Shown piece by piece: positions 1-64,000 of a stretch of 64,000 nucleotides of DNA. This DNA is from Hyphomicrobiales bacterium. GTDB taxonomy: Bacteria > Pseudomonadota > Alphaproteobacteria > Rhizobiales > Beijerinckiaceae. The notes below the pieces were generated by a model, which saw only the letters and a list, made by a program, of their open reading frames with translations, ran no database searches and was not told where the DNA came from. The DNA is taken from assembly GCA_003963405.1 (NCBI GenBank), contig RXIY01000032.1, positions 1 through 64,000 of the forward strand. Reading direction: 5' to 3'. Numbering within the stretch: position 1 is the stretch's first letter; each line of letters begins with the position of its first letter. Both the position numbers and the translations under genes were made by a program.

Positions 1-500
<500 letters not shown>

Positions 501-501
<1 letters not shown>

Positions 502-3059
502 TGCGCGCCATCCGTTTTCGCGCCTTGCCCTTCGGTCTGCGCTTCGCCCTGCGCGACCTCCTCGGGGATCCGCGCGGCTTTGCAATTTTCATCGCCTGCA
601 TCGTCATCGGCGTCGCCGCGATCTCGGGCGTCTCGGGCCTATCGCGGTCGCTCGAACAGGGCCTCGCGCGCGAGGGTCGCACGATTCTGGGCGGCGACGC
701 CTCCTTCAGCCTCGTCGCCCGAGAGCTTTCACCGGAGCAGCGCGCCTTCTTCGAGTCGCGTGGGCGACTCTCGGAGATTTCGCTCATGCGGGCGATGGCG
801 CGGCGCGCGGACGGCGAAGCCGCGATGGTCGAAATCAAGGCGGTGGACCCTGCGACCTACCCCGCCTTCGGCGCCGTGGCGCTCGATCCCGACCAGCCGC
901 TCGCCGAGGCGCTCGCCGAGAAGGACGGCGTCTTCGGATTCGCCGTCGATCCCATGCTGCTGGCGCGACTCGACATCCGGATCGGCGACGCGCTCATGAT
1001 CGGCGGCGCCCGGGTTACGCCGCGCGCGAAACTCGACAGCGAACCAGACAAGCTCGCGGGCGGCGTCGGCTTCGGCCCTCGCGTGATGATGAGCCGCGCC
1101 GCTCTCGCCGAGACGGGGCTCGTGACGCCCGGCTCGGTCGTGCGCCATGTGACCAGGGTAAGGCTCGAGGGGAACGCGAGCGACGAGGCGGTGAAAGCCT
1201 TCGTCGAATCGGCCGAGGCGGCCTTCCCGCAGGCCGGCTGGGAGGCGCGCCGGCGCGACGCCGTCTCTCCGCAGTTCTCGCGCAATCTCGAGCGTTTCAC
1301 CCAATTGCTGACCCTCGTGGCGCTCACCGCCCTTGTCGCCGGCGGCGCCGGCGTCGCCAACGCCGTGCAGGGCTTCGTCGAACGCAAGCGCATTCAATTC
1401 GCCATTCTGAAGGCGCTGGGCGCGACCGGCTCGCGCGTCTTCGCCATTGCGCTGGCGCAAGTGATGGCGGCGGCGGCCTTCGCCATCCTGGTCGGGCTCG
1501 GCGTCGGCGCCCTCATTCCCTGGGCGGCGGCGGAAGTCCTGCGTCAGGCGGCGGACCTTCCCGTCTCGGCGGCGCTGGATGCGCGCGGCGCCCTTTACGG
1601 CGCGCTCTACGGCCTGCTCGTCACGATCATCTTCGCGCTCACGCCGCTCGGGCGCGCGCATGAAATCCCCGTGGCCGCCTTGCTGCGGGACGATCCGCGC
1701 GGCGGGCGGCTCCTGCGCTACCGGCTCGGCGCCGCTCTTGCGGCCATTGCCCTTGCCGCGCTGGTGATCCTCTCCTCCTCGGACCTGAAGCTCGGCTCCT
1801 ATTATGTCGGCGCCTCGGTCGCGGCCTTCGCGCTGCTGCGCGGCGCAGCCTGGCTGACGATGCGCATCGCCCGCGCCCTTCCGCGCCCGCGCGACGCGCG
1901 GCTGCGTCTGGCGCTCGCCAATATCTGGCGACCAAAGAGCCTGACGCCCGCGCTCGTCGTTTCGATCGGGCTCACCCAGACGCTGCTGATCGCGCTCGCG
2001 CTGGTCGAGGGGTCGATCCACAATGAGCTCGAACGCGCCGACGCGGGCGAAATCCCGAATTTCTTCTTCATCGACGCCCCGAAAGCGCAGGTGCAGGCCT
2101 TCGGCGATTTCCTTTCCCAACAAGTCCCCGGCGCCAGGATTCAGCATGTGCCGATGATGCGGGGACGCATCGTCGAGGTGAAGGGCGAACCGGTCGGCCA
2201 GATCGCCGTGGCCGACGAGGCCAAATGGGCGCTCGAAGGCGATCGGGGCGTCACCTTCTCGGCCGCCGTGCCTGCCAATTCCGAGCTCGTCGCGGGGGAG
2301 TGGTGGCCGGCGGATTACAGCGGCCCGCCGCTCGTTTCGCTCGAGCAGCGCATCGCGCAGGGGCTCGGTCTGGCGCTTGGCGACGAGATCAAGGTGAATG
2401 TGCTCGGCCGCGAGACCGTCGCGAAAGTCGCGAGCCTGCGCAAGGTGGACTGGCGCAGCTACGGCATCAATTTCGTGATGGTCTTCTCTCCCAATACGTT
2501 CGCCGCCGCTCCCTACATGGAGCTCTTCACCATCGGCTATGGCGCGCCGACCGTCGCCGCGCGCGACGCCATGGATGCGCGGCTCGCCCGGGAGGCGGCC
2601 AAGCGTTTTCCCATGATCGTCTCCGTGCGCGTGAAGGAGGCCCTCGCGGCGGTCGACAAGATCGCCGGGCAATTGGCGCTCGCCGCCCGCGCCGCCGCGG
2701 GGCTCGCGATCGTCACCGCCGTCCTCGCGCTCGCGAGCGCCGTGGCGAGCGGCCAGCGCGCGAGACTGCACGACGCCGTCGTGCTGAAAACGCTGGGCGC
2801 GACGCGGGGGTGGCTCGCCGTGGCCTATGGGCTGGAGTTCGGCCTCGTGGGCCTCGTGGCCTCGCTCATTGCGCTCGCCGCCGGGACCGGCGCCGCATAC
2901 GCCATGGTGACATGGCTCATGAAGATCGACTTCGCCTTCCCCCTCGCCGCCGTGTTCGCCACCAGCGCCGGGACGCTCGCGATCACGATCGGCCTCGGCC
3001 TCGCCGGCACATGGCGCGTGCTCTCGCGCCGGCCGGGGCCGGAACTGCGCGAACTGTGA
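501..3059 (+). CDS. FtsX-like permease of a YbbA/YbbP-type ABC system
   Basis: This 852-residue membrane protein has the two-repeat architecture of the YbbP family. A first transmembrane helix lies near residues 28-50, followed by a large periplasmic domain. A three-helix FtsX block spans about residues 265-385. After further helices around 405-500 there is a second periplasmic domain and a final FtsX block in the last 160 residues. The length fits YbbP-like permeases (about 800-850 residues). The start ATG overlaps the TGA of the ATPase gene. In relatives the neighbouring third partner is often an arylesterase/TesA-like enzyme, which would lie to the left of this window. The substrate is not known for this family. 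Confidence 0.9.
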
Positions 3060-3062
3060 TGC

Positions 3063-3425
3063 TTACGCCTCCAGCCCGTAGATGGAAAAATCCAGCTTGC
3101 CCTCGACAATGTCTCCGTCGTTCGAGAGCACCCGATAAACGATGTGATACTGGCCGGGCATCAGCGACGGCGTCGGCAAGGTGAGCTCCCTGGACGGCGC
3201 TTTCTGGGTTTTCTCCGCGATCACCGCCCCCTTGCTGTCCTTGAGTTTCACCGTCGAATAGAGCGCATCCGCCTTGCCCGAGAACACCAGCCGGATCGAA
3301 TGCAGGGGCTTGAGCACCTGCTGCTTGTTGGCAGGATAGGAATCGACGAGGACGGCATGGGCCGAGGCCTGGACGGCGACAATCGTCAGGGCGAGCGCGA
3401 GCGCGCCCGTCAGAACGGGTTTCAT
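3063..3425 (-). CDS. CopC-domain periplasmic protein, His-depleted copper site
   Basis: The chosen start is the ATG at 3425, preceded by an AAGGAG Shine-Dalgarno; longer in-frame starts lack one. The product is 120 residues with a signal peptide (MKPVLTG...VQASA) cleaved before HAVLVDSYPA. It then forms a single CopC/YobA-type beta-sandwich, about the usual CopC length. CopC proteins bind Cu(II) through the N-terminal His of the mature protein plus a later Asp-x-His pair. Here the mature His1 is kept, but the late motif reads SNDGDIVEG instead of the usual SADGHPVSG, so the second histidine is absent. It may bind copper weakly or in a changed way. It lies convergent with the ABC permease, 3 bp from its stop, and has no CopD neighbour. 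Confidence 0.8.
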   Translation of the reverse strand: MKPVLTGALALALTIVAVQASAHAVLVDSYPANKQQVLKPLHSIRLVFSGKADALYSTVKLKDSKGAVIAEKTQKAPSRELTLPTPSLMPGQYHIVYRVLSNDGDIVEGKLDFSIYGLEA

Positions 3426-3603
3426 TTTCGCTATCTCCTTGCGGCTCCGGTGCGAAAGGCGGGGCGCGATTTGCTTCTGAAACGCCGTGCAAACGGGCGC
3501 TGTTCGCGCCATGCGCTTATTTTTCGAGGGCGCGCCCGCAAGGTCTGGCGACCTGCGGCGGACTGCCGGCAGGAACACAGCTTACGCTCGGCAAATTAGG
3601 CGC

Positions 3604-4818
3604 TTATTTTGCCTGAAAACCCGGAGGAGCATGGTCCCAGGGGTAGCCGCCCCTGGCCTTGTCGAAAGCATATGAGTAAAGCGCCCCCATATATCCCCTG
3701 TCGAAATCGACGGGATGCGGCGCGCGGAAATCTTCGCCGATGTAAGCGAGGTTGAACGAACCGCCGCCGCGTTTAACGATCATGTATATTTTGTAGAGAT
3801 CGCCGACGCCGCTGTAATTCGTCAGGACGGCGACGGCTTTCTGAGCGACGGAAAGAGTTTGTCGATCGACGTCGCTCCATTCGGCCTTCAACTTTCCGTT
3901 TCGGATGACGTAGGTTTCGACTTTCCTCCTGAAACCTGCTTCCTCCCTGGCTTTTTCGGGGTTCAGCGCCGCAGGGCCGATAAAGGACTGGCTGACGGCG
4001 CCCCCGTCGACGTGGAGTTCCTGATAGGGTTTGCCATTGACCTCCACATCGAAAAGCACCGGCGGGAAAGCGGCGGGGATGGCCGCCGACGCGAGAAGAA
4101 CATGCCGGATGAGGTCGAGAGCCTGCGGGTTTCCGCTGGCGGCGATGGCGCCGATGTTCCAGAAAACCGGCCGGCCGGCGTCGAGATCCGTCGTCTGTAT
4201 CGCGAGGAGCCGCCCTTTCTCATATTCAAGGGCGATCTTCCTCATGATCTCTTCCGTGAAATAATGTGAGATCGTCTGGTAGAGCGGCCCCGTATCCGAG
4301 AGCGCGTCCTGCGCAATGGCGGCGACCGGCAGAAATCTCTCCTCGTAAACCTCCGAGGGGTTCAGTTCCGTATAAACCTCCGTGAGGAGAGGGTCATATT
4401 CAGGTCCGAGAAACGCATAGACGGAAATGAGCGCGCCGGTGCTGACCCCTGTCACGAGCTTGAACGCGGGGCGATCGCCATGCGCCGTCCACCCCACAAG
4501 CAACCCCGCGCCAAATGCGCCATTGTCGCCGCCGCCGGACAACGCCAGCACATGCGCGGCCGGAAGAACCCCGCCTCTCTTTACGCCCAGATGTTTCGCT
4601 TCGCGGATCAGCGCCTGCTTCTGCACCTGCTCGATCAGGGCGGTTTCGTCGCTGAAGAAGCGTGCCTCCGGGATGCCGAGAACAGTTGCGGCGCTTCGAT
4701 ATGCGGGCGGCACGGCGGCCTGCCGATCCAGCATCGAGCAGGCTGACAGGAGCACAGCCGGCAGAATCAAGGCGGCCATGAGCCAAAAACGGCTCCGGTT
4801 GTTTTCGGAAATCGCCAT
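3604..4818 (-). CDS. Patatin-like phospholipase, predicted lipoprotein
   Basis: The 404-residue product begins with a type II signal sequence whose lipobox LSAC places the lipidated cysteine at residue 27. It should therefore be anchored to a membrane facing the periplasm. The patatin catalytic dyad is complete: an oxyanion loop SGGGDNGAFGAG at about 94-105, the nucleophile elbow GVSTG with Ser126, and the catalytic aspartate in DGG at 271-273. The family hydrolyses acyl esters of phospholipids and related lipids. It is a single gene, divergent from DUF2232-rplI with 256 bp between them, in which I see no further gene. No Shine-Dalgarno is obvious before the ATG. Confidence 0.85.
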   Translation of the reverse strand: MAISENNRSRFWLMAALILPAVLLSACSMLDRQAAVPPAYRSAATVLGIPEARFFSDETALIEQVQKQALIREAKHLGVKRGGVLPAAHVLALSGGGDNGAFGAGLLVGWTAHGDRPAFKLVTGVSTGALISVYAFLGPEYDPLLTEVYTELNPSEVYEERFLPVAAIAQDALSDTGPLYQTISHYFTEEIMRKIALEYEKGRLLAIQTTDLDAGRPVFWNIGAIAASGNPQALDLIRHVLLASAAIPAAFPPVLFDVEVNGKPYQELHVDGGAVSQSFIGPAALNPEKAREEAGFRRKVETYVIRNGKLKAEWSDVDRQTLSVAQKAVAVLTNYSGVGDLYKIYMIVKRGGGSFNLAYIGEDFRAPHPVDFDRGYMGALYSYAFDKARGGYPWDHAPPGFQAK

Positions 4819-5074
4819 GGAACTCGAGAGACGTTACACAAAGCCGAGGGTCATAAATCCCGGAATTTGGGAAGAATGCAAGCCTGCCAAAGCTGCGGCT
4901 GCGGCGCGCGGGCCTTCCTCTTGCCGGCGCAGGAGACCGCATCACTTGCCCGGGAAGCCCGTTTCGGAGTAGAAGCGCGTCTCGCGCCGCCGGCCGCAAG
5001 GCCGTTTCGGCGCTTTTTGGCTTGACCGCGCAGCTGCGCGGAGGGGCCGCTCATCTGAATCGGAAGTCGACCCC

Positions 5075-6070
5075 GTGCCCGACAAGAGCGTGTTCACGCC
5101 GCAGAACATCGGCATTTCCGTCCTTGGCGGCATCGCCGCGGCGGCCATCGGCGCCGTCGTCGCGCGCGGGGGTCTCGGCGGACTGCTGTTCGCCCACCTC
5201 GCGCCGCTGCCGCTCGTCATCGTGGCGCTGGGCTTCGGCGTGGTTCACGGGGCGACCTCCGCCCTGGTCGCGACGGTCGTTCTCTCGCTCGCGCTGCATC
5301 CCGTCATCGGCATGGGCTACGCCCTGCTCGTCGCCGGGCCGGCCTGGGTCGGCGCCTACGCCGCCTCCGGGGCGCCGCGCGGGGGCCGCGATCTTGTCGT
5401 CCGCAACGTCTCGAGCTGGAGCTGCCTCGCCGCCGGCGCGCTTCTGGCGGGAGCCGTCATCCTTTGGCTCATCGTGGCGACGCTGAGCTTCGGCTCGCTC
5501 GACGAGGCCCTGAACCCGATCCGCGCCCGCGCCTTCCTGCTGCTCGACGCCATGCTGCGTGAGAAGGAGTTGCCGGAAAGCGCCAATCCGACCGAGCTTT
5601 CGGGCGTCGTCGCCCGCTCCGTCCCGGCATTTCTGGCGGGCTACGGCCTGCTGATTCACATCGCCAATCTTTGGCTCGGCGGCTCCATCGCGCGGGCCTC
5701 GAGCCTGCTCACGCGTCCCTGGCCGGACATTGCGATGGACTTCCGCCTGCCCCGCGCGGTGACGGGCATATTCGCCTCGGGCGTCGTCCTGTCCCTGTTC
5801 AGCGGGCCTTCCGCCGCCATCGGCCTGGTGCTGGTCGCGACCATGGGCATGTTGCTGATGCTCCAGGGTCTCGCTGTCGTGCATGTGCTGTTGCGCGGCT
5901 CGAAGTCGAGCGCGCTGGTGCTGTCGATCATCTATTTCATGCTCGGCCTTCTCGGTTGGCCGATCGTGCCTCTCGCTGTGCTCGGCGGCGCCGACACAAT
6001 CTTCAACTATCGCGACCGCAAGTCGGCCGCGGCGCCCAATCAGCCGCAAAAAACGGCGGAATCGGATTGA
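5075..6070 (+). CDS. DUF2232 family membrane protein
   Basis: The predicted start is a GTG at 5075 with a weak GGAAG about 9 bases upstream. The 331-residue protein is strongly hydrophobic, with roughly eight membrane segments and a short polar tail rich in Arg, Lys and Gln. It matches the DUF2232 (YybS-like) family that alphaproteobacteria encode directly before rplI, and here rplI follows after 49 bases. The usual preceding ribosomal genes rpsF and rpsR are not present upstream; the divergent patatin gene takes their place. The family has no firm function. Confidence 0.8.
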
Positions 6071-6119
6071 CTTTGGCCGGATTTTCCTGACAAAGGCGCC
6101 AACTCTCGGAGAAACGAAA

Positions 6120-6683
6120 ATGGAAGTCATTCTGCTCGAACGCGTGGCCAAGCTCGGTCAGATGGGCGAAACGGTCAAGGTGCGCGACGGCTACGCCCGC
6201 AATTTCCTCCTCGCCCGCGGCAAGGCGCTGCGCGCCACCGAATCGAACAAGAAGCATTTCGAGAGCCAGCGCGCCCAGATCGAGGCCCGCAATCTCGAGG
6301 CGAAGAAAGAGGCCGAGGTCGTCGCCGAGAAGCTCGACGGGCAGACTTTCGTCATCATCCGCCAGGCGGGCGAGAGCGGCCAGCTCTATGGCTCGGTCGC
6401 GACGCGCGACATCGCCGAGGCCGCGACGGCCGGCGGCTTCTCGCTGAACCGCAACCAGTTGGTTCTCACCCATCCGATCAAGACGCTGGGCCTGCACAAT
6501 GTGCCGGTGCATCTCCATGCTGAGGTGGACGTGAAGATCGTCGTCAACGTCGCCCGCTCCGAGGAAGAGGCCGAGCGTCAGGCGCGCGGCGAGTCGGTTC
6601 TGGCCCGTGAGGAGATGTCTATGGACGATCTCGGCCTCGAGGTCGGCGCGGCGCTCGCCGAGGCTGGCGACGTCGAGCTGTAA
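6120..6683 (+). CDS. rplI: 50S ribosomal protein bL9
   Basis: The ATG at 6120 is preceded by CGGAGAAACG, a usable Shine-Dalgarno. The 187-residue product starts MEVILLERV and carries the bL9 signature [19 protein letters not shown] near residues 13-31. A long alpha-helical connector rich in Glu, Lys and Ala follows, and then the C-terminal domain. It is somewhat longer than the E. coli protein because of an acidic tail, which is common in alphaproteobacteria. bL9 binds 23S rRNA at the base of the L1 stalk. A strong intrinsic terminator follows. Confidence 0.97.
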
Positions 6684-6705
6684 GCCTCGAAACAGAAGCT
6701 TTCCC

Positions 6706-6739
6706 AAAGCCTCCCACGGTCCGCTGTGGGAGGCTTTTT
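6706..6739. terminator. Intrinsic terminator after rplI, probably bidirectional
   Basis: Positions 6706-6717 and 6726-6737 form a perfect 12-bp stem (AAAGCCTCCCAC with its complement) around an 8-base loop, ending in a run of T. The arms start with AAA, so the reverse strand also has a T tail. It sits between rplI and the convergent thioredoxin gene, so it can serve both. Confidence 0.88.
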
Positions 6740-6757
6740 ATTGGCTCCCGCCCGTTC

Positions 6758-7351
6758 TCAGGCCTTGCTGGCGAGACGCGGCGCAATTTCCTTCTCGATC
6801 ATCGCCTCCGTCAGCCCCTCGTTGGTCTGCCATTCGATGACATGACCCGGCCCGATCACGAAGGTTCCGGGCACGCCGCGCAAGCCGAGCGCGCGCATGA
6901 GGTAGCTCTCCGCATCCGCCCCGATGGCGACGAAAGGGTTGCCATGCTGCGCGAGAAAATGGCGCACGCGCGCCGGCGGGTCTTTCACGTCCGCGCCATA
7001 GATCGGCGCCAGCTTGCGCTGCGCCAGCGCCACAAGATGCTTGTGCTCCTCACGGCAGACCGGGCACCAGGAGGCCCAGACGTTCAAGAGGCAGCGTTTG
7101 CCGGCGAGATCGGCGCTGGAGAGACCGGGAACCGGCTTGCCCGCGGCGTCGAGCAGCCCCGGCACCGGCGGCAGTTCGAAATGGGCGAGCGTGAAGGGAT
7201 TGAAAAGCCGCGCCCCTATGTCCTTCTTTTTCCAGACATGTTCGACGGCGGCGACGGCCGCGCCGAGCCCCACCGCCCCCATCGCCCCCAAGACGAGACG
7301 GCGCCGGGAGAAACCATTGTGCGGCGAATCCGTGGTGGCGGTCATGGCCAT
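6758..7351 (-). CDS. TlpA/CcmG-like thiol-disulfide oxidoreductase
   Basis: The 197-residue protein has a basic N-terminus followed by one hydrophobic segment (about residues 18-37, starting SRRRLVLG). This suggests either an uncleaved membrane anchor or a Tat-like leader. The thioredoxin fold carries WCPVC with cysteines 96 and 99, and a cis-proline in GVPGTF. This matches CcmG/DsbE reductases, which keep apocytochrome c or other periplasmic thiols reduced. No other ccm gene is present, so a role in cytochrome c maturation is plausible but not shown. Two starts, MAM, are three codons apart and I cannot choose between them. Confidence 0.85.
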   Translation of the reverse strand: MAMTATTDSPHNGFSRRRLVLGAMGAVGLGAAVAAVEHVWKKKDIGARLFNPFTLAHFELPPVPGLLDAAGKPVPGLSSADLAGKRCLLNVWASWCPVCREEHKHLVALAQRKLAPIYGADVKDPPARVRHFLAQHGNPFVAIGADAESYLMRALGLRGVPGTFVIGPGHVIEWQTNEGLTEAMIEKEIAPRLASKA

Positions 7352-7406
7352 GCTCTCAGACCGAGAAAACGAACCTGAGCCTTAGCCGTAAATGACTAAC
7401 GGAGTT

Positions 7407-8534
7407 CTATCCTGACGCGCCCGCGTCGCCCGCGGCCCGCGCCAGGCGGCCGCCAGCCATGGGCTCGGGCGCTCCCGTCGTGGTCGGGAAGGTGATCGGC
7501 AATCCCTCCAGCACGCGCGCCGCGAGATAGGCGAAGGCCTGCGCCTCCATCGAGTCGGCCGACCAGCCGACGGCGTCGGCGGTCGTGACCTTGCACGGCA
7601 GGCGCATCACCAGTTCGCGCACGAGAATCGGATTGCGCGCGCCCCCGCCGCAGACGATGAGCAATTGCGGCTGCGTCGGCAGATGCGGAAAGAGCCTCAA
7701 AACCGAGGCCGCCGTGAAGGCGGTGAGGGTCGCGGCCGCGTCCTCCGTGGGGAGCCGGCTCACGGGATCGAGCGAGAAGGCGTTGCGGTCGAGCGACTTC
7801 GGCGGCGGCTGATCGAAGAAGGGATGGGCAAGCAGGCGCAAGAGCGCCGCCTCGTTGACCCGCCCGCGCGCCGCCATGTGGCCGTCGCGGTCGATGGGCG
7901 CGCCGGTGCGCTGGAGCATGAGATCGTCGATCAGCGCGTTGCCGGGGCCGGTGTCGCAGGCGATCGGGGCCTCGCCGTCGGCGATGTAAGTGACATTGGC
8001 GACGCCGCCGATATTGAGAAGCGCCACCTCGCCTTTCATGCCGCCGGCCATCACGAGCGCGCGGTGGAACACCGGCACGATGGGCGCGCCCTCCCCACCC
8101 GCGGCGATGTCCGCGGCGCGGAAGTCATAGGCCACGTCGACGCCGAGCCGGTTCGCGAGCCCCTGCCCGTCGCCGATCTGGATGGTGAGCCTCTGGCGCG
8201 GCTTGTGCAGCACCGTCTGGCCATGAAAGCCGACGACGTCGATCGACCCGGCCTCTATGGCGTTGTCGCGCAGGAACGCCTCGACGGCCTCGGCGTGCCT
8301 GTCCGTCACCATGCGCTCGGCGAAGGCCAGCACGCCCGGCCGGGCGTCGCGATCCTCCAGCGTGGCGGCCTCGGCCAGCGCATTGCGCAGCAGCGCGCGG
8401 TCGGCGTCGTTATAGGGAAAGTGCCCCGTCGGCCCCAGGGAGACCGAAGTCTCCCCATCCGTCTCGACGAGCGCCACGTCGACGCCGTCCATCGAGGTGC
8501 CGGACATGAGGCCGATGGCGCGGTATGTGGGCAA
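7407..8534 (-). CDS. anmK: Anhydro-N-acetylmuramic acid kinase
   Basis: The predicted start is a TTG at 8534 with GGGAG about 8 bases upstream. The 375-residue product opens with [17 protein letters not shown], the phosphate-binding loop typical of AnmK. Later it has [16 protein letters not shown] and CGGGARN, all family hallmarks. The enzyme cleaves the anhydro ring of anhydro-MurNAc and phosphorylates it to MurNAc-6-phosphate, a step in cell-wall recycling. NagZ, which makes part of the upstream substrate, is also in this window (44951-45955) but not linked to it. In many relatives tyrS is the neighbour; it is not here. Confidence 0.95.
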
Positions 8535-8618
8535 GGCCGAATCTCCCGGATCGAACGCCGCGAGATTAGCAGGCTCCTCCGTGGAGCGCCTCCGGCTTTG
8601 TCACATCGAGAGCCGGGC

Positions 8619-8801
8619 TCAACTCTGATGCGGCCCCAGCATCTCCTTGATGGCCGCCTCGATGCGCCGCCAGGTCGTGGCCTCGTCGGCCTTGCCCTGC
8701 TCTTCGAGGGCGCGCGCCTTTTGGGCGGCTTCGGCGGCGGCCTTTGGCCCATGCGCCTGGAACAATTGGCGGGCGTAGTCGGCGACTTCCACTCCTTGCA
8801 T
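8619..8801 (-). CDS. Small conserved-looking helical protein of unknown function (60 aa)
   Basis: An ATG at 8801 with GTGGAG 8 bases upstream opens a 60-codon frame (MQGVEVADYARQLFQ...). It contains HGPKAAAEAAQKARALEE and ends IKEMLGPHQS. It is predicted to be two helices with alternating charge and no Cys or membrane segment. Composition and strong Shine-Dalgarno argue that it is real, and I recall similar short proteins in other Hyphomicrobiales, though that recollection is not checked. It lies between anmK and the 691-residue membrane protein, all on the same strand. Function unknown. Confidence 0.65.
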   Translation of the reverse strand: MQGVEVADYARQLFQAHGPKAAAEAAQKARALEEQGKADEATTWRRIEAAIKEMLGPHQS

Positions 8802-8875
8802 GGCGATGCTCCACGGTTTCCCCCGCGCCCCCGGTTCATATAGGGCGGCGGAAGCGTGAGGAGACCCGAGAGAGA

Positions 8876-10951
8876 CTACCGCCTGCCCTCCCAGGCCCAG
8901 GCGGTGACCACCACGCTCAGCAGGGCGAGCATCGCCCAAAGCCCGAGGCCCAGCGGCGCCGCCTCGACGCCGACGAGGGTGGAGGCGCCGGTCTGGCGGA
9001 CGCCGATCCAGTCGGCGCCGCCATAGCGGCTGGCGTCGCTCATCTCGACGACGCGCGGCAGCGTCACGGCGTCCGAATTCTTGCTGAGCCGCCGCACCGT
9101 GCCGCCGGTGGCTTCGGCGAGCGGGCGCAGCTTCTCCATCGTGGACGCCACTTCGCGGAACTCGCGCGGATTGGCGGGGCCGACATTCACGAGCGCGGTC
9201 AGCCCGTCGCTCTGGAATCGCCACAGACCCATTTCCTGCGCATCGAGCTGGGCCCGCCACAGGCCCGGCTCGCTCTGGCGCAGCGCCACCTGCTGGGTCG
9301 CGCCCGAAGGCGCGGTCGCCGTCACCTGCGCGGCTTCGTCCTTGAGGGTCTGGCGCTCGATCGTCACATCGCGCCCCCGCGCCTGCGCGCGCAGCGCCTC
9401 TTCCTCGAGGTCGGGCTCCTTCATCAGCCAATGCGCGAGCCGCCGCGTGAGGTCGGCGTTGGGGCCGCCGCCGTCGAAGCCGCGCGCCCAGAGCCAGATC
9501 TGATCGCTGAGCAGCAGCGCCACCCTGCCCTTGCCCTCATGCGAGAGCACCAGCAGCGGCTTGTCGCGCGCGCCCGAGAGGATCGCATTGCCCTTCAGCA
9601 CGCCCGCGTCGACCTGCCGGAACCATTCGCCCCATTGCGGCGGATCGGATTTGGCGCCCGGCAGTCCGCGCGTGACGGGGTGTTTCTCGCCGTCCTTGCT
9701 CACGCGCGCCTTGAAGGGCTGCTCGAAGAGAGAGCCGTCCGGCCGCGCCGGCAGAAGATTCTCGAGCGGCGAATAATAGAGCCCCTGAGCGGTCGCGTAA
9801 TCCGGCCCCACGGCCGCGAGAAAGGCGCCGCCATTCTCCACGAAGCGCGCAATATTGTCGAAGTAGATCGACGGCAGGAGCGTCTGATTGGAATAGCGGT
9901 CGAAGATGATGAGGTCGAATTCGTTGATCTTGCGGCCGAAGAGATCCGCGGTCGGAAAGGCGATCAGCGACAGTTCCGAGGCCGGCGTCACGTCGAGCTT
10001 TTCCGGCGGGCGCAGGATGGTGAAATGCACCAGCTCCACATTGGCGTCGGCGCGCAGCAGGTTGCGCCAGCTGCGTTCGCCCGGATGCGGCTCGCCGGAG
10101 ACGAGCAGCACTTTCAGCCGATCGCGCACGCCCTCGATGGACAAGACCGCCTTGTTGTCGGCGAGCGTGATCTCGCCCGGCGCGGGCGGGACTTCCAGCT
10201 CGACGATATTGGCGCCGCCATGGGTGATCTTGACGGGGATGTTGACCACGTCGCCCGGCACGGGACTGTAGGTCGGGAGCTGTTCGCCGTCGCGACGCAC
10301 GGTGATCGGCGCCCGCGCGCCGTCGCCGCCCGTATCGACGACGCGGGCGCGCACCGTCTGCTCCTTGCCGACGATGCCGAAGCGCGGCGCCTCGACGAGC
10401 TCGATGCGGCGGTCGCGCTCGCCTTCGCGCCCCGTGACGAGCGCATGAATCGGCGCGCGGAAGCCGAGCGCCTCCGCCTTCGCCGGAATGTCGTGGACGA
10501 CGCCGTCGGTGACCAGCAGGGCGGCCCCGACGCGCTCGGGCGGCACGTCCTTCAACGCCTGCTCGAGCGCGCCGAACAGCTTGGTGCCATCATTGCCGCT
10601 CGCGTCATTCGTCACCGTTACGACGCGCGTCTCGACATCGCCGAATCTGGCGAGCGCCGCGTCGAGACCCTTGCGCGCGTCCTCGGTCTGCGCGGCGCGG
10701 GCGCCGAAGTTCTGGCTCTCGCTTTTGTCCAGAACGACGGCGACGACGGTTTTCTGAGGGTCGCGCTTCTCGCGCACGAGCGTCGGGTCGGTCAGTGCCG
10801 CGAGCGCCAGGGCGAGCGCAAAGGCGCGCAGGAGCGTCGCCCGCTGGCCGAGCGTCGCGCCGAGGACGAGCGCCACGGCGGCGAGAAGCGCCAATGCCGC
10901 GAGCAGCGGCCAGGGCAGCAGCGGCGCGAAGGTGATGTTGAGGTCGGTCAT
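8876..10951 (-). CDS. Membrane protein with glutamine-amidotransferase-like domain, MoxR/DUF58 cluster
   Basis: The 691-residue protein has two N-terminal membrane helices (about 12-34 and 38-55), a VWA-like segment beginning VVAVVLDKSESQNF, and one C-terminal helix. The middle part (about residues 280-420) resembles the class I glutamine-amidotransferase-like fold found in Hyphomicrobiales proteins next to DUF4159 genes, with YSNQTLLPSIYF and FVENGGAFLAAVG. It starts at an ATG with GGAG 5 bases upstream. It is the last gene of the run MoxR, DUF58, DUF4159, this gene, a layout resembling Bat aerotolerance operons. A role as a periplasm-facing partner of a MoxR chaperone system is inference. 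Confidence 0.75.
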   Translation of the reverse strand: MTDLNITFAPLLPWPLLAALALLAAVALVLGATLGQRATLLRAFALALALAALTDPTLVREKRDPQKTVVAVVLDKSESQNFGARAAQTEDARKGLDAALARFGDVETRVVTVTNDASGNDGTKLFGALEQALKDVPPERVGAALLVTDGVVHDIPAKAEALGFRAPIHALVTGREGERDRRIELVEAPRFGIVGKEQTVRARVVDTGGDGARAPITVRRDGEQLPTYSPVPGDVVNIPVKITHGGANIVELEVPPAPGEITLADNKAVLSIEGVRDRLKVLLVSGEPHPGERSWRNLLRADANVELVHFTILRPPEKLDVTPASELSLIAFPTADLFGRKINEFDLIIFDRYSNQTLLPSIYFDNIARFVENGGAFLAAVGPDYATAQGLYYSPLENLLPARPDGSLFEQPFKARVSKDGEKHPVTRGLPGAKSDPPQWGEWFRQVDAGVLKGNAILSGARDKPLLVLSHEGKGRVALLLSDQIWLWARGFDGGGPNADLTRRLAHWLMKEPDLEEEALRAQARGRDVTIERQTLKDEAAQVTATAPSGATQQVALRQSEPGLWRAQLDAQEMGLWRFQSDGLTALVNVGPANPREFREVASTMEKLRPLAEATGGTVRRLSKNSDAVTLPRVVEMSDASRYGGADWIGVRQTGASTLVGVEAAPLGLGLWAMLALLSVVVTAWAWEGRR

Positions 10952-10973
10952 CTCAGCTCCGCACGCCGCAATA

Positions 10974-11069
10974 CGTCATGCCCGCGCTCGTCTCGGGCAT
11001 CCACGCCACCGCGCAGGACTTCACCTGCCGTGTCCCGTGGATGGCCGGGACAAGCCCGGCCATGACGCG
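10974..11069. repeat. REP/BIME-like pair of inverted palindromes
   Basis: The 148-bp gap between two cluster genes carries two facing elements. The one at 11036-11069 has a GGCCGGG/CCCGGCC palindrome with loop ACAAG, framed by CGTGGAT and ATGACGCG. The other, at 10974-11005, is a diverged inverted copy (CGTCATG...GGGCATCCACG). The first is identical over 34 bases to 27356-27389. This is a typical scattered extragenic palindromic repeat. Confidence 0.75.
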
Positions 11070-11099
11070 CAGAGACGTATGGCCTGAGACCCGCGATCG

Positions 11100-13874
11100 T
11101 CACTGCCCGAGCCTCTCCAGCAAATCACGCACATGCACCTGATCGGATTTATAATTCCCCGTCAGCGTGTACATCACGAGGTTGACGCCGCCGCGCAGCG
11201 CCAGCTCCCGCTGGCGGGCGCCGCCGGGCGTCAGCGGAAACAGCGGCTGGCCGCGCTTGTCCATCGCCCAGGCGGCGGCGAGATCGTTCGAGGTTATGAC
11301 GACGGCCGAGACGCTGTCGGTCGCGCGGACCGGCCGCGCGGCGTCGTCCTTCGACTCGGGCGGAAGCGCCTCGACCCATGTTTCGCCGCTCGTGTACCGG
11401 CCCACGAATCCGTCGAGCAGATAGAAGGTCTTGGTGATGACGTGGTCGCGCGGCACGACTTCCAGCTCGGGAATGTCGAGCCCCTTCGAGAAGTCGCGCA
11501 GCCACTGCATTTCCGGCATGGGCGCGCCGCCCGGCCGCTGGCTCAGCGCGTCGCGCGTGTCGAAGACGATGGTGCCGCCCTCCTTCATGTAGGCGGCGAC
11601 GCGCGCCGCCGTCTTGGCCGCGGGCTGCGGCGCGTTGGCGAGGACGGGCCAGTAGAGCATGGGATAGAAGGCGAGTTCATCCTTGGCGGGATCGATCCCC
11701 ACCGGATCGCCGGGCGAGAAGGAGGTGCGCAGCGAGAGCGCCCTGGACAGCGCCTCCAGCCCGAGCCGCGAGACTTCGTCCACCTTGGGATCGCCGGACA
11801 CGACATAGGCGAGCTTCGTCGTCAGCGCCGCCTCCCTGTCGCGCTGCGTCAGGGCCGCCGCCGCGCGCGCATCGGGGGGATTCGCCACGGCGGAAAAGAT
11901 GAGAAGCGCGCCCGCCGTCGCCGCGAGCGGCCGCAGGCGGAGCTTTCCCGAAAGCGCCAGCACGATGAGGGCGTCGGCCACGAAGGCGAGCACGGCCGCC
12001 GCGAGAAGCGGCCCGCGAAAATCGACGGGCGCACCGGCGGCCAATCCCGCCGGAGCGAGCCCTGCCGCCTCGAAGTCGAAGCGGCTCATTTCGTCCGCAG
12101 GCTGCAATGTTTGCAGGGCGACGAAGGCGTCGCCCGCGCCATAGAGGCCCGGCGGATGCTGGGCGCTCGCGCGGCCCTCGAAATGCGCGGGGATCGGCTG
12201 CGCTTCGGGGCCGGGCGCGCCGAGCGCCCCGAAGCCGTCGAGCGCCTCGAGCGGTGCGAAAACGCGCGCGTCCCCGGCGGCGGCCGCCTCCGCCGCCTCG
12301 GGCAGCGGCGCGGATTCGCCCGCCATGGCGAGAATGCGTTTCAGCATGTCCACGAAGAGGCCCGAAATCGGCAGGTTGGACCAGCTCGTATCGGCGTTGA
12401 CGTGGAAGAGGACGACCAGCCCCTTGCCGCGCCGCTCGGCGGTCACGAGCGGCGTGCCGTCCGAGAGGCGCGCCCATGTCTTTTGCACGAGGCCCGGCTC
12501 CGGCTCGGCCAGCACCTGCCGCTGCACGCTCACGTCCTTGGAGGCGGACAGGCCGTAGAAGGGGCTCGCCGCCTCGAACTCCGCAAGCGCCTTGGGCGTC
12601 TCCCAGGACATGGCGCCGCCGAGCACGCGGCCGTTGCGCCGCAGATGCACGGGGAGCAGATCGTCGGCGGCGTTGGCGAGGCGCGGACCGGCGAAGCGCA
12701 GAAGCGTCCCGCCCTCCTCCACGAAGCGGGCGAGCGCGTCATAGGCATCGCCCGGCGCGAGGCTCACATCGGCCAGCGCCACCGCATTGGGCCGCTCGGC
12801 GAGAAGCGTCAGGATCGGATCGACCGCGCCGGGCCGCGTCTCGCGCAATTGCGCGAAAGGCGCGAGCGCCTTGTCGAGATAATAGACCGGTGAAAGCAAG
12901 GGCTGCGCCTGATCGAGCCCCGCGCCGCCGACGAGCGCCACGCGCCGCACCTTCGCGCGCGCGTCCAGCAGCGCGACCGCGCCGGCGGAGTTCTCGCCCG
13001 TGACGCGCAAGACGCTCACATCGTTGCGCAGCTCCACCGGCAGATCGAACTGCGCCCGCGCCCGCATCGACGCGCCGAAACTGGCGCGGGCCTCTCCGAT
13101 GATCTGGCCCTTCGAGTCATAAGCGGCGACCGTCGCCGCGCCGGGGCCGGCGGAATTGGCGCGCAGCACCTCGACGGAGAGCGTCGCGGCGTCATTGGCG
13201 GGCGCGGCCAGCGCGAGCGGCGCATGGTCGTCGACCAGGACCTCGACGCGCGCGCCAAGCTTTGCGGCGTCCTTCAGAACCGTCGCGAAAGCCGCCGTCT
13301 CGCCCTGCGCCAGGGCGTCGGCCAGCCAGACGACTCGTCCCCTGGGATTGGCTTTTGCGAAGCTCGCGACGGCGTCCGCCGTCGCGCGCCGGTCGGGAAG
13401 ATAGGGTTTCGGGCGCAAAGAGCGCAGCTTCTCCAGCGCGCGGGCGCCGTCGCCCTGCGCGGGCGCCGCGGTCTCGGAAACCGCCATGATGGCGATGGGC
13501 GCCCCTGCCCGCGCCGCGCCCTCGACGATCGCCGCCGCGGCTGCGACGCGCCGCTCCCACGAGGGCGCCGAGGCCCAGCCGTCATCGAGCGCGACGAGGG
13601 TCGCCTCTCGGGAGGCGACGGCGGTTCCCGCCGGGCTCCAGACCGGGCCGGCCATGGCGAGGACGAACGCCGCAGCCAGCGCCAGACGCAGGAGCAGCAG
13701 CCACCAGGGCGTGCGCGCGGGCGTCTCCTCGTCGGGCCGCAGCTCGCGCAGGATTTTGGTCGGCGGAAACACGATCTCGCGCGGGCGCGGCGGCGTCACG
13801 CGCAGCAGCCAGTAAATCAGCGGCAGGCTCGCGAGGCCGATCAGCGCGAGCGGCGCGGCGAAGGAGAAACCCAT
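11100..13874 (-). CDS. BatA-N / DUF4159 double-domain membrane protein
   Basis: The ATG at 13874 follows GAGGAG and overlaps the DUF58 stop (TGATG); an in-frame TTG lies one codon earlier. The 924-residue product begins with the aerotolerance N-terminal (BatA) motif: a helix, then YWLLRVTPPRPR and FPP, then a second helix. A central part resembles VWA and amidotransferase-like folds. Two further helices follow at about 620-670. The C-terminal 210 residues match DUF4159, including FYPMLYWP and GGTIVFDTRD. Alphaproteobacteria encode this protein directly after DUF58 and MoxR genes. It probably forms an inner-membrane complex with its neighbours; the biochemical activity is unknown. Confidence 0.85.
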   Translation of the reverse strand: MGFSFAAPLALIGLASLPLIYWLLRVTPPRPREIVFPPTKILRELRPDEETPARTPWWLLLLRLALAAAFVLAMAGPVWSPAGTAVASREATLVALDDGWASAPSWERRVAAAAAIVEGAARAGAPIAIMAVSETAAPAQGDGARALEKLRSLRPKPYLPDRRATADAVASFAKANPRGRVVWLADALAQGETAAFATVLKDAAKLGARVEVLVDDHAPLALAAPANDAATLSVEVLRANSAGPGAATVAAYDSKGQIIGEARASFGASMRARAQFDLPVELRNDVSVLRVTGENSAGAVALLDARAKVRRVALVGGAGLDQAQPLLSPVYYLDKALAPFAQLRETRPGAVDPILTLLAERPNAVALADVSLAPGDAYDALARFVEEGGTLLRFAGPRLANAADDLLPVHLRRNGRVLGGAMSWETPKALAEFEAASPFYGLSASKDVSVQRQVLAEPEPGLVQKTWARLSDGTPLVTAERRGKGLVVLFHVNADTSWSNLPISGLFVDMLKRILAMAGESAPLPEAAEAAAAGDARVFAPLEALDGFGALGAPGPEAQPIPAHFEGRASAQHPPGLYGAGDAFVALQTLQPADEMSRFDFEAAGLAPAGLAAGAPVDFRGPLLAAAVLAFVADALIVLALSGKLRLRPLAATAGALLIFSAVANPPDARAAAALTQRDREAALTTKLAYVVSGDPKVDEVSRLGLEALSRALSLRTSFSPGDPVGIDPAKDELAFYPMLYWPVLANAPQPAAKTAARVAAYMKEGGTIVFDTRDALSQRPGGAPMPEMQWLRDFSKGLDIPELEVVPRDHVITKTFYLLDGFVGRYTSGETWVEALPPESKDDAARPVRATDSVSAVVITSNDLAAAWAMDKRGQPLFPLTPGGARQRELALRGGVNLVMYTLTGNYKSDQVHVRDLLERLGQ

Positions 13875-14794
13875 CAATTCTCCTCCTCGACGCCATGCAG
13901 GCCCATGGCGAGGGTCAGCGCGGCTTCGGCCGCCGGCCGGTCGGTGTGATGCTGGAGAAACAGGAAGCCGACTTCACGCGCCGCCGCCCGCACCGCCTCG
14001 CGATGCGCCTCGAACCGGCGGGCGTAGGCCTTGCGCAGGCTGCCGGCGTCGCCCGCGCGAAAGGCGGGACCGCCGTCCGTGTCGAGAAACATGGTCTCGC
14101 CCGTGAAGGGGAAGCTTTCCTCACAAGGGTCGATCACCATGAGCAGCGCGCCCGTGGCGCCCGCATCGGCGAAGCGGTGGAGCCGCGCGGAAAGCGCCTC
14201 GAGATCGCAGAGAAAATCGGAGATCAGGACGACTCGCGCCCTCGGACGCAGCGGCGCGTCGGGCGGAATATCGTCACGCGCCGTCGTTTCGGCGTGCTCG
14301 TAGAGCGCGCGGGCCAGCCGGTCGATGACGTCGCGGGCCGAAATCGGCGCCGTGAGCCCCAAAGCGGCGACGCGCTCGCCGCCGCGCACCAGCACGTCGG
14401 AAAGCGCGAGGCCGAGCGTGACGCCGCGGGCGAGTTTGTCGTCCTGCGCCAGCGACGAGGCGAAAGCCATGGAGGGCGAGCAATCCATCCAGAGGAAATA
14501 GTCGTGCGCGGCCTCCCACTCACGCTCGCGAACATAGAGCTGGTCGCCCCGCGCAGAACGCCGCCAGTCGATGCGATGCGCGGCCTCGCCACTGGTAAAA
14601 GGCCGATATTGCCAGAAGGTCTCGCCCAAACCGGCGCGCTTGCGGCCATGCACGCCATAAGCGACGCTGGCCGCAATCTCATGCGCCCGGTTGACGATGC
14701 GCGGCAGGCTCGCCGCGAGATCGGCGGCGACCGAGCCCTCGACCGGTGCGCGGCGCGCGGGATCATAGGCGCGGGTTTCGACCGGGCGGATCAT
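13874..14794 (-). CDS. DUF58 domain-containing protein
   Basis: The chosen start is the ATG at 14794, just after AAGGGGAAGC; an upstream in-frame TTG at 14812 is possible. The 306-residue product has the DUF58 hallmark near residues 50-85 (GLGETFWQYRPF..GEAAHRIDWRRSARGDQLYVRERE). It then has a VWA-like part with DCSPSMAF. Known DUF58 proteins work with MoxR ATPases. The stop overlaps the DUF4159 gene start by one base, so the pair is coupled. Confidence 0.88.
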   Translation of the reverse strand: MIRPVETRAYDPARRAPVEGSVAADLAASLPRIVNRAHEIAASVAYGVHGRKRAGLGETFWQYRPFTSGEAAHRIDWRRSARGDQLYVREREWEAAHDYFLWMDCSPSMAFASSLAQDDKLARGVTLGLALSDVLVRGGERVAALGLTAPISARDVIDRLARALYEHAETTARDDIPPDAPLRPRARVVLISDFLCDLEALSARLHRFADAGATGALLMVIDPCEESFPFTGETMFLDTDGGPAFRAGDAGSLRKAYARRFEAHREAVRAAAREVGFLFLQHHTDRPAAEAALTLAMGLHGVEEEN

Positions 14795-14915
14795 GCTTCC
14801 CCTTCCCGGCAAAAGCCGTCACGGCGGCCAAATTCCTCCCTTTTGCGGGGAGGGTGGCCCTGCGAGGGGGAGAGATGGCCGCCCGAAGATTCGACGTGAA
14901 ATCCCGAGAGCCCCA

Positions 14916-15914
<999 letters not shown>

Positions 15915-16191
15915 GAGCGCGGAACAGTCCATCTGCCACGGTTGCAGGGAGGAGATGGGGATCGGCGCCCGCGATTGCATCCACCCGGGCCACGCGCCAT
16001 CTCGTGAAAGGGAAACCATCCCCAGGGCGCGATTTTGGACGCTCGGCGGCATCGGCGTCAAACGCGCGGCAACTTGAGCGCGTTTAACGCTCTAGCGAAA
16101 GAAAATCAATTGCTTCCGTCCCGCGAGCGGGGCGCGCAAAAAGAATGTATAAGTCGATCGACCATAATTCGCCTGAAAGGCCCCCTCGCCC

Positions 16192-16449
16192 ATGTGGCGC
16201 GCATTTCTCGAAACCACTCTCCTTTTTCTCACGCCGTTCCTCGTTTATGTGGCGTTCCAGCTCCTCCAGCGGCGCTGGCCCTTCGTCGCCGAGCTCTGGC
16301 ACGGACGCATCGTTTCGGCGCTGATCATCGCCGGGCTGCTGCTCGCCATCGCCGGGGTCGTGGCGGCCGGCTTCACGTCGCGGGAACAGGGCGCCTATGT
16401 TCCGGCGCATGTCGAAAACGGCCGGCTCGTGCCGGGCGCGTTCCGATGA
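16192..16449 (+). CDS. DUF6111 family small membrane protein
   Basis: The 85-residue product starts MWRAFLETTLLFLTPFLVY and has two membrane helices (about 7-25 and 43-63) and a short polar tail. It resembles the DUF6111 family, which sits before cca in many Hyphomicrobiales. Its stop overlaps the start of cca by four bases (ATGA), so the two are coupled. It is divergent from the MoxR gene. Function unknown. Confidence 0.75.
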   Translation: MWRAFLETTLLFLTPFLVYVAFQLLQRRWPFVAELWHGRIVSALIIAGLLLAIAGVVAAGFTSREQGAYVPAHVENGRLVPGAFR

Positions 16450-17678
16450 ACGCCGAGCGCCTTCTCGACGACCCGCGCCTCGCGACGCTCTTCGCGGCGC
16501 TGGCGCGCACCGGGGCCGAGACCCGCATCGTCGGCGGGGCCGTGCGCGACGCGCTCTTTGGCCTGCCGCCGCATGAGATCGACCTCGCGACCACCGCCTT
16601 GCCGCAGGAGGTGCTCGCCGCCGCGCGGACGGCGGGGCTCAAGGGCGTCCCGACAGGGATCGAACATGGCACGGTGACGATCGTCGTCGCCGGCGCGCCC
16701 TTCGAGGTGACGACGCTGCGCGAGGATGTCGAGACCGACGGCCGCTACGCGGTCGTGCGCTTCGGCGGCGATTTTGAGCAGGACGCGCGGCGCCGTGACT
16801 TCACCGTGAACGCCCTCTCGCTCTCGCCGGACGGCCGCCTGCACGATTACACGGGCGGGCTGAAGGACATCGCCGACCGGCGCATCCGCTTCATCGGCGA
16901 CGCCGCGACGCGCATCCGCGAGGATTATCTTCGCGTCCTGCGCTTCTTTCGCTTCAACGCCTCGCATGGCGAAGCCGGCTTCGACCGCGAGGGGCTGCAC
17001 GAGGCCATCGTCGCGCGGGAAAATCTCTCGCGCCTCTCCCGCGAGCGCATCCGCGCCGAGCTTATAAAGCTCCTGCCGGCGCGGCGCGCGGGCGAAATCA
17101 TGCGGGTCATGTCGCAGGCCGGGATCATCGAAGTGCTGCTCGGCATGGGTTATCCCGCGCGGCTCGAGCGCCTCGCGGCCTTCGAGGCCGCTCAGGGCAA
17201 GAAGGGCGACGCCGTGCTGCGCCTCGCCGCCTTCTCCGTCCTCGTCGCCGAGGACGCCGACCGCCTGCGCGATCGGCTGCGCCTGTCGAATGACGAACAT
17301 GCGCGGCTTCTCGCCGCCGCCCGCGCGCTCACGCCCCTGCATGGGCGCGACAGACCGCCGCCGGTCTCGCATCTGCGCGAAATGCTGTTCCTTTGCGGAT
17401 CCCGAGCCGCCGCCGACGCGCTGGCCCTCGCCTTCGCTGAAAGCGCCGCCGCGCCAGATGAGGCCGAATGGCTGGCGGCGGCCCGCTATCTCGATGAGAC
17501 CCCCGCCCCCGTCTTCCCGATCAAGGGCGCCGATCTGCTGGCGCGCGGCGTCTCCCCCGGCCGCCAACTCGGCGCGGCGCTGAAGTCGCTTCAGTCGAGA
17601 TGGATCAGAACCGGCTTCCCCCGCGATCCGGCTGTCTTGCGACAGTTGGTGGAGGACGCCATACGGGAGAAGGACTAA
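16446..17678 (+). CDS. cca: CCA tRNA nucleotidyltransferase / poly(A) polymerase family
   Basis: The start ATG at 16446 overlaps the preceding stop; a longer frame extends upstream but only through the DUF6111 region. The 410-residue protein carries the class II nucleotidyltransferase signature RIVGGAVRDALFG (about 27-39) with the metal-binding EIDLAT. It also has RRRDFTVNALSL and the RIREDYLRVLRFFRF motif. It adds or repairs the 3' CCA of tRNAs. The length fits the alphaproteobacterial form. Confidence 0.93.
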   Translation: MNAERLLDDPRLATLFAALARTGAETRIVGGAVRDALFGLPPHEIDLATTALPQEVLAAARTAGLKGVPTGIEHGTVTIVVAGAPFEVTTLREDVETDGRYAVVRFGGDFEQDARRRDFTVNALSLSPDGRLHDYTGGLKDIADRRIRFIGDAATRIREDYLRVLRFFRFNASHGEAGFDREGLHEAIVARENLSRLSRERIRAELIKLLPARRAGEIMRVMSQAGIIEVLLGMGYPARLERLAAFEAAQGKKGDAVLRLAAFSVLVAEDADRLRDRLRLSNDEHARLLAAARALTPLHGRDRPPPVSHLREMLFLCGSRAAADALALAFAESAAAPDEAEWLAAARYLDETPAPVFPIKGADLLARGVSPGRQLGAALKSLQSRWIRTGFPRDPAVLRQLVEDAIREKD

Positions 17679-17714
17679 CGGATCGCGCGACGCCGGGGCT
17701 TAAGCGCGAGAATC

Positions 17715-20450
17715 TCAGGCCGCGCTGTCCTCCTCGCCGCCCTCGCCCACGTCGCCGATATGCTCCACCGAGACGACGCGCTCGTCCTCGGCCGTGTTGA
17801 AGACGATGACTCCTTGAGTCCCGCGGCCGGCGATCCGAATTCCCTCGACCGGGCAGCGAATGAGCTGGCCGCCGTCCGTGACGAGCATGATTTCGTCGCC
17901 CTGCTCCACCGGGAACGACGCCGCCAGCTTGCCGTTGCGGGCGTTCACCGCCATCGCGACGATGCCTTTGCCGCCGCGTCCGGTGATGCGGTACTCATAG
18001 GAAGACGTGCGCTTGCCGTAGCCGTTTTCGGAGACGGTCAGAATGATCTGCTCGGCCGCCTGCATGGCGGCGAAACGCTCGTCGGAAAGCTCGACCGACG
18101 CGCCGCCCTCCTCGACCTCCGCGCCCGTCTCGGGCGCCACGTCTTCGCCCATGCGGCGGCGCAGGGCGCTCGCCTTCTTCAGATAGGCCGACCGCTCCTC
18201 CGACGCCGCCTCGAAGTGCTTCAGGATCGAGAGCGAGATCACCTTGTCGCCGGCGCCGAGCGATACGCCGCGCACGCCCATCGAGGTGCGCCCCTGAAAG
18301 ACGCGCACTTCCGGGACCGCGAAGCGGATACACTGGCCGTCGCGCGTCGTCAGCAGAATGTCGTCGCGCTCCGTCGCCGTCGCGACATCGACGATCGCCT
18401 CGCCCGCGTCGAGCTTCATGGCGATGAGGCCGTTGCGGCGCACCTCGCAGAAATCGGAGAGCTTGTTGCGCCGCACCGTGCCGCCCGTCGTCGCGAAGAT
18501 CACGTCGAGCGTTGACCAGCTCGATTCATCCTCGGGCAGCGGCATGATCGTCGTGATGCGCTCGTTCTGCTCCAGCGGCAGCATGTTGACGAGCGCCTTG
18601 CCGCGCGCCTGCGGCGCCGCCAGCGGCAGGCGCCAGACCTTTTCCTTATAAGCCTTGCCGAGCGAAGAAAAGAACAGCACCGGCGTATGCGTATTGGCGA
18701 CGAAGAGGCGGTGAACGAAATCCTCCTCCTTCGTCTGCATCCCCGAGCGGCCCTTGCCGCCGCGCCGCTGCGCCCGATAGGTCGAAAGCGGCACGCGCTT
18801 GATGTAGCCGGCGTGCGAGACGGTCACGACCATGTCCTCGCGAGCGATGAGGTCTTCGTCCTCGACCTCGCCATCCGCTTCGATGATCTGCGTGCGACGC
18901 GGCGTGGCGTAGGCCTCCTTCACCGCCAGCATCTCGTCCTTGACGATGCCGAAGAGCTTTTCGCGCGAGCCGAGGATTTCGAGATATTCCGCGATTTCCG
19001 CGGCAAGCTTGTTGAGCGCCTCGGCGATCTCCTCGCGGCCGAGCGCGGTGAGGCGCTGGAGGCGCAGATCGAGAATCGCGCGCGCCTGCGCCTCCGAGAG
19101 GCGGATCGTCCCGTCGTGGCTCAATTTGTGGCGCGGGTCGGCGATCAGCTCGACCAGAGGCGCCATGTCCTTCGCCGGCCAGTCGCGCGCCATCAGGGCC
19201 TCGCGCGCCGCCGCCGCGTCGGGCGAATTGCGGATGAGGCGGATCACCTCGTCGATATTGGCCACCGCAATGGCGAGGCCGACCTGGAGATGCGCATTGT
19301 CGCGCGCCTTGGCGAGCCGGAACTTGGTGCGCCGTGTGACGACCGTTTCACGGAAGTCGATGAAGGCGCGCAGAACGTCAGAGAGCGTCAGCAGCTCGGG
19401 GCGCCCGCCGTTGAGCGCAATCATGTTGACCGCGAAGCTCGATTGCAGGGCGGTGTGGCGCCAGAGCTGATTGAGCACGACGTCGGCCACCGCCTCGCGC
19501 TTCAGCTCCACGACGATGCGCATGCCGTCGCGGTCGGACTCGTCGCGCAGATCGGAGATGCCCTCGATCTTCTTTTCCTTGACGAGCTCCGCGATGCGCT
19601 CGATCAGCGCCGCCTTGTTCACCTGATAGGGAATCTCGGTGAAGATGATCGCCTCGCGCTCCTTGCGCAGCGTCTCGATCTCCGCCTTGGCGCGCATGAT
19701 GATGGAGCCGCGACCTGTTGCATAGGCGTTTCGGATGCCGCCGCGGCCGAGAATCGTCGCCGCGGTCGGAAAGTCCGGCCCCGGCACGATCTCCATCAGC
19801 TCCGCGACCGTCATCTCCGGTCTGTCGATCAGCGCGATCGCGGCGTCGATCACTTCGCCGAGATTGTGCGGCGGAATGTTCGTCGCCATGCCGACGGCGA
19901 TGCCGCCCGCGCCATTGACGAGGAGATTGGGAAAGCGCGCCGGCAGGACGGTCGGCTCATGTTCCTTGCCGTCATAGTTCGGCTGGAAGTCGACCGTGCC
20001 TTCGTCGATGTCCTCGAGCAGCGCAAGCGCAGGCTTGGCGAGCCGCGACTCGGTGTAACGCATCGCCGCCGGCGGGTCGTTGTCCACTGAGCCGAAGTTG
20101 CCCTGTCCGTCGATGAGCATGAGCCGCATCGAGAAGGGCTGCGCCATGCGCACCAGCGCGTCATAGATCGCCGCGTCGCCGTGGGGGTGATATTTACCCA
20201 TGACGTCGCCGACGACGCGCGCGGACTTCACATAGGGCTTGTCCGGCGTGATGCCGTTTTCATGCATCGAAAACAGGATGCGCCGATGCACGGGCTTCAG
20301 GCCGTCGCGCACGTCCGGCAGCGCGCGGCTCACGATCACGCTCATCGCGTAATCGAGATAGCTGCGCTTCATCTCATCGGCGATCGAAACGGGCCTGATG
20401 TCTGAGCCGGGTTTGTCGGAACCGTCTTTTTTCGTGTCGTCGTCGGCCAA
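17715..20450 (-). CDS. gyrA: DNA gyrase subunit A
   Basis: The 911-residue product has the catalytic tyrosine in AAMRYTE (Tyr132) and the QRDR-region motif [14 protein letters not shown] (87-100). The GyrA box appears as QRRGGKG, and six beta-pinwheel repeats form the C-terminal half, ending in an acidic tail. The only start consistent with the full N-terminus is a TTG at 20450 without a good Shine-Dalgarno; the next ATG ([11 protein letters not shown]) would remove 26 variable residues. Position 93, equivalent to E. coli Ser83, is alanine, while Asp97 (E. coli Asp87) is kept. Confidence 0.97.
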
Positions 20451-20565
20451 GGGCGCGCCAATCCGGGTGAATTTCAGCCTTTTGATCCTATAGGCGATTC
20501 TTCCGGGCGGCGCCAGTTTGGACGAAGAAAGAACAACAAATCAAAGCAATGAGTTATCAAAAACC

Positions 20566-20594
20566 GCCTGCCAGCGGGGCCTTGACTGGCAGGC
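20566..20594 (-). terminator. Intrinsic terminator of the DUF2167 gene
   Basis: GCCTGCCAG at 20566-20574 pairs perfectly with CTGGCAGGC at 20586-20594 across an 11-base loop. Read on the minus strand the stem is followed by CGGTTTTTGAT, a T tract. It lies 66 bases after the DUF2167 stop and before gyrA, so it separates the two transcripts. Confidence 0.75.
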
Positions 20595-20659
20595 GCCACG
20601 TTGAAAATCGGCCGGCTTTTTGAGCGCGGCCGGGGCGCCGCGTCGGGACTGATCCGAGA

Positions 20660-22627
20660 TCAGCCATCCGTCCGCCGCGCGCGCGCCGCATTGATCGCGG
20701 CGGAGGCGGCGGCGTCTCCGGGCTCGATCAGCGCAAAATCGTCGCGGTCGAGCGCGGGCGCGACATCCTCCCTGACGGAGAGAGACAAACGCATTTCCGA
20801 TTCGGGAGCGCCGGTCTGCAAGGCGTCGGCTTCAGTGAAGAACTGAGGGCTGGCGTCGAGGTCTTCGGCGAATGCCGGGGCGGCTCCGCCCGTGCGGCGC
20901 CGACGCAAGACCCGCGCAGGGTCGACGGCGGGAGGCGGCGGTTCTTGAGCGCCACGCATCCGGGCGGCGAATTTCCGAAGCGCCGACACAGGCTCCTCCG
21001 CGTCATTGGCGGGAGGCGCAAGAGCATCCTTCTGCGCGTTCCCGGCCGGCGCGAACGGCCGTAGCCGTGAGAATTTTGCGGCGAGAGTCGCGAGCGCCGG
21101 CTGATCCTGAGTCGATCCGGACGGGCGGGCGGCGGGCTGCGTTCGCGCCCCGCGCCCCAGACGCGCCTGGAGAGTGGGCGCCAGGCGCGCGAAAAACGAA
21201 GGCCTCGCAGTTTCGTTGGACTCGCGCTTTGGACCGGGTCCGGACGGCCCGTCGTTGGCGCCGCGCGGCTTTAGCCTGAGATAGGCGAAGACGGCCGCCA
21301 GGCCAAAAAACGCCGGATAGGCCAGCCCCGACAGACGGTCGATGAGCGACTCCCCGGCGGCCTCGCTCGCCGACGACGCTCGTGCGGCGATTGGCTTCGC
21401 GCTGACGTCACGCACGACCAGATCGGCCGCGCGATATGGCGCGACCTTGTCGGCCGCCGGGTCGAAATCCTCATAGGTCTTGCCGTGATCGAACACGATC
21501 TTGCCGGCCAGTCCCCCGATCTCGTTTTTGAGCTGATCCGCCTTCTCCACGGCCCCGACCAATCCGATCCTGATGGCGCCCTCGCGTCCGACGATCCAGG
21601 CCTCGCAATTCAAGAAGCGATCTGGCGCGCTCGTATCCACGGTCGCGACCATGACGCAGGCTGAGAGGCGTCTTCCGGCGGCGTCGAGGGCGGGCGGGGC
21701 AAACCAGCCCTCGAGCGCCACCGGAGGCTGTCCTGCGCCCGCCCGGCGCGCGTTCACGATGGGCAGACTGTCCCTGAAGCGGGAAAGCAGCTTATCGGGG
21801 TCCAGGGACCTGGCGTCTTCGGCGTCGATATGGCCGTCATCGAGAAGCTCGACGGGGATCAGCCAGTCTGGCGCGGCCCCGGCTGGCGCGACAAAGCCCT
21901 GCGTCCCCTCGCGCCATTGGAGGCCAACTTCGCCCGCGAGCGCCCGGGCGGCCTCGAGCGGGATGAAAACCCGCCCGGCCGGCAGCCACATCGACGCGCG
22001 ATCGGCGAGCCGCACCTCGACCGGGCCGACAAGACCTTCGGCAAGAAGCGCGGAAATACGCGTCTCCGGCGTGGCGGCTGACTCGGCCGCCGCCGTCTCC
22101 TGCGCCGGCGCGGCGGGGTCGAGCAGAGGAAGGAGCGATGGCGCCGGGCCAGACTGGAGTCCGATTGGATCCCTGTCGAAGGCGCGCGCGGGCGCACGCC
22201 ATTGCTCGGTCGCCACGGGGGCGTCGATCGCGATGGTGGGCAGGCCGGCAGGCGCGGACGAATTGGCCTGCGCCTCCCCCTCGACTGTGGTCGCGCCGCC
22301 ACCCTTCGACGGCGCCGCCCCCGTAGCGGCTTCAGACGAAGCCGGCTTCTGCTCCGCTGGCTTCGGTGCTGGAGATTCCGAGGGCTGGGCGCCCTTGTTC
22401 GCAAGGGCCGGCTTTCTGGACGGCGCGGCGGCTCCGGTCAGGGGCTTCATCGGCGGCATCACATAGATGACGTTGTCCGACCCGCCGGCGTCGGCTGGCG
22501 CCGAGTCCTCCAGGATCGTCTCGCTTCTTGCCCGAGCCTCGCGGGCGTGACCTGGCGCGGCAGAGGCGGCGAGAGCGGCGAAGAGCGCAATGCTCGACGC
22601 GAAGGAAGGCGACTTGGGAAACGGCAT
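20660..22627 (-). CDS. DUF2167 domain-containing secreted/membrane protein
   Basis: The 655-residue protein begins with a cleavable signal peptide (to about PGHA, residue 28). A Pro/Ala/Ser-rich low-complexity stretch follows to about residue 190. A domain of about 230 residues then resembles DUF2167: an adhesion-like start WLPAGRVFI, then IPVELLDDGHIDAEDA, PPVALEGWFAPPALDAAGRRL, and the closing DFDPAADKVAPYRAADLV. One membrane helix follows at about 437-452. The C-terminal 200 residues are again low-complexity and probably cytoplasmic. The DUF2167 assignment rests on motif memory. It lies downstream of sufA on the same strand but 117 bp away, and has its own terminator. Function unknown. Confidence 0.65.
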   Translation of the reverse strand: MPFPKSPSFASSIALFAALAASAAPGHAREARARSETILEDSAPADAGGSDNVIYVMPPMKPLTGAAAPSRKPALANKGAQPSESPAPKPAEQKPASSEAATGAAPSKGGGATTVEGEAQANSSAPAGLPTIAIDAPVATEQWRAPARAFDRDPIGLQSGPAPSLLPLLDPAAPAQETAAAESAATPETRISALLAEGLVGPVEVRLADRASMWLPAGRVFIPLEAARALAGEVGLQWREGTQGFVAPAGAAPDWLIPVELLDDGHIDAEDARSLDPDKLLSRFRDSLPIVNARRAGAGQPPVALEGWFAPPALDAAGRRLSACVMVATVDTSAPDRFLNCEAWIVGREGAIRIGLVGAVEKADQLKNEIGGLAGKIVFDHGKTYEDFDPAADKVAPYRAADLVVRDVSAKPIAARASSASEAAGESLIDRLSGLAYPAFFGLAAVFAYLRLKPRGANDGPSGPGPKRESNETARPSFFARLAPTLQARLGRGARTQPAARPSGSTQDQPALATLAAKFSRLRPFAPAGNAQKDALAPPANDAEEPVSALRKFAARMRGAQEPPPPAVDPARVLRRRRTGGAAPAFAEDLDASPQFFTEADALQTGAPESEMRLSLSVREDVAPALDRDDFALIEPGDAAASAAINAARARRTDG

Positions 22628-22744
22628 CGGCGGCTCCGCACATGAACCCTGCCGGAAGCTTTGCCGTTCGATATTGAAGAAAATGCTATTCAGATGCCCT
22701 GAGGGTAAACAACGCGGCGTCAGGGTTAACGCCGCGCTTACGGG

Positions 22745-23116
22745 CTACGCGACGCCCATCGCCGCGGGATCGGCCGCTTTCAGTTCGACGCTTTCCCCGC
22801 AGCCGCAGGCCGATGTCTGGTTCGGATTTTCGAAAACGAAGGTCGAGGAAAAGGCCGTCGTCTTCACGTCCATGCGCGAGCCCAGCAGATACAGAACCGC
22901 CTTGGCGTCGACGATCACCCGGCCGCCGTCGAAGTCGATGACCTCGTCGCCCCTTTGCGGCTCGCCGATCTCCATCTTGTAGGACATGCCGGCGCAGCCG
23001 CCCTTCTCCACGGAGATCCGCAGGCCTCTGCCGGCGGCGGCTTTCGCCAAAAGACCCCGCACGCGCTCGGCCGCGGCGGGGCTGATGGTCATGACATCCA
23101 GCTTTGGTAGCGCCAT
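22745..23116 (-). CDS. sufA: A-type iron-sulfur carrier protein
   Basis: The ATG at 23116 follows AAGGAAAG, a good Shine-Dalgarno; the longer frame has no such signal. The 123-residue product has the three A-type cysteines Cys41 (GGCAGMSY), Cys104 and Cys106 (ACGCGES). A-type carriers take Fe-S clusters from the SufBCD scaffold to apoproteins. It is the last gene of the SUF operon. A paralogue (erpA-like) is at 50611-50952. Confidence 0.92.
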   Translation of the reverse strand: MALPKLDVMTISPAAAERVRGLLAKAAAGRGLRISVEKGGCAGMSYKMEIGEPQRGDEVIDFDGGRVIVDAKAVLYLLGSRMDVKTTAFSSTFVFENPNQTSACGCGESVELKAADPAAMGVA

Positions 23117-23135
23117 TTGAGCTTCTTTCCTTGCC

Positions 23136-23561
23136 TCAATAATTCGCCCAGAGCCCCGGCGTCGCCAATTCGACGAGATGGCCGTCGGGGTCACGGAAAT
23201 AGAGGCTCTCGCCTCCGCGCGGCCATGTCATGCGCGCCTCTATGCCGACGCCGCATTCCGCGAGCCGCGCCTCCCAGGCCAGCAGATCCTCGGCCGCAAC
23301 CGAAAAGGCGAGATGCGCCGGACCCGATCCATCATGCGGCGGAATGCGTCCGCCGGGGAGCTCGACGGCCTCCAGCGCGCCGCCGCGCCTGAAGAGGAGC
23401 AACACGCTCGCCGGCCCGCAATCCAGGGCCCACATGCGGCTGTCCTGCGCCATGGGCGCGAGGCCGAGCGCATCGCCGTAGAAGCGGCCCGCCCTAGCCA
23501 GATCCTCCACATAAAGCGAAGTTTCCAGCACCTTCGGCCTTGCCTGCGGAACGCGCTGCAT
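23136..23561 (-). CDS. VOC superfamily (glyoxalase/bleomycin-resistance-like) protein
   Basis: The 141-residue protein shows the paired beta-alpha-beta-beta-beta modules of the VOC fold. The first runs from VLETSLYVEDLARAGRFYGDALGL and the second from GPAHLAFSVAAEDLLAW, closing with SLYFRDPDGHLVELATPGLW. Metal-ligand positions such as His in AHLAF and Glu in LVELATP are kept. Its substrate is unknown. It sits inside the SUF operon between sufT and sufA with gaps of 12-20 bases, so it is probably co-transcribed with Fe-S assembly genes. Confidence 0.85.
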   Translation of the reverse strand: MQRVPQARPKVLETSLYVEDLARAGRFYGDALGLAPMAQDSRMWALDCGPASVLLLFRRGGALEAVELPGGRIPPHDGSGPAHLAFSVAAEDLLAWEARLAECGVGIEARMTWPRGGESLYFRDPDGHLVELATPGLWANY

Positions 23562-23573
23562 GGCGCCCTCCTC

Positions 23574-23951
23574 TCACCACATGTCGAGCGCGACGCGCGC
23601 CTCGTCCGACATGCGGCTTTGATCCCATGGCGGGCTGAAGACCATATTGACCTTCACATCGCTGACGCCGGGCACTGCGCTGACCGCGTTCTTCACCCAT
23701 ATGGGCATTTCGCCCGCGACGGGACAGCCCGGCGCGGTCAGGGTCATGTCGATTTCGACGACTCCCTCGTCGGAAATGTCGATCCGGTAGATGAGCCCGA
23801 GCTCATAGATGTCGGCGGGGATTTCGGGGTCGTACACGGTCTTGAGCGCCTTGACGACGTCATTCGTCAGGCGCTCGTTTTCCATGGCCTCGGCGGTCTC
23901 GCTGGTCTCCGCCGCGCCTTGTGTCCCGCTGGTGTTGAGAGCTTCGCTCAT
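23574..23951 (-). CDS. sufT: SUF-associated DUF59/MIP18 family protein
   Basis: The start is either the ATG at 23951 or a TTG two codons earlier; both are served by GAGGAGG. The 125-residue product has a short polar N-terminus and then the MIP18 domain with KTVYDPEIPADIYELGLIYRI. The conserved cysteine lies in TAPGCPVA, and the closing motif is VFSPPWDQSRMS. DUF59 proteins aid maturation of Fe-S proteins. It lies 16 bases after sufS. Confidence 0.9.
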   Translation of the reverse strand: MSEALNTSGTQGAAETSETAEAMENERLTNDVVKALKTVYDPEIPADIYELGLIYRIDISDEGVVEIDMTLTAPGCPVAGEMPIWVKNAVSAVPGVSDVKVNMVFSPPWDQSRMSDEARVALDMW

Positions 23952-23967
23952 CAGCAAGAGAACCTCC

Positions 23968-25209
23968 TCACGCGAAAAGTTTTTGCGCTTTCAGCAAAGC
24001 GTCTGCAAGCCGGTCGATCTCCTCACGCGTGTTGTAGAGCGCGAAGGAGGCGCGACATGTCGAGGTGACGCCGAAATGGGTGAGCAACGGCATAGCGCAA
24101 TGCGTGCCCGCGCGCACCGCCACGCCGGAGCGGTCGATGATGGTGGCGATGTCATGCGCATGGGCCGACGCCATTTCAAAGGCCACGATCGGCCCCTTGT
24201 CGGGAGCGTTCCCGAAGATGCGCAGCCCCTCGATCTCGCGAAGGCGGCTCTGCGCATAAGCGGTAAGCTGCGCCTCGTGAGCGCGGATGGCGCCCTTGCC
24301 GATCGTCTCCACATAGTCGAGCGCCGCCGCCAGCCCGACGGCTTGCGCGATCGGCGGCGTACCGGCCTCGAAGCGATGTGGGGGCGCGTTATAGGTCACG
24401 GTCTCGCGCGTCACGGTCTCGATCATCTCGCCGCCGCCCGCGTAGGGCGGCAGAGTCTCGAGCCATTTACGCTTGCCGTAAAGCGCGCCGATCCCTGTCG
24501 GGCCGTAGAGCTTGTGCCCGGTGAGGACGTAGAAATCCACGTCGAGCGCCCGCACGTCCACGTTGAGATGTACCGCGCCCTGCGAACCGTCCACGCTGAT
24601 CGGCACTCCATGAGCATGGGCGATGCGCGCCATCTCGGCGATGGGCGTCGGCGTCGCCAGCACATTGGACATGTGCGTCACCGCGACGATCTTCGTGCGC
24701 GGGGTGAACATCCGCGCAAAGGCGTCGAGGTCGATGTTTCCGTCGTCGTCAGGCTCGATCCATTTCAGCACCGCGCCCTTGCGCTCGCGCAGGAAGTGCC
24801 AGGGGACGATATTGGAGTGATGCTCCATCAGCGACAGGATGATTTCATCGTCCTCGCCGATATGCGCCAATCCATAGGACGACGCGACGAGATTGAGCGC
24901 CTCCGTGGCGCCGCGCGTGAATATGATCTCTTCCGTCGACTCGGCGTTGAGGAAGCGCCGCACGGTCTCGCGCGCGCCCTCGTAGCCTTCGGTCGCCGCA
25001 TTGGCGAGATAGTGAAGGCCGCGATGGACGTTGGCATATTCGTGTTCGTAGAAATGCGTCAGCCGCTCGATCACCGCGCGCGGCTTCTGCGCCGAGGCCG
25101 CGTTGTCGAGATAGGCGAGAGGCTTGCCGTAAGGCCGCTCGGCAAGGATCGGGAAATCTTTCCGGATGGCCTCGACGTCATAGGCCGTGAAGGGAGCACT
25201 GTCGTTCAT
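23968..25209 (-). CDS. sufS: SufS-type cysteine desulfurase
   Basis: The ATG at 25209 overlaps the sufD stop (TGATG) and has GGAG 8 bases upstream; a GTG one codon earlier is less well placed. The 413-residue protein has the PLP lysine in LTGHKLYGPTG (Lys233) and the persulfide cysteine in RAGTHCAMPL (Cys371), with the short loop typical of group II desulfurases. It removes sulfur from cysteine for cluster assembly. In many bacteria SufS needs SufE or SufU; neither gene is seen in this window. Confidence 0.95.
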   Translation of the reverse strand: MNDSAPFTAYDVEAIRKDFPILAERPYGKPLAYLDNAASAQKPRAVIERLTHFYEHEYANVHRGLHYLANAATEGYEGARETVRRFLNAESTEEIIFTRGATEALNLVASSYGLAHIGEDDEIILSLMEHHSNIVPWHFLRERKGAVLKWIEPDDDGNIDLDAFARMFTPRTKIVAVTHMSNVLATPTPIAEMARIAHAHGVPISVDGSQGAVHLNVDVRALDVDFYVLTGHKLYGPTGIGALYGKRKWLETLPPYAGGGEMIETVTRETVTYNAPPHRFEAGTPPIAQAVGLAAALDYVETIGKGAIRAHEAQLTAYAQSRLREIEGLRIFGNAPDKGPIVAFEMASAHAHDIATIIDRSGVAVRAGTHCAMPLLTHFGVTSTCRASFALYNTREEIDRLADALLKAQKLFA

Positions 25210-26495
25210 CACGATCTCCGGGCCAGCCAGTGGGCGACGCGCTCCGAGAGGAACGTGCGAAGCGCCTCGTTCCCGAGCGTGGCGAAAGCTTCATTGGCGA
25301 AGCCTTCGATCAGCAGGGACTCCGCCTCGCGACGCGGCACGCCGCGCGACATGAGATAGAAGAGCTGGTCATGATCGAGCCGGCCGCAGGTCGCGCCATG
25401 GCCGCATTGCACGTCGTCCGCGAAAATCTCCAGCTCTGGCTTGTTGTTCATCGTGGCGCCGTCGGAAAGGAGCAGCGCCTTGGACTGCATGGCGCCATCC
25501 GTCTTCTGCGCGTGTGGCCGTACGACGATCTTGCCCTGAAACACGCCGGTCGCCTGGTCGTCGAGAATGCTGCGGAAACGCTCCCGGCTCTCGCCGTGCG
25601 GGCGCGCGTGGTCGACGACGAGAGTCGTATCGACATGCTGGCGCCCGCGCGCCAGCGTCGCGCCATTGAGGACGATCTTCGCGTTCTCGCCGTCGAGCCG
25701 CGCGAATATCTGCCGACGTAGCAGGCCCGCGCCTTCGAGCAGCGCGTGGGAATCGAGCTCGGCGCCCGCGTCGAGATGGGCGACGAGGCTCATCACCCGA
25801 ACCAGCGCGTCGCCCTGCCCCGTCACATGGCTGACGAGATGGAGGGCGGCGCCCCGCGCGAGGCGCAGGATCAGCGCCTGATTGTCTTGCGCGGGCGCGG
25901 CGCCAAGCGCGCCGACGCTCTCGACGATCGTCGCTTTGGCGCCCTCGCCGAGGATGACGAGCGAGCGGGAGAAGCTCGACTGCGGCGCCTCGCCCGAGAC
26001 GAGGCTCGACAGTTCGATCGGCCGCTCCAGCGCCATGCCGGCGGGAATGCGCAGGATGACGCCGTCCTGCATCAGCGCGGCGTTGAGCGCGAGCATGGCG
26101 TCGTCCGCCTGTACGTCGGCGCTCGCGACGAGCGCCATGAGACTGGGCTCGCCCTGCGCCAGCGCCTCGGCAAGCGCCTGGGCTTTTACGCCTTCCGGAA
26201 GCGCGTCGAGATCGGAGAGATCCGGACGGAAGACGCCGTCGAGCGTGACGAGACGGACGGCGTCATGCGCCCGCGCGAAGGCGCGCGCAACCGCGACGCC
26301 CGCCGCAATGGGCGCGGGGTTGGCGAGCGCCGCCTTGAGGTCGGTATAGTGCCAGGCCTCGACGCGTCGATTGGGCAAGCCCATGCGGGAAAAGCTTTCC
26401 CATGCGGCTTCCCGAAGAGCGGCCGCGCCCTTGCCCTTCATCTCCTCGAAGAACGAGGCGAAGGCGGCGTCGGCGTCTGTCGCAAGCTTGATCAT
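25209..26495 (-). CDS. sufD: Fe-S cluster scaffold subunit SufD
   Basis: The 428-residue product has the right-handed beta-helix core of SufB/SufD proteins. Its C-terminal part is diagnostic: KTDGAMQSKALLLSD, NNKPELEIFADDVQCGHGATCG, and GVPRREAESLLIEGFANEAF. SufD partners SufB and SufC in the SufBC2D scaffold in the cytoplasm. It begins 4 bases after the sufC stop. Confidence 0.95.
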   Translation of the reverse strand: MIKLATDADAAFASFFEEMKGKGAAALREAAWESFSRMGLPNRRVEAWHYTDLKAALANPAPIAAGVAVARAFARAHDAVRLVTLDGVFRPDLSDLDALPEGVKAQALAEALAQGEPSLMALVASADVQADDAMLALNAALMQDGVILRIPAGMALERPIELSSLVSGEAPQSSFSRSLVILGEGAKATIVESVGALGAAPAQDNQALILRLARGAALHLVSHVTGQGDALVRVMSLVAHLDAGAELDSHALLEGAGLLRRQIFARLDGENAKIVLNGATLARGRQHVDTTLVVDHARPHGESRERFRSILDDQATGVFQGKIVVRPHAQKTDGAMQSKALLLSDGATMNNKPELEIFADDVQCGHGATCGRLDHDQLFYLMSRGVPRREAESLLIEGFANEAFATLGNEALRTFLSERVAHWLARRS

Positions 26496-26499
26496 CCGC

Positions 26500-27252
26500 C
26501 TACGCCGCCTCGTCCGACAGATATTCCTGGTATCCGCGCTCTTCGAGCTCCAGCGCCAGTTCCGGCCCGCCCGAGCGTTGAATCACGCCCTTCGCCATCA
26601 CATGCACCGTGTCAGGTTTGATGTAGTCGAGCAGCCGCTGATAATGGGTGATGACCAGAAAGGAGCGTCGCGGCGACCGCAGCGCATTGACGCCCTCCGA
26701 CACGACCCGCAGAGCATCGATATCGAGGCCGGAGTCGGTCTCGTCGAGAATGCCGACGGTCGGCTCCAGCAGCGCCATCTGCAACACTTCCATGCGCTTC
26801 TTCTCGCCGCCGGAGAAGCCGGAGTTGAGCGGCCGGCGCAACATCTCCTGAGACACGCCGAGCTTGCCCGCGGCGTCGCGCACGCGTTTCATGAAGTCGG
26901 GCGTCTGCAACTCCGCGTCCCCACGCGCACGTCGCTGGGCGTTCATCGCGGCCTTGAGGAAGGTCATGGTGGCGACGCCGGGGATTTCGACCGGATATTG
27001 AAAGGCGAGAAACAACCCCCGCGCGGCGCGCTCGTTGGGCTCGAGGCCGAGAATGTTCTCGCCATTGAGCAGAACCTCGCCGTCCGTGACCTCATAGCCC
27101 TCGCGGCCGGCGATCACATAGGAGAGCGTCGACTTGCCGGTGCCGTTCGGCCCCATGATGGCGGCGACCTCGCCGTCCTTTACGGTGAGGGAAAGACCCT
27201 TGAGAATCTTTCGGTCGCCGACCGAAACGTGGAGGTTTTTGATTTCGAGCAT
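26500..27252 (-). CDS. sufC: Fe-S assembly ATPase SufC
   Basis: The ATG at 27252 (MLEIKNLHVS) is taken as the start because it matches the family N-terminus; the open frame upstream runs through the repeat-bearing gap. The 250-residue ATPase has Walker A GPNGTGKST (34-42), the SufC-type signature SGGEKKRMEVLQ and Walker B ILDETDSGLD. SufC drives conformational change of the SufBD scaffold. Confidence 0.96.
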   Translation of the reverse strand: MLEIKNLHVSVGDRKILKGLSLTVKDGEVAAIMGPNGTGKSTLSYVIAGREGYEVTDGEVLLNGENILGLEPNERAARGLFLAFQYPVEIPGVATMTFLKAAMNAQRRARGDAELQTPDFMKRVRDAAGKLGVSQEMLRRPLNSGFSGGEKKRMEVLQMALLEPTVGILDETDSGLDIDALRVVSEGVNALRSPRRSFLVITHYQRLLDYIKPDTVHVMAKGVIQRSGGPELALELEERGYQEYLSDEAA

Positions 27253-27274
27253 CGTAAAACTCTTCCGGCCTTTG

Positions 27275-27389
27275 GTCGTCGTGGCCGGCCTTGCGCCGGC
27301 CATCCACGTCTTTCCTGTTCCATAATTGCGGGCGGGAGCCGCAGTGTTCGACACGCGTGGATGGCCGGGACAAGCCCGGCCATGACGCG
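27275..27389. repeat. REP/BIME-like pair of inverted palindromes between sufB and sufC
   Basis: The 143-bp gap inside the SUF operon holds an element at 27356-27389 identical over 34 bases to 11036-11069, facing a diverged inverted copy at about 27277-27308 (GGCCGGCCTTGCGCCGGCC core). Such paired palindromes inside an operon can form mRNA hairpins that change the relative abundance of flanking messages. Confidence 0.75.
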
Positions 27390-27395
27390 GGGCGC

Positions 27396-28865
27396 TTACC
27401 CCACGCTCCCCTCGAGCGAGATCGAGATCAGCTTTTGCGCCTCGACCGCGAACTCCATCGGCAATTGCTGCAAGACATCGCGCACGAATCCGTTGACGAT
27501 CAGCGCCGTCGCCTCTTCGGCCGAGAGCCCGCGTTGCATGGCGTAGAACAGCTGGTCCTCGGAGATCCTCGAGGTCGTCGCCTCGTGCTCGAACTGCGCG
27601 CTCGGGTTCTTCGATTCGATATAGGGCACCGTATGCGCTCCGCATTCGTGGCCGATCAGCAGACTGTCGCATTGCGTGAAGTTGCGCGCGCCATCCGCCT
27701 TGCGATGCGCCGAGACCTGTCCGCGATAGGTGTTTTGCGACTTGCCTGCCGAAATGCCCTTGGACACGATGCGGCTTCTGGTGTTGCGGCCCAGATGAAT
27801 CATCTTCGTCCCGCTGTCGACCTGCTGATGGCCGTTCGACACCGCGATCGAATAGAATTCGCCTTGCGCACCATCGCCGCGCAAAATGCAGGACGGATAT
27901 TTCCAGGTGATGGCCGATCCCGTCTCCACCTGCGTCCAGGAAATATGCGAATTGCGGCCCCGGCAATCGCCGCGCTTGGTGACGAAATTGTAAATGCCGC
28001 CTTTGCCCTCGCTGTCGCCGGGATACCAGTTCTGCACCGTTGAATATTTGATCTCGGCGTCGTCGAGCGCGACGAGTTCGACCACCGCGGCGTGGAGCTG
28101 ATTCTCGTCGCGCTTTGGCGCCGTGCAGCCTTCGAGATAGCTCACATAAGAGCCTTCGTCGGCGATGATCAGCGTGCGCTCGAATTGCCCCGTCTTCTGC
28201 TCGTTGATGCGGAAATAGGTCGAAAGCTCCATCGGGCAGCGCACGCCCTTGGGCACATAGACGAAGGAGCCGTCGGAGAAGACGGCGCTGTTCAGCGTGG
28301 CGTAGAAATTGTCGGTCACCGGCACGACCGAGCCGAGATATTTACGCACGAGTTCGGGATGCGTCTGCACGGCCTCGGAGATCGGGCAGAAGATCACCCC
28401 TGCCTTCGCCAGTTCCTCCTTGAAGGTCGTCGCGACGGAGACCGAATCGAACACCGCGTCGACCGCCACCTTGCGCGTCTCGACGCCCGCGAGAATCTCC
28501 TGCTCGCGCAGCGGGATGCCGAGCTTCTCATAGGTGCGCAGAAGCTCTGGATCGACCTCGTCCAGCGACTTCGGACCCGGCGTCGATTTCGGCGCGGAGT
28601 AGTAATAAAGGTCCTGATAGTCGATCGCAGGATAATTGACCCGCGCCCAATTCGGCTCGCGCATGGTCAGCCAGCGGCGATAGGCCTCCAGCCGCCATTC
28701 GGTCAGCCACTCGGGTTCGTTCTTCTTGGCGGAGATGAAGCGAACAATGTCTTCGCTCAGCCCCTTGGGCGCCTTCTCCGACTCGATATCGGTCGTAAAG
28801 CCATACTTATAGGCGTCGACGTCGATTTCCTCGACGCGCGCAACGGTCTCCTGACGAGCCGCCAT
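27396..28865 (-). CDS. sufB: Fe-S cluster scaffold subunit SufB
   Basis: The ATG at 28865 follows GGAG by 9 bases. The 489-residue product has the SufB hallmarks [29 protein letters not shown], and [13 protein letters not shown]. The closing block is [23 protein letters not shown] followed by [13 protein letters not shown]. The conserved cysteine and glutamate proposed for cluster building are present. It lies 58 bp downstream of the first desulfurase gene. Confidence 0.96.
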
Positions 28866-28923
28866 CGTCTCTTCTCCTCGTCACGACGGGTTCAAGGCCC
28901 GCCGGCCGATCCGGTCCCGCCGA

Positions 28924-30084
28924 TTAGGCGACGGAACGTCGCAACCTGATACGGTCCACGACCTCCGATAGAACCATTCCAAACTGTTCTACATCGACTT
29001 CGCGCGTAGACCAACCCAGACTGACGCGCAACGCCTCTTTTTCTTGCGCCCCCATCGCCGCCAGCACATGGGACTCGCGCACCTTGCCCGACGAGCAGGC
29101 GGAGCCGCTCGAAACGGCGACGCCAGAAAGATCCAGCGCCATCAACAAGGTATGCGCCGGCATGCCGGGAAGGGCGAAAGCCGAGACGCAAGCGACGCGC
29201 GCCGCTCCCCGCCCGAAGAAGCGGGCGTCGGGAGCAATCTGCGCAATCCGCCTTTCCAGCCGGTCGCGCAGCAGGCCGAGCCTCGCGGCCTCCGCCTCCC
29301 GCCCCTTCGACGCGGCCTCGAAAGCAGCGGCGAATCCGGCGATTGCGGCGACATTCTCGGTGCCGGCGCGGCGACCGAACTCCTGTCCGCCGCCGCGCAG
29401 GAGCGTTTCCGTTATGTGGAGATTATCTTGCGCCGCGGCAAGCGCCCCCGCCCCCATGGGACCGCCGAGCTTGTGCGAGGAGAAGAACAGGAAATCCGAT
29501 TCGGTCGTCTCGAATGTCGTTTCGATTCGGCCGATCGCCTGCGTGGCGTCGCAGACGACGAGGCCGCCCACGGCGTGGACCCGCGCCGCCGCCTCACGGA
29601 CCGGCTGAATCACGCCCGTCTCGTTGTTTACGGCCTGTAGCGCGAGCATGAGCCGCCGCCCGGCATGGCGGGCGAGGGCCGCGTCGAGGGCGGGCAGAGA
29701 GAGCGCCCCGTCCGGCGTCAGCGCCACGCGCTCGACGGCCCCGGCCGGAAAGCGGCCGCCCTGAAGCACGGCCGGATGCTCCCCCGCGCCGAGCAGGAGA
29801 ACGTCGATCGGAGCCTCTTCTTTCTCGCGATGCAACATGGGCGTGAGGACGAGAGTCGCCGCCTCGGTGGCGCCGCTCGTGAAGGTCACGTTTCGGGCCG
29901 CTGTCCCCAGCCCCCTGGCGATCGCCGCCCGCGCCTGCTCCAGCGCCGCCTTGGCCGCCCGCCCTTCAGCATGGACGGCGGAGGCGTTGCCCGGCCCCTC
30001 CAGCGCCGCGAGCATCGCCGCGCGCGCCTCGGGGCGCAGCGGCGAGGTAGCGTTATGGTCTAGGTAGATGCGATTCCTTGACAT
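28924..30084 (-). CDS. IscS/NifS-type cysteine desulfurase
   Basis: The 386-residue protein starts RIYLDHNATSPLRPEA, typical of class I desulfurases. The PLP lysine is in FFSSHKLGGPMG (Lys205), and the catalytic cysteine in SSGSACSSGKV (Cys330) sits in the longer mobile loop of the IscS group. It is thus distinct from SufS further down the same operon. Hyphomicrobiales SUF operons often carry such a second desulfurase at this position. The usual IscR/RirA-like regulator gene is not next to it. Confidence 0.93.
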   Translation of the reverse strand: MSRNRIYLDHNATSPLRPEARAAMLAALEGPGNASAVHAEGRAAKAALEQARAAIARGLGTAARNVTFTSGATEAATLVLTPMLHREKEEAPIDVLLLGAGEHPAVLQGGRFPAGAVERVALTPDGALSLPALDAALARHAGRRLMLALQAVNNETGVIQPVREAAARVHAVGGLVVCDATQAIGRIETTFETTESDFLFFSSHKLGGPMGAGALAAAQDNLHITETLLRGGGQEFGRRAGTENVAAIAGFAAAFEAASKGREAEAARLGLLRDRLERRIAQIAPDARFFGRGAARVACVSAFALPGMPAHTLLMALDLSGVAVSSGSACSSGKVRESHVLAAMGAQEKEALRVSLGWSTREVDVEQFGMVLSEVVDRIRLRRSVA

Positions 30085-30093
30085 GGGACAGAT

Positions 30094-31170
30094 TTACTCT
30101 TTCCCGCGCCCGAGTGGGAGGCCTGCCCCCAACCAGAACCCAAAACGCTGGGCCAGCATGGCGAGTCCGAGGAGCGCGCCGAGACAGGCGAAGACCGCCT
30201 CGACCGCCGCCGTCGTGAGACCCAGAAAAACCAGCGCCCCCCGCCCGAGGGTCGCGAGAATCGCCCGCGTCGCGCCGCCTCTCGCCGCCGCGAGGCGCGC
30301 GGCCTTGCGAACCTCCGCGCCGTCTTCGGCGACCGCCAGAACGTCCCGCACGCCCCGCGCGCCCGCCCGGCGGTAGATCGCCGCCGCATCCTCGCCGAGC
30401 GCACGGAATCCCGTCAGCGCGCCGGGCCGTATGGCCTTGATCACGGCCGCGCGAGCGGCGGCGAGGTCGAGCCGGGCCGCCGCCGAGACGCCGGCGGACA
30501 ACGCGTCCCGATCCACCGCCGCCGCGGCGGCGGCGCTCAGGGTTTTGGCGAGCGGCGTGGAGAGGCGCCCGGCTTTCCGGGCGCTTTTGACAAGCGTGAG
30601 GCCAGAGCGCGCGGGCAGCAAGGCGCCGACGCTGGACCAGGTGGCGGCGGAGAGCGCAAGCCCGGCCGCCGCCAGCCCGATGACGACTTCATCTGTCTTC
30701 TCGCCACGACGGCCCTTCTCTGCTTCGTTCCACAGATCGCGAACGTCCCCATAGCCGGTAAGGTCGCCGGCGAGCGCCCCGGCGAAGGCCGCGCCGCCTT
30801 CCCTTGCGCCATGGAGGAAGCCCTCCGCGAATTCCTCGACCGCCGCCTCTCCGGCCTTCGCCCGGAGCGCCTCGAGCCGTCCCTGCTGCTCAGGCGTCGG
30901 CGCCAGTCCGCGCGTTCGGCCGAGCGCGAGAAAGCTCTCGGCAAGGTCGGCGTCGCCGGCCGCAAGCGCCGACTCAAGCCCGGCCGAGAATCGCGCCGGC
31001 GTCAGCGTCTGGTCGAGCCCGGCGTCGGCGAGCGCGACAGGATCGTCCCTGGCGGCGGCGAGACGGACGCCGTCGAAGGCCGCCGGAAAGCTTGTCGCCG
31101 CGAGCCAGAGGAGCGCCGCGGTCAGAGCCAGAAGGATGGGCGCGCGAGCGCGTGAGGCGATGACGGACAT
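30094..31170 (-). CDS. Predicted membrane protein of unknown function
   Basis: The 358-residue Ala-rich protein has an N-terminal helix (about 11-30), a central hydrophobic stretch (about 165-190) and C-terminal helices (about 308-345). No catalytic motif is recognised. It starts at an ATG without a clear Shine-Dalgarno and ends 9 bases before the desulfurase gene, so it is the first gene of the SUF transcription unit as drawn. The 150-bp gap upstream, shared with the divergent hydrolase, is the likely promoter region. Confidence 0.65.
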   Translation of the reverse strand: MSVIASRARAPILLALTAALLWLAATSFPAAFDGVRLAAARDDPVALADAGLDQTLTPARFSAGLESALAAGDADLAESFLALGRTRGLAPTPEQQGRLEALRAKAGEAAVEEFAEGFLHGAREGGAAFAGALAGDLTGYGDVRDLWNEAEKGRRGEKTDEVVIGLAAAGLALSAATWSSVGALLPARSGLTLVKSARKAGRLSTPLAKTLSAAAAAAVDRDALSAGVSAAARLDLAAARAAVIKAIRPGALTGFRALGEDAAAIYRRAGARGVRDVLAVAEDGAEVRKAARLAAARGGATRAILATLGRGALVFLGLTTAAVEAVFACLGALLGLAMLAQRFGFWLGAGLPLGRGKE

Positions 31171-31320
31171 AAGAAAGATGTAGGCGCAGCGGCCCGACTT
31201 CGGGAGATGCGCGGCCGGGCTTCGACCCGGATCGCGTCACCGGCGCCATCGAATTCCCTTGCATTTTACTCGGTCAAGCGTGGTAAGAAGCCGCCCAGCC
31301 CGTTTCCACAGGGATTTCCA

Positions 31321-31995
31321 ATGCCCGAAGTCATCTTCACCGGACCGGCCGGGAGGCTCGAAGGCCGCTTCCATCAGTCCGCCACGCGCGGCGCGCCGAT
31401 CGCCATCATCCTGCATCCGCACCCGCAGTTCGGCGGGACGATGAACAATCAGATCGTCTATCACCTGTACTACGCTTTTGCGGAGCGTGGCTTTTCGGTG
31501 CTGCGCTTCAACTTTCGCGGCGTCGGCCGCTCTCAGGGCGCTTTCGACCATGGCTCGGGCGAATTGTCGGACGCCGCCGCCGCGCTCGACTGGGCGCAGG
31601 CGGTGAACCCCGAGGCCCGCGCCTGCTGGATCGCAGGCGTGTCCTTCGGCTCCTGGATCGGCATGCAGCTGCTCATGCGCCGGCCCGAGATCGAGGGCTT
31701 CGTCTCGGTCGCGCCGCCGGCCAACCGGTTCGATTTCTCCTTCCTCGCCCCCTGCCCCTCGTCTGGCCTCTTCATCCACGGGGATCAGGACCGCGTCGCC
31801 CCGCTCAAGGAAGTCACCGGGCTGATCGAGAAGCTCAAGACGCAAAAGGGCATCGTCATCGAGCACGCGGTAGTCGAGGGCGCCAACCATTTCTTCGAGA
31901 ACAAGGTCGAGCCTCTGATCGCGCATGTCGACGCCTATCTCGACAGGCGCCTCGGCAATCCGCCGCGCATCCTGATCCCCGCGCGCGGGGATTGA
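31321..31995 (+). CDS. Alpha/beta hydrolase (YhhW/dienelactone-hydrolase-like, SUF-linked)
   Basis: The ATG at 31321 follows AGGGA. The 224-residue protein has the nucleophile elbow GVSFGSW (Ser108), the oxyanion region HPHPQFGGTMNN, and the loop FNFRGVGRSQG. A final His lies in VVEGANHFFENK and an Asp in FIHGDQDRV, completing the triad. The substrate is unknown. In Hyphomicrobiales this hydrolase is commonly found next to the SUF operon, and here it is divergent from it. It is followed by a hairpin at 32007-32029. Confidence 0.88.
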   Translation: MPEVIFTGPAGRLEGRFHQSATRGAPIAIILHPHPQFGGTMNNQIVYHLYYAFAERGFSVLRFNFRGVGRSQGAFDHGSGELSDAAAALDWAQAVNPEARACWIAGVSFGSWIGMQLLMRRPEIEGFVSVAPPANRFDFSFLAPCPSSGLFIHGDQDRVAPLKEVTGLIEKLKTQKGIVIEHAVVEGANHFFENKVEPLIAHVDAYLDRRLGNPPRILIPARGD

Positions 31996-32296
31996 TCAGG
32001 CGGATCATGCGCCGCGCGGGGCGGCGCATGCCCCCCATAAAACGACAGCCATAGGCGCCGTCGCGGCGCGAGCGTACGATGCGAAGGTGATTCGCATCGC
32101 AGGCAAGCTCTTTTGTCGCCGCTTGGCGAAATCCTGGCCGTGGTTGTGGATATGACTCGCAACCCCGGCCGAAGAAACCTGTCGTTAAGAGCCGTGGCTG
32201 GCGCGGGGAGCGGCGGCGTGCGAATGTCTCGTGCCGTCCGGACGGCTTCCGCGTCGCGTCAGAAAGCCCCGGCGTTTCATTCACAGTTGAGACCCA
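31996..32296. other. Non-coding stretch between hydrolase and dnaB
   Basis: No convincing gene is seen. A 9-bp GC-rich hairpin at 32007-32015/32021-32029 follows the hydrolase stop but lacks a T tail, so it is only a weak terminator candidate. A perfect 8-bp inverted repeat, GATGCGAA and its complement around GGTGA, lies at 32078-32098 and could be a regulatory site upstream of dnaB. Confidence 0.5.
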
Positions 32297-33802
32297 ATGC
32301 CTCCAGTCGAACACTTGGCGGGCGCGCGCCTCTATCAGGTCGCGCAGCCCGATGCGCCAGCCTATCGCTCGCCTCCGCATAATATCGAGGCCGAACAGGC
32401 GCTGCTCGGCGCCATTCTCGTCAACAACGACGCCTTCGATCGCGTCTCCGACTTCCTGCGCCCCGAGCATTTCTCGGAGGAGCTGCATCGCCGAATCTTC
32501 GAGACGACCGCGCAGCTCATCCGCGCCGGCAAGCTCGCCACCGTCGTCACGCTGAAAACCTTTCTCGCCGACATCGAACTGCCGGCCGGCGTGACGATCC
32601 AGGCCTATCTCGCCCGTCTCGCCGCCGAGGCGACGACGATCATCAACGCCGAGGACTATGGCCGAATCATCCACGACCTCGCCCTGCGCCGCGACCTCAT
32701 TGTCATCGGCGAAGACATCGTCAACACGGCTTTCGATTCGCCCGTCGACGCGAGCCCGCGCGCGCAGATCGAGGAGGCTGAGCGCAAGCTCTATTCGATC
32801 GCCGAGACGGGCCGCTATGAAGGCGGCTTTCAGCGTTTTTCCGACGCGCTCGCCATCGCCATCGACATGGCGTCCAGCGCCTATATGCGCGACGGCCATC
32901 TCTCCGGCATTGCAACGGGTCTGATTGATCTCGACGAGAAGATGGGCGGCCTGCAAAAGTCCGACCTCATCATCGTCGCCGGCCGTCCCGGCATGGGCAA
33001 GACGGCGCTCGCCACCAACATGGCCTTCAACATCGCGAAGGCATATCAGTTCGACGTGGAGCCCGATGGTTCCCACAAGACCATCAATGGCGGCATCGTC
33101 GGCTTCTTCTCGCTCGAAATGTCCGCCGAGCAATTGGCGACGCGCGTGATCGCGGAACAATCCGGCGTGCCGAGCTACAAGATTCGACGCGGCGATCTCA
33201 ACCAGGACGATTTCGAGCGCATCGTCGCGGCCTCGCGCGAGATGCAGAGCATTCCCTTCTACATCGACCAGAGCGGCGGCATCTCCATCGCGCAGCTCGT
33301 CGCGCGGGCCCGGCGGCTGAAGCGGCAGAAGGGTCTCGATCTCCTGGTCGTCGACTATTTGCAGCTTCTCGCCGGCTCGCGGTCGCGCGGCGACAATCGC
33401 GTGCAGGAGCTCACCGAAATCACCACCGGCCTGAAGGCGCTGGCGAAGGAGCTGAACGTTCCGGTGATCGCGCTTTCGCAGCTCTCGCGTCAGGTCGAAT
33501 CGCGCGACGACAAGCGCCCGCAGCTCTCCGACCTTCGCGAATCGGGCTCGATCGAGCAGGACGCCGACGTGGTGCTCTTCGTCTACCGCGAGGAATACTA
33601 CCTCAAGAACAAGGAGCCGCGCGAAGGCACCGAGGAGCACATCAACTGGATGGCCGAGATGGAGCGCGCCCATGGCCGCGCCGAGGCCATCATCGGCAAG
33701 CAACGCCACGGCCCCACGGGAACCGTCCCCCTTGCCTTCGAGGCGGAGGTCACGCGCTTCTCGAACCTCGCCGACGAGGACAAACTGCCGGCTCGGATGT
33801 GA
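32297..33802 (+). CDS. dnaB: Replicative DNA helicase
   Basis: The 501-residue protein has the N-terminal DnaB domain (PPHNIEAEQALLGAIL, about 27-41), a linker helix and the RecA-like C-terminal domain. That domain has Walker A GRPGMGKTA (229-237), FFSLEMSAEQL, Walker B LLVVDYLQLL, and SDLRESGSIEQDADVVLF. DnaB unwinds DNA at the replication fork. Its linkage to rplI, seen in many bacteria, is broken here by about 25 kb. Confidence 0.97.
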   Translation: MPPVEHLAGARLYQVAQPDAPAYRSPPHNIEAEQALLGAILVNNDAFDRVSDFLRPEHFSEELHRRIFETTAQLIRAGKLATVVTLKTFLADIELPAGVTIQAYLARLAAEATTIINAEDYGRIIHDLALRRDLIVIGEDIVNTAFDSPVDASPRAQIEEAERKLYSIAETGRYEGGFQRFSDALAIAIDMASSAYMRDGHLSGIATGLIDLDEKMGGLQKSDLIIVAGRPGMGKTALATNMAFNIAKAYQFDVEPDGSHKTINGGIVGFFSLEMSAEQLATRVIAEQSGVPSYKIRRGDLNQDDFERIVAASREMQSIPFYIDQSGGISIAQLVARARRLKRQKGLDLLVVDYLQLLAGSRSRGDNRVQELTEITTGLKALAKELNVPVIALSQLSRQVESRDDKRPQLSDLRESGSIEQDADVVLFVYREEYYLKNKEPREGTEEHINWMAEMERAHGRAEAIIGKQRHGPTGTVPLAFEAEVTRFSNLADEDKLPARM

Positions 33803-33860
33803 GTTTTGCTAAAGGCAGCCAGCAGCCCAACTGAAAAATGCCGCCACAGATCTTGAAAAC

Positions 33861-33875
33861 GTGCCCAATGGGCAC
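33861..33875. promoter_or_regulatory. Perfect operator-like palindrome upstream of Cys-rich cassette
   Basis: GTGCCCAATGGGCAC is a perfect inverted repeat (7 + 1 + 7) placed 46 bases before the start of the 62-residue gene. A TTGAAA at 33853-33858 sits directly before it as a possible -35 box, so a repressor binding here would block the promoter. The encoded HTH protein two genes on is an obvious candidate to bind it; this is inference. Confidence 0.45.
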
Positions 33876-33921
33876 AATTTCTCTGAAATAAGGCGCTAAG
33901 CCTGATTTTTAGGAGAAATAG

Positions 33922-34110
33922 ATGAGCACCGAGAACACTCACACCGGACATGGCCATGGCGGCTGCTGCGGGGGCGGCAAGGCCGCGGCTCCGACCTTGG
34001 CGGAGCTCGAGCGGCAGCTTCATGCCCTCTGGGCGCGCGTCCAGGAGGAGCGCGCCAAGCAGGTTCAGGCAACCGAGCCCGCGAGAAAGAAGGGCTGCTG
34101 CTGCGGCTGA
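33922..34110 (+). CDS. Small His/Cys-rich protein, putative metal-binding (62 aa)
   Basis: The start ATG is preceded by TAGGAGAAATAG, a good Shine-Dalgarno. The 62-residue product begins with HTGHGHGGCCGGGK, followed by a helical stretch (about 25-52, LAELERQLHALWARVQEER). It ends KKGCCCG. The five cysteines (15, 16, 59, 60, 61) and three nearby histidines make metal binding plausible. It is not a methanobactin precursor: it is too long and lacks the paired core cysteines. It is followed 55 bases on by an HTH gene whose product also ends in CxCG. Confidence 0.7.
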   Translation: MSTENTHTGHGHGGCCGGGKAAAPTLAELERQLHALWARVQEERAKQVQATEPARKKGCCCG

Positions 34111-34165
34111 TGATGGACAAAGACGAGGCGCGGGATTTCGCGCCTCTCTCATTTTCGGTGGCGAC

Positions 34166-34402
34166 ATGACCGGCGAAGAACTCCGACGATCGCGGCTTGC
34201 CCTCGGGCTCACCCTCGATGAGTTTGCGCGGCTCGTGCGTGTCTCGAGCGGGAGGACGGTTCGGAAGTGGGAGGACGGAGAGCGCGAGGTTCCCGGACCC
34301 GTCGAAGTCCTGACCGAACTTTTTCTCCTGTCATCCGAGGCGTGGCGCTGCCGCTGCAAGATGAACGACATGACGGACGCCTTCCGCTGCAAATGCGGCT
34401 GA
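34166..34402 (+). CDS. Small HTH protein with C-terminal CxC...CxC tail
   Basis: The chosen ATG at 34166 begins MTGEELRRSRLALGLTLDEFARL, the start of an XRE/YiaG-like helix-turn-helix. It is followed by SGRTVRKWEDGEREVPGPV, a pattern typical of short alphaproteobacterial HTH regulators. After about residue 55 the protein departs from that family and ends WRCRCKMNDMTDAFRCKCG. This gives four cysteines (62, 64, 75, 77) in two CxC pairs separated by ten residues, a possible metal site. The product is 78 residues. It probably forms an operon with the preceding Cys-rich gene, and a metal-responsive repressor is a reasonable hypothesis, not shown. Confidence 0.7.
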   Translation: MTGEELRRSRLALGLTLDEFARLVRVSSGRTVRKWEDGEREVPGPVEVLTELFLLSSEAWRCRCKMNDMTDAFRCKCG

Positions 34403-34533
34403 TGGAAAGCTGCCTGATCTCAAAAAAGCAGGATCGAGCGGGTTCGGAAATTCGACGAAGAAATAACACGAACCCCGCTTACATCCTGCGGCGGGGCTCA
34501 TCTCGAGCCAGGTTTTCAGCGCGTCATATTTCG

Positions 34534-35088
34534 TCAGCGGACAGCCACCGTCCAGGCATTCTTCGAACGGTCGTAACGGAAGCCGGGCGCCGTGCGCAGC
34601 TCATCCTTGCTCGCGTTCATGCTCAGCCACCACTTGTTGTCGCGCTGGGTCGCTCCGACGGCGTCGAATGGAACCGCCACATCCTTCTCGCCCATGCCGA
34701 GGAAGCCGCCCACAGAAATGATCACGGCCTGAACCTTGCCCTCGCGATCGAGCAGCATGTCCTTCACTTCCCCGATCTTGTTCTCATTCGGGTCGTAAAC
34801 GTTCTGATCGTACCAATTGGAAACGGCCGTCACATGCTGCGGCAAGGTCGTCATCATCTGGGCGGTCTTACCCATCGCGCCTTCGCGGGCGCCCATCGTC
34901 TGCGAGCCCGCCTTGCCCGTCCCGCCAGTGGTCCCCCGCTCCATGCCCATCGTGCCGGTGGTTCCGCGCTCGGCGCCGGTCCCCATGGTCGAGCCCGGCG
35001 TTCCGCCGGTGGTTCCGCTCTGCTGCGCATAGACGACGCCAGCTCCCGCCGTGGCCAGCGCAGCCGCGAACACAATCGCCTTGATCAT
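34534..35088 (-). CDS. Secreted PRC-barrel domain protein
   Basis: The ATG at 35088 follows GGGAGA; the longer frame has no such signal. The 184-residue product has a signal peptide (MIKAIVFAAALATAGAGVVYA). A low-complexity Gly/Thr/Met stretch of about 55 residues (repeats of the type GTTGTMGMERG) follows. The C-terminal PRC-barrel has VYDPNENKIGEVKDMLLDREG and AVIISVGGFLGMGEKDVAVPF. Such periplasmic PRC-barrel proteins are frequent in Hyphomicrobiales; their role is unknown. Confidence 0.82.
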   Translation of the reverse strand: MIKAIVFAAALATAGAGVVYAQQSGTTGGTPGSTMGTGAERGTTGTMGMERGTTGGTGKAGSQTMGAREGAMGKTAQMMTTLPQHVTAVSNWYDQNVYDPNENKIGEVKDMLLDREGKVQAVIISVGGFLGMGEKDVAVPFDAVGATQRDNKWWLSMNASKDELRTAPGFRYDRSKNAWTVAVR

Positions 35089-35167
35089 GTCTGTTCTCCC
35101 GTCACAGCGCGGAGTCCGGGCGCATGAGGTCATGCGCCCGTTCGATGAAACCGCGCCTTTTGACTAA

Positions 35168-35191
35168 GCGCGCACCCAATTGCGTGCGCGC
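35168..35191 (-). terminator. Possible terminator after mesaconyl-CoA hydratase gene
   Basis: GCGCGCAC at 35168-35175 pairs with GTGCGCGC at 35184-35191. On the minus strand it is followed by TTAGTCAAAAG, which is a poor T tract. It lies about 50 bases after the stop of the gene at 35243. Confidence 0.35.
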
Positions 35192-35242
35192 CCTAACAAC
35201 AGTCGGGCTGCGGCGTTGTTCCTGGCGCGACGGGAGCGGCGC

Positions 35243-36301
35243 TTACCTCGGCAGCACCGCCCAGTAATCGAGATCGAGCAGCACGGCGGGATCGGGCTTG
35301 CCGTCGGCGCCGTTGAGCGGGAACTCGGCACAGGGCTTGTCCTTCGTCGCGACGAGGCGCATGCGCAGCGCGCCAATGTCGCTGCGGCCCGGAATCTCCG
35401 CCTTGTCCAGCACTTCGCTCCAGGCGAAGATCGTTCCGCCCGAGAACAGCGGATTGACGTGCTTGCCGCCGTTCACCGCCGAGATGTGGAACACATTCTC
35501 CAAACCGTTGAAGGACAGCGCGCGCGCCATCGAGATCACATGGCCGCCGTAGATGATCCGCTTCCCGAAGCGCCCCTGCGATTCGTAATACTGGTTGAAG
35601 TGCACTTTCGAATTGTTCTGGTAGAGGCGCGTCGCCAGCATGTGCTCGGCCTCTTCGACGGTCATGCCGTCGATATGGTCGATCTTCTCGCCCTTGTCGT
35701 AATCGCCCCAGAAAAAGGGAGAGCCGGCGAGCGCCTTGTCATAGGCTGCAACCTTGATCGGCGGCACCGCCTTGCCGAGTTGCGACGGATCGACCGCCTT
35801 CGGCAGGTCGGGCACGACCGTGGGGCCGACGGGCGCATCCTTGTCGCGCTTCTTCACCATCACCCAGCGCGCATAGGAGAGCACGGTTTCGCCGCGCTGA
35901 TTCTTGCCGGTCGTACGCACATAGACGACGCCGGTCTCCTTGTTGGAATTTTCCTTCAGGCCGATGACTTCGGAAACGGCGTCGAGCGTGTCGCCCGGAT
36001 AGACCGGGGCGAGGAACCTGAAATCCGCATAGCCGAGGTTCGCGAGCGCATTGAGCGAGACGTCCGGCACCGTCTTGCCGAGCACCAGATGAAAGACGAG
36101 CATGTCGTCGATCGGCGCGTCCTTGTAGCCGATGGCTTCGGCGAAAGCCTTGGAGGACTGCACCGCGAAACGGGGCAGATAGAGCGCCGTGTAGAGCGCG
36201 ACCTCGCCGACAGTGACGGTGCGCGGCGCGGCGTGGCGCAGGATCTGACCGATCGAGAAATCCTCGAAGAAATTGCCGACGTTGATTTTCGACTTGCTCA
36301 T
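35243..36301 (-). CDS. mch: Mesaconyl-CoA hydratase (double MaoC domain)
   Basis: The 352-residue protein contains two MaoC/hot-dog domains. The N-terminal half carries NFFEDFSIGQILRHAAPRTV, VALYTALYLPRFA, and APIDDMLVFHLVLGKTVPD. The C-terminal half carries ATRLYQNNSKVHFNQ and IIYGGHVISMARALSFNG. These match mesaconyl-CoA hydratase (MeaC/Mch), which converts mesaconyl-CoA and beta-methylmalyl-CoA in the ethylmalonyl-CoA pathway. That pathway regenerates glyoxylate in serine-cycle methylotrophs and in isocitrate-lyase-negative bacteria. No other pathway gene is adjacent. The identification is from family knowledge; the link to methylotrophy is inference. Confidence 0.88.
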   Translation of the reverse strand: MSKSKINVGNFFEDFSIGQILRHAAPRTVTVGEVALYTALYLPRFAVQSSKAFAEAIGYKDAPIDDMLVFHLVLGKTVPDVSLNALANLGYADFRFLAPVYPGDTLDAVSEVIGLKENSNKETGVVYVRTTGKNQRGETVLSYARWVMVKKRDKDAPVGPTVVPDLPKAVDPSQLGKAVPPIKVAAYDKALAGSPFFWGDYDKGEKIDHIDGMTVEEAEHMLATRLYQNNSKVHFNQYYESQGRFGKRIIYGGHVISMARALSFNGLENVFHISAVNGGKHVNPLFSGGTIFAWSEVLDKAEIPGRSDIGALRMRLVATKDKPCAEFPLNGADGKPDPAVLLDLDYWAVLPR

Positions 36302-36313
36302 CTCTTTCGCTCT

Positions 36314-36643
36314 TCAACCTTTTGTTGGCGCCAGCCGGGCCAGCGCGTCGAGATAGGGCGCGGGATCTCCCGCGACGAAAAGCTTTTTCACGCGGCTCGT
36401 TTCGCCCGAGCGGATGGACACGGCCTTCTTTGGCGCCGAGAGCGCCCTGGCGATCAGCTCGATCAGCGCCGCATTTGCGCGACCATCCTCCGGCGCGGCG
36501 CGCACGCGCGCCTTCAGCACAGTCTTGCCGTCGGCGAGCGTCTCGATTCCCTCGATCGAATCGCGCCCGCCCTTCGGCGTCAGGCGCAGCCAGAGCGTGA
36601 CTCCGTCGCGCTCGGCGATCCAGGGCGCCTCGGGCTCGGCCAA
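36314..36643 (-). CDS. DUF167 (YggU-like) protein
   Basis: The start is a TTG at 36643, one base after the YggT stop, so it is probably translated by coupling. The 109-residue product has the DUF167 pattern LWLRLTPKGGRDSIEG, KARVRAAPEDGRANAALIELIA, and VSIRSGETSRVKKLFV. The family is small and cytoplasmic, with no proven function. It is commonly next to YggT, as here. Confidence 0.88.
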   Translation of the reverse strand: MAEPEAPWIAERDGVTLWLRLTPKGGRDSIEGIETLADGKTVLKARVRAAPEDGRANAALIELIARALSAPKKAVSIRSGETSRVKKLFVAGDPAPYLDALARLAPTKG

Positions 36644-36644
36644 A

Positions 36645-36926
36645 TCAGCCCACGCTGTGGGTCAGGAGATTTTGCAGGAACTGGATGCCGAGAAGCAGGA
36701 TCAGCGGCGACAAATCCAGACCGCCGATGGCCGGCAGAACCGAGCGGATCGGACGCAGGAGCGGCTCAGTCAGTGCGTCGACCGCGCGCCAGATGGTCTG
36801 GGCCGCCTGGGAGCGCGTATTGAGCACGTCGAAGGCGACGAGCCAGGAAAGGATGACCGAGATGATCACCACCCACCAGTAAAGGTCGAGGATGGTGAGC
36901 AGGAGACTGAGGACTGCGTAAGACAT
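36645..36926 (-). CDS. YggT family membrane protein
   Basis: The ATG at 36926 (MSYAVLSLLLTILDLYWW) is chosen over a longer frame because the family starts here. The 93-residue protein has two membrane helices with the YggT motif ISVILSWLVAFDVLN between them and EPLLRPIRSVLPAIGGLDLSP later. The YggT family is linked to membrane-protein and osmotic functions; its role here is open. It is coupled to the DUF167 gene. Confidence 0.9.
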   Translation of the reverse strand: MSYAVLSLLLTILDLYWWVVIISVILSWLVAFDVLNTRSQAAQTIWRAVDALTEPLLRPIRSVLPAIGGLDLSPLILLLGIQFLQNLLTHSVG

Positions 36927-37084
36927 GATAACGTCCCGCGAATGAAGGTGCGCGGCCTGTCTAGCCTCCCTGCCCCCGCCCGGCAACCTCCCGCGGCGCC
37001 GCAGCCGTGGAGGAAAAAGCGCGCAAAACGAAGAAGGGCGATTGACACGGAAAGACGCGCCGTATACTCACCCGCCCACGGCTC

Positions 37085-37160
37085 GGGGCTGTAGCTCAGA
37101 TGGGAGAGCGCTGCAATCGCACTGCAGAGGTCGGGGGTTCGAATCCCCCCAGCTCCACCA
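37085..37160 (+). tRNA. tRNA-Ala (anticodon CGC)
   Basis: A full 76-nt cloverleaf is seen. The acceptor arms GGGGCTG and CAGCTCC pair (one G-U), followed by discriminator A and an encoded CCA. The anticodon stem is CTGCA/TGCAG with loop ATCGCAC, giving CGC, which reads GCG. The T arm GGGGGTTCGAATCCCCC is perfect. Confidence 0.95.
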
Positions 37161-37179
37161 AGTAGACTTACCTACTTGG
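37158..37179 (+). terminator. Hairpin at the 3' end of tRNA-Ala
   Basis: CCAAGTAG at 37158-37165 pairs perfectly with CTACTTGG at 37172-37179 across a 6-base loop. It starts in the tRNA CCA end. It lacks a T run, so it may act in termination or 3' processing only weakly. Confidence 0.4.
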
Positions 37180-37459
37180 CGGGTATCAATGTCGCGGGTC
37201 TCCGACCGCTAGACGCGTAAAAAGCCCCATCGCCGCAGTCGATTCTAAAAAGCAGCCATCTGTCTCTTTTGCCGTGACGATCAGAGCCGACCGTCGAGTC
37301 TGCGACGACGCGCGCGTCCGGGGCGGCGGCGGTCTGAAAAAAGTAATCCTTCCAAACAAATGCTTAGCTTGTCTGAGCGCAAAACTCCTACTAGGTATTT
37401 GTACGTATTTGGAAGCGCGCCCAAGTTGCGGAAGGGCGGCCAGACGCGAGGATTGCATA

Positions 37460-37747
37460 TTGGCTAGCGTCAAACAGCATCGCGCCCTCGTTGCGTCACG
37501 GCTCGGTCAGAGAGCAGCGCGCCGTATGGCGCTATTGAGCGCAACCGTTCCTTTCGACCAGGTGGACGAGGCTTGCTACCGCGAGTCGGAATTTCTCGAT
37601 ATGGCGGTCGACATCACGGCGGAAAATCTGGCCCTCGCGCCAGGCCGGAGTCGGAGTCGTTTCGTGGCCTCGGTCTGCAAGTCCCTGAACGAGGAGACAG
37701 ACCGCATCCTCTCGCTGATCGCCAGAGGATCGCCGTCGCCTCAGTAG
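37460..37747 (+). CDS. Hypothetical small protein after tRNA-Ala
   Basis: The best start in a longer open frame is a TTG at 37460, placed 6 bases after GAGGAT. It would give 95 residues: a basic N-terminus (ASVKQHRALVASRLGQRAARR), then an acidic part with VPFDQVDEACYRESEFLDMAV, and NEETDRILSLIARG near the end. No family is recognised. The 300 bases between the tRNA and this start show no other gene. It could be a degraded gene near a tRNA. Confidence 0.4.
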   Translation: MASVKQHRALVASRLGQRAARRMALLSATVPFDQVDEACYRESEFLDMAVDITAENLALAPGRSRSRFVASVCKSLNEETDRILSLIARGSPSPQ

Positions 37748-37948
37748 GAAGGCCAAACCGGCCAATGTCCGCGCGCGGTAATGCGCGGCGCCCTGCCTGC
37801 CTCTCCTCCCTGCCCGGCCTAGTCTCGGCAAAAACTCTCATGCTAAGGTTGCGACGACGCCAGAGGAAGCCCCTGTCCAATGCTCGGGGCGGGCGTCTGG
37901 TAACGCACGGATGGCCTGCCCGGCCGATCCAGAAGGAGAGTTTCGGCG

Positions 37949-38176
37949 ATGAAATGGCTGATCGGATGTACGATGTTGGGGTCTCTTCTGCTGGCGTCGG
38001 GCGCTTATGCTCAGGGAACGTCGGAACAGCGGGACGCTTGCGAGGCCGACGCCTACAAATGGTGCCCCTATGACATTCCCGATCCGACAGCCATCGAGGC
38101 TTGCCTCCGGCAAAACATCCGGTGGATCAGCCCTGCCTGTCAGGCTCAATTCGGTTACCGGGCGAAGAGACGATAG
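37949..38176 (+). CDS. Small secreted four-cysteine protein
   Basis: The ATG follows AAGGAGAG. The 75-residue product has a signal peptide (MKWLIGCTMLGSLLLASGAYA) and a 53-residue mature part. That part has four cysteines in the pattern CEADAYKWC...CLRQN...SPAC. This arrangement, with DACEADAYKWCPYDIPD and a closing SPACQAQFGY, resembles a group of small periplasmic cysteine-rich proteins common in Hyphomicrobiales. Two disulfides are likely. Function unknown. Confidence 0.75.
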   Translation: MKWLIGCTMLGSLLLASGAYAQGTSEQRDACEADAYKWCPYDIPDPTAIEACLRQNIRWISPACQAQFGYRAKRR

Positions 38177-38190
38177 GCCGACGTAACGCC

Positions 38191-38217
38191 GCCGGCCCCG
38201 TGCGCAGGGGCCGGCTT
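38191..38217. terminator. GC-rich hairpin between convergent genes
   Basis: GCCGGCCCC at 38191-38199 pairs perfectly with GGGGCCGGC at 38207-38215 across 7 bases, followed by TT. It sits between the stops of the secreted protein gene and the usher gene and could terminate both. Confidence 0.5.
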
Positions 38218-38249
38218 GCATCAAGGACATTGAGCGACCGCGCCGCCGC

Positions 38250-40733
38250 TCATTCGCAGACGACGGGACCGATCGTGCGGGGGCTCTCCGGCGCGTAAGA
38301 GAAAGACGTCCGGCATTCGTTCATGCCGAGCGACACGACGATTTCATTCTGCGCTTGCGGCTCCGTCAGCCAGAGACGGCCATCGTAGCCAACGACGGCG
38401 GGTTCGCCTGATCCATTGACGACAGCCCGCGAGCCGGGCGGGAGAAATGCGCCGCTCGCGTCCTTGAGTATGACCGTGACCCCGGCCTGGCGCCGCTTGC
38501 CCGCGAAATCCACGGCCACGCCCGCATTGCGCGCCGGCCTCACGATGCGCTCGGACTGCGCGACTGAACGGTCAAGCGGCAACGTCTCGACATTGAGCGC
38601 GAGGCGGTTCGTCTCATAGGCGCGCAGATTAGGGACCACGAGCGCGCCGAACATATTCGTGCGCCCGATCGGGCGATTTTCCATGAGCACTTCGACCCCC
38701 GGCGCCCCGGCGTTCACCAGTGCGAAGGCGTCGCTGACCGGATTGCCGAGACCCACGCCGCCGCCCCAGACCCCCGCGACCGAGCCTTCCGCCTGCGCAT
38801 AGCCCCCGAAGCGCCGGTTCATCTGCGACGCCCCCAGGTCGATGCGGCCATATTCATGGCGATAGCCCATTGAGGCTTCGCGATAGGCGGTCTGGCTCGT
38901 CAGACCGGCGCTGCGAACGCGCCAGCCCCAGGAGCCCGGCTCCTGGCCGACCATGCGCCCGGCGTCCGCCATCACGGCCGTCGCCTTGTTCCGCGGCGAG
39001 AAAGACGCCGACATCGTGGTCTCCCCGCCCAGTGGGATGGAAAGGCCGGCGAAGACGCCGCGCTGGTCGGCTCTGAGGAAATCGTAGGTGACGGCGATAT
39101 AGGCGGTGACGTCTCCGAAGAAGGCGCGCGTGGCGCCCAAGGTCAGCATGCGCGAATTATTGACGCCCCCGCCCCCCGCGATATTGGCGAGCGTCAGGTT
39201 GAGCGCGGTTTTTTCGTCGAAGGGCGCGGCGAAGCCGAGCGAGATGCGATCGAGCGCGCGCGACGGCCGCAGGCTGTCGTAGTAGGATCGGAAAAAAGCG
39301 GCCGATGCGCCCGGACTCCAGGGATAGCCATAGAAATTGCCGGTCGGCGACGCGAGCGGCTGATTGTAGAAGCTGGAGGTCGGCGCCGTCACCGAGGCGA
39401 GATCGTTGAAAATTCCAATCGTGCGCTGCGAGGAGGCGGAGACGGAAACGCCAAAGAGGCGGGTCTCCAGACTCGCGTAGAAGAGTCCGCCAATCTCGCC
39501 GCGCCAGTAGCTCCCGCCGCCCGCCAAGGTCGCCACGGCGCGATCGAGAAGGCGGAAGCTCGCGCCCGCGCTGGCGCCGCCGAAGCGGGAAGACGAGGTT
39601 TCGCCATGCGCCTGCAGGGTGAGCCAGTCCGTCAGCCCGCCGCGCATCGAGCCGGAAGCGACAGCGGTGCGCGCATATCGATCGGACAGGATTGCGTAAT
39701 ACTGGCGCGGCAGGCCAGCCTCGAAGGACCAATCGAAAATCCCCTGGCTCAATATCTTGCTGTTGACCATGAAGGGCGTCGAGGTCTCGATCACCCGGCC
39801 CGTCGCGTCACGCGTCACGACACGCGTCGTGCCGTCGCCCGCGACAGGAATGGCGTCGATGCGATACGGCCCCTCGTCGACGGGCTGCGAAAGGGTCAGG
39901 TTGTTGTTCACATAAACATCGACCGTCGATGGCACGGCCGCCGAGCCGCTGACCGAGGGAAGCGCCGCCGTGACGAGATCGGGCCGCAGGCCAAAGTTGC
40001 GCTGGATCTGCACGCCTCCGAGGCGGATCGACCGCGCCCACGCCGGACCGGACGCGACCGCGTCGCCGACGACGTACGTCAACAGGCGCTTGTCGTCCGC
40101 GTAGGTCCAATTGGTGTCGAGGCGCACCTGGGTGAAGCGGTTGGCGACCGTCGAACCGACGATTCCGCCTGATTTCAGGGCGCCGTAATCGGAGAATGCG
40201 CGTGCGTCGAAGGTCGCAGAGGCGCCCTGGTAGTCGAATCCCCCACGAGGATCCCGCATCACCGAAGTGCGCAGGTGATAATTGAGCAGGCCGCCGAAAG
40301 AGGATTCGAGCGGCGCCTTCTGCGGTTTGTCGCTTTCCACGCCCGCCTTGTAGACGCGCTCGGCCATCGCCCGCTCAGCAAGCGTCAGGCGGATTTGCTG
40401 ATGGACCTCGTCGTAATCGTAGGAGAGGCCGTCGATATCGTCGAGCGCGACCTCGTCTTCCGGCGCGGCTGCGCCGGGCGCCCGCACGCCGATCTCCGCG
40501 AGTTCGGACGCCGCCGAAACGAGACGGCCATCGACACGCTGGCTGAACTTTGCGACGAGATTGCGCGGTCGGCCATTTGCGAAGACCTCGAGCTGTAGCG
40601 CCCGCGACCGCGCGGAGTCGTTAGCCTCCGAAGCGGCAAGGGCATGAGGGGCGAGCGCCGCGACGCCCGCCATGATGCGCATGCACGCAATGGCGCGGAT
40701 GCGCGCGTCAGCGTTCCGCCGTCGCCTCGGCAT
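38250..40733 (-). CDS. Outer-membrane usher of a spore-coat-U-type chaperone-usher system
   Basis: The 827-residue protein has an N-terminal leader (two candidate starts; the first overlaps the chaperone gene by 26 bases). The usher plan follows: an N-terminal chaperone-binding domain, then a 24-strand pore region with YVNNNLTLSQPVDEGPYRID and GDGTTRVVTRDATGR. C-terminal plug-like domains include RPARNAGVAVDFAGKRR and two cysteines near the end. Ushers secrete and assemble pilus subunits delivered by the periplasmic chaperone. The spore-coat-U subunits upstream place it in the archaic (Csu-like) branch. Confidence 0.9.
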   Translation of the reverse strand: MPRRRRNADARIRAIACMRIMAGVAALAPHALAASEANDSARSRALQLEVFANGRPRNLVAKFSQRVDGRLVSAASELAEIGVRAPGAAAPEDEVALDDIDGLSYDYDEVHQQIRLTLAERAMAERVYKAGVESDKPQKAPLESSFGGLLNYHLRTSVMRDPRGGFDYQGASATFDARAFSDYGALKSGGIVGSTVANRFTQVRLDTNWTYADDKRLLTYVVGDAVASGPAWARSIRLGGVQIQRNFGLRPDLVTAALPSVSGSAAVPSTVDVYVNNNLTLSQPVDEGPYRIDAIPVAGDGTTRVVTRDATGRVIETSTPFMVNSKILSQGIFDWSFEAGLPRQYYAILSDRYARTAVASGSMRGGLTDWLTLQAHGETSSSRFGGASAGASFRLLDRAVATLAGGGSYWRGEIGGLFYASLETRLFGVSVSASSQRTIGIFNDLASVTAPTSSFYNQPLASPTGNFYGYPWSPGASAAFFRSYYDSLRPSRALDRISLGFAAPFDEKTALNLTLANIAGGGGVNNSRMLTLGATRAFFGDVTAYIAVTYDFLRADQRGVFAGLSIPLGGETTMSASFSPRNKATAVMADAGRMVGQEPGSWGWRVRSAGLTSQTAYREASMGYRHEYGRIDLGASQMNRRFGGYAQAEGSVAGVWGGGVGLGNPVSDAFALVNAGAPGVEVLMENRPIGRTNMFGALVVPNLRAYETNRLALNVETLPLDRSVAQSERIVRPARNAGVAVDFAGKRRQAGVTVILKDASGAFLPPGSRAVVNGSGEPAVVGYDGRLWLTEPQAQNEIVVSLGMNECRTSFSYAPESPRTIGPVVCE

Positions 40734-41424
40734 CGATGGGTCCCTGGTCGCTCATAGCGCTCAAGGCAGCCGTATCGCCGGCAAATCCCTTCGCGAGCTG
40801 CGATGTCCACCGGACCTCTGAATGTGGGAGCACATAGCCGACGAGGCCGCCGCCGAAGGAAGCGACGGCGCCGGAGCGGTCTTTCAGCTTGAGAGCGGAA
40901 ATGCGCACATGGCGCCCGCCATCGTTACGCAGCGTCACGACAATGCGGCCGTCCTTCTCGCGAAAGCGCCACGCGAGCTTGGGCGACTCCGCGTCGGGGG
41001 CGTAAAAAAAGACCGGGATCGAATAGCGCAGCAGGAGGTTGACAGCCCGCGCGCCCGGCGCTCCAGCGGTCGGCAGCTCGTCGACGATCAGGCGGTAGCT
41101 TTCCTCCTCGGCGACCGGAGACTGATCGGCGCGCACGATCCGCACCGTATAGTTCTGATTGCCCGAAAGCTCGACGACGGGCGGGCTGGCGACGACGGCT
41201 TCGGTCGACTCATAATCGTCCTGGCCCTCGACCTGACGCCACCGGACCACACGCAGTTGCGCCGTGAGCGGGCGATCGCTTCCATTTTTGAGAGTGACCA
41301 CGCTCGTCGCCCCCGGCGGCGGGATTTCGAGCGTCACGGGCGCGACCTGAAGGGCGGCCGCAAGGGCGGGCGCCGCGGCGAAAACAAGGAGAAGGCTCGA
41401 AAGAGCGCCAGTGGCGTATTTCAT
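40708..41424 (-). CDS. Periplasmic pilus-assembly chaperone (PapD-like)
   Basis: The ATG at 41424 begins a clear signal peptide (MKYATGALSSLLLVFAAAPALA); an upstream GTG in the same frame has no Shine-Dalgarno. The 238-residue product has two Ig-like domains. The first contains LQVAPVTLEIPPPG, VRWRQVEGQDDYEST and the subunit-binding strand NQNYTVRIVR. ESYRLIVDELP and LRYSIPVFFY lead into the second domain. It folds and delivers pilus subunits to the usher. The 3' end overlaps the usher gene start. Confidence 0.9.
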   Translation of the reverse strand: MKYATGALSSLLLVFAAAPALAAALQVAPVTLEIPPPGATSVVTLKNGSDRPLTAQLRVVRWRQVEGQDDYESTEAVVASPPVVELSGNQNYTVRIVRADQSPVAEEESYRLIVDELPTAGAPGARAVNLLLRYSIPVFFYAPDAESPKLAWRFREKDGRIVVTLRNDGGRHVRISALKLKDRSGAVASFGGGLVGYVLPHSEVRWTSQLAKGFAGDTAALSAMSDQGPIDAEATAER

Positions 41425-41503
41425 TTCCTCGATCCGGAAGAAAAGGAGCGGCACACGCCGCGGAAGGGAAAGCGGGCGCAGGCGGCCCGCGCTCCCGCGC
41501 GCG

Positions 41504-42007
41504 TCAGTAGGTGAGCGTGATCGTCACGTCGTCGGTGTAGAGGCCAGCCGCCGGCGTGTTCTGCGCGGCCACACGGCCATAGACCATCAGGGACTGGGCG
41601 GCGCCGGTTCCCGTGCCGGCGGCGGTGTCCGTGCCGGGCGTATTGCCCCACACCTGGCTGCGAGCAGCGTCGCGGAAGAGCCCGTAATCGATCGTCGCCG
41701 CGCCGGCGCCAGAGCCGCTCCTCATCTTGCGCTGGGCGACGCTCCCGCCTCCGAGGCCCGCATCGATGCCGATCGTGTAGGGCGTTCCGGCCGTGCACTG
41801 AACGCCGAGCGTCGTCGTCGCATCCATATTGGTGGTGAGAACGCCAGAGGCCGGAAAGGCCAGAGCGGGGCTCGGCGTGGTGATGGAGCACTGCGCCTGA
41901 ATCGTCATCGAAACGCGCATCGTCGCGGTGGCCGTGGCCGCCCTGGCGACGTCGACGCTCCCCGCGGCGATTCCCGCCGCCAGGACCAAACGTAAAAATC
42001 TGCTCAT
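41504..42007 (-). CDS. Spore coat U domain pilin-like subunit
   Basis: The ATG at 42007 follows AGGAG by 7 bases. The 167-residue product has a signal peptide (MSRFLRLVLAAGIAAGSVDVARA) and one SCPU domain. The paired cysteines lie in IQAQCSIT and LGVQCTAGTPYTIGIDAG, followed by DYGLFRDAARSQVWGN. The C-terminus GLYTDDVTITLTY is the strand used in donor-strand exchange and chaperone binding. It is likely the major or minor subunit of a surface fibre. Confidence 0.92.
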   Translation of the reverse strand: MSRFLRLVLAAGIAAGSVDVARAATATATMRVSMTIQAQCSITTPSPALAFPASGVLTTNMDATTTLGVQCTAGTPYTIGIDAGLGGGSVAQRKMRSGSGAGAATIDYGLFRDAARSQVWGNTPGTDTAAGTGTGAAQSLMVYGRVAAQNTPAAGLYTDDVTITLTY

Positions 42008-42090
42008 TGCTCGACTCCTGTTCCGGACGCTCGCGTAGCGTCCAGCCATAAAGTCGAGCTCAAGTTTTAAAATGTTGTTAACTAGGAGAA

Positions 42091-42118
42091 AAGTTGTATC
42101 TGTGAGTTTACACAACTT
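42091..42118. promoter_or_regulatory. Inverted repeat in A+T-rich pilin promoter region
   Basis: AAGTTGT at 42091-42097 and ACAACTT at 42112-42118 form a 7-bp inverted repeat with 14 bases between. They lie about 85 bases upstream of the 167-residue pilin start, in a locally A+T-rich stretch unlike its surroundings. This is a candidate operator or promoter for the downstream pilin; no clear -35/-10 pair can be fixed. Confidence 0.3.
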
Positions 42119-42183
42119 GCCTTGCGCGGGGCTTGACGTGGAGCCTCAGGGCGCCGCAGCCGCGCCGCGATCAGCGGCGCCGA

Positions 42184-43143
42184 TCAGTAGGTGAGCGTGA
42201 CGTTGATCGTGTCCGAATAGAGGCCGGGCGGCCCGATCGGCTGGGGCGGCGCGAAACCATAAACAGTCAGCGTCTGCGGCCTCCCGACGCCCACTCCCGA
42301 TAGTCTGAGCCCGGCGTCGTCGCCCCAGGGCAGCGCATGGGCGGCGTCTCTGAAGAGGCCGTAATCTACCCTGGCGCCGCCCGGCCCGGTCAGTTTCCGC
42401 ACCGTCCATGTCGCGCTCACGCCCGCCCCTGACGACAGGCCGACCTCATAGGGCGTGTCTTTCGTGCAGGCGACGGTGAGCGCAGAGGTGGCTCGAACGG
42501 AAGCTGTGGGGGAGGCGGCCGGGAAAATCATATCCGTCGCACTGATCATGCAGGAAGCCTGAAGCGTCACGCCCACACTCAGCAGGAGCGCGTCGCCCGG
42601 CGTCCCGCCGCTCAGGCAAACATTGGAGACGCCGTCATATCCCGTTTCGCCGGCGACGACTGTCGCGCCGGCGATGTCGTCCCTGTACTCCCCCGCCGGC
42701 AGGCTGGCGGTCGCGGAGAGGATTTTCGCATAGACCGTCCCCTGGAGGCTCGCGCCGTTCATTTTGTCGTAAGGCGCCGACAGGAAGATGGTTTCGGAAT
42801 CCCCGAGCCATGGAATCGTCGCCTGCGGATCGTGGTACAGACCATAGGCGATTGAATTGCCCCGGCCGTCCTTCATCGTCCTGCTGAACTCGGCGCCTGA
42901 ACCGCCCGTCCCTATTTTCACGCAAACGCCGACGAAATCGGTTTGCAAGCCTTGCAGGCAGGTCTCGGTAAAGCGGCCGGTCGTCGTCGCACCCTGCAAA
43001 TCCGAGACGCCGAGCCTGCCAAAAGAAAGCGTGACGGGCTTGGGAGAAAGATAACAGGAGCCGCCGGCGCGCGCCGTCTCCGGAAGAAGACAGACGGCCA
43101 ACAGCGGCAAGGCTGCGAGGAGCGTTGTCTGTCGGAATTTCAT
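42184..43143 (-). CDS. Tandem (two-domain) spore coat U protein
   Basis: From the ATG at 43143 the product is 319 residues. It has a signal peptide (MKFRQTTLLAALPLLAVCLLPETARA) and two consecutive SCPU domains. The first is GGSCYLSPKPVTLSFGRLGVSD to about residue 160. The second starts at VTLQASCMISATDMIFPA and ends GLYSDTINVTLTY. An upstream in-frame ATG at 43197 is possible. A two-domain subunit is the usual tip protein in archaic chaperone-usher systems. It is first in the operon order tip, pilin, chaperone, usher. Confidence 0.9.
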   Translation of the reverse strand: MKFRQTTLLAALPLLAVCLLPETARAGGSCYLSPKPVTLSFGRLGVSDLQGATTTGRFTETCLQGLQTDFVGVCVKIGTGGSGAEFSRTMKDGRGNSIAYGLYHDPQATIPWLGDSETIFLSAPYDKMNGASLQGTVYAKILSATASLPAGEYRDDIAGATVVAGETGYDGVSNVCLSGGTPGDALLLSVGVTLQASCMISATDMIFPAASPTASVRATSALTVACTKDTPYEVGLSSGAGVSATWTVRKLTGPGGARVDYGLFRDAAHALPWGDDAGLRLSGVGVGRPQTLTVYGFAPPQPIGPPGLYSDTINVTLTY

Positions 43144-43354
43144 GGACGCTGAGGGCGGCCCGGCCGACACGGGAGCAGCTAACGTTGTCTTGACCATAAA
43201 GCCAAGCTACAGCAATGGCCGAGCCCCGAACAGACCTGCGTTTAACTCTTCGTTATCCATGCGCCGGAGCGCAATACGGCGTGCGGGACGACCTTTAACC
43301 ATTTGTTTTCAGCATGGCGGATGCAGGCGGCAAGCGCCTCGCCCCATGGGATCG

Positions 43355-44470
43355 ATGACAGTGCGCTCAAAGGAGAGCCATGTTCCCGCAAGAATCGCCC
43401 GCGCGGCGCTGGCGTGCGGGCTGTGCGCGCTATTCGCGGGATGCGCCTCGGATACATGGGAGACGGAGAACAGCGATCCCTCGAGCTTTCTCGCTCTCGC
43501 CGGCGCCGCCAGGCAGGCGCCGCTGCGCGTCCCGGTCTTCGTCACATCCATGCGGCGCGACGACACAAACCCGGAGAGCCGCGGACGAGCGCATTTTTCA
43601 CTGGCTTCCGTCAGCGTGCCGCCGAACCATCGGCCCGGCGTCATCGAGCGCGCCGCCTTCGGCGCCGCCAGGGCGAGCCGCGATTTCACCATCTCTTCTC
43701 GCCGCAACCTCGAAGAAGCCGACTTCGCTGAAGAAATAGCCGAGCAGGCATCGAGCCGCGGTGGAGCCACTCGGGATATCCTCCTCTATGTGCACGGCTA
43801 CGACATCAGCCTCGACGAAGCGCGCTTCCGCGTCGCGCAAATCGCCGTCGATGCGGGGTTTGCCGGCGTCGTCGCGCTGTTCACGTGGGATTCGGTATCC
43901 CGCAGCGGCCTGTTCGCCTATGAGGCGGACAAGGAAAGCGCCACAGTGGCGCGGGACGCACTGGAAAAGCTGGCCCTCGACCTGTCGCGGGTTCCCAGCA
44001 TCGGCCGCGTTCACATCCTCGCTCATTCGATGGGCGCGTGGCTGGCGATGGAAAGCTTACGAACGCTCGCCATCTCCGGCCATCCCGACCTGGATGGCAG
44101 GCTCGGCGAAGTCATGCTGGCGGCGCCGGACATTGATCTCGGCGTCTTCGCGCAACAGTTGTCGCGCGTCGGCCCAGAGCACGTGTCGATTTTCGTCTCC
44201 AGCACCGATCGCGCGCTCTCGCTTTCCTCGCGCATCGCGGGCAACCGGCCAAGGCTCGGCGCAATGAATCCAAGCGATCCGAAGGACAGGCAGGTTCTGG
44301 ATGCGCTGGGAGTTTCCGTTCATGACCTTTCGAAGCTGAATACAGACTTCACGGGCCATAACACCTTCGCGGAGGCGCCGGCTGTCGTGCGCCGGATCGG
44401 CGCGCAGCTCGCCCCTCGCGAAGACGAGAGCGCACAAGCGGTCGCGGAGGCGGCGGATGCGCGAGAATAA
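43355..44470 (+). CDS. Alpha/beta hydrolase lipoprotein (DUF900-like)
   Basis: The start is taken as the ATG at 43355 (another ATG lies three codons earlier). The 371-residue product has a lipoprotein signal with lipobox LFAGC (Cys30). A DUF900-type hydrolase follows with ILLYVHGYDISLDEARFR, ALFTWDSVSRSGLFAYEADKE and the nucleophile in ILAHSMGAWL (Ser225). The last His is in FTGHNTFAEAP. It is probably an envelope esterase or lipase; the substrate is unknown. It is divergent from the pilus operon. Confidence 0.85.
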   Translation: MTVRSKESHVPARIARAALACGLCALFAGCASDTWETENSDPSSFLALAGAARQAPLRVPVFVTSMRRDDTNPESRGRAHFSLASVSVPPNHRPGVIERAAFGAARASRDFTISSRRNLEEADFAEEIAEQASSRGGATRDILLYVHGYDISLDEARFRVAQIAVDAGFAGVVALFTWDSVSRSGLFAYEADKESATVARDALEKLALDLSRVPSIGRVHILAHSMGAWLAMESLRTLAISGHPDLDGRLGEVMLAAPDIDLGVFAQQLSRVGPEHVSIFVSSTDRALSLSSRIAGNRPRLGAMNPSDPKDRQVLDALGVSVHDLSKLNTDFTGHNTFAEAPAVVRRIGAQLAPREDESAQAVAEAADARE

Positions 44471-44587
44471 TCCAACCGCACCCGGCTCCGAAAGAGTTAA
44501 CGCCCGTTTTCCATGATTGGTCGAGCCTGTTGCCACGCAGACGATTTTCCCTGACTTTGCTCGCGCTGGATGGAGTGAGCGTGCAAG

Positions 44588-44929
44588 ATGTCAGCCGACG
44601 AAGCCGGTTACCGCGAAGCGCTGGATCTGCCGCAGGAAGGGCCGCTCGTCGGCGAGCAGATAAATCAGGCTTATCGTGAGGTCGTCTGGCGGGCTTTTCA
44701 TGGACCGGTCGGTTACGACTTGTGCTTCCTGGCCTTGGCGCGAAGCCGCCTGCTGGAGGGTCTCGTCCCCCGCCTCGAAGACCCTCGAGGCGGGCCCGAG
44801 CAAATTCCTTTCGGCGCGAAGCGCAGCGAAGGCCGCTCCCATCGCTCGAGGCCCCACCCCGGCGTCAATCCGGCGTATCTGGCTCAAAGGCTGAGGCGTC
44901 GCATGCGCCCCCTTTCCCCGGTTCCCTGA
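44588..44929 (+). CDS. Hypothetical protein, faintly J-domain-like
   Basis: The 113-residue frame starts MSADEAGYREALDLPQEGP. The first 60 residues look like a degenerate J-domain: INQAYREVVWRAFHG in place of helix II, with FHG where HPD would be, then LALARSRLLEGL. The HPD motif needed for DnaK stimulation is absent. The tail is basic and unstructured. The reverse strand is also open here, so coding is uncertain. Confidence 0.35.
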   Translation: MSADEAGYREALDLPQEGPLVGEQINQAYREVVWRAFHGPVGYDLCFLALARSRLLEGLVPRLEDPRGGPEQIPFGAKRSEGRSHRSRPHPGVNPAYLAQRLRRRMRPLSPVP

Positions 44930-44950
44930 CTCCCCGTTTTGCTGGCGCCT

Positions 44951-45955
44951 TCAGGCGACCGTGCCCATCGCCGCGTCGAATTCGGAAAGGGCGGCGGCGA
45001 CATCGAACGCCTCCATCGCGCGGGTGCATTCCAGCGCCCGCTCGGCCCGCGCCAGCGCCTTGCCGGACAGCACAGGTGCGCCTTCGGCCACCGGCGCTGC
45101 TTCGGCGAGGTCGCCATTGCAATGCAGGACCATGTCGCAGCCTGCTGCGATGGCGCGCTCGGCCCGCTCGCGAAAACCGCCCGCGAGCGCCTTCATGGAA
45201 AGATCGTCGGTCATCAGCAGGCCATCGAAGCCGATCAGGCCGCGGATGATCTCGCTTACGACGGCCACGGACTGCGTGCCCGGCGCCGCCGGGTCGATCG
45301 CCGTGTAGACGACATGGGCGCTCATCGCCATTGGCAAACGGGCATTGGCTTTGAAGGGCTGAAAATCCACGGCCTCGAGCTCGGCTCGACTCGCCTCGAC
45401 GACGGGAAGCTCAAGATGGCTGTCGGCCATGGCGCGGCCATGGCCAGGAATGTGTTTCATGACCGGCGCGACGCCGCCCGCCATGAGCCCCTGCGCCGCC
45501 GCGCGTCCGAGCCTGGCGGCGCGCGCGGGGCTGCGGCTGTAGGCGCGGTCGCTGATGATCGCATGCGAGCCCTCGGCCGGCACGTCGAGCACAGGCAGGC
45601 AATCGACGTCGATTCCGACTTCGCGAAGATCGTGGGCCATCAGCCGGGCGCCGAGCCAGGCAAGACGTTCCGCCTGGGCCGCATTTGCGCCCGCCCGCTC
45701 GAAACTCGCCGCGCTCGGCCAGGCGCGCCACTGCGGCGTGTTGAGCCGCTGCACGCGCCCGCCTTCCTGATCGACCAGCACGGGCGCATGACGGCCGAGC
45801 GCGGCGCGCAACTCGCTGGTCAGTCGCTGGACCTGCTCCCGGCTTTCGACATTGCGGCGAAACAGGATCACGCCCCAGGGCGCAGCGTCGCGCAGGAACG
45901 CGCGCTCGCCCGCGTCGAGAGTGCAGCCCTTCAAGCCGCAGATGAAGGCGCGCAT
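44951..45955 (-). CDS. nagZ: Beta-N-acetylhexosaminidase
   Basis: The 334-residue protein is a glycoside hydrolase family 3 NagZ. It has VDQEGGRVQRL (61-71), the catalytic histidine loop KHIPGHGRAMADSH (167-180) and the nucleophile motif MTDDLSMKA (248-256). It releases GlcNAc from muropeptides in the cytoplasm for cell-wall recycling. It starts 6 bases after the SPOR gene stop. Confidence 0.95.
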   Translation of the reverse strand: MRAFICGLKGCTLDAGERAFLRDAAPWGVILFRRNVESREQVQRLTSELRAALGRHAPVLVDQEGGRVQRLNTPQWRAWPSAASFERAGANAAQAERLAWLGARLMAHDLREVGIDVDCLPVLDVPAEGSHAIISDRAYSRSPARAARLGRAAAQGLMAGGVAPVMKHIPGHGRAMADSHLELPVVEASRAELEAVDFQPFKANARLPMAMSAHVVYTAIDPAAPGTQSVAVVSEIIRGLIGFDGLLMTDDLSMKALAGGFRERAERAIAAGCDMVLHCNGDLAEAAPVAEGAPVLSGKALARAERALECTRAMEAFDVAAALSEFDAAMGTVA

Positions 45956-45961
45956 CGACGC

Positions 45962-47350
45962 CTAGTTCCCCGCCACGAAGCAGTTGCCGCCGCTGGCCTT
46001 GACCTTGTTGCAGACAGCATTGGCCGAGTCCTTGCTCAGCCCCGCGGCGCGGACGCGATAGACCATCTTGTCCCCGACCTTGGCCGGCTTGAAGGTGGCT
46101 CTCACGCCATATTTCTGGGACACGGTCTTGAGGAGCGTGCGCGCCTCGTCCTCGCTGCCGGCGGCGCCAAACTGCACGGCGTAAGTCCCGCTCGCGCTGG
46201 CCGCCGGCGCCCCGGCGTCCTCCTCGGCGGCGGGCGGCTCGACAGCGGCGACCTTGGGCGTCGGCTTTGGCTTGGCCGCCTGCGCGGTGGTGGCAGGTTT
46301 GGTTTGCAGCTTGGGGGTCGCCCCCTTGGCCTGCGCGGGGTCGACAGCCGGCGCGTCGACGCTCTCGACCGCGGCGGGCGGAACGGCGGCGTCCTCGACG
46401 CGGCTCCCATCCGTGCGCACCGTCACCGTCTTGACCTTGCGGGGCTGGGCGCCCAACGCCGGCTCATGGGGCGCATCCACCGGCCCGTCGCCGAGCGTCA
46501 CGACCTTGGGTTGAACCGTCGGATCGACAGCCTGCTCCTGACGCGTCACGACCTGCTTGACCGGAGTGGGCTCCTTGCGGTCGAGCACGGCGGCGCCCTG
46601 TTTGCTGGGCGCATCCTCATCCGTCTCAACCGTTGGCTTTACCTTTACCGGTCCTTCCGGCGCGTTGATGACGGCGATCTCCTTCGAACCGCCGACGCCA
46701 TTGCGGTGCATGAAGCCCCAGGCGACGCTGATGACCGCGACGACGCCAATGGCGGCGGCCGCGTGCCAGGGTTTCAGAAAGCGGCGGATGCCGCCCCCCG
46801 GCGCCGTTTCAGCTTCCTCGTCGCCGTAATCGAGATATTCCGAGTCATCCGCCCAGTCGCCCTCGGCGCCGCCGTGATAGCCGTGGTCGTGATGCGCCTG
46901 CCCGTAGCCCGGCTCGGCGTAGCCATGCTCGGGATAGGACGGCTCCTGATGGCCGGCATGGCGGACATGCGCGTGATGCTCGTCTTCGTAATAACGGGGC
47001 TCCGGCGCGACCTGCGGCGGGGCGTCGTAGGAGCCGCGCAGATGCGCGTCCCATTGGGGCGCCGGCTGGGGCGCCGCCGGCGGCGGAGCGGCGGCGGGCC
47101 GGAGCGGCGGCGGAGGCGGCGCAACGGGCCGGACCGGCGGCGGAGGCGGCGGAGGAGCCTGCCGGGGCGCGCGTGGATCGGGCAAAATCCTGCCGAGAGG
47201 GTCCGCCTTGCTCTCGCTCTGCATCAGCCGCGCGAGCTCGCTCAGCGGGTCCGGCTTGGGCACCGCCGGAGCCGGCGATTGCCGACTCCGCATGCGCCGC
47301 TCGAACTCGGTCAGGTCGATGGCGGGGCCTCTGGCGGGCGATTCACGCAT
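45962..47350 (-). CDS. SPOR-domain membrane protein
   Basis: The 462-residue product has a cytoplasmic N-terminus rich in Pro (poly-Pro runs at about 65-90) and a His/Tyr/Glu-rich segment. One membrane helix lies near residues 190-210, followed by a long periplasmic Pro/Ala/Lys linker. The SPOR domain fills the last 75 residues (GTYAVQFGAAGSEDEARTLL ... NCFVAGN). SPOR domains bind denuded glycan strands at division sites. The order argS, this gene, nagZ is conserved in alphaproteobacteria. Confidence 0.9.
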   Translation of the reverse strand: MRESPARGPAIDLTEFERRMRSRQSPAPAVPKPDPLSELARLMQSESKADPLGRILPDPRAPRQAPPPPPPPVRPVAPPPPPLRPAAAPPPAAPQPAPQWDAHLRGSYDAPPQVAPEPRYYEDEHHAHVRHAGHQEPSYPEHGYAEPGYGQAHHDHGYHGGAEGDWADDSEYLDYGDEEAETAPGGGIRRFLKPWHAAAAIGVVAVISVAWGFMHRNGVGGSKEIAVINAPEGPVKVKPTVETDEDAPSKQGAAVLDRKEPTPVKQVVTRQEQAVDPTVQPKVVTLGDGPVDAPHEPALGAQPRKVKTVTVRTDGSRVEDAAVPPAAVESVDAPAVDPAQAKGATPKLQTKPATTAQAAKPKPTPKVAAVEPPAAEEDAGAPAASASGTYAVQFGAAGSEDEARTLLKTVSQKYGVRATFKPAKVGDKMVYRVRAAGLSKDSANAVCNKVKASGGNCFVAGN

Positions 47351-47430
47351 GATTTACACCTCGATCGTCTTCCCGGATGGAGCTGGTTGCGAGCGGGCCG
47401 CGCTTCTGACCGAGAAGAGGAGGTCACGCG

Positions 47431-49212
47431 TCAACGCATTTCGTCGGGGGCGCTCACGCCGAGAAGCCTCAGGCCCGACCCCAGGACGATGCTTAAGGTT
47501 AAAACCAGAGCAACCCGGGCGCTCGTCAAATCTCTCTCGGTTGCATTAACAAAGCGTAATTGTGGCTGATCTTTGCCCCTGTTCCAATGCGCGTGGAAGA
47601 CGCTCGATAATTCATGCAGATAAAAGGCCACGCGATGCGGCTCATGCGCCGCCGCCGCCGCCTCGATCATGCGCGGATATTGCGCAATCATGCGGGCGAG
47701 CTGCATCTCGCCCTCGTCGTCGAGCAGATCGAGCCGCGCCGCGGTGAGCGCCTCGAGCGAGATGTCGAGGTCCGGGAAGGCGGCGAGCGCCTGCCTGAGC
47801 GCTGATTTGGCGCGGGCGTGGGCGTATTGCACGTAAAAGACCGCATTGTCCTTCGACTGTTCGATGACTTTGGCCAGGTCGAAATCGAGCGGCGCGTCAT
47901 TCTTGCGGTAGAGCATCATGAAGCGGACCGCATCGACGCCGACCTCGTCGACGACCTCGCGCAACGTCACGAAATCGCCGGCGCGCTTCGACATTTTCAC
48001 CGGCTCGCCGGCGCGCATCAGCTTCACGAGCTGGCAGAGCTTCACGTCGAGCGCCACCCTGCGGTCGGAGAGCGCGGCGACGGCGGCGCCCATGCGCTTC
48101 ACATAGCCGCCATGGTCCGCCCCCCAGATATCGACGAGCGTATCGAAGCCGCGGTCGATCTTGTCCTTGTGATAGGCGATGTCGGCGGCGAAATAGGTGG
48201 GCGAGCCGTCCGACTTCTTGAGCGCGCGATCCACGTCATCGCCGAACTCGGTGGATTTGAACAGCGTCTGCTCGCGGTCCTCCCAATCGTCCGGGAGCTG
48301 GCCCTTGGGCGGCGGCAGGCGCCCCTCATAGACGAGCCCCCGCTCCCGCAGCCACTCGATCGAGGCGTCGATCTTGGAGGGGCCATGCGAGCGGTCGTGC
48401 AGCGTCCGCTCCGAGAAAAAGACCTCATGCCGAATATTGAGCACGGCGAGATCGTCGCGGATCATGGCCATCATGGAGTCGATGGCCTCCGCCCGCACGA
48501 GGGGAAGCCATTCGCGCTCCGGCCTGTCCAGAAGCGCGCGCCCGTGCTTTTCAGCGAGCGCCGCGCCGACGGGCTTGAGATAATCGCCGGGATAGAGCCC
48601 CTCGGGGATCGTGATGGCCTCGCCAAGCGCCTCGCGGTAACGCAGAAAGGCCGAGCGAGCGAGCACGTCCACCTGCGCGCCGGCGTCGTTGATGTAATAT
48701 TCGCGCGTCACCTCGCAGCCCGAGAAGGCGAGGAGACTAGCGAGAGCGTCGCCGAACACCGCGCCGCGGCCATGGCCGACATGCATGGGCCCGGTGGGGT
48801 TGGCCGACACATATTCGACGTTCACCTTGCCCTGCAGCGCGCCCGCCCTGCCCTTTTCCACGCGGCCGAAATTCCCGGGGTCGTTCAGCGCGGCGCGCAG
48901 CACCTGAGCAAAGATCTCCGGATTGAGCCGGATGTTGATGAACCCCGGCCCGGCGACCTCGGCGGCCGCGACGCCCTCGGACTCCGCCAGCGCGAAACAA
49001 ATCTCCGTCGCCAGCGCGCGCGGGCTCGCGAAATGGGCCTTGGCCTCCTTGGCGAAGACCATCGCGGCGTTGCTCGCAAGATCGCCATGCGTCGGGTCCT
49101 TGGGCGGCTCGACCACGAAACGGGTCGTATCGAGCGGCGGGAGACGGCCGTCGGCGGTCATGCCCTCGAGGATCGAGGCGATGCGGGCGTGGTAGATGTC
49201 GAAAATGTTCAT
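47431..49212 (-). CDS. argS: Arginyl-tRNA synthetase
   Basis: The 593-residue enzyme has the class I HIGH motif as [10 protein letters not shown] (141-150), the KMSKS-like motif [10 protein letters not shown] and the ArgRS N-terminal additional domain. The C-terminal anticodon-binding domain contains [14 protein letters not shown]. It ligates arginine to tRNA-Arg. The ATG start and length fit the family. Confidence 0.97.
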
Positions 49213-49287
49213 GAAGATCCGGACGCGGTCGTGATGGGATTGGCGGGGGGTTTAGCAGAGGGCGCGCGGGCGCGCACCCTCTTCGCG

Positions 49288-50553
49288 CTAACCGCCGCGC
49301 TGTCCGAAGAGGCGCTCCACCTCCAGGAGCGCATAGCGGTCGGTCATACAGGCGATGTAATCGGCCACGACATCCGCCCGCTCCGCGCCCTTGCGCCCGG
49401 CGGCGAGGGCCGCCCACTCGTCCGGCATGAGCGCCGGCGTTTCGAGGAAGGCCGGAAACAGCCGCGAAATGGCGTCGCGGGCCTGCTCCCACACCCCCAT
49501 GATCCGCTCGTGCCGGTACATGTTCTCGAAGAGGAAACGCTTGAGCTCGTGTTGTTCGACGGTCATCTCCACCGAGAGCGCCACCACCGCCCGCATGGCT
49601 CCGCGCACGTCCTCGACGCTCTTGGGCCCGAGACGTTCGAGCCTTTCGCGCGACGCCGTGATGGCGTCCTCCACGAAGCGGGTAATGACCCGGCGCACTA
49701 GCTCGTGAATCAGGCGGCCGCGCTCGAGGCCGGGCCGCCAGGCGGCGATCTCGGCCAGAAGGCTGGCGACCAATGACGATTCCGCCTCGATGGCTTCCAG
49801 CGTGAAAAGCCCCGCCCTCAGCCCGTCGTCGATGTCGTGGCCGATGTAGGCGATGTCGTCCGCTAGCGCCGCCGCCTGCGCCTCGACGCCCGCCAGGGTC
49901 GAAAGCTCCAGCGGAAAGATCGCGTCGAACTCCGTCACGTAGGGCGCGAGAGGGCGGTAGATGCCCACGCTGCTGACGCCCGCGAGCGAAAGACATATGG
50001 GCTCCTCGAGCGGGCCATTGTGCTTGACGATGCCCTCGAGCGCCTCCCAGGTCAGATTGAGCCCGTCGTAGTCCGCGTATCGGCGCTCCAGCAGGGTCAC
50101 GACGCGCAGGGCCTGCGCATTGTGGTCGAAACCCCCATAGGGCCTCATGCAGACCTGAAGCGCCTCCTCGCCGGCATGACCGAAGGGGGTGTGGCCGAGA
50201 TCATGGGCGAGCGCCACCGTCTCGGCGAGGTCTTCGTCGGTGGCGAGCGCGCGTGCAAGGGCGCGGGCGATCTGGCCCACCTCGATCGTGTGGGTGAGCC
50301 GCGTGCGGAAATGATCGCCGTCGAGGGGAACGAAGACCTGCGTCTTGTGCGCAAGGCGGCGGAAGGCGGTTGAATGGATGATTCTGTCGCGGTCGCGCTG
50401 GAACTCGCTTCGCGTCGGCGAGGGCGATACGGGGTAGAGCCGTCCGCGCGACCGGGTGGCGTCGGAGGCGTAAGGCGCGAGAGGCGGGCGAAGGGCCACG
50501 GTCGGGCTCCAGTCGTTGAAAGGCCGCAAGGGCGGACCTATGTTGCAGCGCAT
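49288..50553 (-). CDS. dgt: dGTP triphosphohydrolase-like protein
   Basis: The ATG at 50553 (MRCNIGPPLRPFND) is chosen; the longer frame upstream runs antisense to erpA. The 421-residue protein has the HD-domain motifs RLTHTIEV, LAHDLGHTPFGHAGEEAL, NGPLEEP and the late DDIAYIGHDIDDG. These enzymes cleave dNTPs to nucleosides and triphosphate. It is the first gene of the dgt-argS-SPOR-nagZ group and divergent from erpA, 57 bp away, so that short gap holds both promoters. Confidence 0.93.
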   Translation of the reverse strand: MRCNIGPPLRPFNDWSPTVALRPPLAPYASDATRSRGRLYPVSPSPTRSEFQRDRDRIIHSTAFRRLAHKTQVFVPLDGDHFRTRLTHTIEVGQIARALARALATDEDLAETVALAHDLGHTPFGHAGEEALQVCMRPYGGFDHNAQALRVVTLLERRYADYDGLNLTWEALEGIVKHNGPLEEPICLSLAGVSSVGIYRPLAPYVTEFDAIFPLELSTLAGVEAQAAALADDIAYIGHDIDDGLRAGLFTLEAIEAESSLVASLLAEIAAWRPGLERGRLIHELVRRVITRFVEDAITASRERLERLGPKSVEDVRGAMRAVVALSVEMTVEQHELKRFLFENMYRHERIMGVWEQARDAISRLFPAFLETPALMPDEWAALAAGRKGAERADVVADYIACMTDRYALLEVERLFGQRGG

Positions 50554-50610
50554 AGCCCGCAAATTCGGGTGGTTGCAAGAAACCCGGCAATATTCTCGCG
50601 AGGACATGGC

Positions 50611-50952
50611 ATGACGGAGACGGTCGCAGGCGAAGTGGGACTGACGGAACAGGCGGCGAAGCGAATCGTCGCGCTTCTCTCGGGAGAAACGCCCGGCGCG
50701 GTCTTTCGCGTCTCCGTCGAGGGCGGAGGCTGCTCGGGCTTTCAATATCAGTTCGCGATCGACCCCGCCCCCGCGCCCGACGATGCAATCGTCGAGCGGG
50801 AGGGCGCCCGCGTCGCCATCGACCCGGCCTCGCTCGGCTTCCTGACTGGGGCACAAATCGACTTCGTGGACGATCTGATGGGCCAGTCCTTCCGCATCGA
50901 CAACCCCAACGCGGTTTCGTCATGCGGATGTGGCACGAGTTTTTCGCTTTAG
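50611..50952 (+). CDS. erpA: ErpA-like A-type iron-sulfur carrier
   Basis: The ATG at 50611 has GAGG 8 bases upstream. The 113-residue product has Cys41 (EGGGCSGFQYQF) and Cys105/107 (SSCGCGTSFSL), the three ligands of A-type carriers, with the GFQYQF signature of the ErpA/IscA branch. It passes Fe-S clusters to target proteins. It is a paralogue of the SufA at 22745-23116. Confidence 0.93.
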   Translation: MTETVAGEVGLTEQAAKRIVALLSGETPGAVFRVSVEGGGCSGFQYQFAIDPAPAPDDAIVEREGARVAIDPASLGFLTGAQIDFVDDLMGQSFRIDNPNAVSSCGCGTSFSL

Positions 50953-50979
50953 GAATTTGGACGGCACTGGGAGGCGCCA

Positions 50980-51879
50980 TTGGACGCTCTGTTCATCGGG
51001 CACGCCTATATCGACGTGACCATGCTCGCGGACGAGATGCCTGCCGGCGACGAGAAGGCGGTGGCGCGCGACTATGCGGTGAGTTTCGGCGGCAACGCCG
51101 TGACGGCGGGATTCGCCTGCGCCAAGCTCGGCCATGACGTACATATGCTGACGACTCAGGCCCGCGACTGGCTCGGCCACATGTTCGCCGAGATGGCGGA
51201 CGCGTATAATGTTTGCCTCCATCCGCGCAAGGTCGCCCGCTCCTCGCTCTCCTTCGTGCTGCCCAATGACGGAAAGCGCGCCATCCTGCGGGCGCGCGAC
51301 GACGCCTATCTCCAGCCGTTCATCCGGCTCGACATCGCCCAGGCCCGTGTGCTGCATCTCGACGGCCACATGGCCGACGCGGCGATTCACTACGCCCGGG
51401 CCGCGCGCGAGACGGGCGTGCTCGTCTCCCTCGACGGCGGCGCCCTGCGCCCGCGAATCGAGGAGCTGATGAGCTTCGTCGACGTCGCCGTGGTCTCCAA
51501 GCAGCTTTGCAGCCAAATGTCCTTCGACGAGCTGGAAATGCTCGCCTGGCTGAAATCGAAGGGCTGCCGCGTGGGCGCGGTGACAGTCGGCGAGAAGGGA
51601 ACCTTCTGGTACGAGGGCGCCGGCGCCCCGCAACATCTGCCGGCGCTGCGCGTGCCGCCGGAAAAGGTGGTCGACACCTCCGGCGCCGGCGACGTTTTCC
51701 ACGGCGCCTATTGCGCCTCCTATCTCGAGCGCCCGGACGCCTCCTGGCGCGACCATTTCGAATTCGCCCGCGCCGCCTCGGCCCACAAGGTGCAGCATTT
51801 GGGCAATGAGGCGGGCCTTCCCAGCCGGCAGGACATTGCCCGCGCGCTGGAGCAGTTCACCCCGGCGCCGGCCGCCTAG
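50980..51879 (+). CDS. PfkB-family carbohydrate kinase
   Basis: The start is a TTG at 50980 set by a strong GGGAGG at 50969-50974. The 299-residue protein has the ribokinase-fold motifs FGGNAVTAGFACAKLG (37-52) and the anion hole with catalytic aspartate, DTSGAGDVFHG (232-242). The sugar or nucleoside substrate cannot be told. It lies 27 bp after erpA on the same strand. Confidence 0.9.
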   Translation: MDALFIGHAYIDVTMLADEMPAGDEKAVARDYAVSFGGNAVTAGFACAKLGHDVHMLTTQARDWLGHMFAEMADAYNVCLHPRKVARSSLSFVLPNDGKRAILRARDDAYLQPFIRLDIAQARVLHLDGHMADAAIHYARAARETGVLVSLDGGALRPRIEELMSFVDVAVVSKQLCSQMSFDELEMLAWLKSKGCRVGAVTVGEKGTFWYEGAGAPQHLPALRVPPEKVVDTSGAGDVFHGAYCASYLERPDASWRDHFEFARAASAHKVQHLGNEAGLPSRQDIARALEQFTPAPAA

Positions 51880-51957
51880 CAAAGTTTTCAACAGGCCCCA
51901 TCAAAGGGGCTTGGCAAATCACCGCTCGCCTTGTAATACCCCCCTCACCAACGACGT

Positions 51958-52033
51958 TCCCCGATAGCTCAGCTGGTAGAGCACGCGACTGTTAATCGCT
52001 AGGTCGTAGGTTCGAGTCCTACTCGGGGAGCCA
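51958..52033 (+). tRNA. tRNA-Asn (anticodon GTT), element insertion site
   Basis: A 76-nt cloverleaf is seen. Acceptor TCCCCGA pairs with TCGGGGA, followed by G and CCA. The anticodon loop CTGTTAA gives GTT, and the T arm is CGTAGGTTCGAGTCCTACT. An integrase gene begins 6 bases downstream on the other strand, so the 3' part of this tRNA is the probable attachment site. No second copy of the tRNA end was found in the window. Confidence 0.95.
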
Positions 52034-52039
52034 ATCTTT

Positions 52040-53158
52040 TCAGACAATTACGAGACGACCGCGCGGCGTGTAGACACTTTGCGTCGGGCGTGTAGACACT
52101 TGGCTGTTACGCCCCCTGCCCTCTCCGGTCAGATTAAGGCCCGTCACGAGCGCCTTCGCCTGATCCGGAAGCGCAGCGTTTTCGCTGTAGTGGCGCGCCA
52201 TGGCAGTCGACCGCTGGCCGAGAATGTCCGCGATTGTGCGATCGTCAGCGCCGGCTTCGCGTAGGCGCGTCCCTAGAGTGTGCCGGAGACCGTGACAGGT
52301 CAGGCCCTGCCCGATGACGCCTTCGGCCTCCAGTGACCGCCTGAGCTTGCCCCAGGAGGCGTTCCAGCCCATGGCGGTCCATGGCCCGCCGCGAGAGGAG
52401 ACGCATAGAACGTCGCTGTCGCTCGCCGGGCGCTGCGCCATGGCGTCGGCGAGGATCGGATGAATCGGAACGGCGATCGGAACGCCGCGCTTGGACGTCC
52501 TCACGACAATATGACCGTCGCGGATCGATGATAGTTTCGTGGTAAGGAAGTCGCCCTTCCGGAGACCGCTGCACATGGCGACGGCGAGCGGCAGGCGGAT
52601 ATGGGCCGGCGCGCGCTCCAGGACGATCCGGCACTCTTCCTCGGTCCAAGGGCGGTTTTTGGCGTCCGCGTCGTCACCGGACCGCCTGATCTTCTTAACA
52701 CGCTCGGCGAGCGGGTTGGCGCTCAACCAGCCGCGATCTTGCGCGAAGCGGAAGAGGATACCCAAAACGGTCACAGTGTAATTGGCGAGCCATCGTCCGT
52801 GCCTGGGCAACAGCTTCTTGTCTCGAAGAGCGAAAATGAAGCTTCGGTCCATGCGCACCAGCGGCATGTCGTGAAGCGGTTCTAAGACCAGGAAGACTTT
52901 CTCGTAGCTCGTCTTCGTCGCAGGCCGGAGAACCGCCCAGTCCGGCGAGCGCATATACTCAGCGATGACGAGCTCCAGCGAGCCCGGAATGGGCGCCGCC
53001 TTCTTCGACGCCTTCTCAATCGCCGCAAGCTCTTCGAAGAATTCAGGCGTGCCAAACTGCGAGGCGAGCCGCTTCCCGCTCTTGCGATGATAGGTGTAAA
53101 GGATGCCCGTCGTCGGGTGACGATATTGCTTAATGCCGCGAACGCGCACGATCGTCAT
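52040..53158 (-). CDS. Tyrosine recombinase / phage-type integrase
   Basis: The ATG at 53158 (MTIVRVRGIKQY) is chosen; the longer frame overlaps the upstream gene. The 372-residue product has an N-terminal Arm/core-binding region. The catalytic residues are Arg200 in CSGLRKGDF, the HGLRHT box (His289, Arg292), and the Tyr324 nucleophile in STAMARHYSENA. It integrates DNA at a tRNA site. It points toward tRNA-Asn, as integrases of tRNA-borne islands usually do. It looks intact. Confidence 0.92.
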   Translation of the reverse strand: MTIVRVRGIKQYRHPTTGILYTYHRKSGKRLASQFGTPEFFEELAAIEKASKKAAPIPGSLELVIAEYMRSPDWAVLRPATKTSYEKVFLVLEPLHDMPLVRMDRSFIFALRDKKLLPRHGRWLANYTVTVLGILFRFAQDRGWLSANPLAERVKKIRRSGDDADAKNRPWTEEECRIVLERAPAHIRLPLAVAMCSGLRKGDFLTTKLSSIRDGHIVVRTSKRGVPIAVPIHPILADAMAQRPASDSDVLCVSSRGGPWTAMGWNASWGKLRRSLEAEGVIGQGLTCHGLRHTLGTRLREAGADDRTIADILGQRSTAMARHYSENAALPDQAKALVTGLNLTGEGRGRNSQVSTRPTQSVYTPRGRLVIV

Positions 53159-53390
53159 TCTCGCCAAACCTCGCCAACCAGTCTGAATCTTCGAGATTAT
53201 CGTTCTGGCCGAGTCCGTCAATCCAGCGGTCGAGAGCGCGGACGTCATAGCGCTGGAGCTTCTTCGACTGGTTGAAGGCGATAGGCGCAACAGGACAAAC
53301 AGACACGAACGTCCGCGCGCTCAGGCCGCAGTATTTTGCGGCTTGGTCGCGCGTGAGAAGTCGCGGCGTTATGGTCGAACGATCTTGCAC
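53130..53390 (-). CDS. AlpA/excisionase-like small HTH protein
   Basis: The open frame continues further upstream, but the recognisable domain starts near PRLLTRDQAAKYCGLSARTFV. That is a typical MerR/AlpA-like helix-turn-helix start, followed by KKLQRYDVRALDRWIDGL. A GTG at 53390 gives 86 residues, but it lacks a clear Shine-Dalgarno. The 3' end overlaps the integrase start by 29 bases, so the two are probably one unit. Proteins of this type act as excisionases or regulators of integrase. Confidence 0.7.
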   Translation of the reverse strand: MQDRSTITPRLLTRDQAAKYCGLSARTFVSVCPVAPIAFNQSKKLQRYDVRALDRWIDGLGQNDNLEDSDWLARFGENDDRARSRH

Positions 53391-53974
53391 GATCGATAAT
53401 AGCGGCGACGATGCAGGATCTTCGCGGCAATCGCAAAGTGCGACAATCGGTCGCACAAACCACCAACCACGCGCTTGCCTACCGGCGGCGATCGGCGATG
53501 CTCTTCGCGGAAGCATTGCGCCGCCGCTGGCCATTCCGGTGAGTCTTTGCTGATCCAGACCAGTTCCGGAAGCTTGTCGCTCACGGGCGCTTCCGCCGGC
53601 GTGTCATCTGACTGCGCTAGCGCGCAACCCTCGGCGACCTGTCCGACCTCAACCATGACGCATTGGTTGCAGCCGAACGGGCCGGAGCGCCGGTCAACGG
53701 CTTCCAACGCCGAGAGAAGGCGCTGGACAGTCCGATCGACGAAGCGCGCCAGGCGGGCGATCGTGGCGATGCTCGGCCAGCATGAGCATGTCCTGGAGTT
53801 GAGGAACTGAGCGATCGCGCCGGCGACGTGATAGGCGTTTCGAGAAAGAGCATCGTCTTCGAGGATGGCCTTCAGCCATCGCTCTTTGCTCGCCCTGTCA
53901 AGAGTTCGCCACCGCCGACAACGTAAACGTAGGCCCCGTAGATGCTCCCGAACAAGCTCGTCGAAACGGTCCTC
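53369..53974 (-). pseudogene. Winged-HTH protein gene with lost start and likely frameshifts
   Basis: A frame of 201 codons is open between TGA TGA at 53975-53980 and a stop at 53369. It encodes a convincing HTH region (WLKAILEDDALSRNAYHVAGAI ... PSIATIARLARFVDRTVQRL). The first canonical start, a TTG at 53707, lies after that domain, so annotation from a start codon misses it. Sequence resembling its N-terminal continuation (FSIPEIDE) lies in another frame just upstream. A likely C-terminal continuation (GRQARGWWFVRP) lies in a third frame near 53460. Two frameshifts, or a decayed gene, best explain this. Related proteins are replication or regulatory proteins of integrative elements. Confidence 0.55.
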
Positions 53975-54019
53975 TCATCAATCTCGGGTATGCTGAAGCT
54001 CTTTTGAAGCTCTATTTTC

Positions 54020-54460
54020 TCAGAACGATAATTCTCCTTCCGGAGGCTTTTGCGTGACGTCCTTTCGGCGCTGTTCCATATGCGCGAGATATTCGTCTTG
54101 GTCCGCCTCTGCCTCCTTCTTTTCCTGTCTCGCTTTGGCCATCGCTGCTGCTTTCTCACGGCGCCGCTTTGCATTGTGAAGGAGGTAGAACTCAGCCAGA
54201 TAGACCAGCGCGTCGTCGCCAACCTTGTCCTTGAATGTCCCCTTAGCGCCTGAGTGCATGAGGTCGAACTCGGCGCGAGCAACCGGCGAGAGCTTATCTA
54301 TCTGCGAAGACTGAGCCGGTGTGTCTGTGCGCTCGGCGAGCTGGCGCCGCAGTTCTGCGATCTCTGCTTCAAGCTCCGGTATGCGCTTCGCTTGTCGCTT
54401 CGCTTCCATCAGCCCCCTGCGATATTTCTCCTGCTTCGGAATCTTGACTGAATCGGTCAT
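54020..54460 (-). CDS. Coiled-coil protein of integrative element
   Basis: From the ATG at 54460 the product is 146 residues and very charged. The helix around residues 15-45 is rich in Arg, Glu and Lys and has heptads (IPELEAEIAELRRQLAER). Residues about 85-125 form a second helix (YLAEFYLLHNAKRRREKAAAMAKAR). No family is recognised. The start codon lies inside one copy of a 12-bp repeat (54455-54466), so the gene may be autoregulated through it. It is first in the run leading to the integrase. Confidence 0.6.
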   Translation of the reverse strand: MTDSVKIPKQEKYRRGLMEAKRQAKRIPELEAEIAELRRQLAERTDTPAQSSQIDKLSPVARAEFDLMHSGAKGTFKDKVGDDALVYLAEFYLLHNAKRRREKAAAMAKARQEKKEAEADQDEYLAHMEQRRKDVTQKPPEGELSF

Positions 54461-54647
54461 ACTACCAATCCTTTCCATTTTCGAACAGATGGTAATATTA
54501 CCAAGGTAACACTACCACGTCAAGTGAGGTAGTATGACCGGGATAGGTAGTATGACCGGCGCGGTAGTATGACCAGCTGTGGCATAGTAGTATGGCCGCA
54601 GCCGGTAGTATGACGGAGTTTCGGCGCGTCGCAGTAGTAATACTACC
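54455..54647. repeat. Iteron-like array of 12-bp repeats (GGTAGTATGACC type)
   Basis: Nine copies occur in 193 bases: 54455, 54491, 54505, 54528, 54546, 54563, 54586, 54604 and 54636. Four read GGTAGTATGACC exactly (54528, 54546, 54563, and 54455 on the minus strand). The one at 54491 is the perfect palindrome GGTAATATTACC; the others differ at 1-3 positions. A mirror GTAGTA-A-TACTAC lies at 54634-54646. Three of the direct copies are spaced 17-18 bases apart. The array covers the start of the coiled-coil gene. Binding sites for a repressor, partition or replication protein are the natural reading. Confidence 0.85.
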
Positions 54648-54748
54648 TTTACAAGTCATTGATTCTAAAGTAACAAAAAAAGTCGGCAGCGCATCTTGAA
54701 ATCGCGACCGAGTTCTGTCACGCGGGCGTGCGCGCAGGCGAATAAGGA

Positions 54749-54765
54749 ATACTACTATGTAGTAT
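54749..54765. repeat. Inverted repeat ATACTAC-TAT-GTAGTAT
   Basis: A perfect 7-bp inverted repeat with a 3-base centre. Its core resembles the neighbouring 12-bp repeats (TAGTAT), and it lies in the A+T-rich stretch after the array. Confidence 0.6.
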
Positions 54766-54858
54766 AAGTTATCTATTACTCACTACGTTCGTAATATCTA
54801 ACTATCTCTTATCTCGCTACGCTCGGTGTGTGTGTTCTTTTGGAAAAGAACCAAAACC

Positions 54859-54885
54859 GGCGGCGCTGGCCGCGCCGCCCTTTTT
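54859..54885 (+). terminator. Strong intrinsic terminator with no gene before it
   Basis: GGCGGCGC at 54859-54866 pairs perfectly with GCGCCGCC at 54872-54879 across a 5-base loop, followed by CTTTTT. A further inverted repeat, GTTCTTTT/AAAAGAAC, lies just before it (54834-54851). No open frame precedes it on the plus strand for over 200 bases, so it may end a small RNA. Confidence 0.7.
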
Positions 54886-54888
54886 CCA

Positions 54889-54907
54889 AATCCCGGTCTC
54901 CGGGATT
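54889..54907. repeat. Perfect hairpin AATCCCGG-TCT-CCGGGATT
   Basis: An 8-bp stem with a 3-base loop lies directly after the preceding terminator. It has no T tail. Together the three hairpins at 54834-54907 form a structured block in otherwise gene-free DNA. Confidence 0.6.
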
Positions 54908-55239
54908 GATTTACCCATTCCGAATGTGAATTGTCTCTGGCTTAAACTTAGGAATTTCGATATGAATTTACTCCGGCGATAAATTATCTCCGGCTTCGAA
55001 AGATTCCCTCCGGAGCACGCCGAAGGCCTCGCCTAAGCGTGAAAGCTTCGCAAACCGCCCTGGCGGCACATGGTAGACCTGGGACGCCCCGCGGCGCGCC
55101 ACAAACCAGCTAAGTCAGAGATAAATGCGCGTTTAAATGGACAGAGAAGGCCGCTGAGCGGCCCGTATATGACGGCCCGCTACCTCTGTAGCTGTCAAAG
55201 CCGAAAACTCACCAGCGGGCTTCTCTGGCGACCTTCATT

Positions 55240-55353
55240 TCAGGCAGCTTTCGCGAGCTTCCTGGAACGCCTAACAAGCTTCCGCGTCGAGAGGCGCTTT
55301 AGACGGTCGTGCAGGTCTCGGTTCTCGACTTCAAGCTGGTTGATACGAGCCTC
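55240..55353 (-). pseudogene. Short coiled-coil coding remnant
   Basis: A 37-codon frame (INQLEVENRDLHDRLKRLS... ending KLAKAA) lies between TAG and TGA with no start codon, though AGGAGG precedes it. It looks like the C-terminal end of a coiled-coil protein whose front part is gone. The rest of 54910-55440 shows no supportable gene. Confidence 0.35.
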
Positions 55354-55441
55354 CTAAATCCAGCTGACGAATATCATCAAACAGAGGCACCTTCGATATT
55401 GTTCGATCTCCCAATTCGCAGAAGCTGTTCAAGCGGATTCT

Positions 55442-55514
55442 GGTAATATTACCTCTCTGGTCATACTACCTGTGTCTCTAACTATCGGCCATACCTTGAC
55501 CAGGTCATATTACC
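55442..55514. repeat. Second cluster of the 12-bp repeat family
   Basis: Three copies lie here, 0.8 kb from the main array: the palindrome GGTAATATTACC at 55442-55453, GGTCATACTACC at 55459-55470 and GGTCATATTACC at 55503-55514. The last one overlaps the end of the tape-measure fragment. Two clusters bracketing an A+T-rich gene-free block are typical of origins, partition sites or long-range operators. Confidence 0.8.
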
Positions 55515-55697
55515 GGGCCGCATCAGGCGCCGCAGCTCGTCGGCCACGACGCCGCGCGCAACCTGCTCAATCTGTGCCGAGACCTGCTTGGCCAAATCGA
55601 CGTTTCTGTCTGGAGCGCCACCCGTCACATTGACCGCCACGGGCAAGCTGATGCTGACCGGCCCACCCTGCCCCTCTGAGAAGCTCGGCGCCGTCAT
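55482..55697 (-). pseudogene. 3' fragment of a phage tail tape-measure protein
   Basis: The 71-codon frame reads SISLPVAVNVTGGAPDRN, then VSAQIEQVARGVVADELRRLMRPGN. This is the characteristic C-terminal end of lambda-type tail length tape-measure proteins of alphaproteobacterial phages, which close with ADELRRQLRPGG-like sequence. A full protein is many hundreds of residues, so only the tail end is here, and the last nine residues are not family-like. It marks an old prophage or phage-derived recombination. Confidence 0.55.
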
Positions 55698-55799
55698 GCT
55701 CGGCGAGATAGTCCAATGGCAACAAAATTGGGAACTCGCCAACTTGATCGCGTCCAGGTCATGTGACCATAGCCGCAATGAACAATGGCGGAATTCCGT

Positions 55800-56202
55800 C
55801 ACGCTCGAGAATCTAACATTCCCCTGCTCGGCCGCGCAAAGCTCGCGGGCGACGTCGCTGTGATCCGCGCGGGTGGCGCCACGAAAATCGAGGTGAAAGA
55901 GAAGAGAAGCGCGTTGACGGCGCTCACCGCCTGCGCCGCGGCCGAGCAAAGGATCGTTCCGGCCAACGGCATCGCGCTGTTGCGGCCGTCTACGCCTCGA
56001 CCGCGGCGAGGTCGCTGACTTCGATTAGCAGACCGGCGTCGAGATCCCCGGCAAGGTCATTCAGGGACCGGCGCACATAAGATCGTTGACAATGTCGGCG
56101 GCGACGGCGCGGTCGGCAACCTGATCGTGCCCGCCGATTGCCGCCTCGACGGCCAGTCATCGACCCGACCAAGAACAAAGTCCTTCTCGGCAGCGAGCTA
56201 AC
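55800..56202 (+). pseudogene. Decayed groEL (60-kDa chaperonin) fragment
   Basis: Pieces of GroEL appear in order but in different frames. The first is [20 protein letters not shown] then IEVKEKR and [11 protein letters not shown] (55812-55980), matching [20 protein letters not shown] onward. DFD-stop-QTGVEIPGKVIQGPAH follows in a second frame (about 56018-56076). IVDNVGGDGAV comes next, back in the first frame (56082-56114), and VIDPTKNKVLLGSE ends the series in the third (56156-56197). A stop and at least three frame changes show it is dead. It covers roughly E. coli residues 365-480. No groES or rest of groEL is present. Confidence 0.8.
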
Positions 56203-56332
56203 GCCCGATAGGAAAAACAATAGATCCCTATAAGTCACACGTTCGACCAGAGTAATAATCGCTATATTTAAGCTGTGTGCATCACAGAATAAGTCACTGA
56301 TACAAGAATATAAAATGTAAGAAAGGATAATT

Positions 56333-56788
56333 ATGAATAAGCGCATCACCGCTGAAACGGTTGTCGTCCGAAAGAATCCCGCAACCCCTTACGCTGATAC
56401 TGCTCTTTGCAGGTTCCTAACCAAGCGGATCGCAGCATTGTCTGGTATCAAAAGCCAGCGGGAGATCGCTGCGGAAATTGGTTATGATCGGCCGAATATA
56501 ATCTCGATGATCAAAAACGGAGATACGAAGCTACCGCTCGACAAAGTTCCGGCGCTCGCAAAAGCGTTAGAGGTTGATCCAAAGCATTTATTCCGACTGG
56601 CGCTCGAGCAGCACCACCCCGACGTAGCTCGCGTAGCTCACGAGATTTTCGGTAACGTCGTGACTGACCATGAATTGGCGCTCGTCAAGATGTTTCGCGA
56701 AATTACTGACAATGGCGATCCAAAGCCGCAGCCTATACTGTTCGATATAATGGAGGACGCCTTCAAAAAGAAACGACGGCGTGAGTGA
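56333..56788 (+). CDS. XRE-type transcriptional regulator
   Basis: The ATG follows AAAGGATAATT, with A+T-rich DNA upstream. The 151-residue protein has a helix-turn-helix around residues 38-80 (SQREIAAEIGYDRPNIISMIKNGDTKLPLDKVPALAKAL). A C-terminal acidic helix follows and the end is basic (KKKRRRE). It looks intact between decayed neighbours, which suggests selection. It could control the element or the cas operon 1.2 kb downstream; nothing direct supports either. Confidence 0.8.
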   Translation: MNKRITAETVVVRKNPATPYADTALCRFLTKRIAALSGIKSQREIAAEIGYDRPNIISMIKNGDTKLPLDKVPALAKALEVDPKHLFRLALEQHHPDVARVAHEIFGNVVTDHELALVKMFREITDNGDPKPQPILFDIMEDAFKKKRRRE

Positions 56789-57960
56789 CGCCGTTTCAAT
56801 GGAAGGCCCCAACGGCGCCCGAAAACGATCCGCCGCTCGGGGAGATTGTAGCCACGCCAGAACTACGAAGTCCTAGGATGGGCCGAGATCCCGCAAGGGG
56901 ATGCAGCCTGTGTTCCGACATTTCCGATCCTGTGGCCCTACCACCTCCGTCGGCGCCCTCGATGGGAATGACGCCGGTTAGGCCGGTTAAGTTCACCTGA
57001 ACGTATTGGCCAAGGCGTTCATTCGTCCCTTAACAAAGCCGCCAATTAGCGATCCAAAAGGTCGTTATTGTGAATTTCCGCATCGTCCTTTTTATCTCTG
57101 TGTTAAGTTAGGTGGCGAAGGCTTGTGGTTGTCACGCCCATATCTTGAGCGAAAGCCAAGCAGAGGCACTAAATCTTGCATCAATGGCTGTTCGATGAAC
57201 CGGTGTAAACAAGATTGCTGATAAGAGATTTTCTGGGCGTTGTTAAGCGTTGGGCCCTGCCGCTTCGAATCCGAAGACGGCCCCGCCACCAAGCGGAAAT
57301 AGTCCTTTCAGAAAGAATTGTCGCGCAGCAAGGACCCACTCCGGTTCCTCCTCCGAGCTCCCGAACTAATCTACCCCTGCCGCCCCTGTTACTGTCGATG
57401 ACGGGCACCCCCCCGGAGGGCCGCTGATCAGTTATGCGCACGTCGCAGGCGCACGCTGCGACGACCATCCAATGTCAAAAATTGTTGGCGTCTTGTAAAC
57501 CCCACTCTGTTCAGGGTCTTTCCGTGTTGGCACTACAATCGGAGCGATCACGGGTTCCGTAACGCGTAAAGCCGCCAGGAACGCGCCGAAGGTCGCAGGA
57601 AGCTGCATCGCATGGAACGCCGTGCCGCTGCATGAGCTGCGTTTGGTAGCCTCTTAGCGGGTCGCATACTTTTTCGAGCGCACGGTGTCGGCATGGCTTT
57701 GGCCCGGTCTGATTGCCAATGCTCCGGCGGATAGCCCGGCGGCGGTGAGGCCGTCGTGCGCCGCGCCAATAACATATGCTGCCCCAGATACCCACACTAA
57801 CCTCAATTTCTACGATCTATCTTGAAGAAGTATCTTGAGACCCGCACGATACAAAGCGGGCGGCGGCGAAGGATCAGCTCGGCTTGAGCGTTTTAAAGTT
57901 ATGATTACGCTTCCTTCTCGTTGTTCTTGATGATGATGGCTGACATCGGGGTATACACTA
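56789..57960. other. Gene-poor stretch before cas3, probably decayed DNA
   Basis: Short frames exist on both strands (for example 56796-56996 minus and 57006-57221 plus), but none has a Shine-Dalgarno or recognisable domain. No CRISPR repeat, tRNA end or insertion-sequence inverted repeats were found by eye. The cas3 promoter should lie in its last 150 bases, which are locally A+T-rich; no clear -35/-10 pair can be named. Confidence 0.5.
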
Positions 57961-60222
57961 ATGTGGTATGCGCATTCTCTTCTGAATTCGCCTAAATCCA
58001 AATGGCAGCCGCTCGCCGAGCATCTGCTGTCGACGGCCGCTCTCGCAAGCCAGAGAGCCGAAAAGTTCGGCGCGGCGCGCGCGGCGAATCTCGCTGGATC
58101 GCTCCACGACCTCGGCAAATACACGCGAGAATTTCAAAAGCGGCTCGAGGGCGGAGCGCGCGTCGATCATGCCACCGCCGGCGCGCACGAGGCGATTTCT
58201 CTCGCTCAGCATCCAGAAGACAAGTTGGTCGCCGAAATTGTCGCTCACGCCATCGCGGGTCATCACGTAGGCCTGCCTGATAGTGTCGGCGGCGACGCCT
58301 CGCTCGGCGAGCGCGTGAAACGCAAGCTTGCGCCGCTCGATCCCGTCTGGCGTGACGAGATCGCGCCCCTGGCCGAGGGGCTGATCCCAAAATCCTTCAG
58401 GGCTGGCGCGCATAAGGACCGGCTTCCCTATCAACTCGCCTTTTTCGGCCGCATGATTTTTTCGTGCCTTGTCGACGCGGATTTTCGAGACACCGAGCGG
58501 TTTTACGATACCGCCGAGGGGCGCGAGAGCCCGCGCGACTGGGCCGGGCTGCCGTCGATCGTCGCTACACTGGTCGCGCGTTTCAATGCGCATACAACGC
58601 GAATGAGCGCGTGCTCAGTAGAATCGGAGGTGAACGCGCTGCGCACTGAAATTCTAGCGCATGTGCGTCGACAGGCGGCAGCCGAACGCGGCCTATTCAC
58701 GCTCACCGTTCCCACGGGCGGCGGGAAGACGCTGGCGTCTCTTGCTTTCGCGCTCGATCACGCCAAGCGCCACGGCCTGGAGCGAATCGTCTACGCAATT
58801 CCCTTCACATCGATCATCGACCAGACGGCGGCGATCTTCCGCGAGGTTCTGGAAGAATCCGGCGACGAATTCATTCTCGAACATCATTCATCCATCGACG
58901 AGGAAAGCATCGATGATGAGGATTGCAAACATCGACGCGAAGCTCGCAATAAGCTTAAGCTGGCCATGGAGGATTGGGCGGCCCCCATCGTCATCACCAC
59001 CAATGTTCAGCTCTTCGAGAGTCTTTATGCCAACCGGCCCTCACGCTGCCGTCGCCTGCATAATCTCGCGAATAGCGTGATTATCCTCGACGAGGCACAG
59101 ACCATCCCCTTGCACGTGCTGCGGCCCTGTCTCGCCGCACTCGACGAGCTTGCGAACAATTATGGCGCGAGCCTCGTGCTGTGCACGGCGACTCAGCCAG
59201 CGGTCACGGAGCCGCATTTTGTGGGCGGTCTCTCCCTGTCGTCTCAGCGCGAACTTGCGCCATCGCCGGTAATTCTGCACGAGAAGCTGAGGCGCGTTCG
59301 GCTCGCGCATCTCGGCGCACTAGATGACAACGCGCTCGTCGCCGAGCTTGCTGAGACTTCCCAGGGCCTGATGATCGTCAACAGTCGGGCGCATGCGCTC
59401 GCGCTTTATCGCAAGGCCAGGAACGCTGGGCTCGAAGGCGCGACGCATCTTACCACGCGCCAATATGCGGCGCACCGACGCGAGATACTGGCGGATGTGC
59501 GTAAGCGGTTGATCGGCGGCGCGCCCTGCCGTCTCATCGCGACATCGCTGGTCGAGGCCGGCGTCGACCTCGATTTTCCCCGCGTCTGGCGCGCCGAGGC
59601 GGGTCTCGATCAGATCGCCCAGGCGGCGGGCCGCTGCAATCGCGAGGGAAAACGTAGCGTCGAGGAGAGCGTGGTCGGGGTGTTCAAGTCTGCGGATTAC
59701 GCACCTCCGCGCGAAATCGCGCAGTTGGCTGGGGACATGGCACGCATCATTGGCAAGCATGTTGACCTTCTCGCCCCCGGCGCCATGCGCGACTATTTCA
59801 GCGAGGTCTATTGGCGCAAGGATAAAGCGCTCGATAAGCATAGAGTGATGGACGCCTGGGCCGTGTCCGCCGGTAGGCCGATTTTCGATTATGCGCGGAT
59901 CGGGCGGGATTTCCGTATGATCGAGAGCGGGCAGCTCCCGGTAATTGTGGGAATCGAATCGCCAGCGAAAGATGCGCTCGCGGCTTTGCGTGGCGGCAAG
60001 CCCCCGGGCGCCGTCGCGCGGGCGATTCAGCCCTATATCGTCCAGATTCCGTCCAAGGCGCGTGAGCTGCTTTTGCGCAATGGACATGTGGCGTTTGTCG
60101 AAGAATTCGGGGATCAGTTCGCGGTGTTGCGGTCCGATGGGCTTTACAAACGCGATCCCGGCGGCGAAGATTTAGGCCTGCTCTGGGAGCAAGCGGATTA
60201 CTTGGACGAGTCCATTATCTGA
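57961..60222 (+). CDS. cas3: CRISPR-associated helicase/nuclease Cas3 (type I-C)
   Basis: The 753-residue protein joins an HD nuclease and a superfamily 2 helicase. HD-domain residues include His21, His49-Asp50 with Gly-Lys following (SLHDLGKYT), His70 and the GHH at 100-102. Helicase motifs are TVPTGGGKT (249-257), IILDEAQTIP (375-383), CTAT (408-411), ATSLVEAGVDLD and QAAGRCNREGK. Cas3 is recruited by Cascade bound to target DNA and degrades it. The length suits I-C. The start ATG has only a weak GGGG 9 bases upstream. Confidence 0.96.
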   Translation: MWYAHSLLNSPKSKWQPLAEHLLSTAALASQRAEKFGAARAANLAGSLHDLGKYTREFQKRLEGGARVDHATAGAHEAISLAQHPEDKLVAEIVAHAIAGHHVGLPDSVGGDASLGERVKRKLAPLDPVWRDEIAPLAEGLIPKSFRAGAHKDRLPYQLAFFGRMIFSCLVDADFRDTERFYDTAEGRESPRDWAGLPSIVATLVARFNAHTTRMSACSVESEVNALRTEILAHVRRQAAAERGLFTLTVPTGGGKTLASLAFALDHAKRHGLERIVYAIPFTSIIDQTAAIFREVLEESGDEFILEHHSSIDEESIDDEDCKHRREARNKLKLAMEDWAAPIVITTNVQLFESLYANRPSRCRRLHNLANSVIILDEAQTIPLHVLRPCLAALDELANNYGASLVLCTATQPAVTEPHFVGGLSLSSQRELAPSPVILHEKLRRVRLAHLGALDDNALVAELAETSQGLMIVNSRAHALALYRKARNAGLEGATHLTTRQYAAHRREILADVRKRLIGGAPCRLIATSLVEAGVDLDFPRVWRAEAGLDQIAQAAGRCNREGKRSVEESVVGVFKSADYAPPREIAQLAGDMARIIGKHVDLLAPGAMRDYFSEVYWRKDKALDKHRVMDAWAVSAGRPIFDYARIGRDFRMIESGQLPVIVGIESPAKDALAALRGGKPPGAVARAIQPYIVQIPSKARELLLRNGHVAFVEEFGDQFAVLRSDGLYKRDPGGEDLGLLWEQADYLDESII

Positions 60223-60268
60223 GAGAGCGCGAGTGAAAAAACCATTTAACATATAAGGAGGACAATGC

Positions 60269-60934
60269 TTGTCCTACGGTGTTCGCCTACGTATTGCCGG
60301 CGACTATGCCTGCTTCACCCGCCCCGAAATGAAGGTTGAGCGGGTCTCGTATGACGTGATGACCCCCTCGGCCGCCCGCGGCGTTCTCGAGGCCATCCAC
60401 TGGAAGCCGGCGATTCAGTGGGTCGTCACCGCGATCCATGTCTTGAAGCCGATCCGATTTCAATCGATCCGTCGCAACGAGGTCGGCCACAAGGCGCCCG
60501 TCGCCGCCATTCGTAAGGCGATGAAATCCGGCAACCTCCAAGATCTCGCCCTGATCGTCGAAGACGACCGCCAACAGCGCGCCGCGACTGTGCTACGCGA
60601 CGTCGATTATATGATCGACGCCCGTTTCGAACTTACCGACAAGGCCGGGCCGGACGACAATGAAGGCAAGCATCTCGATATTTTCAACCGTCGAGCCCGC
60701 AAGGGACAATGTTTTCATCAGCCCTCCCTCGGCGCACGTGAATTTCCGGCGCGCTTCTCGCTGATCGAGCCAGCCGAGGAACCGCCCTCGCCAATAGAAG
60801 AAACGCGCGACCTCGGCTTCATTCTGTGGGACCTCGACCATGGCGGCGATCGAGGCTCAATGTTTTTTCGCGCCCGGCTCGATAAAGGGGTCATGCATGT
60901 GCCGCCGCCCGGCAGCCGGGAGATTCTAAGGTGA
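60269..60934 (+). CDS. cas5c: Type I-C Cas5 (crRNA-processing Cascade subunit)
   Basis: A TTG at 60269, 7 bases after a strong AAGGAGG (60255-60261), fixes the start; an ATG at 60265 is in another frame. The 221-residue protein begins with SYGVRLRIAGDYACFTRPEMKVERVSYDVMTPSAARGVLEAI, diagnostic of Cas5d/Cas5c. Later it has FHQPSLGAREFPARF and closes with PGSREILR. In type I-C, which lacks Cas6, Cas5 cuts pre-crRNA in its repeat hairpin and holds the 5' handle. The stop overlaps cas8c by four bases. Confidence 0.95.
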   Translation: MSYGVRLRIAGDYACFTRPEMKVERVSYDVMTPSAARGVLEAIHWKPAIQWVVTAIHVLKPIRFQSIRRNEVGHKAPVAAIRKAMKSGNLQDLALIVEDDRQQRAATVLRDVDYMIDARFELTDKAGPDDNEGKHLDIFNRRARKGQCFHQPSLGAREFPARFSLIEPAEEPPSPIEETRDLGFILWDLDHGGDRGSMFFRARLDKGVMHVPPPGSREILR

Positions 60935-62658
60935 GCGTGCTTGCCTCTCTTGTCCGTGCCTATGAGCGTATGAAAGACGCGCCGCCTTTCGGCTATTCGG
61001 CCGAGAAGATCGGCTTTCTGATTTCGTTGATGGAAGACGGAACCATCGCCAACGTCACCGATCTGCGCGAGGGCGAAGGGAAGAGGAAGGTGCCGAAAAT
61101 TCTATTCGTGCCACAGCCAGTGACGCGCACCTCAAACGCTGCAGCGAATTTCCTGTGGGACAACTCCTCCTACGTTCTCGGAGTCACCGCCCGCGAGGGT
61201 ATGCAAATTTCGCAGAAGCATTCATGCTTCGTCAGATTTCATCTGGATGCCTTGAAAGGCGAACCGGACGCCGGCCTATCCGCCTTGCGCTTGTTTTTGG
61301 AACGCTGGTCACCCGACAAATTCGACAGTCTCAATGCGCCGGAAATGATGGACCAGAATATCGTGTTCACGCTCGAAAGCGACAGGCTGGCCCATATCTG
61401 CATCCATGATAGGCCTGCGGCGCGCGTCCTATGGGCACGCCTTGGCGCTACAAGCGATCAGCCCACAAGCGCGTGTCTTGTCACCGGGGAACACGCGCGC
61501 GTAGCCCGCCTACATCCGGCCATCAAGGGCGTGTGGGGCGCACAACCATCCGGCGCCAGGCTCGTTTCCTTTAATCTTGACGCCTTCAACTCTTATGGCC
61601 ACGAGCAGGGCGACAACGCACCCGTGAGCGAGGCCGCTACTTTCGCTTATACGACAGCGCTTAATCGTCTTCTCGAAAGAGACAGTGGGCATCGCATCCA
61701 AATCGGCGATGCCTCGACTGTGTTTTGGGCGGACGCTTCCAGCGTGCGCGCGTCGGAGGCCGAGGGGCTCTTCGCGGCGCTCCTGGGGGCTGTCGATGAG
61801 ACGGCGGAAGCTAGGAAAATTACCGCAATTTTGGACGCGTTGCGACAAGGCCGGTCGATTGACACATTGACCCCAGACCTCCCGCAGAACGTGCGCTTTT
61901 TCGTGCTGGGTCTCTCACCCAACGTCGCGCGGCTTTCTGCGCGTTTCTACATCGAAAGCGATTTCGATGAGATTGCAACGCGCTACCTTCAGCACGTCGA
62001 GCGCATACGCATCGAGCCGCCGCCGAGAGAAGCGGCGCCGTCCCTGTGGCGAATGCTGATCGAAACCGCCTCCCAACGAAAGAGCGAGAATATTTCGCCG
62101 CTTCTTGCTGGCGAGTGGCTTCGCGCCATTCTCACCGGCGCGCCTTATCCGCTCACATTGCTGGCGACCATACTGATGCGTCTGCGCGCCGATCACGACG
62201 TGAACGCCCTGCGTGTTGCAATGCTCAAATCCGTTCTTGTCCGCAATTTTCGATTGGAGGCTCCCGTGGCGCTTGATCCCGAAAACGACGATCCCGGCTA
62301 TTTACTCGGGCGCTTGTTCGCCACATACGAATATGCTCAAACACAGGCGCTCGGCGGCAATGTCAATGCGACGATCCGGGATCAATATTACGGCACGGCT
62401 TCCGCCACTCCGCGCTCTGTGTTTCCGATCCTACAGCGAAAAGCCACGCATCACCTTTCCAAGCTTCGGAAGGGAAAGCCTGGCCTTGCCGTTAGTTTAG
62501 ATCGAAAAATTGGCGAGATTTGTGAACTAGCGCGCGCTGATTCGCTCTTCCCACCGACGCTCAATCCACGCCGTCAGGCGCTGTTCGCCGTCGGTTATTA
62601 TCACCAGCGCAATGATTTCTACCGGGCGCGCGAGGGCACCCAAAAGATCGAGGAGTAA
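60931..62658 (+). CDS. cas8c: Type I-C Cascade large subunit Cas8c (Csd1)
   Basis: The GTG start overlaps the cas5 stop (GTGA). The 575-residue protein starts LASLVRAYERMKDAPPFGYSAEKIGFLISL, the usual Csd1 opening. Later it has FLWDNSSYVLGV, LVSFNLDAFNSYGHEQGDNAPVSE, TVFWAD and YLLGRLFATYEYAQ. Cas8c recognises the PAM and the target. In I-C an internal start within cas8c also yields the small subunit Cas11c. No separate cas11 is annotated here, so the internal route is expected in the last third. Confidence 0.95.
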   Translation: MSVLASLVRAYERMKDAPPFGYSAEKIGFLISLMEDGTIANVTDLREGEGKRKVPKILFVPQPVTRTSNAAANFLWDNSSYVLGVTAREGMQISQKHSCFVRFHLDALKGEPDAGLSALRLFLERWSPDKFDSLNAPEMMDQNIVFTLESDRLAHICIHDRPAARVLWARLGATSDQPTSACLVTGEHARVARLHPAIKGVWGAQPSGARLVSFNLDAFNSYGHEQGDNAPVSEAATFAYTTALNRLLERDSGHRIQIGDASTVFWADASSVRASEAEGLFAALLGAVDETAEARKITAILDALRQGRSIDTLTPDLPQNVRFFVLGLSPNVARLSARFYIESDFDEIATRYLQHVERIRIEPPPREAAPSLWRMLIETASQRKSENISPLLAGEWLRAILTGAPYPLTLLATILMRLRADHDVNALRVAMLKSVLVRNFRLEAPVALDPENDDPGYLLGRLFATYEYAQTQALGGNVNATIRDQYYGTASATPRSVFPILQRKATHHLSKLRKGKPGLAVSLDRKIGEICELARADSLFPPTLNPRRQALFAVGYYHQRNDFYRAREGTQKIEE

Positions 62659-62664
62659 GATTTT

Positions 62665-63615
62665 ATGACCGCGCTTGCCCACCGTTTCGATTTCATCTTT
62701 CTCTTCGACGTCACTAATGGCAACCCCAACGGCGATCCCGACGCGGGCAATCTCCCGAGACTCGATCCAGAAACCAATCAAGGGCTCGTCACCGACGTTT
62801 GCCTCAAGCGCAAAATCCGCAACTACGTCGAGATTGCGAAGGGGGGTGAGACCGGCTTTGCGATTTACGTGCAGGAAGGCGCCATTCTCAACGAAAAGCA
62901 CCGCGAAGCTTACAAGGCCGTCCGGTCGAACGACGTCAAGGTAGAGGAAGATAAGAAGCTTAACCCGCAAAATGACGAAGAAGCCAAGGCGCTGCAGCGA
63001 TTCATGTGCGGCAACTTCTTTGACGTTCGCACTTTCGGTGCCGTCATGAGCACGGGCGTCAATTGTGGGCAAGTGCGCGGGCCCGTGCAGTTTTCCTTTG
63101 CGCGGTCGGTCGAAGCGATCCTGCCGCTCGAAATCTCCATTACCCGCATGGCGGCGACCAACGAAGCGGAAAAGAAAAAACGCGACGAAGGCGCCGACGA
63201 CGAGCGAGTCGAAAATCGCACTATGGGCCGCAAACACATCGTCCCCTACGGCCTTTATCGCGCCCATGGCTTCGTTTCCGCAGGCCTCGCCGCGCGCACG
63301 GGCTTCTCCGAGGACGACGTGGCCTTTTTGTGGGAAGCGCTGAAAAACATGTTCGAGCACGACCGCTCCGCCGCGCGCGGCGAAATGGCCGCTCGCAAAT
63401 TGATCGTCTTCGAACACGACAACGCCCTTGGCCGTGCCCCGGCGCACAATTTGTTCGAAAGGGTGACGATCGAGCGCATTAACGACGGCGTCGCCTACGC
63501 CATCGGCGACAAACGCCTAGACAATGCGCCGCCCGGGCGCCGCTTCTCCGATTACGCCGTTACGGTGAATCGCGACGCGCTGCCGGAAGGGGTCACGCTC
63601 CACGAGCTACTGTAG
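62665..63615 (+). CDS. cas7c: Type I-C Cascade backbone subunit Cas7c (Csd2)
   Basis: The 316-residue protein starts 6 bases after cas8c. It opens with HRFDFIFLFDVTNGNPNGDPDAGNLPRLDPETNQGLVTDVCLKRKIRNYV, the hallmark of Csd2, here cited by its position 5-53 and the core NGNPNGDPD. The sequence FGAVMSTGVNCGQVRGPVQF and MGRKHIVPYGLYRAHGFVS follow. Six or seven copies coat the crRNA in Cascade. It is uninterrupted. Confidence 0.95.
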   Translation: MTALAHRFDFIFLFDVTNGNPNGDPDAGNLPRLDPETNQGLVTDVCLKRKIRNYVEIAKGGETGFAIYVQEGAILNEKHREAYKAVRSNDVKVEEDKKLNPQNDEEAKALQRFMCGNFFDVRTFGAVMSTGVNCGQVRGPVQFSFARSVEAILPLEISITRMAATNEAEKKKRDEGADDERVENRTMGRKHIVPYGLYRAHGFVSAGLAARTGFSEDDVAFLWEALKNMFEHDRSAARGEMAARKLIVFEHDNALGRAPAHNLFERVTIERINDGVAYAIGDKRLDNAPPGRRFSDYAVTVNRDALPEGVTLHELL

Positions 63616-63623
63616 GCGAGGCG

Positions 63624-64000
63624 ATGGACGACCCCTTCCCGCTCTCCGCCCTACAGCACGCTGTCTATTGCATGCGCCAGGCCGCGCTCATCCATGTCGA
63701 GCGGCTGTGGGAGGAGAACCGTCTCACCGCCGAGGGGCGCGTTCTGCATGCCGGAGTCGATCGACAGAGCGAGCGCTATTCGCGCGGCGCGCGCCGCGTG
63801 GCGGCCATTCCGCTCGCCTGTCGGCGTCTGGGGATCGCCGGCATCGCCGACGTGGTCGAATTCCACAAAGGCGCGGAGGGCGAAACGCCCTATCCGATCG
63901 AATATAAGCGCGGCAAGCCAAAACCGCATCGCGCGGACGAGGCGCAGCTTTGTGCGCAGGCGCTCTGTCTCGAGGAGATGACCGGTCGGATCGTGCCGGA
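63624..64000 (+). CDS. cas4: CRISPR-associated Cas4 exonuclease (3' truncated by window)
   Basis: The ATG at 63624 lies 8 bases after cas7. The 125 visible residues have the first iron-sulfur cysteine in AVYCMRQAALIHVERLWEEN (Cys16), the EGRVLHAGVD motif with His42, Asp76 and the PD-(D/E)xK part YPIEYKRGKPK (Glu93, Lys95) with Gln108 after it. The other three cysteines would be in the missing C-terminus. Cas4 trims prespacers and sets PAM orientation with Cas1-Cas2. Confidence 0.93.
   Translation, partial: MDDPFPLSALQHAVYCMRQAALIHVERLWEENRLTAEGRVLHAGVDRQSERYSRGARRVAAIPLACRRLGIAGIADVVEFHKGAEGETPYPIEYKRGKPKPHRADEAQLCAQALCLEEMTGRIVP

Follow-up and report, generated by a model that had tools for sequence, protein, structure and literature searches.

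The stretch of DNA analysed here (the window; 64,000 nucleotides, part of contig C53 of the host genome) contains a tRNA-Asn gene whose last 53 bp recur as a direct repeat, the second copy lying outside the window at C53:90409-90461. In a genome of the same species (G497), C53:50897-52033 (99.6% identity) is joined straight to C53:90409-98413 (98.7% identity), with a single 53-bp copy in the stretch examined, i.e. an empty site. The second copy and the empty site together define an island of 38.4 kb, and the integrated element proposed in the first-pass annotation is thus borne out by a tRNA target, a direct repeat and an unoccupied counterpart. The island carries type I-C Cas genes (Cas3, Cas5, Cas8c and Cas7) and a 20-repeat CRISPR array, together with genes for a large candidate-defence-type helicase, the membrane component of an ABC transporter, an enzyme of 2-hydroxyacid-dehydrogenase type and a molybdopterin oxidoreductase; judged by eye, the ABC component and the oxidoreductase would belong to molybdate transport and formate dehydrogenase. 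When the 19 CRISPR spacers were compared with the DNA collected for the loci discussed below, none matched the array of short repeats that is our subject. This array lies 2.4 kb inside the island, beside the integrase genes. The features of the region are as follows, repeat sites being placed by motif scan, joined by a promoter scan for those at 54491 and 54505:

51958-52033, plus strand: tRNA-Asn (gtt), integration target of the island
51981-52033, plus strand: 53-bp direct repeat, left end (attL)
52040-53290, minus strand: tyrosine integrase of the island (PF00589, E 7e-17; phrog_1, E 4e-35)
53130-53534, minus strand: small ORF with a weak excisionase/MerR-like match (phrog_66, E 0.0035; no Pfam match)
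53372-53974, minus strand: P0004, open frame, read as a decayed phage O-like/HTH_36 replication-initiator remnant (matched part 53699-53878)
54020-54460, minus strand: P0001, 146-aa coiled-coil protein, first gene after the array (weak family matches only)
54455-54466, minus strand: site GGTAGTATGACC over the P0001 start codon
54491-54502, no strand: palindromic site GGTAATATTACC, containing a -10-like hexamer
54495-54523, minus strand: promoter-like TTGACG-17-TAATAT before P0001 (consensus match only)
54505-54516, minus strand: site GGTAGTGTTACC between the promoter-like hexamers
54528-54539, plus strand: direct copy 1, GGTAGTATGACC
54546-54557, plus strand: direct copy 2, GGTAGTATGACC
54563-54574, plus strand: direct copy 3, GGTAGTATGACC
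54586-54597, plus strand: direct copy 4, AGTAGTATGGCC
54604-54615, plus strand: direct copy 5, GGTAGTATGACG
54636-54647, minus strand: site GGTAGTATTACT
54648-54830, no strand: A+T-rich stretch adjoining the direct copies (by composition, 42.6% G+C)
54740-54892, plus strand: hairpin run with a terminator-like stem at 54859-54879 (fold z -4.7)
55442-55453, no strand: palindromic site GGTAATATTACC, right cluster
55459-55470, minus strand: site GGTAGTATGACC, right cluster
55488-55679, minus strand: phage tail/endolysin-type fragment, C-terminal end (phrog_1768, E 4e-16)
55503-55514, minus strand: site GGTAATATGACC, right cluster, within the end of the tail/endolysin-like fragment
56333-56788, plus strand: P0002, XRE-type regulator (HTH_19 and HTH_3, both below their cut-offs)

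Words resembling GGTAGTATGACC (at most two mismatches) occur at 12 places in the window, all within two clusters, which agrees with the earlier claim of at least twelve copies; counted by strand they amount to 14 matches, against a mean of 0.65 in shuffled sequence, and none of 100 shuffles reached 14. For GGTAATATTACC at up to three mismatches there are 20 matches (shuffle mean 3.57; 0 of 100 shuffles reach 20), 11 of them in 54455-55514 and 9 elsewhere in the window. The genome-wide count was made with the exact and hence stricter word GGTARTATKACC, and looser copies were sought in the window and the neighbouring 40 kb: across the 4,641,232 bases (4.64 Mb, 122 contigs) of the genome it has 8 exact occurrences, every one of them within the array, so the exact motif is not the equally common one that would have told against the first-pass annotation. 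The array is authentic, specific to this locus and situated in a mobile island.

Five of the copies share the sequence GGTAGTATGACC and a further two have the perfect palindrome GGTAATATTACC, which, as had been noted, is common to both clusters (54491 and 55442). The five direct copies start at 54528, 54546, 54563, 54586 and 54604, giving start-to-start spacings of 18, 17, 23 and 18 bases; the regular 17-18-base spacing described for several of them is real, with one interval of 23 besides, and in the right cluster 55442 to 55459 is again 17 bases. Spacings of 17-18 and 23 bp correspond to no one fixed helical phase. When the 12 copies are set in register, their agreement covers 12 positions and no more, with flanks at no more than 0.72 bits per position, and because conservation stops so sharply at 12 bp, the copies look like individually kept, putative binding sites rather than the remains of a longer tandem repeat.

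The left cluster extends into the first gene: site 54455-54466 covers the ATG of P0001 (54458-54460), just as the first-pass annotation had it. The -10-like hexamer of the promoter-like sequence sits in the palindrome at 54491-54502 and the site at 54505-54516 sits in the promoter spacer; a scan of 2.5 kb gave three matches to this consensus, of which two coincide at this position, where 1.1 are expected. On the far side, the five direct copies stand in one block with an adjoining A+T-rich stretch, both of them features of iteron-type replicons. That stretch, 54648-54830, has 42.6% G+C as against 58.6% at 52034-64000 and 66.9% at 1-51950, and contains an inverted pair of half-motifs (54749 and 54759). 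The three-site right cluster lies about 800 bp beyond the A+T-rich side of the left one, with one site within the end of the tail/endolysin-like fragment and two just past its end. The picture of an A+T-rich block bracketed by the two clusters holds in part: the interval between them as a whole has 51% G+C, and clear A+T-richness is confined to 54648-54830. The best DnaA-box matches in 54380-55560 are two with two mismatches each; a DnaA box is not universal in iteron-type origins. The hairpin block, considered as a possible small RNA, matched no Rfam family at its cut-off. DNA from 54640-55440 also has matches of 25-42 bp in eight other genomes; two of these loci (L105 and L110) were inspected, several of the others fall on the terminator hairpin, and we found no meaning in the matches.

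Leftward from the array runs a minus-strand row consisting of P0001, the frame at 53372-53974, the excisionase-like ORF and the integrase. The frame, P0004, matches phrog_270 (phage replication initiation) at E 3.7e-8, the O-like phrog_391 at E 7e-4 and PF13730 (HTH_36) at E 3.3e-4, the last with 20.9 bits, under the curated cut-off of 25. HTH_36 is also weakly matched in a RepC protein, so this domain alone does not fix the subtype of initiator. The second half of P0004 matches no family. As the first ATG, GTG or TTG of the frame comes only at 53707, we take it to be broken. A relative was found in G146 (E 4e-8), and none in phages, plasmids or viral contigs. Beside the array we found no intact initiator gene, the sole candidate being this O-like frame, which opens without a start codon, and among the proteins scanned near the array there was likewise no primase match, only the O-like remnant.

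P0001 is nearly an orphan. Searches at the sensitivity used recovered no relative in plasmids, viral contigs or GTDB contigs; the 38 other genomes of the genus yielded one, decayed, in G503, and two weak matches lie further off, in G010 and G676 (E 7e-4). A structural model built from the one sequence is all-helix, with long helices, and of low confidence (pTM 0.31); by inspection, this low-confidence model has no recognised DNA-binding fold. A further trace of the gene may lie in the right cluster, where an ATG within the copy at 55459-55470 is followed by a broken stretch that looks coiled-coil-like by eye. Aligned with the start of P0001, the right-cluster DNA scores 62 with the sites included (best of 200 shuffles, 51) and 47 with the sites left out, a score that 17-18 of 500 shuffles equal; a decayed P0001 paralogue at this position is suggestive only. 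The contig G503:C15 holds pieces similar to the left-end remnants in a different order, plus the decayed P0001 relative, and lacks the motif. Given the phage-type remnants here and the reshuffled pieces there, the island seems to have a worn phage-like module at its left end.

The motif pair occurs in one of 39 genomes of the genus, the host's own, and because it is absent from the 38 others searched, the site pattern is not comparable between relatives; a narrower form of the motif occurs in one of 289 genomes of the class, again the host's own. Plasmids and phages contained no DNA similar to 54380-55560. Among GTDB contigs, 18 stretches have the pattern: 12 of Bacteroidetes type, 4 from other phyla and 2 from Methylovirgula, the last two being explained by operators of an S24 repressor there. 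We scanned the 16 stretches from other phyla and 8 viral stretches for the motif. In an Ignavibacteriae contig (L029) two occurrences of the exact word face each other in inverted orientation, and L016 has a run of similar words. In the open-access literature searched, three 12-mers of the family were absent save for one paper on Trypanosoma brucei, unrelated by its title. The kind of array is already known; the repeat word is new.

Related islands contain arrays of other words. The integrase has matches at E 1e-40 or better in 19 of 199 genomes of the family, the host's own included, and we compared 17 loci: 14 of the 18 other integrase loci, several of which end early at contig ends, and the same tRNA-Asn in G503, G017 and G487. 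A tRNA lies within 10 of the 14 integrase-locus stretches. A second 53-bp copy bounds an island of 17.3 kb in G503 and one of 14.8 kb in G017; G487 has one copy only (within 8 mismatches). Two of the 17 loci have firm arrays and two have weak ones, all of words other than ours. In L097, AGGTGGGACA occurs ten times in about 230 bp, in the forms GGTGGGACA/TGTCCCACC, and the last copy comes to within 4 bp of where a DUF5906 primase gene has its 3' end; in G017, an island at the same tRNA-Asn, the end of an AAA_25 gene has five copies of ATAGGTGGCC spread over about 115 bp. The weak ones are GGGTGACA, six copies within the HTH_36 gene of L102, and GGGGGGTGTG, found four times within a gene for a 404-aa protein without family assignment beside a helicase, at the same tRNA-Asn in G503; the latter word, made of two letters, was removed by the complexity filter and retained by eye. 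The HTH_36 relative in G146 has three copies of ACACGTCTGTC inside its gene. As a control, a threshold of at least five copies of a 10-mer in 1.2 kb returned only the array and the CRISPR from the 104-kb host contig, and lowering it to at least four copies in 1.5 kb added two G+C-rich words there and gave one such word in three of eight other loci. Four-copy words are therefore not special by number, which leaves the L102 and G503 arrays weak, resting on density and position as judged by eye. Three further loci reached the copy count and were rejected by eye, L098 as a 30-bp tandem repeat, L101 and L103 as dispersed 10-mers. The window array differs from all the related ones in lying upstream of a replication-type frame. 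The different-word arrays in islands with the same tRNA-Asn or a related integrase (two of them firm) could show a change of replication specificity with the integration site kept.

We tentatively suggest, at somewhat less than even confidence, that the left end of the island holds a module for replication and integration, phage- or satellite-like in type, and that the array is its iteron-type origin-and-operator region. A protein recognising the 12-bp palindrome-like word would bind those palindromic and inverted copies that lie over the promoter and the start codon of P0001, and this binding would limit expression of the row from P0001 through the O-like initiator and the excisionase-like ORF to the integrase. 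Loaded on the five direct copies beside the A+T-rich stretch, the same protein would open the DNA upon excision of the island, with the three-copy right cluster as a second binding block. The binder would be the product of the O-like frame (or of an intact relative) or P0001. We infer the promoter, the single operon, the one protein for both jobs and the identity of the binder. Given that the O-like frame lacks an initiation codon where it opens, the origin has probably been orphaned or relies on help in trans, and the sites of the array may now serve mainly as operators. On this reading the locus would be a compact candidate origin-and-switch region for a mobile island with type I-C CRISPR-Cas, one for which an empty site exists in the same species.

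Several observations favour the origin-and-operator reading: the sites are far beyond chance, their conservation ends at 12 bp and the exact word is limited to the locus; the island has two defined ends and an empty counterpart; an initiator-like remnant belongs to the gene row after the array; a -10-like hexamer lies inside a palindrome and another site in the promoter spacer, with direct copies and A+T-rich DNA beyond; and other-word repeat arrays are present among the 17 related or same-site loci (two firm, two weak). Against it, the initiator is not intact, the array lies 5' of the row where PICI and SGI1 origins are 3' of rep, the second block is on the other side from that of mini-F, the direct copies keep no single helical phase, there is no DnaA box with fewer than two mismatches, the promoter is a consensus match, two of the four related arrays are weak, and two HTH_36 relatives have repeats inside the gene where the P0004 frame has none. 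The first-pass annotation's 'plasmid-type origin or master operator' stands as far as the layout fits and some related loci have arrays in or beside replication genes. The main rival, which we regard as rather unlikely, is a pure operator array without a replication role, at which P0001 or another island protein would repress its own promoter and hence the excision and integration genes; the upstream copies would add cooperativity, and the right cluster would be the operator of a decayed second gene. This fits the site over the P0001 start codon and the two in the promoter-like region, as well as the ATG in the right-cluster copy with its coiled-coil-like sequel and the alignment of that DNA to the P0001 start, whose score falls when the sites are left out. 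Set against this, a simple operator would not require as many as five near-tandem direct copies next to A+T-rich DNA, the low-confidence P0001 model offers no recognised DNA-binding fold, and the one relative of P0001, the decayed G503 fragment, is without an array; the expectation that the motif would travel with P0001 homologues fails in that sole relative.

The remaining alternatives appear very improbable. With short-repeat clusters close to the promoter of a gene for a small coiled-coil protein, the locus resembles par loci and might be a centromere-like partition site with P0001 as adaptor; however, no ParA-, ParM- or TubZ-like match, and no NTPase, was found among the neighbouring proteins scanned (52-58 kb), and an integrated element has no need for partition, which makes the partition site of the first-pass annotation highly doubtful. 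Equally improbable is that the sites are operators of the XRE regulator P0002, named there as a protein to be tried for binding. No other HTH protein close to the array seems to be intact; three plasmids of 115-117 kb have homologues of P0002 in divergent orientation to repC, and another lies beside a RepC gene in a 114-kb viral contig. Autoregulation by such regulators is usual, if not universal, yet the motif (at most three mismatches) is absent from the 180 bp upstream of P0002 and of eight homologues, and from the repC-XRE gaps of four P0002 homologues; these four gaps contain no 12-bp palindrome and no 8-10-mer in four or more copies, except one G+C-rich 8-mer. In four of the nine upstream regions a word picked from them by eye, AAGTCA/TGACTT, occurs six times in all (expectation 0.86; the highest count over 1000 shuffles was 5); it may be part of a promoter.

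A CI-like S24 repressor of the Methylovirgula kind, supplied from elsewhere, is equally hard to credit as the protein for which the array provides operators. In the same family, where S24 repressor matches occur in 52 of 199 genomes, the gene (PF00717) is flanked by 12-bp palindromes of the form GGTA-N4-TACC around the regulator (L060-L081), including the very GGTAATATTACC found here, and a site within two mismatches is present in 21 of 30 scanned homologue loci and absent from 9. These loci have one to four such sites with a variable centre of four bases, whereas the window copies keep an R-TAT-K centre, with few exceptions, and mostly end in GACC; moreover, the host genome has no S24 repressor homologue at E 1e-10. 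P0001 and the O-like product thus remain the candidate binders. It seems improbable, though less so than the three readings just weighed, that P0001 represents a new class of DNA-binding protein without a classical helix-turn-helix, which would initiate or switch the excision and replication of the island through the 12-bp array over its own promoter and start codon; if P0001 does bind the array, this would give access to a protein family that has so far been assigned no function.

The layout can be compared with known origins. In mini-F, as described in PMC13028717, direct repeats lie by A+T-rich DNA, the gene that follows has inverted copies at its promoter, and beyond repE comes a second block; the array likewise has an A+T-rich stretch, direct repeats, inverted copies at a promoter-like sequence and a distant second block. 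It differs from mini-F in having no recognisable RepE-type initiator, a coiled-coil gene as first gene, no good DnaA box and its second block on the other side, and in belonging to an integrated element. PICI origins, as described in PMC6092414, have two iteron sets flanking an A+T-rich region just 3' of rep. The island resembles them in its specific attachment site with an integrase, its two iteron sets with A+T-rich DNA between and its phage-like genes; the array, however, lies 5' of the replication-type frame and not immediately 3' of rep, and the island is 38 kb with CRISPR-Cas and metabolic cargo and no primase among the scanned proteins. According to PMC7433901 and PMC7826253, SGI1 has iterons and A+T-rich DNA near rep and xis, the iterons downstream of rep; its oriV and S004-rep operon are similar to our locus in the integrated island, the small leader gene before rep and the iterons and A+T-rich DNA near xis, and dissimilar in that the iterons are 3' of rep there and 5' of the row here, the repeat word is another and rep is broken here. 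Finally, the phage O-like/HTH_36 initiators in L102 and L134 share their Pfam domain and PHROG with the frame at 53372-53974 and have repeats in the same replication module, but their repeats lie inside the gene, while the island array is about 500 bp upstream with P0001 between.

The run of hairpins beside the iteron-like array, which includes a terminator-like stem (window 54740-54892), has a fold z-score of -4.7, with none of 200 shuffled sequences folding as well. No Rfam family reached its cut-off within this run, which may encode a small RNA or belong to the proposed origin. Outside the window, the exact word GGTAGTATGACC is present twice as an inverted pair on an Ignavibacteriae contig (L029:1634-1664), at a site between two ORFs; this pair is probably a chance occurrence.

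Palindromes of 12 bp, GGTA-N4-TACC, flank the gene for the S24 repressor, a CI-like (PF00717) regulator, in several genomes from the same family as the window, Methylovirgula among them (stretches L025, L030 and L060-L081). In L025 a ribbon-helix-helix/GcrA-like gene adjoins the repressor gene, and a terminase gene is located close by. Genes of the same type as the XRE regulator P0002 are divergent from repC on three 115-117-kb plasmids and one 114-kb viral contig (L011, L113, L114 and L116), with MoxR-ATPase and sigma-factor genes lying further out from the XRE/repC pair on the three plasmids.

The type I-C CRISPR-Cas genes of the island adjoin its 1968-aa helicase (L008:3788-9694), a protein with matches to PDC-S37 and Hhe, both candidate defence families. 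In two other members of the genus, G503 (L130) and G017 (L131), the same tRNA-Asn holds different islands, each with its own integrase. Finally, a locus adjoining tRNA-Arg and an integrase (L097, 2.5-11.3 kb) encodes a capsid-protease fusion and a DUF5906 primase together with a reverse transcriptase of the retron type (PADLOC RT_II-A), a gene set resembling that of a satellite-like element carrying a defence gene.
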